Shown here one piece after another: positions 1 to 36,144 of a stretch of 36,144 nt of DNA. Source of the stretch: Bacilli bacterium. Its GTDB lineage: Bacteria; Bacillota_I; Bacilli_A; ML615J-28; CAG-698. Below the pieces are notes generated by a model that was given only the letters and a program-made list of their open reading frames with translations, was not told where the DNA came from and made no database searches. A program made the translations under genes and the position numbers. Every line of letters begins with the position of its first letter. The first letter of the stretch is position 1. Location of the stretch: NCBI GenBank assembly GCA_918272565.1, contig CAKJYW010000039.1:1-36144 (forward strand), written 5' to 3'.

Positions 1-762
1 AATTTAATTATTCAAGCTTATAAATTTAAAGGTTATGACAAAGGCGTTAATGGCATTTATATGCGATTAAAAAGAATGGGAATAACTTTTAATAAAAAGA
101 AAATAAGACGATTGATGCGTAAATTTGGGCTTAAATGTCCAATACGCAAGCCAAATCCCTATAAAAGAATGTTAAAAGCAATAGGCACAAATAATTACAC
201 TGAAAATATATTGAATCGTGAGTTTACTTTACATGGACCAAGATATGTATTACTCACAGATATTACATATTTCTTTTATGGTAATAATAGAACTAAAGCA
301 TATCTATCAGTTATAAAAGATGCTTATACTAAAGAGATACTATCATATGAATTAAGTGATAATCTTCAAGTTGATTTTGTTTTAAAGACTGTAAAGAGAT
401 TATTAAGAAAGCATCGAAAGGAATTAAATACTAATGTATTAATACATTCTGATCAGGGAGTTCATTATACATCATATAGTTATATAGAGCTTTTGGAAAA
501 AGAAGATATTAGAAGATCAATGTCACGAAGAGGAAACTGTTGGGATAACGCTCCTCAAGAATCTTTCTTTGGACATATGAAAGATGAAATAGAGTCAAAA
601 GTTAAAACATGTGAATCATATATAGGTTTAATTAAAATAATAGATAATTATATGAATTATTACAATAACTACCGTTATCAATGGAACTTAGCAAAATTAA
701 GTCCTAGTGAATATTATAAATACTGTATAACAGGCGAATATCCAGATGATTACAAAAAATAG
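1..762 (+). CDS. IS3-family transposase OrfB (5' partial)
   Basis: This is the catalytic subunit of an IS3-family element, which cuts and joins DNA ends during transposition. The frame is open from base 1; the first in-frame ATG at 61 is internal, because the 20 codons before it (NLIIQAYKFKGYDKGVNGIY) match the conserved region ahead of the rve domain. Counting from that ATG, the DDE triad is D67 in TDITYF, D131 in HSDQG and E167 in CWDNAPQESFFG, with 35 residues between the second D and the E, as expected for IS3. The C-terminal YNNYRYQWNLAKLSPSEY motif is intact and the stop is TAG at 760-762. The N-terminal half and the usual frameshifted orfA lie off the left edge. No disruption is visible in the part present. 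Confidence 0.93.
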   Translation, partial: NLIIQAYKFKGYDKGVNGIYMRLKRMGITFNKKKIRRLMRKFGLKCPIRKPNPYKRMLKAIGTNNYTENILNREFTLHGPRYVLLTDITYFFYGNNRTKAYLSVIKDAYTKEILSYELSDNLQVDFVLKTVKRLLRKHRKELNTNVLIHSDQGVHYTSYSYIELLEKEDIRRSMSRRGNCWDNAPQESFFGHMKDEIESKVKTCESYIGLIKIIDNYMNYYNNYRYQWNLAKLSPSEYYKYCITGEYPDDYKK

Positions 763-790
763 AGCTGCTAGATTTAAATCTAACAGCTCT
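761..790 (+). terminator. Hairpin at transposase stop
   Basis: AGAGCTG (761-767) pairs with CAGCTCT (784-790) around a self-complementary TAGATTTAAATCTA core, so the whole arm can fold into one long stem. It begins within the transposase stop codon. The T-run (808-815) comes 17 bases later, so this is either a weak terminator or an IS-protective hairpin against read-through. Confidence 0.5.
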
Positions 791-864
791 ATTTAATAAT
801 AGTACTCTTTTTTTTATTTTGTACTTGACATAGGGAGTACTTTACAAATTGTTGCATGATTTTT

Positions 865-1248
865 TTAGTTACTTGTACTTGATGAATTTGTTATTAATAA
901 TAGGATTGGGAATAGTGCAATTATTATTACTTCAAAGACAACGTCATAGATTAACAATAATTTTGTTTTAAACTGTTTTCTTCCCTTTATGGTGATTGAT
1001 AAAGTGATAGCGCCGATTATTGCAGTTGCTGCTTCCACAATCAAAAAGAATGGAAGTAAAACGAGCACTAAAGCGATGACACTTCCAAGTTGATCTTTAG
1101 AATCAGCTGATTCTTTAAAGATTACACTTAAGGAACTAAAAAAGAAAAAGAGAGTCGCTATTATTGCTATCGTAAATATGACATTTAAAATGATTGAAGC
1201 AATCTTAAAACCTTTCTTCTTTTTTGGTGTTACTTGTTCTTCGTTCAT
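865..1248 (-). CDS. Small multi-pass membrane protein, unknown function
   Basis: A 127-residue protein that I do not recognise. After a charged, Lys-rich N-terminus (residues 1-14) come hydrophobic stretches at about 16-40, 55-88 (long enough for two short passes) and 96-119, ending in a Ser/Thr/Asn tail. It is therefore very likely an integral membrane protein with three or four helices. The ATG at 1248 has the ribosome site AGGAG just upstream. It is transcribed away from the 1378 gene, from a promoter in the shared 130-base gap. No catalytic motif is visible. Confidence 0.75.
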   Translation of the reverse strand: MNEEQVTPKKKKGFKIASIILNVIFTIAIIATLFFFFSSLSVIFKESADSKDQLGSVIALVLVLLPFFLIVEAATAIIGAITLSITIKGRKQFKTKLLLIYDVVFEVIIIALFPILLLITNSSSTSN

Positions 1249-1273
1249 AAACTTATCTCCTCATTTCTTCTTT

Positions 1274-1302
1274 ATTATAACATATATTACATTTTTTTAT
1301 AA
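1274..1302 (-). promoter_or_regulatory. Promoter of the 865-1248 gene
   Basis: On the minus strand an extended -10, TGTTATAAT (TATAAT at 1274-1279), lies about 25 bases before the ATG. A weak -35, TTATAA (1297-1302), sits at 17-base spacing. Pattern-based call only. Confidence 0.4.
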
Positions 1303-1320
1303 AATGACATATAAATATAT

Positions 1321-1348
1321 TTGTATTTATCTAATTATATGATAAAAT
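1321..1348 (+). promoter_or_regulatory. Promoter of the 1378 gene
   Basis: TTGTAT (1321-1326) and TAAAAT (1343-1348) are separated by 16 bases, and the -10 is extended (TG-A-TAAAAT). It sits about 30 bases before the ATG at 1378. Confidence 0.4.
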
Positions 1349-1377
1349 CTAATTATAAAACTTAAGTAGGTATAACA

Positions 1378-1944
1378 ATGGATTTTAAAAGAAATGAAAA
1401 ATATTTAGAACAAAGTGCAAGAATGGTCGTTTTAAAAGATGACTATGCACTTAAATACCAAGCAGTGAGTTTAGTTTATTGGCCAAGATATGATAGATAT
1501 AAAAAATCGATGAAAGATCATATTTATTTGATTGTTGTAACATCGATTTTAGTGGTGCTTGTTACTGTTTGGGTAATACTAGAAGGGCTTAAGAACGAAT
1601 ATCTAATCGGAGCTGCTTACTTACTTACTGGTGGGCTACTTGCTTGGGCTATCATTGCTTTTATTAAGAAGAACAAAGAGCGACTTGCTTTTATGAAAGA
1701 GTGGGAAAAAGAGAACAACGAAGTAAAAGCGATATCTGATGAAATAAAAGAATTAGGCGATAGTATGGTTGAAGAGATGATAATGATAATGTGTTATAAC
1801 GATTATCATTATGACGGAAATATGGAAAGCTGGGAAGAAGATTACGAAAAGGTAAGAAGCGATGTTTTATCTAAAACCGGTGAATCTCTAGCCTATGATG
1901 ATGTCTTAGAATATTTTAATAATTGGGTTAGTGAAAGAAGTTGA
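1378..1944 (+). CDS. Two-helix membrane protein with acidic C-terminal domain, unknown function
   Basis: A 188-residue protein, not recognised. A soluble N-terminal segment (1-47, rich in Lys/Arg/Tyr) is followed by two predicted membrane helices (about 49-68 and 76-95). A charged helical C-terminal domain (about 98-188), with many Glu and a Met-rich patch MVEEMIMIM, completes it. Both soluble parts would lie on the same side of the membrane, probably the cytoplasm given the basic residues flanking the helices. The ATG at 1378 follows a GTAGGT ribosome site. It is a single-gene unit: its stop codon is built into a strong terminator, so it does not belong to the SUF operon downstream. Confidence 0.75.
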   Translation: MDFKRNEKYLEQSARMVVLKDDYALKYQAVSLVYWPRYDRYKKSMKDHIYLIVVTSILVVLVTVWVILEGLKNEYLIGAAYLLTGGLLAWAIIAFIKKNKERLAFMKEWEKENNEVKAISDEIKELGDSMVEEMIMIMCYNDYHYDGNMESWEEDYEKVRSDVLSKTGESLAYDDVLEYFNNWVSERS

Positions 1945-1975
1945 TATAAAGCTAAAAGCTTTATATCTTTTTTTT
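1943..1975 (+). terminator. Rho-independent terminator
   Basis: An 11-base perfect stem (GATATAAAGCT at 1943-1953, AGCTTTATATC at 1957-1967) with an AAA loop and eight Ts. The 5' arm overlaps the TGA stop of the preceding gene. Confidence 0.92.
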
Positions 1976-2006
1976 ATGCATATTAGATGCAAAGAATTAC
2001 TCTTTA

Positions 2007-2015
2007 TGTTAGAAT
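2007..2015 (+). promoter_or_regulatory. Probable SUF operon promoter (extended -10)
   Basis: TGTTAGAAT at 2007-2015 is an extended -10 box, 25 bases before the sufC ATG. No good -35 is visible. I see no IscR gene and no obvious IscR-type site, so regulation by iron-sulfur status is not shown by the sequence. Confidence 0.45.
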
Positions 2016-2039
2016 ACTTAAGGATAAAAAGGTGAAGGT

Positions 2040-2873
2040 ATGAAAAGAACATTAGAAATTAAAGATTTACATGTAAATGTTGAAGGAAAAGAAATATTAA
2101 AGGGTGTCAATTTGACTGTTAATACTGGTGAAGTGCATGCTATTATGGGACCTAATGGTACTGGTAAATCAACACTTGCATCAACTATTATGGGTCATTA
2201 TAAATATGAAGTAACTAGTGGTGAAATTAAGCTAGATGGTGCTAACCTACTTGATATGAAAGTTGATGAAAGAGCGAGAGCTGGCTTATTCCTTGCTATG
2301 CAATACCCTAATGAAATTAGTGGTATCACTAATAGTGATTTCATTAAGACAGCAATGGAAGCACGCCTTGATAGTGAAAATCATATATCTTTATTTAAGT
2401 TCATTAAAGAACTTGATAAGGCTGTTAGTGACTTAAAGATGAATAGTGACTTACCTCATAGATATTTAAATGAAGGTTTCTCAGGTGGGGAAAAGAAGAG
2501 AAACGAAATCCTCCAAATGAAGATGCTTAAACCTAACTTCGCAATTTTAGATGAGATTGACTCTGGACTTGATGTTGATGCGTTGAGGATTGTTGGAGAA
2601 AATGTTAATAATATGCGAGGCGAAAACTTCGGTGCTATCGTTATTACTCACTATGAGAGATTACTTGACTATATCGATGTTGACTATGTTCATATTATGA
2701 TGAATGGTAGAATCGTTAAAACTGGTGGCAAAGAGTTAATTAAGAAGATTGACTTAGAAGGTTACGACTGGATTAAAGAAGAGTTAGGTATCGAAGATGT
2801 GGAAGTAGAAAAACGTCAACACGTTGTTTTAGGTAGCTGCGCTATTAATAAAAAGAATGAGGCTAAAAAATGA
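2040..2873 (+). CDS. sufC: SUF system ATPase SufC
   Basis: This is the ABC-type ATPase of the SUF iron-sulfur cluster assembly machine. It pairs with SufB/SufD in the cytosol and drives the conformational change that exposes the cluster-building site. Walker A GPNGTGKST is at 37-45, the ABC signature FSGGE at 148-152, Walker B FAILDEIDSGLD at about 168-179, and an H-loop HYERL follows. At 277 residues it is somewhat longer than usual (about 250-260), because of a Lys-rich C-terminal tail after the conserved domain. The start has a good ribosome site, GGTGAAGG. It is the first gene of sufCDSUB, the order seen in Bacillus, and overlaps sufD by 4 bases (ATGA). Confidence 0.96.
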   Translation: MKRTLEIKDLHVNVEGKEILKGVNLTVNTGEVHAIMGPNGTGKSTLASTIMGHYKYEVTSGEIKLDGANLLDMKVDERARAGLFLAMQYPNEISGITNSDFIKTAMEARLDSENHISLFKFIKELDKAVSDLKMNSDLPHRYLNEGFSGGEKKRNEILQMKMLKPNFAILDEIDSGLDVDALRIVGENVNNMRGENFGAIVITHYERLLDYIDVDYVHIMMNGRIVKTGGKELIKKIDLEGYDWIKEELGIEDVEVEKRQHVVLGSCAINKKNEAKK

Positions 2874-3730
2874 TGTTAGTTGATTTAGTTAAAGATACTA
2901 ATTACATTTATTTAGTTGATGGAGTTAAATCAAGTGGAAATGTTTCTTCCCTTGATTTACAAGGAGACAAACAAATAAATGTCATCTACGATGTGTTTAA
3001 TAAAACAAAGATCGTAATTAATGTAAAAAAAGGAAGTAACATCAAATTACTTGAAATCTTTAATAATGTTAATAACGATATTGATTTAGATATTAATGTA
3101 GAAGAAGATGCTACTTTAGATTATGTTTCATTAAGGAAAGCTAATGAAAAAATAAATATTAATGTTAATGTAAATCTTTTAGATAATGCTAAGTTCTATG
3201 AAAAAAACATTAATTCTTTTAGTGGGGAAGCTAGTATAAAACAAATTAATAATATAAATGGAAAAGGAAGCTCAATGGAATCTTTTGGAGTAATCCTAAA
3301 TGTAACTAGTAACACTCAAAGGTTCGATTACACAACAATTCACCTAGGAGATGCATCTTTATCTAAAATGCGTAATTTCGTTATCAATAAGAATGCATCA
3401 ATTACTCATATGGATACTAATGGAGTGATAAAGAAAGGAATCAAGGGAGTCGTGATTAGTCAAAAGACTAAAGGCATCTTACTTGATTACGATAGTGAGA
3501 TTAGTGCTAATCCACTACTAACAATCGATGAATTTGATTGTAATGCTTCTCACGGTGCATCAATTGGTGCAATCGATGAAGAGGAATTATATTATCTAAT
3601 GAGTCGTGGGCTAAGTAGGAATGATGCTGAAAAGCTAATTGTTAATGGCTTTGTTGATCCATTTATTAAAGCAATAGAAGACGAAAAGATTCAAGAGGAA
3701 GTTAAAGAAAATATTAGTAAATTATTATAG
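2870..3730 (+). CDS. sufD: SUF scaffold subunit SufD (short form)
   Basis: Partner of SufB in the SufBCD scaffold. The C-terminal part is characteristic: DCNASHGASIGAIDEEELYYLMSRGLSRNDAEKLI at about 223-257 carries the conserved His (H228) that corresponds to the cluster-related His of SufD, and the beta-helix core precedes it. At 286 residues it is well below the usual 400-plus of SufD: the N-terminal helical region is absent and the protein begins almost directly with the beta-helix. The start overlaps sufC by ATGA, so translation is probably coupled. Two ATGs are adjacent (2870 and 2873). The identity as SufD rather than a second SufB rests on size, gene order and the missing SufB cysteine region. 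Confidence 0.88.
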   Translation: MMLVDLVKDTNYIYLVDGVKSSGNVSSLDLQGDKQINVIYDVFNKTKIVINVKKGSNIKLLEIFNNVNNDIDLDINVEEDATLDYVSLRKANEKININVNVNLLDNAKFYEKNINSFSGEASIKQINNINGKGSSMESFGVILNVTSNTQRFDYTTIHLGDASLSKMRNFVINKNASITHMDTNGVIKKGIKGVVISQKTKGILLDYDSEISANPLLTIDEFDCNASHGASIGAIDEEELYYLMSRGLSRNDAEKLIVNGFVDPFIKAIEDEKIQEEVKENISKLL

Positions 3731-3738
3731 GGGTCTAT

Positions 3739-4947
3739 ATGTGTTTAGATAATATTAGAGAACAATTTGAAATATATAAAAATAACCCTGATCTAGTGTA
3801 TTTAGATACTTGTGCTACATCCCTAAAACCTAAATGCGTTTTAGATAAGATGGAAGAATATTACACTAAATATGGAGTTAATATTCATAGAGGTGTATAT
3901 AATTTAAGCTATAAGGCATCAAGTGAATATGATGAAGCAAGGGAAAAGGTAGCTAATTTTATTAATTCTAACTTTAATGAAGTCATTTTTAAAAGAAATG
4001 CTAGTGAAGCTTTAAATTATGTTGCTCTAACCTATGGAGAACAAAACCTAAAAGAAGGTGATGTTGTTTTAACTACAGAGCTAGAACATCATTCATCAGT
4101 TCTACCTTGGATGAAGCTTTGTGAAAGAAAGAAAGCCATACTTCGTTATGTTAAATTAAATGATGAAGGAAGAATCACAGTAGAAGAATTTAAAAAGGCA
4201 CTTGATAATAAAGTTAAAGTTGTAGCTATAACTTTAGTATCTAATGTTATGGGTTATGTTACGCCTATAAAAGAAATAATTAAGCTATCTCATGAAGCTG
4301 GAGCCATCGTTAGTGTTGATGCGGCTCAAGCAGTAGCACATTTTAAAATAGATGTTAAAGATTTAGATTGTGATTTCTTATCTTTTAGTGCTCATAAGAT
4401 GATGGGACCAACTGGAGTTGGTGTATTATTTGGTAAAGATAAACATTTAAAGAAGATGATGCCACTAGAATATGGTGGAGATATGAACGATGAAGTTGAT
4501 AAGACAAGCGTTACTATTAAAGAAATACCTTATTGCTTTGAAGCGGGAACTCCTGCGATTGCGGAAGTTTTAGGGTTAGGGGAAGCAATCGACTTTATTA
4601 ATTCAATTGGATTTGATAAGATTGAGGCTCATTGCAAAGCGCTTCATGAATATGCTTTAAAGTTATTAGAAGATGTTAAAGGAATAACAATTTATAATAA
4701 AACTAGCGAATGTAGCATCATTAGTTTTAATGTTGATGGTGTTCATCCACATGATGCTTCAACCCTCTTTGATGAAAACAATGTGTGTTTAAGAGCGGGG
4801 CATCACTGTGCGCAACTTATTACTAAGTGGTTAAAAGTTAATGGGACTTTAAGAGCATCATTTTATATTTATAACACTAAAGAAGATGTTGAAAAATTTG
4901 TTAAGGTAGTTAAAGAGAATGTGAAATTCTTTTCACAATTTAACTAG
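3739..4947 (+). CDS. sufS: Cysteine desulfurase SufS
   Basis: PLP-dependent group II cysteine desulfurase that removes sulfur from L-cysteine and passes it as persulfide to SufU. The length (402) is normal. The PLP lysine is K220 in FSFSAHKMMGPTG, the PLP-stacking His lies in ELEHHSS (about 117-118), and the persulfide-carrying Cys is C357 in LRAGHHCAQ, the group II motif. The N-terminus YLDTCATSLKP is the usual start of the fold. The ATG at 3739 lies 8 bases after sufD, with AGGGGT as ribosome site. Its position directly ahead of sufU matches the SufS-SufU pairing known in Bacillota. Confidence 0.96.
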   Translation: MCLDNIREQFEIYKNNPDLVYLDTCATSLKPKCVLDKMEEYYTKYGVNIHRGVYNLSYKASSEYDEAREKVANFINSNFNEVIFKRNASEALNYVALTYGEQNLKEGDVVLTTELEHHSSVLPWMKLCERKKAILRYVKLNDEGRITVEEFKKALDNKVKVVAITLVSNVMGYVTPIKEIIKLSHEAGAIVSVDAAQAVAHFKIDVKDLDCDFLSFSAHKMMGPTGVGVLFGKDKHLKKMMPLEYGGDMNDEVDKTSVTIKEIPYCFEAGTPAIAEVLGLGEAIDFINSIGFDKIEAHCKALHEYALKLLEDVKGITIYNKTSECSIISFNVDGVHPHDASTLFDENNVCLRAGHHCAQLITKWLKVNGTLRASFYIYNTKEDVEKFVKVVKENVKFFSQFN

Positions 4948-4955
4948 GAGGATCT

Positions 4956-5381
4956 ATGAATAACGATTTAGAGAATTTATATAGACAAGTTATAATGGAT
5001 CATTATAAGAATCCAAGAAATAAAGGACTAAAAGGATATCCTCATATTCACTTAAAGAACCCTTCTTGTGGGGACGATATCACAATTGAAGCTGATATTA
5101 GTGAAGGAATTGTTAAAGAAGTGCGTCACGAAGGAAAGGGCTGCTCTATTTGTTGTTCTAGCGCTAGCGTTTTAACTGAAGTAGTTAAGGGTAAAAGTGT
5201 AGAAGAAGCAAAAGAGATGGTCGAAGCATATTTTAAGATGATGCGAGGAGAAGGATCAAGCGACGAACTTGAAGAAGCGCTAGTATATGAAGGCGTAAGT
5301 AAGTTCCCTGCTCGTATCAAGTGTGCCACAATCTCTTGGAAAGCTTTTGAAAGGCTTTTAAATGGTGAAAAAGATGAGTGA
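4956..5381 (+). CDS. sufU: Zinc-dependent sulfur acceptor SufU
   Basis: An IscU-like protein of the Bacillota SufU type, which takes persulfide sulfur from SufS and relays it to the SufBCD scaffold. C38 and D40 in SCGDD, C63 in CSICC and C123 in IKCATISW fit the four zinc/active-site positions of SufU, and an insertion between C63 and C123 (about residues 78-115) is typical of SufU rather than IscU. The N-terminal [17 protein letters not shown] motif is a strong family marker. The ATG at 4956 follows an AGGAGG site 8 bases after sufS. The end overlaps the start of sufB, so the two are probably translated together. Confidence 0.95.
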
Positions 5382-6810
5382 TAAAGTGGAAAATAAAGAT
5401 AAAAAGGTCGATAATAAGCAAATAGATGATATCATCGGTGATTATAAATATGGTTTTACTACTGATGTTAGTAATGTCTATGATACTGGTAAAGGTTTAA
5501 GCTTAGAAGTTGTTAAAAAGATAAGCGAATTTAAAGGCGAACCTGACTGGATGCGCGACTTTAGAATTAAAGCTTATAAGAAATTTGCTTCAATGAGTCA
5601 ACCTTCATTTGGTCCTAGTCTTGATTTTATCGATTTTGATGATTACACATATTACATCAAATCAAGTAAAGGCGTAGAAAATAAATGGGAAAATGTTCCT
5701 GATACTATTAAAGATACTTTTGATAAATTAGGAATACCTGAAGCCGAAAAGAAATATTTAGCCGGTGTATCAACACAATTTGAAAGTGAAGTAGTTTACC
5801 ATAATACGCTAGAAGAATTAAAGTCACTAGGAGTATTATTCTGTGATACTGATACTGCGGTTAAGCTTTATCCTGATATTGTTAAAGAATATTTTGGTAA
5901 AGTTGTTCCTTATACTGATAATAAATATGCAGCATTAAATAGTGCTGTTTGGAGTGGAGGATCATTTATCTATGTTCCTAAAGGTGTTAAGTTAGAAAAA
6001 CCGCTTCAATCATATTTTAGAATCAATTCAGAACAAATGGGACAATTTGAAAGAACATTGATAATTGTTGAAGACGGGGCAAGCCTAAATTATGTTGAAG
6101 GATGCACAGCTCCAATTTATTCAAAAGATTCACTTCACGCTGCTGTTGTGGAAATATATGTTAAAAAAGATGCATATTGTAGATATTCAACTGTTCAAAA
6201 CTGGAGTAATAATATTGTTAATTTAGTAACAAAAAGGGCATCAGTTTTGGACCGTGGTCATATGGAATGGATTGATGGAAATATTGGTTCAATGCTTAAT
6301 ATGAAATACCCTGCTTGTATTTTAGCTGGAGATGGTGCTAAAGGCACAACAATCTCTATCGCCTTTGCTGGTCACGGTCAATACCAAGATACAGGAGCTA
6401 AGATGATTCACTTAGCCCCTAATACAACAAGCACTATCGTATCTAAATCTATTTGTAGAGGCGGAGGTGTTGTTAACTACCGTGGTACTGTTAGACAAAG
6501 CAAGAAAGCAGTTGGTGCTAGAAGTCACATTGAGTGCGATACAATCATTTTAGATGGCATATCAAAAAGCGATACTATTCCATTCAATTTTGTTCAAAAT
6601 AACAAAGCAAGAATCGAACATGAAGCAACAGTATCAAAGGTAAGTGATGATGAACTATTCTATCTAATGAGCCGTGGCTTAACTGAAAGCCAAGCATTAG
6701 AGATGATTGTTATGGGATTTATTGAACCGTTCTCAAGAGAACTTCCAATGGAATATGCTATTGAACTTAATCAGTTAATCAAACTAGAAATGAATGGAGC
6801 TATCGGATGA
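5374..6810 (+). CDS. sufB: SUF scaffold subunit SufB
   Basis: Main scaffold protein on which new Fe-S clusters are built, together with SufC and SufD. The sequence is typical throughout: [10 protein letters not shown] near the N-terminus, [19 protein letters not shown] in the middle, and [12 protein letters not shown] with the conserved Cys near the end, then the [17 protein letters not shown] motif shared with SufD. I chose the ATG at 5374, which has GGTGA five bases upstream and overlaps the sufU stop by 8 bases. An in-frame ATG at 5362, behind AAAGG, is a fair alternative adding four residues. This is the last gene of the operon, and its stop lies within a terminator. Confidence 0.96.
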
Positions 6811-6828
6811 TAGTTCCTTTATTTTTTT
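6796..6828 (+). terminator. Terminator of the SUF operon
   Basis: GGAGCTATC (6796-6804) pairs with GATAGTTCC (6809-6817), nine pairs including one G-U, followed by TTTATTTTTTT. The stem spans the end of sufB. Confidence 0.85.
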
Positions 6829-6837
6829 GTTACTTTT

Positions 6838-6846
6838 TGGTATAAT
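6838..6846 (+). promoter_or_regulatory. Extended -10 promoter for the 6864 operon
   Basis: TGGTATAAT at 6838-6846 is a perfect extended -10 directly after the SUF terminator and 18 bases before the ATG at 6864. No clear -35. The transcript leader would be very short, starting close to the ribosome site AAAGGTGG (6851-6858). Confidence 0.55.
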
Positions 6847-6863
6847 AATTAAAGGTGGTTTTT

Positions 6864-7673
6864 ATGGCATACTTTAGTATTGAAAACTTAATAATTGATG
6901 ATATTAATTTCACATTTGATATCGATATGCATGAAGCTATTGCTTGTATCTTTGATAAGAAATTAGCAAGAAAGCTTTTTTTGGTATTAGCTGGAATTAA
7001 TAAAAACGAAGGTAATGTTAAAGTATTAAACGAAAATCCGTTTGATAATGATAATTATTTTAAAACACGTGCTTTAATGGACTTTAGTGAGAAATACCTA
7101 TCAACATTAAGAAAAGATGAAATAAGTAGCGCATTTTTAAATAAATTTAATAAAGATATCGATATCGATAGATTTATAAAAAACGTCAATGAATTTTCTT
7201 TAAGGAAAGAAGCAATATTTGATGTGAAATATACCTTCACTGATCTTGGTAACACTTTACTTAATCTATCTTTGTTTGATGCGCTTAATAGTAAAGTAGG
7301 GTTCTTGCTTGATATTTCTCATGGCGCAAATACGAAGGAATTAAAAGAGGTAGTTGAAACAAAACTTCTTAATAAAAGGTACGACGCTTTATTATGTCAC
7401 GCTTCAACTATCGATGCCGTATATAATTTTGATTCATTTTTATTTCTTTTTGGTAAAGAGATAATAAAGATAGGTGCTAAAGAAGATGTGTTATTATTTA
7501 ATAGGGCAAGTAACCTGCGTCATGTTATTTATAGTGATAATAAATATTCTATTTGTTTAAACAATTATACAAAAGAGAAATTACATGAATTGAGTAGGGA
7601 AAAACAAGAATATAAAAAAATGAATCTAGTTGAAGCACTTAAGATAATAGGTGAGAGCAATGAAAAAAAATAA
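6864..7673 (+). CDS. Degenerate ABC-ATPase-like protein lacking ATP-binding motifs
   Basis: A 269-residue protein with the layout of an ABC transporter ATPase but without its active site. SIENLIIDDINFTFDI matches the first strands, and VLAGINKNEGNVKVLNENPF (41-60) looks like the usual 'LLAGLxxPxxGxVxVxGxxPF' after a P-loop, but the P-loop position (about 29-37) reads IFDKKLARK with no GxxxxGKS. The signature position (about 123-130) reads YTFTDLGN instead of LSGGQ. Walker B survives only as VGFLLDIS (145-152), with Ile in place of the catalytic Glu. It probably cannot hydrolyse ATP. ATG 6864 is preferred to the GTG at 6855, because that GTG lies inside the ribosome site. It overlaps the next membrane gene by 14 bases. 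The ABC relationship is inferred by eye. Confidence 0.6.
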   Translation: MAYFSIENLIIDDINFTFDIDMHEAIACIFDKKLARKLFLVLAGINKNEGNVKVLNENPFDNDNYFKTRALMDFSEKYLSTLRKDEISSAFLNKFNKDIDIDRFIKNVNEFSLRKEAIFDVKYTFTDLGNTLLNLSLFDALNSKVGFLLDISHGANTKELKEVVETKLLNKRYDALLCHASTIDAVYNFDSFLFLFGKEIIKIGAKEDVLLFNRASNLRHVIYSDNKYSICLNNYTKEKLHELSREKQEYKKMNLVEALKIIGESNEKK

Positions 7674-8244
7674 GGCGTTAATTGAGATAGCATTTATATT
7701 ACTAATTGTCTTTTTTCTTCTAGCTTTAAGTTTAAACATCTTAAAGGATAGTGAAGTGTTTAATCCTAATGTAGCTATTAAGTTATTATATCTAGCGATT
7801 TGTTTTTGTGGGATGTATTATTTTTATAGTGTGGGTAGTAAAATAAGGCTAAGTTTATGCTTTGGTGTTACTAGAAAAGAAATCTTTAAAAATTCAATTA
7901 AAAACGGCATTCTAATTGGAGTTTTAGTTTTTGTATTAGAATTAATTACATATCTATTTTATTTAGTATTTAACAGTAAAGGTATTACATTAAAGAGATT
8001 GTTTCTAGAATCTGATATGTTACTCCTTTGTACAATCTATTTTGCTAGTTGCTTTATTGGGTTAAATGCTTCATTAATTAATATTAATAAAGTAGTAAAA
8101 AACATCTTGATGATTTTGTTGTTTATGGCAATATCACTACTTATTGCAACACAAAATTTATATATTGCTTTGTTACAGGGAGTTGTTGATTTAGCATTAT
8201 TTATAATAGCAAAAGATATGTTTTATAATAAGAGTTTAGATTAG
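7660..8244 (+). CDS. Polytopic membrane protein, ABC-2 permease-like
   Basis: A 194-residue protein with about six hydrophobic segments (near residues 8-26, 38-56, 80-101, 115-133, 141-160 and 162-182) and few long soluble parts. The short motif LCFGVTRKEIFKNS in the first cytoplasmic loop resembles the 'FGxTRKEFF' loop common in ABC-2-type permeases of Bacillota, where it contacts the ATPase. Together with the overlapping upstream ATPase-like gene this suggests a two-gene transporter-like unit. I start it at ATG 7660 behind GGTGAG; an in-frame GTG at 7651 lies within that ribosome site. Substrate unknown. Confidence 0.65.
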   Translation: MKKNKALIEIAFILLIVFFLLALSLNILKDSEVFNPNVAIKLLYLAICFCGMYYFYSVGSKIRLSLCFGVTRKEIFKNSIKNGILIGVLVFVLELITYLFYLVFNSKGITLKRLFLESDMLLLCTIYFASCFIGLNASLININKVVKNILMILLFMAISLLIATQNLYIALLQGVVDLALFIIAKDMFYNKSLD

Positions 8245-8252
8245 AGGAAATT

Positions 8253-9575
8253 ATGAAAGATTATTTGATTAATTTTTTAAAAGAGAATAATATCGATTTG
8301 AGTGATGAAGTGGTGACTGCTGCGGTATCTACTGGTCTTGATTCGATGAGTTTGCTTCATAGTTTAATTGAAGCGAAGGAAGAGGTCAACTTTAAAATCG
8401 TAGTTTGTCACGTCAATCACAATAAAAGAGCTGAATCTAAAGAAGAAGAGGAATTTATTTTAGACTTCTGCATGAAAAAAGGTATAGAGTGCTTTGTTAA
8501 GTCAATTGATTTTAAGGACACTACTAATTTCCAAGAAGTTGCAAGAGGCAAAAGGTATGAATTTTTCTATGATGTGATGGATAAGGTCGGAAGTAAGTTT
8601 TTATTTTTAGCGCATCACTTAGATGATTTAGCTGAAACTATCATCATGAGAATTATTAGAGGCACTAGCCTAAATGGGTATAGCGGTTTTCATGGGGTAA
8701 GTAGTTTTAATAATCATATTATCGTTAGACCTTTTATTAATCTAAGTAAAGAAGACTTATGTAATTATCAAAAAGAAAAAGGGTTTAAGTATTATAACGA
8801 TTCATCTAATGATCTAGACGATTATACTAGAAATAAGATTAGACACCTTGTTTTAAAAGAACTTAAAAAAATCGATAATAATGTTTTAGAAAAATTCAGT
8901 GATTTTAGCTACGACATGGATGAAAGTAGTAAGATTGTAATGAGCAAAGTTCATGAAATCATCGATGAAGTTATAAATGTTGATAGTGAAAGAGTTAGTT
9001 TTAATAGAAACGATTTATTAAAATATTCACCATTTCTAGTTAGAGAGGTTTTGTTTGAAGTATTAAAGCCTTACAAATTATCTAAGAAGAACATTAGTGA
9101 AATCATTAAATGGATAGAGTCTAATAAAGCTAATTTTAGAAATAGTTATAAAAACATCGAATTTATTAAAGAATATGATTTAATTACAATAGCTAAGATT
9201 AGTGAAAAAAGTAATGATAGTTATAGCGAAGTAGTAATTGATGGGTTAGGTGAGTTTAGACTAAATGACAATATTTTGATAAATGTATCACTTAATTTAT
9301 CTGGTCGTAATGCAAATTCTAATGAACTATGCTATAATATAAAAAAATTGCCAATTACTATAAGAAATAGAGTTCCTGGAGACAAGATTAAGTTGTCTTA
9401 TGGCTACAAGAAAGTTAAAGACTTGCTTATTAACGAAAAGGTCGAGCTTTCAAGAAGAGAAAAGATCTTAGTAGCATCAAAAGATGATGAAGTTTTATGT
9501 ATCTTTGGACTTAAGAAAAGTAGTAATTTAAGTAAAGATGACAATGACATTATTATTAGAATCGAGGAAAGATAA
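8253..9575 (+). CDS. tilS: tRNA(Ile)-lysidine synthase TilS
   Basis: Adds lysine to C34 of the CAU-anticodon tRNA-Ile, so that it reads AUA instead of AUG; essential in most bacteria. The PP-loop ATP-binding motif is at 25-31 but reads VSTGLDS where most members have SGGxDS, a mild departure. LAHHLDDLAETIIMRIIRGTSLNGYSGF (about 122-149) is the strongly conserved second motif, and the C-terminal lysine/tRNA-binding domain (about 360-440: IRNRVPGDKIKL, KKVKDLLINEKV) is complete. The length of 440 is normal. ATG 8253 follows AGAGGAAA. It heads the widespread tilS-hpt-ftsH cluster and shares one base with hpt. Confidence 0.94.
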   Translation: MKDYLINFLKENNIDLSDEVVTAAVSTGLDSMSLLHSLIEAKEEVNFKIVVCHVNHNKRAESKEEEEFILDFCMKKGIECFVKSIDFKDTTNFQEVARGKRYEFFYDVMDKVGSKFLFLAHHLDDLAETIIMRIIRGTSLNGYSGFHGVSSFNNHIIVRPFINLSKEDLCNYQKEKGFKYYNDSSNDLDDYTRNKIRHLVLKELKKIDNNVLEKFSDFSYDMDESSKIVMSKVHEIIDEVINVDSERVSFNRNDLLKYSPFLVREVLFEVLKPYKLSKKNISEIIKWIESNKANFRNSYKNIEFIKEYDLITIAKISEKSNDSYSEVVIDGLGEFRLNDNILINVSLNLSGRNANSNELCYNIKKLPITIRNRVPGDKIKLSYGYKKVKDLLINEKVELSRREKILVASKDDEVLCIFGLKKSSNLSKDDNDIIIRIEER

Positions 9576-10114
9576 TGGAAAAATATATTGAAGAAATTCT
9601 TTATAGTGAAGCTGACATTAAAAGAGAAGTAAAAAGAATTGGTAAGGAGATTACTAGAGATTACAAAGGTAAGACTCCGATTTTAGTTGGTCTTTTAAAA
9701 GGATCTGTTCCTTTTATGGCAGAACTTATCAAATATATTAAAACCGATGTGCAAATTGATTTTATGAAAGTGTCTAGTTACTGTGGAGCTCATTCTAGTG
9801 GTAGCGTTAGGATTGTCTCTGACACAACAACATCACTAAAGGATCGTGATGTGGTGATTGTTGAAGACATTGTGGATACAGGTTTAACTTTAAGTGAAGT
9901 TATTAAACTTATCAAAGCAAAAGGTGCGGCTTCTATTGCAATATGCACTTTATGCGATAAACCTGAAGCTAGGCTGTACCCTGCTGCTGACCCTAAGTAT
10001 ATTGGATTTAATATTCCAGACAAATTTATTGTTGGGTTTGGCTTAGATTACAATGAATTATATCGTAACTTGCCTTATATTGGAGTATTAAAAAAAGAAG
10101 TCTATAGTGACTAA
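9575..10114 (+). CDS. hpt: Hypoxanthine phosphoribosyltransferase
   Basis: Purine salvage enzyme: joins hypoxanthine or guanine to PRPP to give IMP or GMP. The PRPP-binding motif VVIVEDIVDTGLTL is at 93-106, with the expected acidic pair ED followed by DTG. The flexible-loop region SSYCGAHSSGSVRI (67-80) and the base-binding end GFGLDYNELYRNLPYIGV are also typical. The length of 179 is normal. The ATG shares its first base with the last base of the tilS stop, so the two genes are translationally coupled. In many Bacillota hpt sits between tilS and ftsH, exactly as here. Confidence 0.95.
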   Translation: MEKYIEEILYSEADIKREVKRIGKEITRDYKGKTPILVGLLKGSVPFMAELIKYIKTDVQIDFMKVSSYCGAHSSGSVRIVSDTTTSLKDRDVVIVEDIVDTGLTLSEVIKLIKAKGAASIAICTLCDKPEARLYPAADPKYIGFNIPDKFIVGFGLDYNELYRNLPYIGVLKKEVYSD

Positions 10115-10128
10115 TAAGGAGGATTATT

Positions 10129-12252
10129 GTGGAGAATAATCAAAATAATCGTAGAAAATTTAGAAAATCTGATATAGCCATATTTGTGGTATTTATTCTT
10201 CTTTTATTTGGTATTGTTTGGGTTATTAATAGAAGCTTAAATAAAGCTGATAAATTAACACAAAATGATTTCTTCGAATATTTAGAAGAAGGAAAATTCC
10301 AAACAATTGTTATTAGCCCTAGTGGGGGAGAAGAAAATACTAGCTTCTATACTATAACAGGTAAATACAAAAATAAAGATGGTGAAATTCATCGTTACGA
10401 AATAATTTTGGAACGAGAGATTGTTAAAGACTATTTGCTTGAACCATCATCAATGGCTAAATACAATATTAATCCTGAACTTAAGACTTTGAATAAAGTC
10501 GATTGGTTTAGCATTGTTGTTTTAGTGCTTATTCCAGTTGGTTTGTTAATATTCTTCCTAATCTTTATGAGTAGGAATGCTAACAATAGTAATAACAAAG
10601 CATTTGAATTTGGTAAGAGTAGAGCTAGAGCTACAAGAAAGACTAATAAGACATTCAAAGATGTAGCTGGATGCGATGAGGAAAAAGAAGAATTAGAAGA
10701 GATAATCGACTTCTTGAAGAACCCTAAGAAATATTTCGATATTGGTGCTAGAGTTCCTAAAGGTGTACTTCTAGTTGGTCCTCCTGGAACTGGTAAGACA
10801 TTACTTGCTAAGGCTGTTGCGGGTGAAGCAAAGGTTCCATTCTTCTCAATCAGTGGATCTGACTTTGTTGAAATGTTCGTTGGTGTTGGTGCCAGCCGTG
10901 TAAGAGACATGTTCCAAAACGCTAAGAAGAGCGCTCCTTGCATCATCTTCATCGATGAAATCGATGCTGTTGGTCGTCAAAGAGGTTCTGGTATTGGTGG
11001 TGGACACGATGAAAGAGAGCAAACACTTAACCAACTCTTAGTTGAGATGGACGGATTCAGTGAAAATAGTGGTGTTATCGTTATGGCTGCCACAAACCGT
11101 GCTGATATCTTAGACCCAGCCCTACTTAGACCTGGACGTTTCGACCGTCAAATTAGAATTAGTAACCCTGATGTTAAGGGTAGAACTGAGATATTAAAAG
11201 TTCATGCTCGTAATAAACACTTATCTCCAAGAGTTAATCTAGAAGATGTAGCTAAACGTACTCCTGGATTTAGTGGAGCTGATATTGAAAATCTATTGAA
11301 TGAAGCTGCACTACTTGCTGCAAGGGAAAACCGTAAAGAAATTAAGATTTACGATATCGATGAAGCAATCGATAGAGTATTAATGGGACCAGCTAAGAAG
11401 AGTAGAAAATATACTGACAAAGAAAAGACAATGGTTTCATACCATGAGGCAGGTCATGCGGTTTTAGGTGTAAAGTTAGAAAACGCAGAAATCGTTCAAA
11501 AAGTAACAATCGTTCCAAGAGGAGAAGCTGGTGGATATGCTCTAATGACTCCAGAAGAAGAGAACTTCTTAGAGACTGAACAACAATTACTTGATACTAT
11601 TACTGGTTTACTTGGTGGTAGAATTAGTGAAGAATTATTCTGTGGTGAGATATCTACAGGAGCTCACAATGACTTCCAAAAAGCTACTGCTATTGCTAGA
11701 GCAATGGTTACTGAATATGGTATGAGTAATTTAGGTCCCGTTCAATATGAACATGGTAGTCAAAGTGTCTTTTTAGGACGTGACTACTTAAGCGAAAAGA
11801 ATTTCTCTGATCAAATGGCTCTTGAAATCGACCATGAAGTTCGTAGAATTATCGAAGAATGTTACAAACGTGGTAAAGAAGTATTATCTAATAATAAAGA
11901 TTTAGTAGAATTAATCGCTAAACACTTAAGAGAAATCGAAACTCTAACAAAAGAAGATATCTACGATTTAGTAAATACTGGCCAACTTACTTGGTGGGAA
12001 AAGAAAAAAGCCAAAGAAGAAGCTGCTAGAATTGCTAAAGAGAAAGAAGCTGAACTTGAACAAATCTATCGCAGTCAACTAGAGGCAATGGAAAAATCTA
12101 AAAAAGGTGAAGAACCTACTAAAGAAGATTTACCAGATGAAATTAAGCCAGTAGTTACTGAAGAAGACAAGCCAAAAGAAGAAAATCCTGAAGAAGACGT
12201 AAACGAAGCATTAAGAAATGCTTTGAATGATGATAAGGAAACTAAAGAATGA
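10129..12252 (+). CDS. ftsH: ATP-dependent zinc metalloprotease FtsH
   Basis: Membrane-anchored AAA+ protease that degrades misfolded membrane proteins and some regulators. Helices are at about 15-34 and 125-147, with an extracytoplasmic loop between. In the AAA domain, Walker A GPPGTGKT is at 217-224, Walker [11 protein letters not shown] at 271-280, and the second region of homology includes RPGRFDR near 334-340. The zinc motif HEAGH is at 439-443. Residues after about 610 form a charged coiled, Glu/Lys-rich tail longer than in E. coli FtsH. The start is GTG at 10129, chosen because a strong AAGGAGG site lies just upstream. The stop overlaps the next gene by ATGA. Confidence 0.97.
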
Positions 12253-12503
12253 GATTAGATAAATTCTTAAAAGTATCTAGAATCATTAAACGTCGTAGTG
12301 TTGCTAAAGAAGCAAGTGATGCGGGAAGGATTTCTGTCAATGGTCGTGATGCTAAACCTTCTACAGTTTTAAAAGTTGGTGATACTTTAGAAATCAATTA
12401 TTACAAAAAGAAAATGATTGTTAAAGTATTATCATTAAATGAAAATGCTAAGAAGGATGAAGCAGACGGAATGTATGAAATAATAGAAGTTAAAGAACTT
12501 TAA
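12249..12503 (+). CDS. rqcP: S4-domain RNA-binding protein RqcP/YabO
   Basis: An 84-residue protein that is essentially one S4 RNA-binding domain ([32 protein letters not shown], 1-32). Proteins of this type (RqcP, formerly YabO/HslR) bind stalled 50S subunits carrying nascent chains and help RqcH add alanine tails in ribosome quality control. The start overlaps ftsH by 4 bases (ATGA), so it is the last gene of the tilS-hpt-ftsH unit. Sequence and length fit well. The name is from family knowledge; RqcH itself is not in the window. Confidence 0.88.
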
Positions 12504-12511
12504 CTTTAATG

Positions 12512-12544
12512 AGTCTATTTGATGTATTCAAATAGACTTTTTTT
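12512..12544 (+). terminator. Terminator of the tilS-rqcP operon
   Basis: An 11-base perfect stem (12512-12522 with 12528-12538) and five-base loop, then a run of seven Ts starting at the end of the stem. Confidence 0.92.
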
Positions 12545-12550
12545 ATCAAT

Positions 12551-12579
12551 TTGACTAAAATACGTGATTTTATTATAAT
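12551..12579 (+). promoter_or_regulatory. Sigma-A promoter for the lipoprotein genes
   Basis: TTGACT (12551-12556), a 17-base spacer and TATAAT (12574-12579), about 40 bases before the ATG at 12620. Near-consensus, immediately after a terminator. Confidence 0.75.
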
Positions 12580-12619
12580 TAATATATAAGAATTATTTGT
12601 TATGAAAGGAGGATAAAAA

Positions 12620-14029
12620 ATGAAAAGTGTTAGATATCTATTATTATTTCTAAGTCTATTCTTTTTAGCAAGTTGTAAAGAAGAAAAGCCAATTAGTGAA
12701 GATACTGAAAAAGAACCAGAAATAATAGAAGAACATGTACATGATTTAATTCATCATGAAGCGTTAGAACCAACTTGTACAAAAAGTGGTCATAACGAAT
12801 ATGATGAATGTAGGACATGTGATTATTCAACATTAACCATCATTCCTCCTTTAGGTCATAGTTACGATAGTGGAGTAGTTACAAAAGAAGCTAGTTGTAC
12901 TGAAGAAGGTATTATCACATATACTTGTACAAGGTGTGGTGACACTTATACTGAAACTATAGAAAAGCTAGAACACGAATATGAATTAGTTGAAGTAATA
13001 GATTCCACATATGAGGTAGAAGGTAAGAAGATTTATAGATGTAAAGTATGTGGCGATGAATATTATGAAGTAATAGACAAGAAAGAATACTTATCACTAA
13101 GTGATGTTACTGGAAAAGATTCTAATGTTAGTAATTGGAATCTATTTGCAGTATGTTGGGATAGTGTTTTTGTTTTAAAAGAAGTAGAAAACGCAAAAAT
13201 ATTGTTGGGTTGCTTTAATCTCAATTTTCAAGAATCTGAGGAACGAATTACATTTATAGATGACGATGGAAAATATGAGAGATATATATCTATAGATTTT
13301 GATTTTCTAAATGAACAAGATTTTTGGTTTTATGTTTATTATGATATAGGTGTTGTTGTGTGCCCTATAACCAAAGATGAGGTAACAAAGTATTATTATT
13401 CATATAATTCTTTTAATGACTTTTCTTTTATAAAAGATGTTTATTATAATCTTGAGTTTATAGAAAAATGTGATAATTATATTTTTAATCCATACATTGA
13501 TATTGTTGAGGGAGAAAAGTATTCATTATTTGAAGTACTATCTTATATTTTAAATAGTGATAAGCTTTTGAGTGTTAAAGATATGGCTATCTTTAGTCAT
13601 GGCGGGGTAAATTCACGTTTGTTTAAAAATGAGAATATTGAACAATTAATTAAGTTTTACGAGGGAGAATACGAGGCACATTTAGATGACAATTATTATG
13701 TAGCGAATAGTAAAAACATTCAAATAAGTCCTAGCTTTTGCTATGTAATGGATTATTTCAATAAAAAACGCCATGATTTAATATTCAATGTTGTAGGTGC
13801 TAGTATGAATATTATCTCTGAAGATGATTTTGGATTTACATTTTTGATATATAAAGATGGAGAATTCAAATATATTACATTTAAAGGATGTTTCACCTTG
13901 GAAGAGAATGACGTAATCGAAGAATTAGCCTATAAGTTGAGGGATGAAGAAATTAAAGAGGCAGAAGAAAGCGGAATCGAATATTACAAATATTGGACCC
14001 AAGTGTATTATGAAAACCATAATAATTAA
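12620..14029 (+). CDS. Lipoprotein with CxxC ribbon-like repeats
   Basis: A 469-residue surface lipoprotein. The signal peptide is residues 1-18 with lipobox LASC (Cys 19), followed by a short acidic linker. Residues about 40-155 hold three units of a Cys-rich repeat: H...LEPTCTKSG..YDECRTC (C53, C64, C67), KEASCTEEG..YTCTRCG (C93, C103, C106) and a third with only the CKVCG pair (C141, C144). Such 'PTCTxxGxxxYTCxxCGxxxxxxIPxLGH' repeats are common in surface proteins of gut Bacillota; whether they bind zinc is not known to me. The remaining 310 residues match nothing I recognise and are rich in Tyr, Phe, Asp and Glu. The ribosome site is AAAGGAGG. It is followed after 19 bases by the amidase lipoprotein. 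Confidence 0.8.
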   Translation: MKSVRYLLLFLSLFFLASCKEEKPISEDTEKEPEIIEEHVHDLIHHEALEPTCTKSGHNEYDECRTCDYSTLTIIPPLGHSYDSGVVTKEASCTEEGIITYTCTRCGDTYTETIEKLEHEYELVEVIDSTYEVEGKKIYRCKVCGDEYYEVIDKKEYLSLSDVTGKDSNVSNWNLFAVCWDSVFVLKEVENAKILLGCFNLNFQESEERITFIDDDGKYERYISIDFDFLNEQDFWFYVYYDIGVVVCPITKDEVTKYYYSYNSFNDFSFIKDVYYNLEFIEKCDNYIFNPYIDIVEGEKYSLFEVLSYILNSDKLLSVKDMAIFSHGGVNSRLFKNENIEQLIKFYEGEYEAHLDDNYYVANSKNIQISPSFCYVMDYFNKKRHDLIFNVVGASMNIISEDDFGFTFLIYKDGEFKYITFKGCFTLEENDVIEELAYKLRDEEIKEAEESGIEYYKYWTQVYYENHNN

Positions 14030-14048
14030 TGAGGTGAAAAATTGAATT

Positions 14049-17000
14049 ATGAAGAAAATCAAGTTAGTTATAATTATTCTATCTATCCTTTGCTTTTTAA
14101 CATTTTTTGGATGTGAGAGTAAAGAACCAGAAAAGGAAAAAGAACCAGATATTGTTAACGAGGATCCTCAAAAAGAAGATGATGAAAAAGAAAAAGAGCC
14201 AGAGAAACCTGTTATTGAATCATATAAAGTTGAATATGATTTAGGTGGTGGTGCTTTCTTGAAAGATTACCCTACATCGTTTGAGAGTGGTAGTGAATTA
14301 ATAATTCCTAATCCAGAAAAAGAGGGATTTGTTTTTTGGGGGTGGAGAATCTTTGGTTTAAGTAATTTCTTTGATTGTGAAGGTAAGGAATCATTTACTA
14401 TTCCTAGTTCACTTACAAGTAGCGATATTGGACTAAAAGCTGTTTGGAAAGAAATTAAAATAGAAGTTAAATATACTATCACTTATGAAAACTTAGGTGA
14501 AGCTAATTTACCTGGTGATGTTATATTTGAATATAGTGAAGGAACATATTATAAATTACCTAGTATTTATCAAGATGATTTTAACTTTTTAGGATGGAGC
14601 CTTGATAGTGAAGGAAAGAATATAGTCACTGAAATAACTAGTGACACTAAAGGTGATTTAGTTTTATATGCTAATTGGGAATATGTATTTGTATCATATA
14701 GTGTTGAATATGATCTTGATGGTGGAGAGTTTTTAAGTGAAGTAAAGTATGAATATAACGAAGGAGAAACTTTATATTTACCTAAAGTTAAAAAAGATGG
14801 ATATCGTTTTTTAGGCTGGACAGAAGAAAAAGGAAGTAAGAACTATATCAATGACATAGTTTATGTAACTGGCAATTTGAAGTTTTATGCTAACTTTGAG
14901 AAAGTTGTTGAAGGGGAGTATTTGATTAGTTATGTTTATGAAGATGGACACTACACTCACCACACAGCCACATCACCAGAAGAGTTTATTGAACAATTTT
15001 GGAAAGAGTTTTATGAGTGGTGTGATGTTACTATTACTTTAGATAAGTTTATTGAAGCTAATATGACAAGCTGGAAAGCTGGTAATACTAGTAAATATAA
15101 TCTATATTTACAAAGTGGTAAGGGTGAAGTTGATGATAGATATTTCATAAATGCTAAAGGCAATGAAGCCTGGATGAAGTGGATGGATATCTTTGATGAA
15201 CAGGTTACTAAAATCAATAAAGATCAAACAGCTTGGAATAGTACATATGTTGGACTACTTAGACTATATAATTATTTAAATGGAAGAACTTCTAGTTATT
15301 GGAAAACTGAATATGTTAAAGCAATATATGAAGGTTATCCAATTCCTAATTATTTAATTACTAAATATAATACAAAAGAGAATGTCGAATTAATTGGAAT
15401 AGAAGTAGATGATGGAAGAGATTTCTTAGGATGGGTGAAAGAAGATGGAATCAAGGTCACTAATACTAAGTCATTAACTGGTGATACCACTTTATATGCA
15501 TCTTGGAGTGCATCTACTCCTGTTACTAGCTTCAATGTAACTAATATTACTACCAAAATGTATCGATTTGATACATTACAACTTGAATGGATATTTAATC
15601 CTCTTGATGCCACAAATCAAAAACTAAAGTTTATTTCAAGTGATAATAGTGTTATTAGTGTAGACGAAGAAGGAAAACTTACAGCTTTGAAAGTTGGTAG
15701 TGCTAAAGTCACTGTTGTTTGTCTTGATAATAATGATTTCAATGTTGAGATGAATATCGATGTTGTGATTGATCCGTTTATTGATATTAAAGTAAATGGT
15801 TCTAATGTAATAGGAGTTGGTGAAGAACTTAAATTATCTTCTAAGCTTTATGGCGAAAATGGAAATATAGAATATCGAAGTTTAGATAATAGTATTGTAA
15901 AAGTTGAAAGTGGAAAGATAATTGGAGTAAGTAATGGCTATACAAAAGTAGAAGCCTTTGTTAGTGGTAAAGAGAATATCAAATTTACATTTGGTGTTAC
16001 TGTAAGTAGTAAGGAAGATAGCTTCTTTAAAGTTATTAATAATAGTCATAATGCTAATATTCACGTAACAAGAAAACTTCCGGTTGCCTACGTTTATGAT
16101 ACTGATGTATTTTGTAGTGCAAGTGATTTATTATTTAATTATAAATATGAAGTAGATCAAAGCTACGAAGCGTTCCAAGCAGAGATTGATAATAATCCAA
16201 ATCAAGATAAAAACCATGGTGGCAAAAAGACAAGTAACGAATTTATTTGTGTCCACTATACTGCAGGGGCTAGTAGTGGCTCAACTGGTCGTGCTAATGC
16301 TAATTATTTTGCAACCGGTGGTAGTGCTGGTAAGTCATCAATTCACTATACTACTGGTAATGATGGAATCTACCATATCTTAGATGATACGATGGTAGCA
16401 TGGCATGCAGGGGACGGAACTGGTGTTAAGTTTGAGTGGATTCCAACTGGTGTTAAGACTAACACTAATGATAAGCCTACTTTTGGTGTTGTTAAAAACA
16501 CTAAGAGTTCTACAGGTTACTATTTCACTGTCAACGGCGTTTTAACAAGCATTGAAGTTCCAATCGATGGTAAAAGTAGTAGTGGGGCTCCAAAGACTTT
16601 AAGCGACCCTCTAAATGCATTTACCTATTTTGGACCAAGCTACAAGATAGAAAATGGTGAAATCTATATGGGAACTCCATGGGCTTGCTTCACTCAAGTT
16701 TATGGTGGAGTAATTGGCACACGTGGTGGCAATAACAATTCCATTGGAATTGAAACTGCTTGTAATAAGGGTAGTGACTTATGGCTTACTTATCAAATGA
16801 CTGCTGAGCTTGTGGCTAGACTTATGGATGAGTGGAATTTAGACATCAGTAGAGTTGTTGGTCACAACGCATTTACTGGTAAAGATTGTCCTCAAACATT
16901 GCTTTATAATAACGGCGAACTATGGGAATTATTTATTGAATGTGTTCAAGCTGAATTTGATTTGTATGAGGCAATGACTAAAAGTGGCAACTACACTATC

Positions 17001-17168
17001 AGTGCAAAATCAAGTGATCCAAGTATTCTAAGCGATAATGGCAGAGTCGTTAGAGTTCCTAACTACACAACAAGTGTAGAATACACTGTCACTATTAAGA
17101 ATAATTCAACCGGTGAAGAAAGAAGCCAAACATATTGTTCTATTATTAATGGAGCATATACTGAATAA
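14049..17168 (+). CDS. Multidomain lipoprotein with N-acetylmuramoyl-L-alanine amidase domain
   Basis: A 1039-residue cell-surface protein. Signal peptide 1-21, lipobox FFGC (Cys 22), Glu/Lys/Pro linker to about 55. Three Flg_new (InlB B-type) repeats lie at about 57-133, 141-210 and 216-283, each ending in the (F/L)xGW...Y motif, and a fourth partial unit is at about 445-486. In between (290-440) is a Trp-rich helical stretch that I do not recognise. Two Ig-like BIG2-type domains follow at about 490-575 and 577-652. Residues about 728-965 form an amidase_2 domain, with likely zinc ligands H736 (CVHYTAG), H939 (VGHNAFTG) and C947 (DC). Roughly 90 residues (800-895) are inserted before the NSIGIETA motif. 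It presumably cleaves the peptide from MurNAc in peptidoglycan. Ribosome site GAGGTGA; probably cotranscribed with the gene before it. Confidence 0.85.
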   Translation: MKKIKLVIIILSILCFLTFFGCESKEPEKEKEPDIVNEDPQKEDDEKEKEPEKPVIESYKVEYDLGGGAFLKDYPTSFESGSELIIPNPEKEGFVFWGWRIFGLSNFFDCEGKESFTIPSSLTSSDIGLKAVWKEIKIEVKYTITYENLGEANLPGDVIFEYSEGTYYKLPSIYQDDFNFLGWSLDSEGKNIVTEITSDTKGDLVLYANWEYVFVSYSVEYDLDGGEFLSEVKYEYNEGETLYLPKVKKDGYRFLGWTEEKGSKNYINDIVYVTGNLKFYANFEKVVEGEYLISYVYEDGHYTHHTATSPEEFIEQFWKEFYEWCDVTITLDKFIEANMTSWKAGNTSKYNLYLQSGKGEVDDRYFINAKGNEAWMKWMDIFDEQVTKINKDQTAWNSTYVGLLRLYNYLNGRTSSYWKTEYVKAIYEGYPIPNYLITKYNTKENVELIGIEVDDGRDFLGWVKEDGIKVTNTKSLTGDTTLYASWSASTPVTSFNVTNITTKMYRFDTLQLEWIFNPLDATNQKLKFISSDNSVISVDEEGKLTALKVGSAKVTVVCLDNNDFNVEMNIDVVIDPFIDIKVNGSNVIGVGEELKLSSKLYGENGNIEYRSLDNSIVKVESGKIIGVSNGYTKVEAFVSGKENIKFTFGVTVSSKEDSFFKVINNSHNANIHVTRKLPVAYVYDTDVFCSASDLLFNYKYEVDQSYEAFQAEIDNNPNQDKNHGGKKTSNEFICVHYTAGASSGSTGRANANYFATGGSAGKSSIHYTTGNDGIYHILDDTMVAWHAGDGTGVKFEWIPTGVKTNTNDKPTFGVVKNTKSSTGYYFTVNGVLTSIEVPIDGKSSSGAPKTLSDPLNAFTYFGPSYKIENGEIYMGTPWACFTQVYGGVIGTRGGNNNSIGIETACNKGSDLWLTYQMTAELVARLMDEWNLDISRVVGHNAFTGKDCPQTLLYNNGELWELFIECVQAEFDLYEAMTKSGNYTISAKSSDPSILSDNGRVVRVPNYTTSVEYTVTIKNNSTGEERSQTYCSIINGAYTE

Positions 17169-17169
17169 G

Positions 17170-17210
17170 AATAAGTGTATTATACAGAGGTGTATAATAC
17201 ACTTATTTTA
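17170..17210 (+). terminator. Terminator after amidase lipoprotein
   Basis: A 16-base perfect stem (17170-17185 with 17192-17207) around a six-base loop. The T-tract is short and broken (TTTTATAATAGTTTTT), but the stem is long and lies one base past the stop codon. Confidence 0.8.
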
Positions 17211-17247
17211 TAATAGTTTTTGAATAAAACGTTTTAATTATATATAC

Positions 17248-17269
17248 AATTGCCGAATTGTGCTATAAT
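17248..17269 (+). promoter_or_regulatory. Promoter of the GH4 operon with small inverted repeat
   Basis: An extended -10, TGCTATAAT (TATAAT at 17264-17269), lies 28 bases before the ATG at 17298. A short inverted repeat CAATT-GCCG-AATTG (17248-17261) occupies the spacer just upstream and could be an operator for a sugar-responsive regulator. No regulator gene is adjacent. The -10 is well supported; the operator is a guess. Confidence 0.45.
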
Positions 17270-17297
17270 AAAATGGTAATAAAATGGAGGAGAAAGT

Positions 17298-18587
17298 ATG
17301 AAGGAATTAAAAATTGCTATTATTGGGGCTGGTAGTACATACACTCCAGAATTAATTGAAGGATTGATTAATAAGCAAAAATCACTTCCTTTGAAAGAAT
17401 TATATTTAATGGACATCGAAGATCGTAAATTAAATATTGTTGGGGGACTAGCTAAAAGAATGATTGAACATGCCGATATGGGATGTAAGGTTGTTCTAAC
17501 AAAAGACTTAGATGAAGCACTAAAAGGTGCTAGTTTTGTTTTAGCGCAAATTAGAGTTGGAAAACTTCCTGCAAGAGTACTTGATGAAAAGATTCCACTA
17601 AAGTATGGTCTACTAGGCCAAGAAACAAATGGAATTGGCGGTTTCTTTAAAGGCATGCGTACTATTCCTGAGATTATGAAAATCGCCCACAGAATGGAAG
17701 AGCTTTGTCCTGATGCTTGGCTAATCAATTTCTCTAATCCAAGTGGAATGATTGCTGAAGCAGTTTTGAATAATACAAAGATTAAGATGTTAGGACTTTG
17801 CAATGTTCCAATTAATACAATCGATAGTATTAAGAAAAAGATGGAACTTCCTAATGCTGAAGTTGAATATATTGGACTTAATCATCTTGCTTGGATTACT
17901 GGTATTAGGGATAACGGCATAGATTATTTACAAAAAGCAATTGATGAAGGTATCAATGGTCCAGTTATGAGTAATATTCCTGCATTTAACTTTAGCCATG
18001 ATTTGATTAAAGTTGTTGGGGCAATACCAACATCATATTTGATTTATTATTATTACAAAGATGCACAACTTGAAAAAGCTATGAATGCTGAAAAGTGTCG
18101 TGGTGAAGTTTGTATGGAAATAGAAGAAACATTACTAGAAAAATATAGTGATGTTAGCTTGTATTCTAAACCAGAAGAACTATCAAAGCGTGGTGGAGCA
18201 CGTTATAGTGAAGTAGCAATTAATCTGGTTAATTCAATTTATAATGATATCAACGATATCCAAGTAGTTAATTGCTTAAATAATGGTGCTATTCCATTTA
18301 TGGATGATAATGACGCTGTTGAAGTATGCGCTAGAATAGGTAAAGATGGAGCTAAAGTAATTAAGACTAATTATCATAATCCTCATATCGAAGAGCTTAT
18401 GAAGCAAGTAAAAGCTTATGAAAAGCATGCAGTTAAAGCTGCTTTAACTGGTGATAAAGACGAAGCAATGAGAGCATTACTTGTTAATCCATTAGTTGGT
18501 GATTATAAGAAAGCTAAACCTTGCTTTGATGAGCTACTTTCAGTTCATAAAGCTCACTTACCTCAATTTTTTAAGGAAGAAAAATAA
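17298..18587 (+). CDS. GH4-family 6-phospho-beta-glucosidase
   Basis: A cytosolic glycoside hydrolase of family GH4, which uses NAD+ and Mn2+ in a redox-assisted cleavage of phosphorylated disaccharides. The NAD-binding motif GAGSTYTPELI is at 10-20. QIRVGKLPARVLDEKIPLKYGLLGQET (84-110), NFSNPSG (144-150), the metal-ligand Cys C168 in GLCNVP and His H196 in GLNHLAW fit the LicH/CelF-type 6-phospho-beta-glucosidase branch. The length of 429 is normal. The ribosome site is GGAGG. It shares one base with the downstream sugar kinase. No PTS component is encoded in the window, so the source of the 6-phosphate is open; the adjacent kinase may supply it. The exact sugar is inferred from family resemblance only. 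Confidence 0.9.
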   Translation: MKELKIAIIGAGSTYTPELIEGLINKQKSLPLKELYLMDIEDRKLNIVGGLAKRMIEHADMGCKVVLTKDLDEALKGASFVLAQIRVGKLPARVLDEKIPLKYGLLGQETNGIGGFFKGMRTIPEIMKIAHRMEELCPDAWLINFSNPSGMIAEAVLNNTKIKMLGLCNVPINTIDSIKKKMELPNAEVEYIGLNHLAWITGIRDNGIDYLQKAIDEGINGPVMSNIPAFNFSHDLIKVVGAIPTSYLIYYYYKDAQLEKAMNAEKCRGEVCMEIEETLLEKYSDVSLYSKPEELSKRGGARYSEVAINLVNSIYNDINDIQVVNCLNNGAIPFMDDNDAVEVCARIGKDGAKVIKTNYHNPHIEELMKQVKAYEKHAVKAALTGDKDEAMRALLVNPLVGDYKKAKPCFDELLSVHKAHLPQFFKEEK

Positions 18588-19597
18588 TGAAATATATTGT
18601 TGGGGTTGATGGAGGAAACACTAAGACTGATTATTTCTTATTTAGTGATAAGGGAGAGTTTGTTGATTCTTTAAGAAGCGGCACTTGTTCTCATGAAGGT
18701 CTTGCTGATAGCTTTAATGGTAGTTACAGAGTCATGAAAGAGTGCTTTGATGAGCTTTTAGGTAGAAACAACATTACTTATTCTGATATAAAAGCATCTG
18801 TCTTTGGACTTGCTGGGTGCGATACTCCATATCAAAAAGAAAAATTAGAAGAAGTTGTTAGTAAATTAGGTTTTACTAACTTTAAGATAGTGAATGATTC
18901 ATTCCTTCCAATCAAAGCCGCCACAACCTCAGGCTATGGTGTATGCTCAATTAACGGCACAGGAACTTGTGCCGGTGGAATTGATGCCAAAGGTAACTAT
19001 ATCCAAGTTGGTGGAATAGGCGGGATTGTTGGGGATGAAGCTGGTGGAAGCTGGCTTGCTAGGCGTGCTATTACTGAAGTATTTAATTCTTTTTATCGTT
19101 TTGGAAAAAAGACAATGCTTGAAAAAGATGTATTAGCTTTTTTAGAAATTGATAATCCATATTATATGATGGATTCTATTAGTTATAACTTAGGTAAAAA
19201 GCGAAAAGATTTACCGGTTCTATGTAAGAAAGTATTTGAATACGCAAATAAAGGCGATGAAGTATCAATCGATTTATTAAAAGAAATGGCAAATAACTTA
19301 GCTAGAAGCGTTGGTGGATGTATCGTTAATTTAGATTTTAGTGGTAAAGTTGAAGTAGTATTAGCTGGTAGCGTTTATGTTAAAGGCGATTCACCTATTT
19401 TAATTGATACATTAAAAGAAAAATTAGCTTTATACACTAAAAAAGATCTAAAGTTCATTATTCTAAACGCACCCCCTGCTACAGGCGCAATTATCTGGGC
19501 ATTAGAACTTGCCACATCTAAATATCCTTCCTTAGACGTTCGCAAAAATCTGTGCAACTTAGTAGAAGCAAAACTAAATCAAATGGAATCTAGGTGA
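18587..19597 (+). CDS. BadF/BadG-family sugar kinase (GlcNAc kinase-like)
   Basis: A 336-residue ASKHA-fold ATPase of the BadF/BadG/BcrA/BcrD family, whose members with this motif set include N-acetylglucosamine and MurNAc/GlcNAc kinases. The phosphate-1 motif GVDGGNTKTDY is at 6-16, a FGLAGCD motif near 73-79, the phosphate-2 loop SINGTGTCAGG near 123-133, and the GGIGGIVGDEAGGSWLARRAI block (about 142-162) is diagnostic. The ATG shares a base with the end of the GH4 gene, so the enzymes are coupled and likely act on the same sugars. It could phosphorylate a monosaccharide released by GH4, or the disaccharide before cleavage. It ends 6 bases before maf. Confidence 0.87.
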   Translation: MKYIVGVDGGNTKTDYFLFSDKGEFVDSLRSGTCSHEGLADSFNGSYRVMKECFDELLGRNNITYSDIKASVFGLAGCDTPYQKEKLEEVVSKLGFTNFKIVNDSFLPIKAATTSGYGVCSINGTGTCAGGIDAKGNYIQVGGIGGIVGDEAGGSWLARRAITEVFNSFYRFGKKTMLEKDVLAFLEIDNPYYMMDSISYNLGKKRKDLPVLCKKVFEYANKGDEVSIDLLKEMANNLARSVGGCIVNLDFSGKVEVVLAGSVYVKGDSPILIDTLKEKLALYTKKDLKFIILNAPPATGAIIWALELATSKYPSLDVRKNLCNLVEAKLNQMESR

Positions 19598-19603
19598 AAT
19601 TTC

Positions 19604-20152
19604 ATGCTTATTTTGGGCTCTAAATCGCCAAGAAGGAAAGAAATTCTCGAAATGGCTAAAATTCCCTTCAAAGTGGAATTATTAGATGTTGAAGAAGATA
19701 TTAGTAAAACTGATGCGAAAGATTACGTTTTAGCTACTGCTTTAAAAAAAGGATTAGCATATTCTAATAAATTTAAGAGTGATACAATTTTATGTGCTGA
19801 TACAGTAGTTGAAGCGGGTGGAGAGATTTTAGAAAAGCCAGTAAGTAAGGATGATGCGAGGATCATGATAGAAAAAATAAGTGGAAAGAGCCACTTAGTT
19901 CATACTGGTGTATTTATTGGTAATAGTAAAGATTATGATAATTTTGTTGTAACAACAAAAGTTTATGTTAGAAAAATGACTTTAGAAGAAATTGAAGATT
20001 ACATTAATACAAGTGAACCATACGATAAAGCTGGAGCATATGCAATTCAAGGAATATTTGGAAAATATATTGAAAAAATCGATGGTGACTATTATAATGT
20101 AATGGGATTACCTCTATGTGAGGTTAATAAACATCTTGATAAATATTTTTAA
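19604..20152 (+). CDS. maf: Maf-family nucleotide pyrophosphatase
   Basis: Maf proteins hydrolyse non-canonical or canonical nucleoside triphosphates (in B. subtilis and E. coli dTTP, UTP or modified nucleotides) and are linked to cell division control. The substrate-binding motif GSKSPRRKEIL is at 5-15, the catalytic ADTVVEAGGEILEKPVS block at about 66-82, and EPYDKAGAYAIQG near 145-157. All are intact, and the length of 182 is typical. The ATG follows AGGTGA, which overlaps the end of the kinase gene, so maf is probably read through from the GH4 promoter. The link to sugar metabolism is positional only. Confidence 0.93.
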   Translation: MLILGSKSPRRKEILEMAKIPFKVELLDVEEDISKTDAKDYVLATALKKGLAYSNKFKSDTILCADTVVEAGGEILEKPVSKDDARIMIEKISGKSHLVHTGVFIGNSKDYDNFVVTTKVYVRKMTLEEIEDYINTSEPYDKAGAYAIQGIFGKYIEKIDGDYYNVMGLPLCEVNKHLDKYF

Positions 20153-20163
20153 GGAGGATAAAA

Positions 20164-20592
20164 ATGGCTGAAAATAAACAATATTTAGGGATGGAAAAGA
20201 ACGTTTGCTTTGGATTATCATGGGTTTTATTCCCATTTGCAATTGTAACATTAGCAGTTGAAAAGGAATTAACAGCAGAAGAAAAGAGAAGTTTGGTTTC
20301 TTCAATTGTTGTAGCTGCAATCGCTACAATCATTTCAACAATCGCTTCAATCATTAGTTCAATTTGTAGAGTTGCTGAAATATATGATTTTGGTTGGACT
20401 GTTGGTATTTTAGGACTTATTCCTTTCATCTTCTGGCTAATTGGATTTATTAAGAACTTCAAAGGAGACTTCGATTGGAAGTGCCCTCTAGCTTATAACA
20501 TTGCATGTTGCTTTGTTAAAGGTGATGACAAAGAAGAAAAGAAGGAAGAAAAAGAAGAAAAGACTGAAGAATTAGAAGAACCTAAAGAATAA
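20164..20592 (+). CDS. Small three-helix membrane protein with acidic tail
   Basis: A 142-residue protein with hydrophobic helices at about 14-33, 46-67 and 77-97 and a Lys/Glu-rich C-terminal tail (about 123-142). The N-terminal arrangement (short hydrophilic start, then helix, charged loop EKELTAEEKRS, helix) resembles DUF4870/Tic20-like small membrane proteins, but I cannot confirm that. The ATG follows AAGGAGG 11 bases after maf, so it probably ends the GH4-kinase-maf unit. Function unknown. Confidence 0.75.
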   Translation: MAENKQYLGMEKNVCFGLSWVLFPFAIVTLAVEKELTAEEKRSLVSSIVVAAIATIISTIASIISSICRVAEIYDFGWTVGILGLIPFIFWLIGFIKNFKGDFDWKCPLAYNIACCFVKGDDKEEKKEEKEEKTEELEEPKE

Positions 20593-20627
20593 AAAAGATT
20601 CGTTGATATGTATCAACGAATTTTTTT
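20590..20627. terminator. Bidirectional terminator
   Basis: ATTCGTTGATA (20598-20608) pairs with TATCAACGAAT (20611-20621), flanked by an A-run at 20590-20596 and a T-run at 20621-20627. It can end both the plus-strand unit and the minus-strand lipoprotein gene whose stop is at 20626. Confidence 0.92.
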
Positions 20628-23373
20628 AATCTAGGTTATTTAGTTTTTCTAGTAAATAGTTTTTAATACCATCTATTTCAATTCTATTTATATATGTTTT
20701 TATCTTAGCTAATTTGTATGAAGATAATGCTTCAACAGTACTAGAAAAGTCATAATCATATTTAATAGAATAATAATTAATTAACATATCTATCAATTCA
20801 TCTATTATTATTTTAACTTTTTCTTCGCTACTAGTTTTACTACTAATAAATGGTGAGTGGTGAGTAGAAGCTAAGATATCATTAAATAATGGTCCATTTG
20901 TATAATAATAACTAGATGAATATAGAACATAGCCATCATGACGCAAGGCTTCATCAATTTCATATAGAGTAGTAAGAACACTTTCAGACATGATTCCCAG
21001 GTTAATTTGAGGGATGTTATCTTCACTAAAATAAGTATTAGCATTATTTATAAATTCATCTACACTTTCTGTGTAATTCATTTTTTCAATTCTATCTAAA
21101 AGTCCTAATTCTAACCACTTCTTGTAATCTTGCAAGAAGCTTTTTTTAGCATTATCGTATTTTTTTAGTACAGCAGCACTAATAATGATATTAGGGTTGA
21201 CTTCTTTGATTCCTTCTTTAGTTCTAGTTAGGAAATTTATTAATTCTGTTTCTTTAAATTCAAGCCACATAGCTCTAACATCTAAATCAGTTAGAATTAA
21301 TTCTTTTAAGTCCCCACTAATATTATATTTTTCTTTGAATTTATTAATAGAATACTCTGTCCAACCTGGGTCAATGATTTGAGTTTTATCTTTAATTTCA
21401 CCTTTAAAAGAATAAAGGTTAGTAGCGGGATATCTAATGATATCGTACTCGATGAAATCAAAGTCGTAATATGTTGCTACATCAATATAAAATTGATATT
21501 TTAAGTCTTGAACTTTGTCATTACAAATATCTAGGTAATAGTTATTCCCTTTTGCTCTTTCTCCACTATAATTTCTTTGGTATAAAGATCTATCAACATT
21601 TTTCATTTCTAAGATTTTTGCAGAAAACGTTCCATCAATTATTCCTATTGATATACCTTCATTGTGTGCTAGTTCAATTAAACATTTCAAATAATCGTGA
21701 CCAAATTCGTTGTAATCGTAATTTTCTAGTTCAGGATATGTTAAAAAATCAGTGGAATTAGCTAAAAGAGTATAATAACCATACCAAGGAGATACTATTA
21801 GCATATTTATTCCTGCATCCTTAAAAGACTTAATTGTTGCTTTTATACTATCGTATGAGGTGTCATCGAATGTTTTAAATGGGTAATACCAAACTCCTTT
21901 TGTTTTATTAATGTTATTATCTACAATATTAGCTTTTAGTAAAGCGTATAAATCATCAAGTTCGCTTAAAGTCTTAGTCATCTTTTTAACAATATACAAG
22001 TTAATATTATCAGTGAAAATGAAATCTAACTTTTTATCTATTTTTTGAATAATTGAATCGATATATGAATAATCATGAGGAATACTTGCTTCTTCAGAGC
22101 TATTTACTTCATTAATGAGGGTGTTTCTAATGTCTAAGTAAGACATTTGACTAGCATAGATGAAATCTTTATAAACAGAGAAACCAACATCGTTAAAGAC
22201 GATTTTATCGTATTTTGATATGTTTTCTTGTAAGAAATCATTTGCACTTAGGTGACCACTTAAGATATAGCCATCAGTAGGTAAATCGACTAATGTTCCT
22301 AAATCGATAACTACTCCATCTTTGTTTAGTGCAACCTCAAATCCTGAAGAGTTTCTTTCAACAAGGTTATCTTTGTTATATAGAACCATTGTGTCTCGTG
22401 CCCTAACTCCACCATCATAGACTACATTTGTAAAGTCAATGTAATGGATATAGTTGGTTTTAGTTATGGTAGTATTATTTGTTTCATAATGTTTACCTAA
22501 ATAGTTATAGGAATGATCATGATAGAAGATATTTTTAGAATTATCTTGTGGGATTGTAGATAATATATCTAAGATATAATCAAAAATTGCTTCATCCCCA
22601 TTATATAAAGAATCTAGTGAATCTTCTAAATCATTTAAGATTCTAACGTAAGAGTTATAAGTTTTAATATCAGTTATATCATCAAGTGATAATATCACTT
22701 CATATAGTTTAATAAAGATTGAGTTAGATTTAGTGATTGTTCTATTTTTATAAATAAATAATTTATTAAAAGAATAGATTACTAAATCACCAATATCAAT
22801 TAAAGCTATTTTTTCTTTTCCTTCACCATTGGCAGATACTACCATACCACCTTCTGGAACATCAACATTGATCCCTTTTTCGATTGCTATACCATCACTA
22901 TTAATAGCAATTTCATTTCCATAGATATTTGTTTTAACGAACCTGTCGTTATCGTAAACAATAATTCTATCAGATGAACGAGCAACACCATATAGAACAT
23001 GGTCTATTAATAAGTCATATGAAAGATAATCGATAGAGCAGATTGTTTGATCTAAATATTTGTTTATATCAATATTTAGTTTTATCTTTTCGGTTTCTTC
23101 TATTTCTGGCTCAGTTGGTTCATCTAGCTCATCCGTAGGATTGCTATTAGGATCATCTGAAGGATTATCAGGGTCATCCGAAGGATTAACCTTAGGATTG
23201 CCGTTTGGATCATCTGGATTATCCGAAGGATTATCAGGGTCATCTTCTTTAGGATCTTCAGTAACATCCTCTATGTTATCTTCTTTATTTGGTTTATCAT
23301 CTTGTCTATTTGTTTTACAAGAAGTAAAAATAAAAAGAAGAAGGATTATTAATAATATATTAATCTTTTTCAT
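20626..23373 (-). CDS. GHL10-like glycosidase lipoprotein with duplicated N-terminal module
   Basis: A 915-residue surface lipoprotein. Signal peptide 1-18, lipobox FTSC (Cys 19), then an Asp/Pro/Asn-rich linker to about 95 made of imperfect repeats. Residues about 129-290 and 322-485 are two copies of one module, each opening with R(S/A)xDxxVxYxxDxxVxxNxxGxE(I/V)AxNxDG and continuing to VDxPxxGxxxS and an aligned DIGDLVIY / DVGFSVY segment. From about 491 (GVWYYPFKTF, GINMLIVSPWYGYY, NYYLDICNDKVQ, DFIEYDIIRYPA) it matches the glycosyl-hydrolase-like 10 (YngK, DUF187-type) barrel. Its substrate is probably a cell-wall or dietary glycan, but this is not determined. Ribosome site AGAGG. A single-gene unit between two terminators. 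Confidence 0.8.
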   Translation of the reverse strand: MKKINILLIILLLFIFTSCKTNRQDDKPNKEDNIEDVTEDPKEDDPDNPSDNPDDPNGNPKVNPSDDPDNPSDDPNSNPTDELDEPTEPEIEETEKIKLNIDINKYLDQTICSIDYLSYDLLIDHVLYGVARSSDRIIVYDNDRFVKTNIYGNEIAINSDGIAIEKGINVDVPEGGMVVSANGEGKEKIALIDIGDLVIYSFNKLFIYKNRTITKSNSIFIKLYEVILSLDDITDIKTYNSYVRILNDLEDSLDSLYNGDEAIFDYILDILSTIPQDNSKNIFYHDHSYNYLGKHYETNNTTITKTNYIHYIDFTNVVYDGGVRARDTMVLYNKDNLVERNSSGFEVALNKDGVVIDLGTLVDLPTDGYILSGHLSANDFLQENISKYDKIVFNDVGFSVYKDFIYASQMSYLDIRNTLINEVNSSEEASIPHDYSYIDSIIQKIDKKLDFIFTDNINLYIVKKMTKTLSELDDLYALLKANIVDNNINKTKGVWYYPFKTFDDTSYDSIKATIKSFKDAGINMLIVSPWYGYYTLLANSTDFLTYPELENYDYNEFGHDYLKCLIELAHNEGISIGIIDGTFSAKILEMKNVDRSLYQRNYSGERAKGNNYYLDICNDKVQDLKYQFYIDVATYYDFDFIEYDIIRYPATNLYSFKGEIKDKTQIIDPGWTEYSINKFKEKYNISGDLKELILTDLDVRAMWLEFKETELINFLTRTKEGIKEVNPNIIISAAVLKKYDNAKKSFLQDYKKWLELGLLDRIEKMNYTESVDEFINNANTYFSEDNIPQINLGIMSESVLTTLYEIDEALRHDGYVLYSSSYYYTNGPLFNDILASTHHSPFISSKTSSEEKVKIIIDELIDMLINYYSIKYDYDFSSTVEALSSYKLAKIKTYINRIEIDGIKNYLLEKLNNLD
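23159..23244 (-). repeat. Repeats in linker-coding DNA
   Basis: A 20-base direct repeat (23159-23178 and 23225-23244) lies 66 bases apart, i.e. 22 codons. It sits within further imperfect units that encode the Asp-Pro-Asn-Pro-Ser linker of the GHL10 lipoprotein. In-frame length change by slippage or recombination is plausible. Confidence 0.8.
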
Positions 23374-23403
23374 AAGTAATGCCTCTTATATCTATTTTAA
23401 CAT

Positions 23404-23431
23404 AAAAAGAGTCGCTTTTAAAGGCGACTTC
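23404..23431 (-). terminator. Terminator of hslO-M42 unit
   Basis: AGTCGC (23410-23415) pairs with GCGACT (23424-23429), and the inner TTTTAAAG can pair further. Read on the minus strand it is followed by CTTTTTATG. Confidence 0.8.
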
Positions 23432-23432
23432 T

Positions 23433-24461
23433 TTATTTAACGTATGCAATTAATAATTTTAATGTGTTAAGTATTCCATCAAGGTGAGTACGTTCCATTC
23501 CGTGTGATGCGTGAACTCCAGGTCCGATTAAGGCACCTTTGATGTTATTACCTGCTTTTAGGGCAGCTGAAACATCACTTGAATAATATGTGTATATATC
23601 AACAACATATTTTAGATTGTTTTCTTTTGCTAGTTCGATTAGTTTGTTTGTCATTTCATAGTTATATGGACCAGCTCCATCTTTTGCACAAATACTAACA
23701 TCATATTCTGTACATTCTAAATCTTTACCGATACATCCCATATCAACTGCTAGCATTTCATCCATTTTAGGAACGTAGCTTGTTCCAAAGCCCATCTCTT
23801 CATGAGTTGAGATGATGAACTTTAATGTGTATCTTGGAGTGATGTTATTTTCTTTTAAGTAGTCGATTAGACTAAATAAAATAGCTACACTAATCTTATC
23901 ATCTAAGAAACGTGATTTGATAAATTTAGAATCAGTCACTGTAGTCTTAGGATCTAATGCTACAAATGCACCATTAGTAATACCTAACTTTAATACATCT
24001 TCTTTATTTTTAACAACTTCATCAATTCTAATGTGCATGTTCTCATCAGTTCTAGGTAGGGTACGTGCATCACTATAAACATGAACAGCAGGTGAGTTTG
24101 ATAAGAATGTTCCGGTGTAAGTTTTACCTTCACGTGTAATAATGTAACAATATTCCCCATCATATGTTGGTAGAATTGGCCCACCTAAAACGCTAAATTT
24201 TAGTGTTCCATCATTATTGATAGTCTTTACAATAGCACCAAGGGTATCAACATGAGCTGATAAACCTAAAGTGTAGTCGCTTTTACCTTTTAGTTCAATA
24301 ATTAAATTACCATTGTTGATTCTTTCGCATTCAAGGTTTCTCTTTTTACATTCTTCCTTAAGAAAGTTAATAACGTTTGTTGTGAAACCTGTTGGTGAAG
24401 GAATAGCAAATAGTTTTTTACTGAAGTCCCAAAATCTTTCTTCATTAAATTTAATATCCAT
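23433..24461 (-). CDS. M42-family metallo-aminopeptidase
   Basis: Cytosolic peptidase of family M42 (glutamyl aminopeptidase/FrvX/YhfE-like), which trims N-terminal residues from peptides in large hollow assemblies. The two-metal site is visible: H70 and D72 in LSAHVDTLG, the bridging Asp in SRFLDDKISV, the catalytic Glu pair in STHEEMGFG, a later AVDMG Asp and the final His in the GPGVHASHGMERTH block. The length of 342 is normal. Its ATG directly follows the hslO stop (TAA-ATG) and its ribosome site AAAGGAG lies inside hslO, so both are made from one message. This suggests joint protein quality control, though the pairing itself is only positional. Confidence 0.92.
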   Translation of the reverse strand: MDIKFNEERFWDFSKKLFAIPSPTGFTTNVINFLKEECKKRNLECERINNGNLIIELKGKSDYTLGLSAHVDTLGAIVKTINNDGTLKFSVLGGPILPTYDGEYCYIITREGKTYTGTFLSNSPAVHVYSDARTLPRTDENMHIRIDEVVKNKEDVLKLGITNGAFVALDPKTTVTDSKFIKSRFLDDKISVAILFSLIDYLKENNITPRYTLKFIISTHEEMGFGTSYVPKMDEMLAVDMGCIGKDLECTEYDVSICAKDGAGPYNYEMTNKLIELAKENNLKYVVDIYTYYSSDVSAALKAGNNIKGALIGPGVHASHGMERTHLDGILNTLKLLIAYVK

Positions 24462-25337
24462 TTATTGTCTCCTTTTTAATAATCCTTCTAATTCTTCTTT
24501 AGTGTAATTATATCTATTAGCGCAGTAGTGACAAACGACTTCTGCTCCACCATCTTTTTCAATCATCTCTTCGATATCTTTTTTAGGTAAGGTTGCTAGA
24601 CCTTCTAAGAAATGCTCTTTAGAACAGTTGCATTTAAAACATACATCTTGTTTTTGTAATACAATATAATCTTTATCAAATACAAGCTTTAAGATATCTT
24701 CTAGGTCCTTATAATCTAAAAGTAATTTGCTCATGTTTTTAAGTAAATCTAATTTAGATTCGATATAGACGATATCATCTTCAATAGCATTTGGTAAAAG
24801 CTGGATGATTAACCCACCACATACTAATACTTTATTATCAGTATCAACCTTTGCTCCTAAGCTACAAACAGAAGGAGTTTGCTCACTAACTGTGAAGTAG
24901 TAAGTGAAGTCTTTTGCTAAGTCTCCTGTTTGAAGAGGGATTGTGGAAGTAAATAGGTCTTTTAGATGTAAATCCTTTATTACATCGATATATCCATTAT
25001 ATCCTAGGGTAGATACATCATCTAAACCAAATTTGTTAGTAAAATTGACGTGGCTTCTTTCGGTGTATCCTCTTACTTCTCCTAAGTCATTCGCATCAAC
25101 TACAACAGTTCCAATAGGGCCGTTACCATCAATTTTAATGGTTAGTGCTTCATCCCCTTTAAGCATCGCTCCCATCATTAAGCCTATTGCCATAGTTTTT
25201 CCTAAGACTGATGCAGCACTAGGCCAAAGGTCGTGCTTAATTCTAGCGGTATTAGCTACATCGGTATTACGTACAATATAGACTCTAACTCTTTCATTTA
25301 AAGCTAGGGCTTTAATTAAATAATCATTATTATCCAT
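24462..25337 (-). CDS. hslO: Redox-regulated chaperone Hsp33
   Basis: Hsp33 is a holdase that becomes active when oxidants release zinc from its C-terminal cysteines and they form disulfides. The four-Cys switch is present as C-x-C in FKCNCSKE and C-x-x-C in VVCHYCANR near the C-terminus. The N-terminal core (NDYLIKALALNERVRVYIVRNT, LGKTMAIGLMMGAMLKGDEALTIKIDGNGPIG) is well conserved, and the length of 291 is normal. It is first in a two-gene unit with the M42 peptidase and is transcribed away from the 25474 gene. Confidence 0.95.
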   Translation of the reverse strand: MDNNDYLIKALALNERVRVYIVRNTDVANTARIKHDLWPSAASVLGKTMAIGLMMGAMLKGDEALTIKIDGNGPIGTVVVDANDLGEVRGYTERSHVNFTNKFGLDDVSTLGYNGYIDVIKDLHLKDLFTSTIPLQTGDLAKDFTYYFTVSEQTPSVCSLGAKVDTDNKVLVCGGLIIQLLPNAIEDDIVYIESKLDLLKNMSKLLLDYKDLEDILKLVFDKDYIVLQKQDVCFKCNCSKEHFLEGLATLPKKDIEEMIEKDGGAEVVCHYCANRYNYTKEELEGLLKRRQ

Positions 25338-25417
25338 AAAGCGTTATAATCCTTTCTTAATTGATTATTTATCTAATATATATTTTAGTATTATTGTACA
25401 TTAAAATCAATATATTT

Positions 25418-25449
25418 CACTTTAATAAAGTGACTAATTATGATATAAT
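25418..25449 (+). promoter_or_regulatory. Promoter of the 25474 gene with inverted repeat
   Basis: An extended -10 (TGATATAAT; TATAAT at 25444-25449) lies about 25 bases before the ATG. A perfect inverted repeat CACTTT-AAT-AAAGTG (25418-25432) covers the -35 position, where no consensus -35 exists. This would suit an operator or activator site; no regulator is identified. Confidence 0.4.
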
Positions 25450-25473
25450 ATCACAAGTAGGAGATATAAAAAC

Positions 25474-26055
25474 ATGAGTACAAAAAATAATGATAATAGA
25501 GTAGTTGTTAGAAGTAAATATGATCCTGTCATTCACAAAAGATTTTATTTATTCCACCTTTTCCGTAGATCATTTACTATTTATTTGCTTGTGGCACTTG
25601 CTGCATTCGTTCTTTATATTGCAATTAGTAACACTATTAAAGCTAGTAGATCAGAAGAAGCTGCTTCCACAACATCCCTAGTTGCTATTTGGTTAATAGC
25701 TTCAATGACTATTTTAATGACACCAATTATTATGTCTATTAGAGTTTCATCTTCAGTTAGAAAAGAGAAGAAGGAACGAGGAGACTCAGTTGAGACTTTG
25801 GAATTTACTAAAGACAAGATTGAACGCAGAATTGATGGTCAAGGTAAAGTAGTAATTGGTTGGTATAATATCGATGGAATATACGAAGTAAAAGATTCAT
25901 TTTACATTTATATAACAGATGATATGGGCCTTGTTGTTAAGAAGGATTCATTTATCGAAGGCGATACAGAATTATTACGTAAGTTTGCTAATAAGTACTT
26001 AAAGCCAGGAAAGAAGGGAAAGATTCCTTATAAGAAAGCATACAAGGGAGAATAA
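25474..26055 (+). CDS. YcxB-like membrane protein
   Basis: A 193-residue protein with two membrane helices (about 33-55 and 68-90) and a C-terminal soluble domain. The segment EFTKDKIERRID...WYNIDGIYEVKDSFYIYI...FIEGDTELLRKF (about 108-170) has the pattern of the YcxB-like C-terminal domain, a PH-like fold found in many Bacillota membrane proteins of unknown role. The ribosome site is GTAGGAG. The next gene begins one base after its stop, so they form a pair. Confidence 0.75.
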   Translation: MSTKNNDNRVVVRSKYDPVIHKRFYLFHLFRRSFTIYLLVALAAFVLYIAISNTIKASRSEEAASTTSLVAIWLIASMTILMTPIIMSIRVSSSVRKEKKERGDSVETLEFTKDKIERRIDGQGKVVIGWYNIDGIYEVKDSFYIYITDDMGLVVKKDSFIEGDTELLRKFANKYLKPGKKGKIPYKKAYKGE

Positions 26056-26056
26056 G

Positions 26057-26581
26057 ATGAATAAATACAAAGAATATACAGGATTTAGAAAAGATAATGA
26101 ACAGTTGTTATCTTTGCTTAAGAAGAATAATTCTAAGATTTATGATTATTTTCTAGATGCTTTTAAAGTCTTAGGTCATATCGAATTATTAAGCGATAGA
26201 GATGAAGTAGATAGTGACTTAGAGGCAATCTTTGATGCCACATTCCCATTTTTGTTTGAAAGCTTTGAAACAGTAAAAGCTTTTTATGAAGGAATGTTTG
26301 ATAAAGATTATGAGAAGTTAAAAAAATACGAAGGTGTAATTACTTATTATTTGTTTGTTGAAGATTTGCTTATGATGCTTGAAGCCGAAAAGAAGTATCA
26401 AAAATATATTGGTCAAGTAGAAGCAATCTTACAAGAACTAGATGATATATTAGTTCATAATAAGTCTACATCTGGTGTTGTTGATAAGATGAATACGAAA
26501 TTAGAATTAGTTGCTATTAAAGATAGACCTATGACAATGCATGAGATTTTAGGTGAAATCGTTGATGAACTAAATTTGTAA
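26057..26581 (+). CDS. Helical cytosolic protein, unknown function
   Basis: A 174-residue acidic protein without signal peptide, membrane helix or any motif I recognise. The composition (Leu, Glu, Lys, Asp, Tyr) and heptad-like spacing suggest an all-helical fold. It starts one base after the YcxB-like gene, with GGGAG as ribosome site inside that gene's last codons, so it is probably cotranslated with it. A role together with the YcxB-like protein is possible but only positional. Confidence 0.7.
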   Translation: MNKYKEYTGFRKDNEQLLSLLKKNNSKIYDYFLDAFKVLGHIELLSDRDEVDSDLEAIFDATFPFLFESFETVKAFYEGMFDKDYEKLKKYEGVITYYLFVEDLLMMLEAEKKYQKYIGQVEAILQELDDILVHNKSTSGVVDKMNTKLELVAIKDRPMTMHEILGEIVDELNL

Positions 26582-26610
26582 AAAAAGAAGCGAGTGTTTA
26601 ACACTCGCTT
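26581..26610 (-). terminator. Terminator of DUF368 gene, possibly bidirectional
   Basis: AAGCGAGTGT (26588-26597) pairs with ACACTCGCTT (26601-26610) around the TTA that is the minus-strand stop codon. On the minus strand it is followed by CTTTTTT. On the plus strand the tail is weak (TCGTTT), so termination of the 26057 gene is less certain. Confidence 0.85.
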
Positions 26611-27509
26611 TCGTTTATTATTAATTCTTCCTCTGTTTCTTCTTTATGCTCATTCTTTTTCTTTTCTTGTTTGTTTATTAATATTCCAGCAACAATTCCA
26701 AGTAATAACATAATTGCACTTGTTATATAGATCCATACATTTGTAAAGTCGATTTCATATTTTTTGCTTGTTAGATAGATCATCGCAAATGGAGAACCAA
26801 CCAGTAGTCCAAGAATGGAACTATAAACTGCTGATGGAGCTTTTTTGAATGCAAATTTGATTATTTTTGATACTAAAATCAAACCTAAAACAACACCAAC
26901 TAAGAAGCATCCAAATAAAAGAGCATTTGACCAAAAATCATTTAATCTTATTACATTGTTTATAACTTGAATTGTTGGCTCATAGTAACCTATTGCCATC
27001 ATTATCATACTTCCACTAACACCTGGGATAATCATTGTTCCACTTCCGATTGATCCAACAACTACCATCATGATTAAAGATAGTGGACTAAGTGCAACTT
27101 CTTGGTTTTCACCAGCATTTAATAATGTTACAAAGACTAATACCCCAATTGCTATAATAAAACACAATACTTCTTTGAATTTGATTCCTCTTGATTTAAC
27201 ATCGTTAAATGTTTGAGGGATACCACATAGAACCAGACCAACAAAGAAGCATACTGCTTGAAGTGGGAAAGTTCTAAGCAAGTATGATACTGCTATAATA
27301 TTAACAACAAGTCCCATTAGTAGTCCAACAATCATGAAAAAGTCTTTCTTTAAGAACTTTATTGGATGTTTTGGGGCATCGCTAAAGTCTTCAATCATTC
27401 TATCATATATTTTAAGTATGATTGCTAGAGTTCCCATAGAAAAGCCGGGGATTGTTGAATCGAGGCCTAAAAGGAAACCTTTAATAAAATCTATTATTTT
27501 GTTTTTCAT
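26598..27509 (-). CDS. DUF368 membrane protein (undecaprenyl-phosphate translocase family)
   Basis: A polytopic membrane protein of the DUF368 family (PopT), members of which have been shown to flip undecaprenyl phosphate back across the membrane for reuse in cell-wall synthesis. The family signature GFLLGLDSTIPGFSMGTLAIIL near the N-terminus and the second half-repeat GSIGSGTMIIPGVSGSMIMMAIGYYEPTI are both present, with about eight hydrophobic stretches. I start it at ATG 27509, giving 303 residues. It has the ribosome site AAGGTGA, and the promoter -10 lies between it and an upstream in-frame ATG at 27569, which rules out the longer form. The C-terminal tail is Glu/Lys-rich. A single-gene unit. 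Confidence 0.9.
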   Translation of the reverse strand: MKNKIIDFIKGFLLGLDSTIPGFSMGTLAIILKIYDRMIEDFSDAPKHPIKFLKKDFFMIVGLLMGLVVNIIAVSYLLRTFPLQAVCFFVGLVLCGIPQTFNDVKSRGIKFKEVLCFIIAIGVLVFVTLLNAGENQEVALSPLSLIMMVVVGSIGSGTMIIPGVSGSMIMMAIGYYEPTIQVINNVIRLNDFWSNALLFGCFLVGVVLGLILVSKIIKFAFKKAPSAVYSSILGLLVGSPFAMIYLTSKKYEIDFTNVWIYITSAIMLLLGIVAGILINKQEKKKNEHKEETEEELIINESEC

Positions 27510-27764
27510 TTCATTCACCTTAGATATTATATCAAATTTAAGTGATAATCTCAATATTGTGTTTCGCAATTTGAAGTTTAAATTTATAAAAAAAGTAAAA
27601 ATAAATATCTTTTTTACACATTAAATATGGACTTAGAAATAAAAAAAAGATAGTAGATAATTGATAGCATATTTGTTAAAATGCAATAGAGAAAGGAATG
27701 TGATTGTTCAGCAAAGATCCGTTATTAGATAAAAATCTCATCTTGCTGTTTTCATTACACTATG
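27510..27764. other. Intergenic gap between DUF368 and the toxin-antitoxin promoter
   Basis: This is the longest gap in the window (about 310 bases between start codons). The left part holds the DUF368 promoter. The middle (27555-27690) is A/T-rich with long A-runs and shows no gene, tRNA or terminator. The right part holds the 30-codon stub and an imperfect stem-loop. Confidence 0.6.
27526..27554 (-). promoter_or_regulatory. Sigma-A promoter of DUF368 gene
   Basis: On the minus strand TTGAGA (27549-27554), a 17-base spacer and TATAAT (27526-27531). Transcription would begin only a few bases before the ribosome site, giving a very short leader. Confidence 0.7.
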
Positions 27765-27796
27765 TTGACATTGCACGAATTATAATGTATAATTAA
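27704..27796 (+). pseudogene. Possible 5' stub of a DUF4364-like regulator gene
   Basis: A short frame beginning at TTG 27704, after the ribosome-like AAAGGA (27692-27697), encodes FSKDPLLDKNLILLFSL and stops at 27796 after 30 residues. The opening resembles the start of DUF4364-family transcription regulators of Bacillota ('MFSxxPLxxNKLxLLY...'), which are normally about 170 residues. If right, only the first codons remain, with the toxin-antitoxin module directly following. The match is short and made from memory; it may be chance. An alternative for the same stretch is a small stem-loop (27709-27718 with 27740-27748, then TTTT). Confidence 0.25.
27765..27794 (+). promoter_or_regulatory. 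Consensus promoter and palindromic operator of the toxin-antitoxin pair
   Basis: TTGACA (27765-27770), a 17-base spacer and TATAAT (27788-27793) form a perfect sigma-A promoter. A palindrome AATTATA-ATG-TATAATT (27778-27794) lies across the -10 box. DinJ-type antitoxins bind such sites through their ribbon-helix-helix N-terminus to repress their own operon, so this is the likely operator. Confidence 0.7.
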
Positions 27797-27820
27797 AGTG
27801 TGAAAAAAGGAGTGAAACTA

Positions 27821-28090
27821 ATGACTACAAATTTGAATATTAGAACAGAAAAAGAGATAAAAGAAAAATCAGATAGAATATTTGCTGAACTGGGTTTGAC
27901 AATGACATCTGCTATTAATATGTTTTTAAGAGCTACAATTAGGGAAAATGGAATACCATTTAGTTTAAAACTTGATGTTCCAAATGAAACTACGAAAGAA
28001 GCAATTGAAGAGGGAAGAAAAAAGGCTTATGATAAAAATGAAAAAAGCTTTTCTTCAATTGAGGATTTGAGGAAGGAACTTGACATTTGA
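27821..28090 (+). CDS. RelB/DinJ-family antitoxin
   Basis: An 89-residue antitoxin. The ribbon-helix-helix N-terminus TNLNIRTEKEIKEKSDRIFAELGLTMTSAINMFLRATIRENGIPF (3-47) is the standard RelB/DinJ pattern. The C-terminal part (48-89), rich in Glu/Lys, would wrap and block the toxin. I use ATG 27821, 8 bases after AAAGGAG; the GTG at 27800 lies upstream of that site. The gene overlaps the toxin by 4 bases. The complex should repress the promoter just upstream. Confidence 0.9.
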   Translation: MTTNLNIRTEKEIKEKSDRIFAELGLTMTSAINMFLRATIRENGIPFSLKLDVPNETTKEAIEEGRKKAYDKNEKSFSSIEDLRKELDI

Positions 28091-28368
28091 CGAAATACGC
28101 AGTTAGATTTACAAACCGCTTCAAAAAAGATTTAAAACTTGCTAAAAAGCAGAAAAGGAATACCAATAATCTTGTAGAAGTGATTGATAAACTAGCTTGT
28201 GGGGATATATTAGAAGAAAGATATCATGACCATGTTTTAAGTGGCAATTACGCAGGAGCAAGAGAATGTCATATTGAACCGGATTGGTTACTTATATATG
28301 AAACGTTTGATGATGTTCTTGTGTTGTTGCTTTATAGACTTGGATCACATTCTGAATTATTTAAATGA
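28087..28368 (+). CDS. YafQ-type mRNA interferase toxin
   Basis: A ribosome-dependent endoribonuclease toxin of the RelE/YafQ superfamily, 93 residues. The residues matching the catalytic set of E. coli YafQ are in place: H49 in HDHVLSG, H62 and D66 in ECHIEPDWLLIYE, and H88 in RLGSHSELFK. The toxin therefore looks intact. It starts with TTG at 28087, which overlaps the antitoxin stop (TTGA) and gives weak, coupled translation, a normal way to keep toxin below antitoxin. The module lies in a strain-variable-looking spot between DUF368 and lysS. Confidence 0.9.
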   Translation: MTKYAVRFTNRFKKDLKLAKKQKRNTNNLVEVIDKLACGDILEERYHDHVLSGNYAGARECHIEPDWLLIYETFDDVLVLLLYRLGSHSELFK

Positions 28369-28373
28369 AATAA

Positions 28374-28411
28374 TAAAAAAATACGCTACTAGTTTTCTAG
28401 TAGCGCTTTTT
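28374..28411. terminator. Bidirectional terminator (toxin / lysS)
   Basis: CGCTACTAG (28384-28392) pairs with CTAGTAGCG (28397-28405) around TTTT, with an A-run before (28374-28381) and CTTTTTG after. It serves the toxin on the plus strand and lysS on the minus strand. Confidence 0.92.
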
Positions 28412-28412
28412 G

Positions 28413-29912
28413 TTATTTAACGTTTCTCATGTGTGGGAATAGTAAGACATCACGAATTGAATCTGCTTGTCCTAGTAACATTACTAATCTATCGATTCCA
28501 ATTCCTAGTCCACCAGTTGGAGGCATACCATATTCAAGTGCTTCAACATAGTCAGTATCCATCTCACATGCTTCATCGTTTCCTAAGTCTTTTTCTTTTA
28601 ATTGATTTAGGAATCTTTCTTTTTGGTCAATTGGATCGTTTAATTCAGAGAAGGCATTACCATATTCATGTCCTTTAATGAATAATTCGAATCTTTCTGT
28701 GAATCTCTCATCTTTTGCTTTCTTGGCAAGTGGAGAGATTTCTAGTGGATGACCATAAACAAATGTTGGTTGGATTAGAGTATCTTCAACATACTTTTCG
28801 AAGAATAAGTTGACGATATGTCCATATGTTCTTTCGTGTTTTCCAACAGGGATTTCGTGTTCTTTAGCAAGTTCTAATAATTCATCTAAGTCGTTTTTGT
28901 TCCAGAAGTCGATACCAGTTACTTCTTTAATAGCATCAACCATATGGATTCGCTTGAACTTTTCGCCTAAGTGGATTTCTTCACCATCACAGATGACATC
29001 AGTTTTGCCTAATACTTCAAATGTTACTTGGTGGAATAAATCTTCGATTAGATCCATTATTCCTTCCATATCACTATATGCAAGGTAGGCTTCAACTGTA
29101 GTAAACTCAGGGTTATGCATTGAGTCCATACCCTCATTTCTAAATAGTCTTCCTATTTCATATACTGCTTCCATTCCACCAACGATTAATCTCTTAAGTG
29201 GAAGTTCAGTAGCTATTCTTAGGTAGAAGTTCATATCTAGAGCGTTGTGATGAGTAACAAATGGACGGGCAGCAGCTCCACCTAGGATAGGTTGTAAAAT
29301 AGGAGTTTCTACTTCAACAAATCCTCTTTCATCAAAGAAGTGTTGGATTGCTCTAATTACTCTAGGGCGAAGGAATGCAAGACGCTTGCTTTCTTCATTT
29401 ACAATTAGATCAACATAACGATGACGTCTAGCTTCTTCCTTGTCTTGAAGTCCATGGAACTTTTCAGGAAGAGGACGTAGAGCCTTAGATAGATGAGTAT
29501 ATTCATTTGCTCTTAAAGTGATTTCACCAGTATCAGTTCTAATTACTTGTCCTTTGATACCTACGATATCACCAATATCGCTCTTTTTAAAGATTTCATA
29601 TTGTTCTTCACCGATATTATCAAGTCTTACATAGATTTGAAGAAGACCAAATTTATCTTGAATGTGCATAAAACCTGCTTTTCCACTTCTACGTTTAGAC
29701 ATAATACGTCCCGCAACGCTTTCAGTAACACTTAGTTCTTCAAGCTCTTCTTTAGTGTTCTTTTCAAATCTTGTCTTAATATCTAATGAGTTTGATGTAC
29801 GTATATACTTGTGTCCAAATGGGTCAATGCCACTATCTTTTAGCATTTGCATTTTCTCACGACGTACTTTTTCTTGATCGGTTAAATTAGTCACATTTAA
29901 CTTTTCTTCCAT
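28413..29912 (-). CDS. lysS: Lysyl-tRNA synthetase (class II)
   Basis: Charges tRNA-Lys with lysine in the cytosol. An N-terminal OB-fold anticodon-binding domain (about 50-150: [22 protein letters not shown]) precedes the class II catalytic domain. Motif 1 region [17 protein letters not shown], motif 2 [20 protein letters not shown] and motif 3 [15 protein letters not shown] are all present, and the end [13 protein letters not shown] is typical. ATG 29912 gives 499 residues with GAGGTGA as ribosome site. The ATG at 29933 is rejected because it lies next to the -10 box. No T-box leader is present in the short upstream region. Confidence 0.96.
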
Positions 29913-29933
29913 TTTAATCACCTCGTATTTCAT

Positions 29934-29962
29934 ATTATACCAAAAATAAGACTTTTAAGCAA
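29934..29962 (-). promoter_or_regulatory. Promoter of lysS
   Basis: On the minus strand TTGCTT (29957-29962), a 17-base spacer and TATAAT (29934-29939) with extended TGG. The leader before the ribosome site is only about 10 bases. Confidence 0.65.
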
Positions 29963-30002
29963 TAAAAAAATGTAAGGGTAACGTGTCGCTTGCCTTACAT
30001 TT
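29963..30002 (-). terminator. Terminator of GH18 lipoprotein gene
   Basis: ATGTAAGG (29970-29977) pairs with CCTTACAT (29993-30000) across a 15-base loop. On the minus strand seven Ts follow. Confidence 0.8.
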
Positions 30003-30009
30003 TCATTTG

Positions 30010-31680
30010 TTATTTATTAAATCCTTCTTTGATTGATAGAAGTAGCTCATCTGTTAGATAGTCGCATCCCCACTCCCAATACATTAAACCTCCCATACCT
30101 TCTTCCATGCAATATTTGCATTTAGCAATTAGGCTTCTTGGGTTATCAAATGATATGAATACTGTTCCATCAGTTGAAAGTAAGTATGGCTCTTCGCATC
30201 TAGTATCGTAATATAAGTTGTAATCAGGGTTATTCAGATAGTTTTTGATTAAATTGTTATAAAGGATTGTTCCACTTGCTTTAAATGCTCCATCTGTTAG
30301 GACTTGCTTTTGACCATAGAAAGCAGCTCCCCAAATCATTTTGCTATTTGGTACACCCTTATCTTGATAGATTTTAGCACTTTCTGCAATCGAGCAGCTA
30401 TCCATTGTTCTACCAACTTTATTTACTTTATCATTGTATGAAGTATTTTTATATAGCGCTGTGTGATAATAGCCGCTATGAGAAACCATACTATAAGTCA
30501 TAATGTTAATGTAATCTAAATAGTTGATTGAATTTTCAATATCAAATCTACCACTACTCCACTTACCACCAGCTACAGCTGCTGTTAATAAGTGGTTAGG
30601 GTTATTAGCTTTAATAGCACTATATACTTCTTTACAAAGAAGTGTGAAATTTTGTGACTCACTTGATTTTGGTGTTTCCCAGTCAAAGTCGATTCCATCT
30701 AGACCTAATTCGTTTATTAGATTAACTAGATTCCTTGCTGCAGCTTTACGTGTAGCTTCACTACTAGCAACAGTCGAGAAGGTTTCAGCTTTATTAAAGG
30801 AAGCTAAAACGTAGATTCCTTTTTCTTTACATTTAGGAATTATGTAATTTAACATCTTCGATTTGATTGGATTATTAATCGAGCCATCTGCGTTAAATGT
30901 CAAGAAGCAACAAAAGACGATATCATTTACTTCAAAGAAAGCATCAGTTACTTTATCAAAGTTACGATAGATGTAGCCAGCTATGATATTCTTTAATTCT
31001 TTATATCCTTTTACCCTGACTTCTAGTTCAACTGTTTTCTTTTGGTTATTTAAATTGATCATAGCAGTTAACCTCACAACTACTTCTTTATAATTAATTG
31101 TATATTTACCTTCTTTATTTAATCTTAAAGGATTAGAACTACTCCAAGAGATTGAAGCGTCATTATATGAAGTTATTAGTTCTATATCTTCACTAACTAA
31201 AATATCACTATATTTATTAATTAAGAATTCAGCTACTTCGTCAATTTCTCTTGTATCTTCTTTATATATCGCTTTATCTACTCTATATTTTTCACCATTA
31301 ATTTCTTTATATTCAGTTACTACTTCAATAAAGATATATCCGTCGTACTCTGGTGGTGCCATTTCTAATATTTCACTATCAGAATAAACATCAAATTCAG
31401 CGACTAATTCTTCATTAAGTCCATATAAAGTGTAGTGATATAGAAGATAAGGTTCAGTGTTTTCTTCTTCCTTTTCATCAGGAGGAGTTTCTTCTTCACC
31501 ACTAGAAGGATTATCTATTTCTTCAGTTTCTTTATTGTCTTCTTCTTTATCTTTATCATCAATTACAACTGGAGTAGGTGGATCGTCCGTATTTTTATTA
31601 TCAGTTGGTGTAACCTCTTTACATGAAGTTAAAAGAAGTAAGAAAAGAAGAAACAAACAAACAAATATATATCTTTTCAT
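30010..31680 (-). CDS. GH18-family glycosidase lipoprotein
   Basis: A 556-residue surface lipoprotein with signal peptide 1-19 and lipobox LTSC (Cys 20). An acidic Asp/Glu/Pro linker runs to about 76. A small unidentified beta domain (78-142) is followed by an atrophied Ig-like domain (about 143-225, ISWSSSNPLRLNKEGKYTI). The GH18 barrel runs from about 230 to the end, with the catalytic motif DGIDFDWE at 328-335; E335 is the proton donor. GH18 enzymes cleave chitin or related beta-1,4-GlcNAc polymers, including endo-acting forms on N-glycans and peptidoglycan-like substrates; which applies here is open. ATG 31680 is chosen for its lipoprotein signal and GAGGTAA site; the frame extends upstream to 31818, but that part overlaps the neighbouring gene. 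Confidence 0.88.
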   Translation of the reverse strand: MKRYIFVCLFLLFLLLLTSCKEVTPTDNKNTDDPPTPVVIDDKDKEEDNKETEEIDNPSSGEEETPPDEKEEENTEPYLLYHYTLYGLNEELVAEFDVYSDSEILEMAPPEYDGYIFIEVVTEYKEINGEKYRVDKAIYKEDTREIDEVAEFLINKYSDILVSEDIELITSYNDASISWSSSNPLRLNKEGKYTINYKEVVVRLTAMINLNNQKKTVELEVRVKGYKELKNIIAGYIYRNFDKVTDAFFEVNDIVFCCFLTFNADGSINNPIKSKMLNYIIPKCKEKGIYVLASFNKAETFSTVASSEATRKAAARNLVNLINELGLDGIDFDWETPKSSESQNFTLLCKEVYSAIKANNPNHLLTAAVAGGKWSSGRFDIENSINYLDYINIMTYSMVSHSGYYHTALYKNTSYNDKVNKVGRTMDSCSIAESAKIYQDKGVPNSKMIWGAAFYGQKQVLTDGAFKASGTILYNNLIKNYLNNPDYNLYYDTRCEEPYLLSTDGTVFISFDNPRSLIAKCKYCMEEGMGGLMYWEWGCDYLTDELLLSIKEGFNK

Positions 31681-31703
31681 ACAAATTACCTCATAACTAT
31701 AAT

Positions 31704-31735
31704 AACAAAAAACGGAACATTTTTCAATGTTCCTA
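31704..31735 (-). terminator. Terminator of acyltransferase gene
   Basis: GGAACATT (31714-31721) pairs with AATGTTCC (31726-31733). Read on the minus strand the T-run GTTTTTTG follows. It touches the stop codon. Confidence 0.85.
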
Positions 31736-33037
31736 TTTGTCAGTTTCTTCATACATCCAACTATTCCATGGAAAATTCTTCCAAGTGTTAACGTGAAGAC
31801 GATGAAGTTCTTCAACACTTACTAATACTTTACCATTAGCTCCAGGGCGTTTAGGGTAGAATTCATACCATTCTCCATCAACATACCAGCCGAAGTGAGT
31901 TGTGTCAGTTACGATTGCGGGTGAGAAGACAGTTTTATAATCTAGGGTGAAATTAAATTCTTTACCATCTTTTGTACCATTATAGTGGACACCTTCGTGA
32001 TCAATAGTTAAAGTTCCATGACCACAGATTTCAGTTGTCTTTTTATCTTTTAACCATTTGTAGTCAGGAATATTACCTAAATCAACTTCTTCAGTGAATG
32101 AATAGTTTGGATTTTTTCTTATTTCTTTAATAGTTTCAACTCTTTCCCATTCAACCCATTTAGATGGAGTGTATGGGAAATATGAATTTTCAGTTGGTAC
32201 GAACTCATAATAGTCGTTAATTTCTGCTTTGTTCCCGCAAGCTTCACACCAAATAGTGTTATTATCAACTCTCATTGTTAGTTCCTTACCACACTTAGGG
32301 CACTTATAACACAAAGTATCAAGGTTAGTAGCCATTCCACCTTTGTTCTTCCATTTTTGTGGATTAGCTTTTTGCCAATCGTATTCGTCGTGTTTAAATG
32401 CTAAATTGATTTTATCTTCAATTTCTTGTGCTGATAGTTTTTCTAAATCCTCGCTAGAAAACATTAGCTTAAGTGTAGCATAAGTATTAGCGTAACGCTC
32501 ATCTAAGCACATTTTGGTTGTTGTTAAGTATTGTCCACGCAATTCTAAGAAATACACAGGGATTTTATGATGCTTAAACAAATGACCAGTTCCTGGAATG
32601 ATTGGTTGGTTAGTTCCATATATTGAACTCATTCCTTCGGGAGCCAAACAGATGACACCATTTTGTTTGATTATTGATTTCATTCCTTTTATTGATATTA
32701 AATCATTAGAATAAATCTTTTTAGGAATGACATTATTAAGTTTAAAAACAGTATGTAAATGACTTCTAAAGAATTCATTGTATCCTGCAACAATATTAAT
32801 TCTTCTAGGGTATGCAGCTTCTAAGCAGTAAGCATGATCTACACGAGATAGATGGTTAAAGATTAAAAAGCATGGGCCTTTACAATCATTTATGTCATCT
32901 ATTATTTCAATATGTGGTTTGTATTTCTTAATAATGAATAATTTATCTAAAAAATAATATAACCAATAATAAAATCTATTTGTTATTTTAAATTTTCTTT
33001 GAGTTAGTTTTTGTTTGTTTGTTAGTTTTTCTTTCAT
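31733..33037 (-). CDS. PlsC-like acyltransferase fused to a zinc ribbon
   Basis: A 434-residue protein. Residues about 40-230 form a PlsC/LPLAT-type acyltransferase: NHLSRVD at 61-67 is the NHx4D catalytic motif (with His and Asp kept), and LAPEGMSS at 131-138 is the Glu-Gly substrate motif. Such enzymes add an acyl chain to lysophosphatidic acid or related lipids at the membrane. Residues 243-270 (CYKCPKCG...WCEACGNK) carry two CxxC pairs, C246/C249 and C264/C267, as in a zinc ribbon. The 160-residue C-terminal part (aromatic-rich) is unknown to me. PlsC proteins normally end after the acyltransferase domain, so this is a fusion. The N-terminus is Lys/Arg/Gln-rich and may lie on the membrane surface. 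Ribosome site AAAGGAGG. Confidence 0.85.
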   Translation of the reverse strand: MKEKLTNKQKLTQRKFKITNRFYYWLYYFLDKLFIIKKYKPHIEIIDDINDCKGPCFLIFNHLSRVDHAYCLEAAYPRRINIVAGYNEFFRSHLHTVFKLNNVIPKKIYSNDLISIKGMKSIIKQNGVICLAPEGMSSIYGTNQPIIPGTGHLFKHHKIPVYFLELRGQYLTTTKMCLDERYANTYATLKLMFSSEDLEKLSAQEIEDKINLAFKHDEYDWQKANPQKWKNKGGMATNLDTLCYKCPKCGKELTMRVDNNTIWCEACGNKAEINDYYEFVPTENSYFPYTPSKWVEWERVETIKEIRKNPNYSFTEEVDLGNIPDYKWLKDKKTTEICGHGTLTIDHEGVHYNGTKDGKEFNFTLDYKTVFSPAIVTDTTHFGWYVDGEWYEFYPKRPGANGKVLVSVEELHRLHVNTWKNFPWNSWMYEETDK

Positions 33038-33125
33038 ATAGGATTTCCTCCTTTAAATATAATACTAAAAAATGGTCTTAAATACTATTTTAATAATATC
33101 CATAATTTTAGAAAATGTTGATTAA

Positions 33126-33154
33126 ATAAAAAAACTTTGATATTTCTATCAAAG
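33126..33154 (-). terminator. Terminator of the tRNA unit
   Basis: CTTTGATA (33135-33142) pairs with TATCAAAG (33147-33154) around TTTC. On the minus strand seven Ts follow the stem. Confidence 0.92.
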
Positions 33155-33167
33155 CTAATTATCGAAA

Positions 33168-33242
33168 TGGCAGGACTTACTGGATTCGAACCAGTGAATG
33201 TGGGAGTCAAAGTCCCATGCCTTACCGCTTGGCTAAAGTCCT
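33168..33242 (-). tRNA. tRNA-Gln (anticodon TTG)
   Basis: Read on the minus strand, a 75-base cloverleaf. Acceptor arm AGGACTT with AAGTCCT, D-arm GCC...GGC, anticodon stem TGGGA/TCCCA with loop CTTTGAC (anticodon TTG), T-arm ACTGG-TTCGAAT-CCAGT, discriminator G, encoded CCA. All arms pair fully. Confidence 0.96.
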
Positions 33243-33249
33243 AAAAAAA

Positions 33250-33334
33250 TGGTGGAAAGGAGTGGATTCGAACCACCGAACTCGGAGAGAGTGGATTTAC
33301 AGTCCACCGCGTTTAGCCACTTCGCTACCTTTCC
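33250..33334 (-). tRNA. tRNA-Tyr (anticodon GTA)
   Basis: Read on the minus strand, an 85-base class II tRNA. Acceptor GGAAAGG with CCTTTCC, anticodon stem-loop GTGGACTGTAAATCCAC (anticodon GTA), long variable arm, T-loop TTCGAAT, discriminator A, encoded CCA. It is the first gene of the two-tRNA unit, 7 bases before tRNA-Gln. Confidence 0.96.
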
Positions 33335-33350
33335 ATTCATTTGCTTTATT

Positions 33351-33379
33351 ATTATACTTCAAAATGATAAAAAAAGCAA
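33351..33379 (-). promoter_or_regulatory. Promoter of the tRNA-Tyr/tRNA-Gln unit
   Basis: On the minus strand TTGCTT (33374-33379), a 17-base spacer and TATAAT (33351-33356), 16 bases before the mature tRNA-Tyr start. Confidence 0.75.
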
Positions 33380-33406
33380 GTGTTAATTAAAAAAACATTA
33401 ATAAAA

Positions 33407-33435
33407 TTGAGAAAACGTAATCATTATAGTATAAT
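33407..33435 (+). promoter_or_regulatory. Promoter of GGDEF gene
   Basis: TTGAGA (33407-33412), a 17-base spacer and TATAAT (33430-33435), about 44 bases before the start codon. Confidence 0.7.
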
Positions 33436-33478
33436 ATTATTATGTATGATACAATAACTTTGTAAGAAGATGATAATT

Positions 33479-34573
33479 ATGACAATACGTGATTTTATTT
33501 CTAAAAATTATTTATTAATATATGAACTAATTGGGCTTTTGATCATTTTGGCTATTAGCGCTCATGTTTCAAGTAGAATGAAGAAGTACACAAAAGTAAC
33601 TTGTTTTCTTTTGATTGCTTCAGCTGTCGTTCATGCTTTGGAGCTTTGGACTCAAACTATTCCGTATACTACTACTTTAAGAGCCCTTATTACTGCCACA
33701 AAATATAGTATCTACCCACTATCACTAATAACATTTATGTCAATTTTATCTCCTGTTGAGAAGAAGAATTGGAAAACAAGAATTGCTATTATTGCCCCAT
33801 GGGCAGTTTGTACGATACTTTTCTTTACATCTCAGTGGACTGGACTTGTAGCATACTTCAGTGAAGGAGAAGATGGTATCAGCGGATATGGTGGTGGACC
33901 ATTAAGCTGGCTTCCCTATTTGCTATTTGGTGGTTATTTAGTGCTATTTGTTATTCAAAATATTTATTATTTAAGAAAATATAAAAGAAGAGATAGACTT
34001 ACATATCTTTATATAGTCTTAGGTGCAATCGGTGGATTTATAGTAAATTTCTTAATTAAGACAGATGACGATGATTACACACCTATTGTTACTACTGCAC
34101 TAGTATTGTTCTATTTGTTCTATTACATTCATAGAGCAAACATTGATGCTCTAACTGGTCTAATGAATCGTCAGAGTTATTATCAAGATATTAATTTGGG
34201 TGAGGCAAGTATTACTGCTACTGCTTCAATCGACATGAATGATCTTAAATTCATCAATGATAATTATGGCCATGAAGCTGGTGATGAAGCGCTTATAAGT
34301 ATATCTAATGTTTTAGTTAATTGTAAATTGTATAACTCAACAGTTTATCGTGTTGGTGGTGATGAATTTATGATTTTTTATTACAAAGCAACAGAAGAGA
34401 AAATTAAAGAAAACATTGCTAAGATGAAAGAAGAACTTGCTAAAACGGATTATTCTTGTGCTTTTGGTTATGCGATGAAACTTCCTAATGAGAAACTTCA
34501 ATCAACAATCAAAAGAAGTGATGATGAAATGTACATAGATAAAGCTATGATGAAAAAAGAACGCTCAAATTAA
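33479..34573 (+). CDS. Membrane-bound GGDEF diguanylate cyclase
   Basis: Makes the second messenger c-di-GMP from two GTP. About six or seven membrane helices fill residues 1-220, forming an unidentified sensor. The GGDEF domain starts at ANIDALTGLMNRQSYY; the metal/substrate block DMNDLKFINDNYGHEAGDEAL and the exact GGDEF signature RVGGDEFMIFY are intact, so activity is expected. The RxxD inhibitory site normally five residues before GGDEF is not seen (the stretch reads LYNSTVYR). I prefer ATG 33479, with AGAAG 10 bases upstream; ATG 33470 is an alternative adding three residues. The stop lies inside a bidirectional terminator shared with the convergent phosphodiesterase gene. Confidence 0.9.
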   Translation: MTIRDFISKNYLLIYELIGLLIILAISAHVSSRMKKYTKVTCFLLIASAVVHALELWTQTIPYTTTLRALITATKYSIYPLSLITFMSILSPVEKKNWKTRIAIIAPWAVCTILFFTSQWTGLVAYFSEGEDGISGYGGGPLSWLPYLLFGGYLVLFVIQNIYYLRKYKRRDRLTYLYIVLGAIGGFIVNFLIKTDDDDYTPIVTTALVLFYLFYYIHRANIDALTGLMNRQSYYQDINLGEASITATASIDMNDLKFINDNYGHEAGDEALISISNVLVNCKLYNSTVYRVGGDEFMIFYYKATEEKIKENIAKMKEELAKTDYSCAFGYAMKLPNEKLQSTIKRSDDEMYIDKAMMKKERSN

Positions 34574-34587
34574 GAGCGTTCTTTTTA
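34553..34587. terminator. Bidirectional terminator (GGDEF / GDPD)
   Basis: GAACGCTC (34559-34566) pairs with GAGCGTTC (34574-34581), with an A-run before and TTTTT after. It ends the converging genes on both strands and contains the TAA of the GGDEF gene. Confidence 0.92.
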
Positions 34588-35304
34588 TTCTAGGATATTT
34601 GTTGTGAGGAAGTCTACACCTAAAGAAGCAAGCCTTTCGCCAGTTTCTTTATCGTTTACTGTCCAAGCGTTAATAATGATACCATTATCTTTAAATTTCT
34701 TTATAGTTTCATTATTAAGTGCTCCATAGTGGATATCTATTCCAAAGTTGTTGTTTTTACATATATTAATTAATTTATCTTCAAATTTACTTGCTAGATA
34801 CATTATGCTTATATCTTTATTTAGCTTTCTTACCTTTAGTAAATTACTTAAATCAAAAGCAATGATTGTAACATTAGTTAAATTTCTTACACTTTCAATT
34901 TCTTTTAAGAGTTTTTTGATTTCAGAGAGTTTTAATACAGGCTTTATTTCAACAACCGAATGCTTCTCATATTTTTCACATAACTCTAGATATTCTTTTA
35001 ATGTAGGTATCTTTATATATGGCTTAGTTAGAATAGTATTAATGTCATAATAATCGATTTTTATTAAGTCGCTATAATTTAGGTTTTTGATTTCTTCATT
35101 AAAAGGACTTACTCTTTTAGTATTAGCATCGTGTGAAATAACAAAGATGTTATCTTTAGTTAGATGAACATCAGTTTCTATTCCATAGTAGCTTCTATTT
35201 CCTGCTGCTATAAAGCTAGCACATGTGTTTTCTCTTTCTAAGCCACTTAAGCCACGGTGAGCAATTAGTAATGTATTCTTCTTATCGATTTTAATTGTAT
35301 TCAT
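34585..35304 (-). CDS. Glycerophosphodiester phosphodiesterase
   Basis: Hydrolyses deacylated phospholipid headgroups (glycerophosphodiesters) to sn-glycerol-3-phosphate and an alcohol. The GDPD motifs are in place: H16-R17 in IAHRGLSGLERENT, E43 and D45 in GIETDVHLT (metal ligands), H58 in VISHDANTKR, and EIKP near 118 for the later Glu and Lys. The length of 239 is normal for cytosolic bacterial forms and there is no signal peptide. The ribosome site is AAAGGAGG. It converges on the GGDEF gene. A link to lipid turnover with the nearby acyltransferase is possible, but they are not in one operon. Confidence 0.94.
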   Translation of the reverse strand: MNTIKIDKKNTLLIAHRGLSGLERENTCASFIAAGNRSYYGIETDVHLTKDNIFVISHDANTKRVSPFNEEIKNLNYSDLIKIDYYDINTILTKPYIKIPTLKEYLELCEKYEKHSVVEIKPVLKLSEIKKLLKEIESVRNLTNVTIIAFDLSNLLKVRKLNKDISIMYLASKFEDKLINICKNNNFGIDIHYGALNNETIKKFKDNGIIINAWTVNDKETGERLASLGVDFLTTNILE

Positions 35305-35377
35305 AATTAAATCCTCCTTTAATATTATAACTAATAGGGGACTAAAAATAAAGATATGAAAATAATTAATTATGTAT

Positions 35378-35383
35378 TATAAT
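35378..35383 (+). promoter_or_regulatory. Probable -10 for the 35403 gene
   Basis: TATAAT at 35378-35383, 20 bases before the ATG. No convincing -35. The gap also carries a minus-strand TATAAT (around 35320-35326) for the GDPD gene. Confidence 0.35.
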
Positions 35384-35402
35384 ATATACAATAGGTATAG
35401 AT

Positions 35403-35903
35403 ATGATTAAATATTTTTTGATTGGATTAGGAATTGTTGCTATAGGGTTTATTGTTTTAATGATCGTTAAAGCAAAAAAACGCAAAAAAGAGATTATAAA
35501 TAAACTTAGTAAATTATCAAGTGATAATGGATATGAATTTATAGTTAATAAAGATAAGACATTTTTAATTAAGGGAGAAAAGACTTTATTAATTGATTAT
35601 GTTGAAATACCACCAAATTCTAGTGTCACAATTAATAGCAAGTCTACTTGGTGCTTAAGGTGGGGTGGCAAAAGGTATGGAAGAGGCTATCCTAACCAAA
35701 GGTATTTGAATGAGTTAAGTGACTTTTTGAAATTAAAAGTAGATTATATAAAAGTAATCATCCTTTATAAAACAACTGAAAAGATACTAATGTATCTAAA
35801 TGAAAGTGAAATAGCAACAGTTGATGAAGGTGAGAAAGTTTACGATTACAAAGTAGTCACATTTGATAATTTAGAAAATGTGTTTCCTAAGTTGTTTGAA
35901 TGA
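35403..35903 (+). CDS. Single-pass membrane protein, unknown function
   Basis: A 166-residue protein with one N-terminal membrane helix (about 5-23) followed by a Lys/Arg-rich stretch (24-32), so the body most likely faces the cytoplasm. The soluble part (about 40-166) alternates short strands and contains a striking basic/aromatic patch WCLRWGGKRYGRGYPNQRYL (about 83-102). I do not recognise it; it could be a nuclease-related or NERD-like fold, but no catalytic residues can be assigned. The ribosome site is poor (ATAGG). A single-gene unit next to an insertion sequence. Confidence 0.65.
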   Translation: MIKYFLIGLGIVAIGFIVLMIVKAKKRKKEIINKLSKLSSDNGYEFIVNKDKTFLIKGEKTLLIDYVEIPPNSSVTINSKSTWCLRWGGKRYGRGYPNQRYLNELSDFLKLKVDYIKVIILYKTTEKILMYLNESEIATVDEGEKVYDYKVVTFDNLENVFPKLFE

Positions 35904-35909
35904 TAGAGG

Positions 35910-35940
35910 TGATTAACTATTATTAGTCAATACTTTTTTT
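35910..35940 (+). terminator. Terminator after the 35403 gene
   Basis: TGATTAA (35910-35916) pairs with TTAGTCA (35923-35929), one G-U, followed by ATAC and seven Ts. Modest stem. Confidence 0.55.
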
Positions 35941-35976
35941 CAAAAAATTTATTAATATTTTTAGATAAGCAACGAC

Positions 35977-36015
35977 TAAAAGGCCTTAAAAGACTAATTT
36001 TTTAAATTTAAGGCC
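35977..36015 (-). terminator. Hairpin downstream of right-edge transposase
   Basis: GGCCTTAAA (35982-35990) pairs with TTTAAGGCC (36007-36015). On the minus strand the stem is followed by a four-T run only. It may be a weak terminator or part of the insertion sequence end. Confidence 0.5.
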
Positions 36016-36044
36016 GTGTTATAGTTATTAAGTTTTATATATTT

Positions 36045-36144
36045 TTATTTTACAACACTGGCATCAAAATCTACTTTATGCTTTTCTAAATAGAAGATAG
36101 TGTTAACTAGTTTTCTTGCCACATGAGACAAAGCAACTCTGTGT
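36045..36144 (-). CDS. Transposase C-terminus, probably IS110 family (5' partial)
   Basis: The last 32 codons of a minus-strand gene that runs off the right edge, ending HRVALSHVARKLVNTIFYLEKHKVDFDASVVK and TAA at 36045-36047. The VARKLVxxIFYLEK pattern resembles the end of Transposase_20 in IS110-family enzymes ('AVARKLLxIIYxML...'). These transposases use a DEDD/Ser chemistry and a bridge RNA from the element's own flank. With only 32 residues the family call is tentative; the presence of a transposase end is likely. Confidence 0.55.
   Translation of the reverse strand, partial: HRVALSHVARKLVNTIFYLEKHKVDFDASVVK

Follow-up and report, generated by a model that had tools for sequence, protein, structure and literature searches.

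In PmtABCD-like exporters two ATPases are paired with two permeases, and in ABC-2 permeases the first coupling helix sits at the loop after helix 2. To our knowledge, at least one working ATP site remains in every known degenerate-site ABC transporter. In such a site the Walker A motif and the signature have to come from different subunits; exporters with a degenerate site usually keep one working site, and their Walker A Lys is usually retained or replaced by Arg (PMC7756269). ABC pairs of the FtsEX type can act on envelope enzymes without transport, with live ATPases (PMC11627006). Here we describe a pair of genes, A and B, from gut Bacilli, in which the ATPase-like member has lost all residues of this machinery and has nonetheless been conserved. 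Our searches of the literature, which covered open-access but not subscription sources, returned no described family of this kind. The reading that we prefer, and to which we give about an even chance, is that A and B form a pseudo-ABC membrane complex that is conserved and works without nucleotides, probably as an accessory in the assembly of a lipoteichoic-type polymer. The pair was studied in a window, i.e. the whole 36,144-nucleotide stretch of contig CAKJYW010000039.1 from a Bacilli bacterium (genome G000; G- and L-numbers are our labels for genomes and loci), whose features are collected in Table 1.

Table 1. Features of the A-B locus and of the remainder of the window; residue numbers refer to the protein named in the row.
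Feature	Position	Strand	Basis or remark
IS3-type transposase ORF (rve integrase core)	61..762		at the window edge
sufB	5362..6810	+	ORF; end gene of the sufCDSUB operon, neighbour 5' of A, judged outside the A-B unit
Terminator-like hairpin and T tract, end of sufB	6796..6817	+	1 found vs 0.3 expected
Extended -10, TGGTATAAT	6838..6846	+	consensus match only, putative
Shine-Dalgarno-like, AAAGGTGG	6851..6858	+	sequence
ORF A, pseudo-ABC ATPase, 269 aa (P0001)	6864..7673	+	ATG 6864, stop 7671-7673
Walker A position, residues 30-37 of A	6951..6974	+	no GxxGxGK[ST]; Lys replaced by Ala
FDNDNYFKTR, residues 60-69 of A	7041..7070	+	best-conserved family segment, just before the former Q-loop
DLGNT, residues 127-131 of A, LSGGQ position	7242..7256	+	profile alignment
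VGFLLDIS, residues 145-152 of A, Walker B position	7296..7319	+	IIxNPT in the family
ORF B, small all-helical ABC-2-like membrane protein, 194 aa (P0002)	7660..8244	+	ATG 7660
FGVTRKEIF, residues 68-76 of B, helix 2-3 loop	7861..7887	+	coupling-helix-like; alignment, model
tilS	8253..9575	+	directly 3' of B in the window
Predicted lipoprotein	14049..17168		Listeria-Bacteroides repeats, Big_2, N-acetylmuramoyl-L-alanine amidase domain (Amidase_2, 3e-19)
Predicted secreted glycosidase	20626..23373	-	GHL10-like
Type II toxin-antitoxin pair	27818..28368		RelB antitoxin and YafQ toxin
Predicted secreted glycosidase	30010..31818	-	GH18 with EndoS-type TIM-barrel match

Taken as single sequences, the window copies of A and B match nothing in Pfam, NCBIfam or the PDB, so that the ABC assignment of A depends on an alignment of its family (n = 20), in which the window copy is joined by 19 orthologues, 19-31% identical to it and all encoded in the family of Bacilli to which the window belongs. 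Among the PDB sequences, the profile made from this alignment significantly matches ABC ATPases only (best matches: 7kyo, 8.1e-6; EcfA2, 9.3e-6; 2pjz, 1.7e-4), and it does so in register across the P-loop, the signature and Walker B. When the profile was compared by hhalign with ABC ATPases that are intact, most of them encoded in the same genome, the E-value was 1.6e-8 over 200 columns. The AlphaFold2 model of A (pLDDT 91.7, pTM 0.88) has 851 Foldseek matches in the PDB at E <= 0.001, the best 50 of which are all entries of ABC proteins, with NosF at the top (E = 9e-9) and PmtC and YbbA also matched. For two members of the family the best curated NCBIfam match is PmtA (E = 0.0044). Matches of single members to V-ATPase_H_C, Lysis_col and similar models look like unrelated one-offs. 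The initial annotation had read an ABC layout from the 269-residue protein and had named structure prediction and profile-profile comparison as ways to check it; the layout is real, and both the predicted fold of A alone and the profile comparison turned out to be ABC-like, so that the non-ABC fold named there as a refuting outcome did not arise. Profile and predicted model together show the ABC ancestry and fold of A.

The former motifs were located by aligning the family profile with profiles of real ABC ATPases rather than on an experimental structure. Placed in this way, the Walker A Lys, the Walker B Asp, the catalytic Glu, the Q-loop Gln and the H-loop His are each found in 0/20 aligned sequences, and the window copy has A35, L149, D150, F74 and S181 in their respective places. 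The position of the Walker A Lys is occupied by V or I in 15 sequences and by a hydrophobic residue in 17 of the 20, neither of the two inner Gly residues of the P-loop is present at its aligned column (0/20), and the catalytic Glu has given way to Asn (14 sequences), His (4), Gln (1) or Asp (1, the window copy). At the position of LSGGQ the family has xxGNT (Gly in 20/20, Asn in 16/20, Thr in 15/20), with the second Gly of the signature absent throughout (0/20). The lack of Walker A, LSGGQ and catalytic Glu, originally noticed in one sequence, is therefore a property of the whole family, and VGFLLDIS indeed falls on the Walker B position. As the catalytic residues are missing from 20/20 sequences, their loss must be old and must have preceded the radiation of the family. 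Other positions are strictly kept: G44, D61, F66, R69, E116 and G129 are invariant, with three of them (D61, F66 and R69, each 20/20) in the FDNDNYFKTR segment, and Y65, Y78, R114, F125, P151 and I230 are nearly so, the P151 position being Ile in the window copy. We consider it well supported by these alignments that A is an ABC-derived pseudo-ATPase, and we do not file it as an ABC ATPase, because the tests for catalytic residues found none.

The model of B is all-helical (pLDDT 82.9). In an alignment of 18 B proteins conservation is highest in the loop that follows helix 2, with the consensus FGxTRKxIY (R72 in 18/18, G69 in 17/18); the FGVTRKE motif that had been pointed out in the permease-like gene is part of this segment. 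The top Foldseek matches of the model are the ABC-2 proteins NosY, PmtD and ABCG and an LptFG chain, all of them non-significant (best E = 0.23), and the profile of B has no sequence match in the PDB and no relevant match in Pfam. B is thus likely to be an ABC-2 permease, on a weaker resemblance than that of A to the ABC ATPases.

The A gene is present in 22/28 genomes of the family of gut Bacilli to which the window belongs, and no confident copy turned up in the order's sister family or in the rest of a 296-genome sample of the class. Two weak matches outside the family, in G041 (E = 3.9e-6) and G214 (3e-7), were left out of this count; the former was rejected as a copy of A, since it is an intact ABC ATPase with its motifs kept. 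Named relatives that carry A include Mollicutes bacterium Phil14 and an uncultured Bacilli bacterium from sample Lapin-026 (three-sequence alignment, contig search). Wherever the contig continues, A and B are adjacent, in constant order and mostly with overlaps of 4-14 bp (14 bp in the window), and the frames are open in all members of A that were found. In genus g13 the copies of A are more divergent, and at one locus of this genus (L042, in G015) the pair is eroding, with A of about 229 aa, B of about 137 aa and the coupling motif altered to FGLAQSEIRK.

Upstream of A lies a terminator-like hairpin, missing from the description in the initial annotation, which closes the suf operon; a comparable hairpin with T tract recurs between sufB and A among the relatives (15 loci examined). 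The extended -10, the ribosome site and the 14-base overlap described earlier are all in place, and a TATAAT-like box followed by a Shine-Dalgarno sequence recurs in the intergenic sequences between sufB and A of the relatives examined, which, together with the hairpin, makes A-B look like the start of a transcription unit of its own. A promoter scan based on the -35 element did not list this extended -10 promoter, and promoter-like sites are not in excess in this region. The linkage of sufB and A is also loose, as an ABC transporter and a methyltransferase lie between them at L068 and lpdA takes the place of sufB in G011. The idea of A-B as a part of the suf operon was rejected in view of the terminator, the promoter-like region of the pair and the varying upstream neighbours in some of the relatives.

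In 15 genomes, that of the window not among them, a gene for an LtaS-like protein directly follows B (gap of -14 to +22 bp), and the genes 5' of A vary in these loci (sufB, lpdA, a methyltransferase behind an inserted ABC transporter, or a glycosidase). A Sulfatase domain (1.7e-31) was identified in the LtaS-like protein, for which lipoteichoic acid synthase is the top NCBIfam match (3e-43, under the strict cut-off of that model). The order in the intact cluster is sufB-A-B-ltaS-hydrolase-murF-ddl-tilS-hpt-ftsH, and the window and genus g13 have A-B-tilS-hpt-ftsH, from which the ancestral ltaS-hydrolase-murF-ddl block is gone, so that the adjacency of B and tilS is what remains after its loss. 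The location next to sufB-tilS that had been taken as the reference for the pair is thus true of the window but derived, as most relatives have ltaS, the hydrolase, murF and ddl between B and tilS. Across the 28 genomes the presence of A is not significantly associated with that of LtaS (Fisher p = 0.14): A occurs without an LtaS match in the window genome, in two g13 genomes and in the incomplete G018, and LtaS occurs without A in three genomes. The gene order beside ltaS could be an inherited adjacency.

The window genome (completeness 97.4%) appears to have lost more than the ltaS block. We found in it no sulfatase-domain protein, no match to the MurF of the cluster, no transpeptidase or penicillin-binding protein and no FtsW/RodA; there is a single weak match to a Mur-ligase domain (2.2e-10), plausibly FolC. 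Since control genomes were matched in the same family-model searches, these absences are meaningful for a near-complete draft. Of the 28 family genomes, several of which are incomplete, 11 have transpeptidases and 17 do not, and both states occur within the genus of the window. The 11 genomes with transpeptidases imply that the genes for wall synthesis were lost within the family, and the distribution suggests that wall loss was repeated there; repeated loss of peptidoglycan has been published for related orders (PMC10868615). A is present in 11/11 of the genomes with transpeptidases and in 11/17 of those without a transpeptidase match, which rules out that A-B is tied to peptidoglycan itself. 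As a separate observation, the lipoprotein with the amidase domain (Table 1) sits in this genome without markers of peptidoglycan synthesis; it possibly acts on the walls of other bacteria.

The rates of evolution of A were compared with those of SufB. The A/SufB distance ratio is highest in the window genome (8.0), G015 (7.7) and G024 (7.2), all without an LtaS match; next comes G018 (6.6), also without a match, in an 83% complete genome where the contig ends after A, and all other genomes fall between 4.3 and 6.3. G015 and G024 are one lineage, hence these values represent two or three events at most. Among the control genes of the window genome, the rate of hpt is raised as well and that of ftsH slightly, and B is not accelerated where LtaS was lost. 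The window copy of A is 34% identical to its congeners, which share 53% among themselves; it keeps 11 of the 12 invariant or near-invariant residues, and of the variable columns it matches only about one in five to one in four. For congeneric pairs of A that are more than 50% identical, pN/pS is 0.24-0.55, a range that is indicative only, with synonymous sites near saturation. The A family is thus maintained; constraint is looser on the window copy, which is nevertheless intact. The initial annotation had described the pair as maintained rather than dying: this holds for the family, with its 20 open frames, its catalytic residues absent throughout and its constant A-B order, but less well for the window, in which A evolves fastest relative to SufB and LtaS has been lost. 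The lack of stop codons, which had been cited as a sign of selection, is a weak argument from a single genome, and it is the relatives that carry it; frameshift decay, proposed as the observation that would speak against maintenance, was not seen in any of them.

We propose that A and B go back to the ATPase and the permease, respectively, of what was once an ABC-2 transporter, with the PmtA/YtrB/DrrA-like class as its nearest kin. Every motif involved in the handling of ATP would have been lost in the common ancestor of a single family of gut Bacilli, with A and B remaining a bound pair. A may dock on the cytoplasmic coupling loop of B (FGxTRK) with its FDNxxYFxxR segment and the face of its helical domain, giving a membrane complex that is independent of nucleotides and that most likely acts as an accessory, scaffold or regulator of polyglycerol-phosphate or lipoteichoic-type assembly by the LtaS-like enzyme encoded downstream. 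In the window genome, which lacks LtaS and the tested markers of peptidoglycan synthesis, the pair is still there, with A evolving faster. The loss of the catalytic residues across the family, the conservation of the pair and its operon structure are observations; from the operon coupling, from the conserved candidates for an interface, from the disappearance of all ATP-related residues and from the faster evolution of A where LtaS is missing, we infer that A and B form a complex, that nucleotides are not bound and that the pair is linked to LtaS. The non-significant co-occurrence of A and LtaS, the heritability of the adjacency, the unresponsive rate of B, the share that hpt and, slightly, ftsH have in the acceleration seen in the window genome, and the non-significant fold matches of B count against this model. 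The more ambitious version of it, that a whole ABC-2 transporter was turned into a nucleotide-independent complex dedicated to lipoteichoic-type synthesis and kept through repeated loss of the peptidoglycan wall, we put forward tentatively, as a possibility rather than as an expectation.

The family genomes also encode a second, better conserved family of degenerate ABC ATPases ('MSVLVCEN...'), which we call A' (G000:C38:28903-29775, locus L063; also L045, L046 and L048-L067). Where present in the family, A' is 46-73% identical to the copy in G005. Its members often keep the Walker A Lys, but the Ser/Thr that should come next is Glu or Asp (GKSDSGKE/D). They have no LSGGQ, and most have lost the catalytic Glu; the copy in the window genome retains GKSNSGKS and FDEA. 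In some genomes a small membrane gene lies 3' of A'.

The main rival to our reading is a mixed ABC complex, in which A and B would assemble with an ATPase encoded elsewhere, A' being the obvious candidate. The two-ATPase, two-permease composition of PmtABCD-like exporters is what such a complex would resemble, an alignment of A with A' extends over 249 columns and takes in the C-terminal region (E = 3.6e-7), and A' is found in 22/22 genomes with A and is missing from 4/6 without it (Fisher p = 0.0007, phylogeny not controlled). However, an ATP site would need Walker A from one subunit and the signature from the other (PMC7756269), and A can offer neither; A' lacks LSGGQ, and most of its members have Glu or Asp after the Walker A Lys or no Lys at all, which leaves no canonical site between A and A'. 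In addition, the A' locus is unlinked to A, and the membrane gene that adjoins A' in some genomes is its own. We regard the mixed complex as unlikely, if still the strongest of the alternatives.

LtaS needs lipid anchors on the outer leaflet of the membrane, and this requirement fits a different alternative, namely that B, with A as a structural lid, allows the ATP-independent passage of a lipid-linked precursor such as the glycolipid anchor of LTA, as a facilitator, channel or scramblase. The tendency of B towards an ABC-2-like fold and the retention of the ABC fold by A are compatible with this idea. On the other hand, B shows little conservation in its membrane helices, apart from the coupling loop, and we identified in B neither a substrate-like pocket nor a conserved polar residue, so we hold such passage to be decidedly unlikely.

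The possibility that A and B are decaying relics of a lost transporter that have so far escaped deletion, at least in the window genome, draws on the disappearance of ltaS, murF, the penicillin-binding proteins and FtsW/RodA from that genome, on the top A/SufB ratio and low congeneric identity of its A, and on the divergent copies in g13, shortened in G015. It is at odds with the open frames in all members, with the near-invariant residues that the window copy still keeps, with the pN/pS values well below 1 in congeneric pairs and with the timing of the changes, as the catalytic motifs disappeared before the radiation (20/20) and other residues have remained invariant since; decay strikes us as very unlikely. 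Least probable of all, and hardly credible, is a remodelled pocket in which A would still bind a nucleotide or some other ligand and so switch B. The family-specific conserved replacements (xxGNT for LSGGQ, xNPT for DEPT) could indicate a reshaped site instead of random loss, but the Lys has disappeared along with the Gly residues inside the P-loop, with a hydrophobic residue at the Lys position in 17/20, which leaves no phosphate-binding loop.

Returning to the nucleotide-independent complex, the significance of the pair lies in the history of the one ATPase that the locus encodes: after losing its full set of catalytic residues in a common ancestor, it was conserved across a bacterial family. 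Its permease-like partner was kept with it and is best conserved in the loop to which A would bind. If the pair is truly ATP-free, it separates the structural role of an ABC complex from its role in the hydrolysis of ATP. The operon with ltaS, together with survival in the absence of genes for peptidoglycan synthesis, provides a testable link to the building of anionic polymers on a bare membrane.

Among the known systems, the A-B pair resembles the ABC-2 exporters PmtABCD, YtrBC and NosFY in the fold of A (NosF, PmtC), the fold tendency of B (NosY, PmtD), the ATPase-then-permease gene order with an overlap, and the C-terminal extension; it differs from them in that A keeps no residue for the binding or hydrolysis of ATP and in that B, at about 180-220 aa, is the shorter protein and lacks significant sequence matches. 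We know of no ABC ancestry for CozEa and CozEb of Staphylococcus aureus. Compared by function only, these membrane accessories of LTA synthesis provide a precedent for the role that we propose for A-B (PMC11237490). FtsEX (e.g. PMC11627006) and YbbAP-TesA (PMC12646458) are, as we propose for A-B, membrane ABC pairs that act through an envelope enzyme instead of only transporting a substrate, but FtsE and YbbA are active ATPases, FtsX and YbbP are type VII permeases, and a large extracytoplasmic domain is missing from B. Finally, A shares with the degenerate-site exporters TAP, CFTR, TM287/288 and ABCG5/G8 the loss of the catalytic Glu, of the signature or of H-loop residues from a domain that retains the ABC shape (PMC7756269); however, those exporters keep one canonical site, whereas A has lost every motif and is the only ATPase of its locus.
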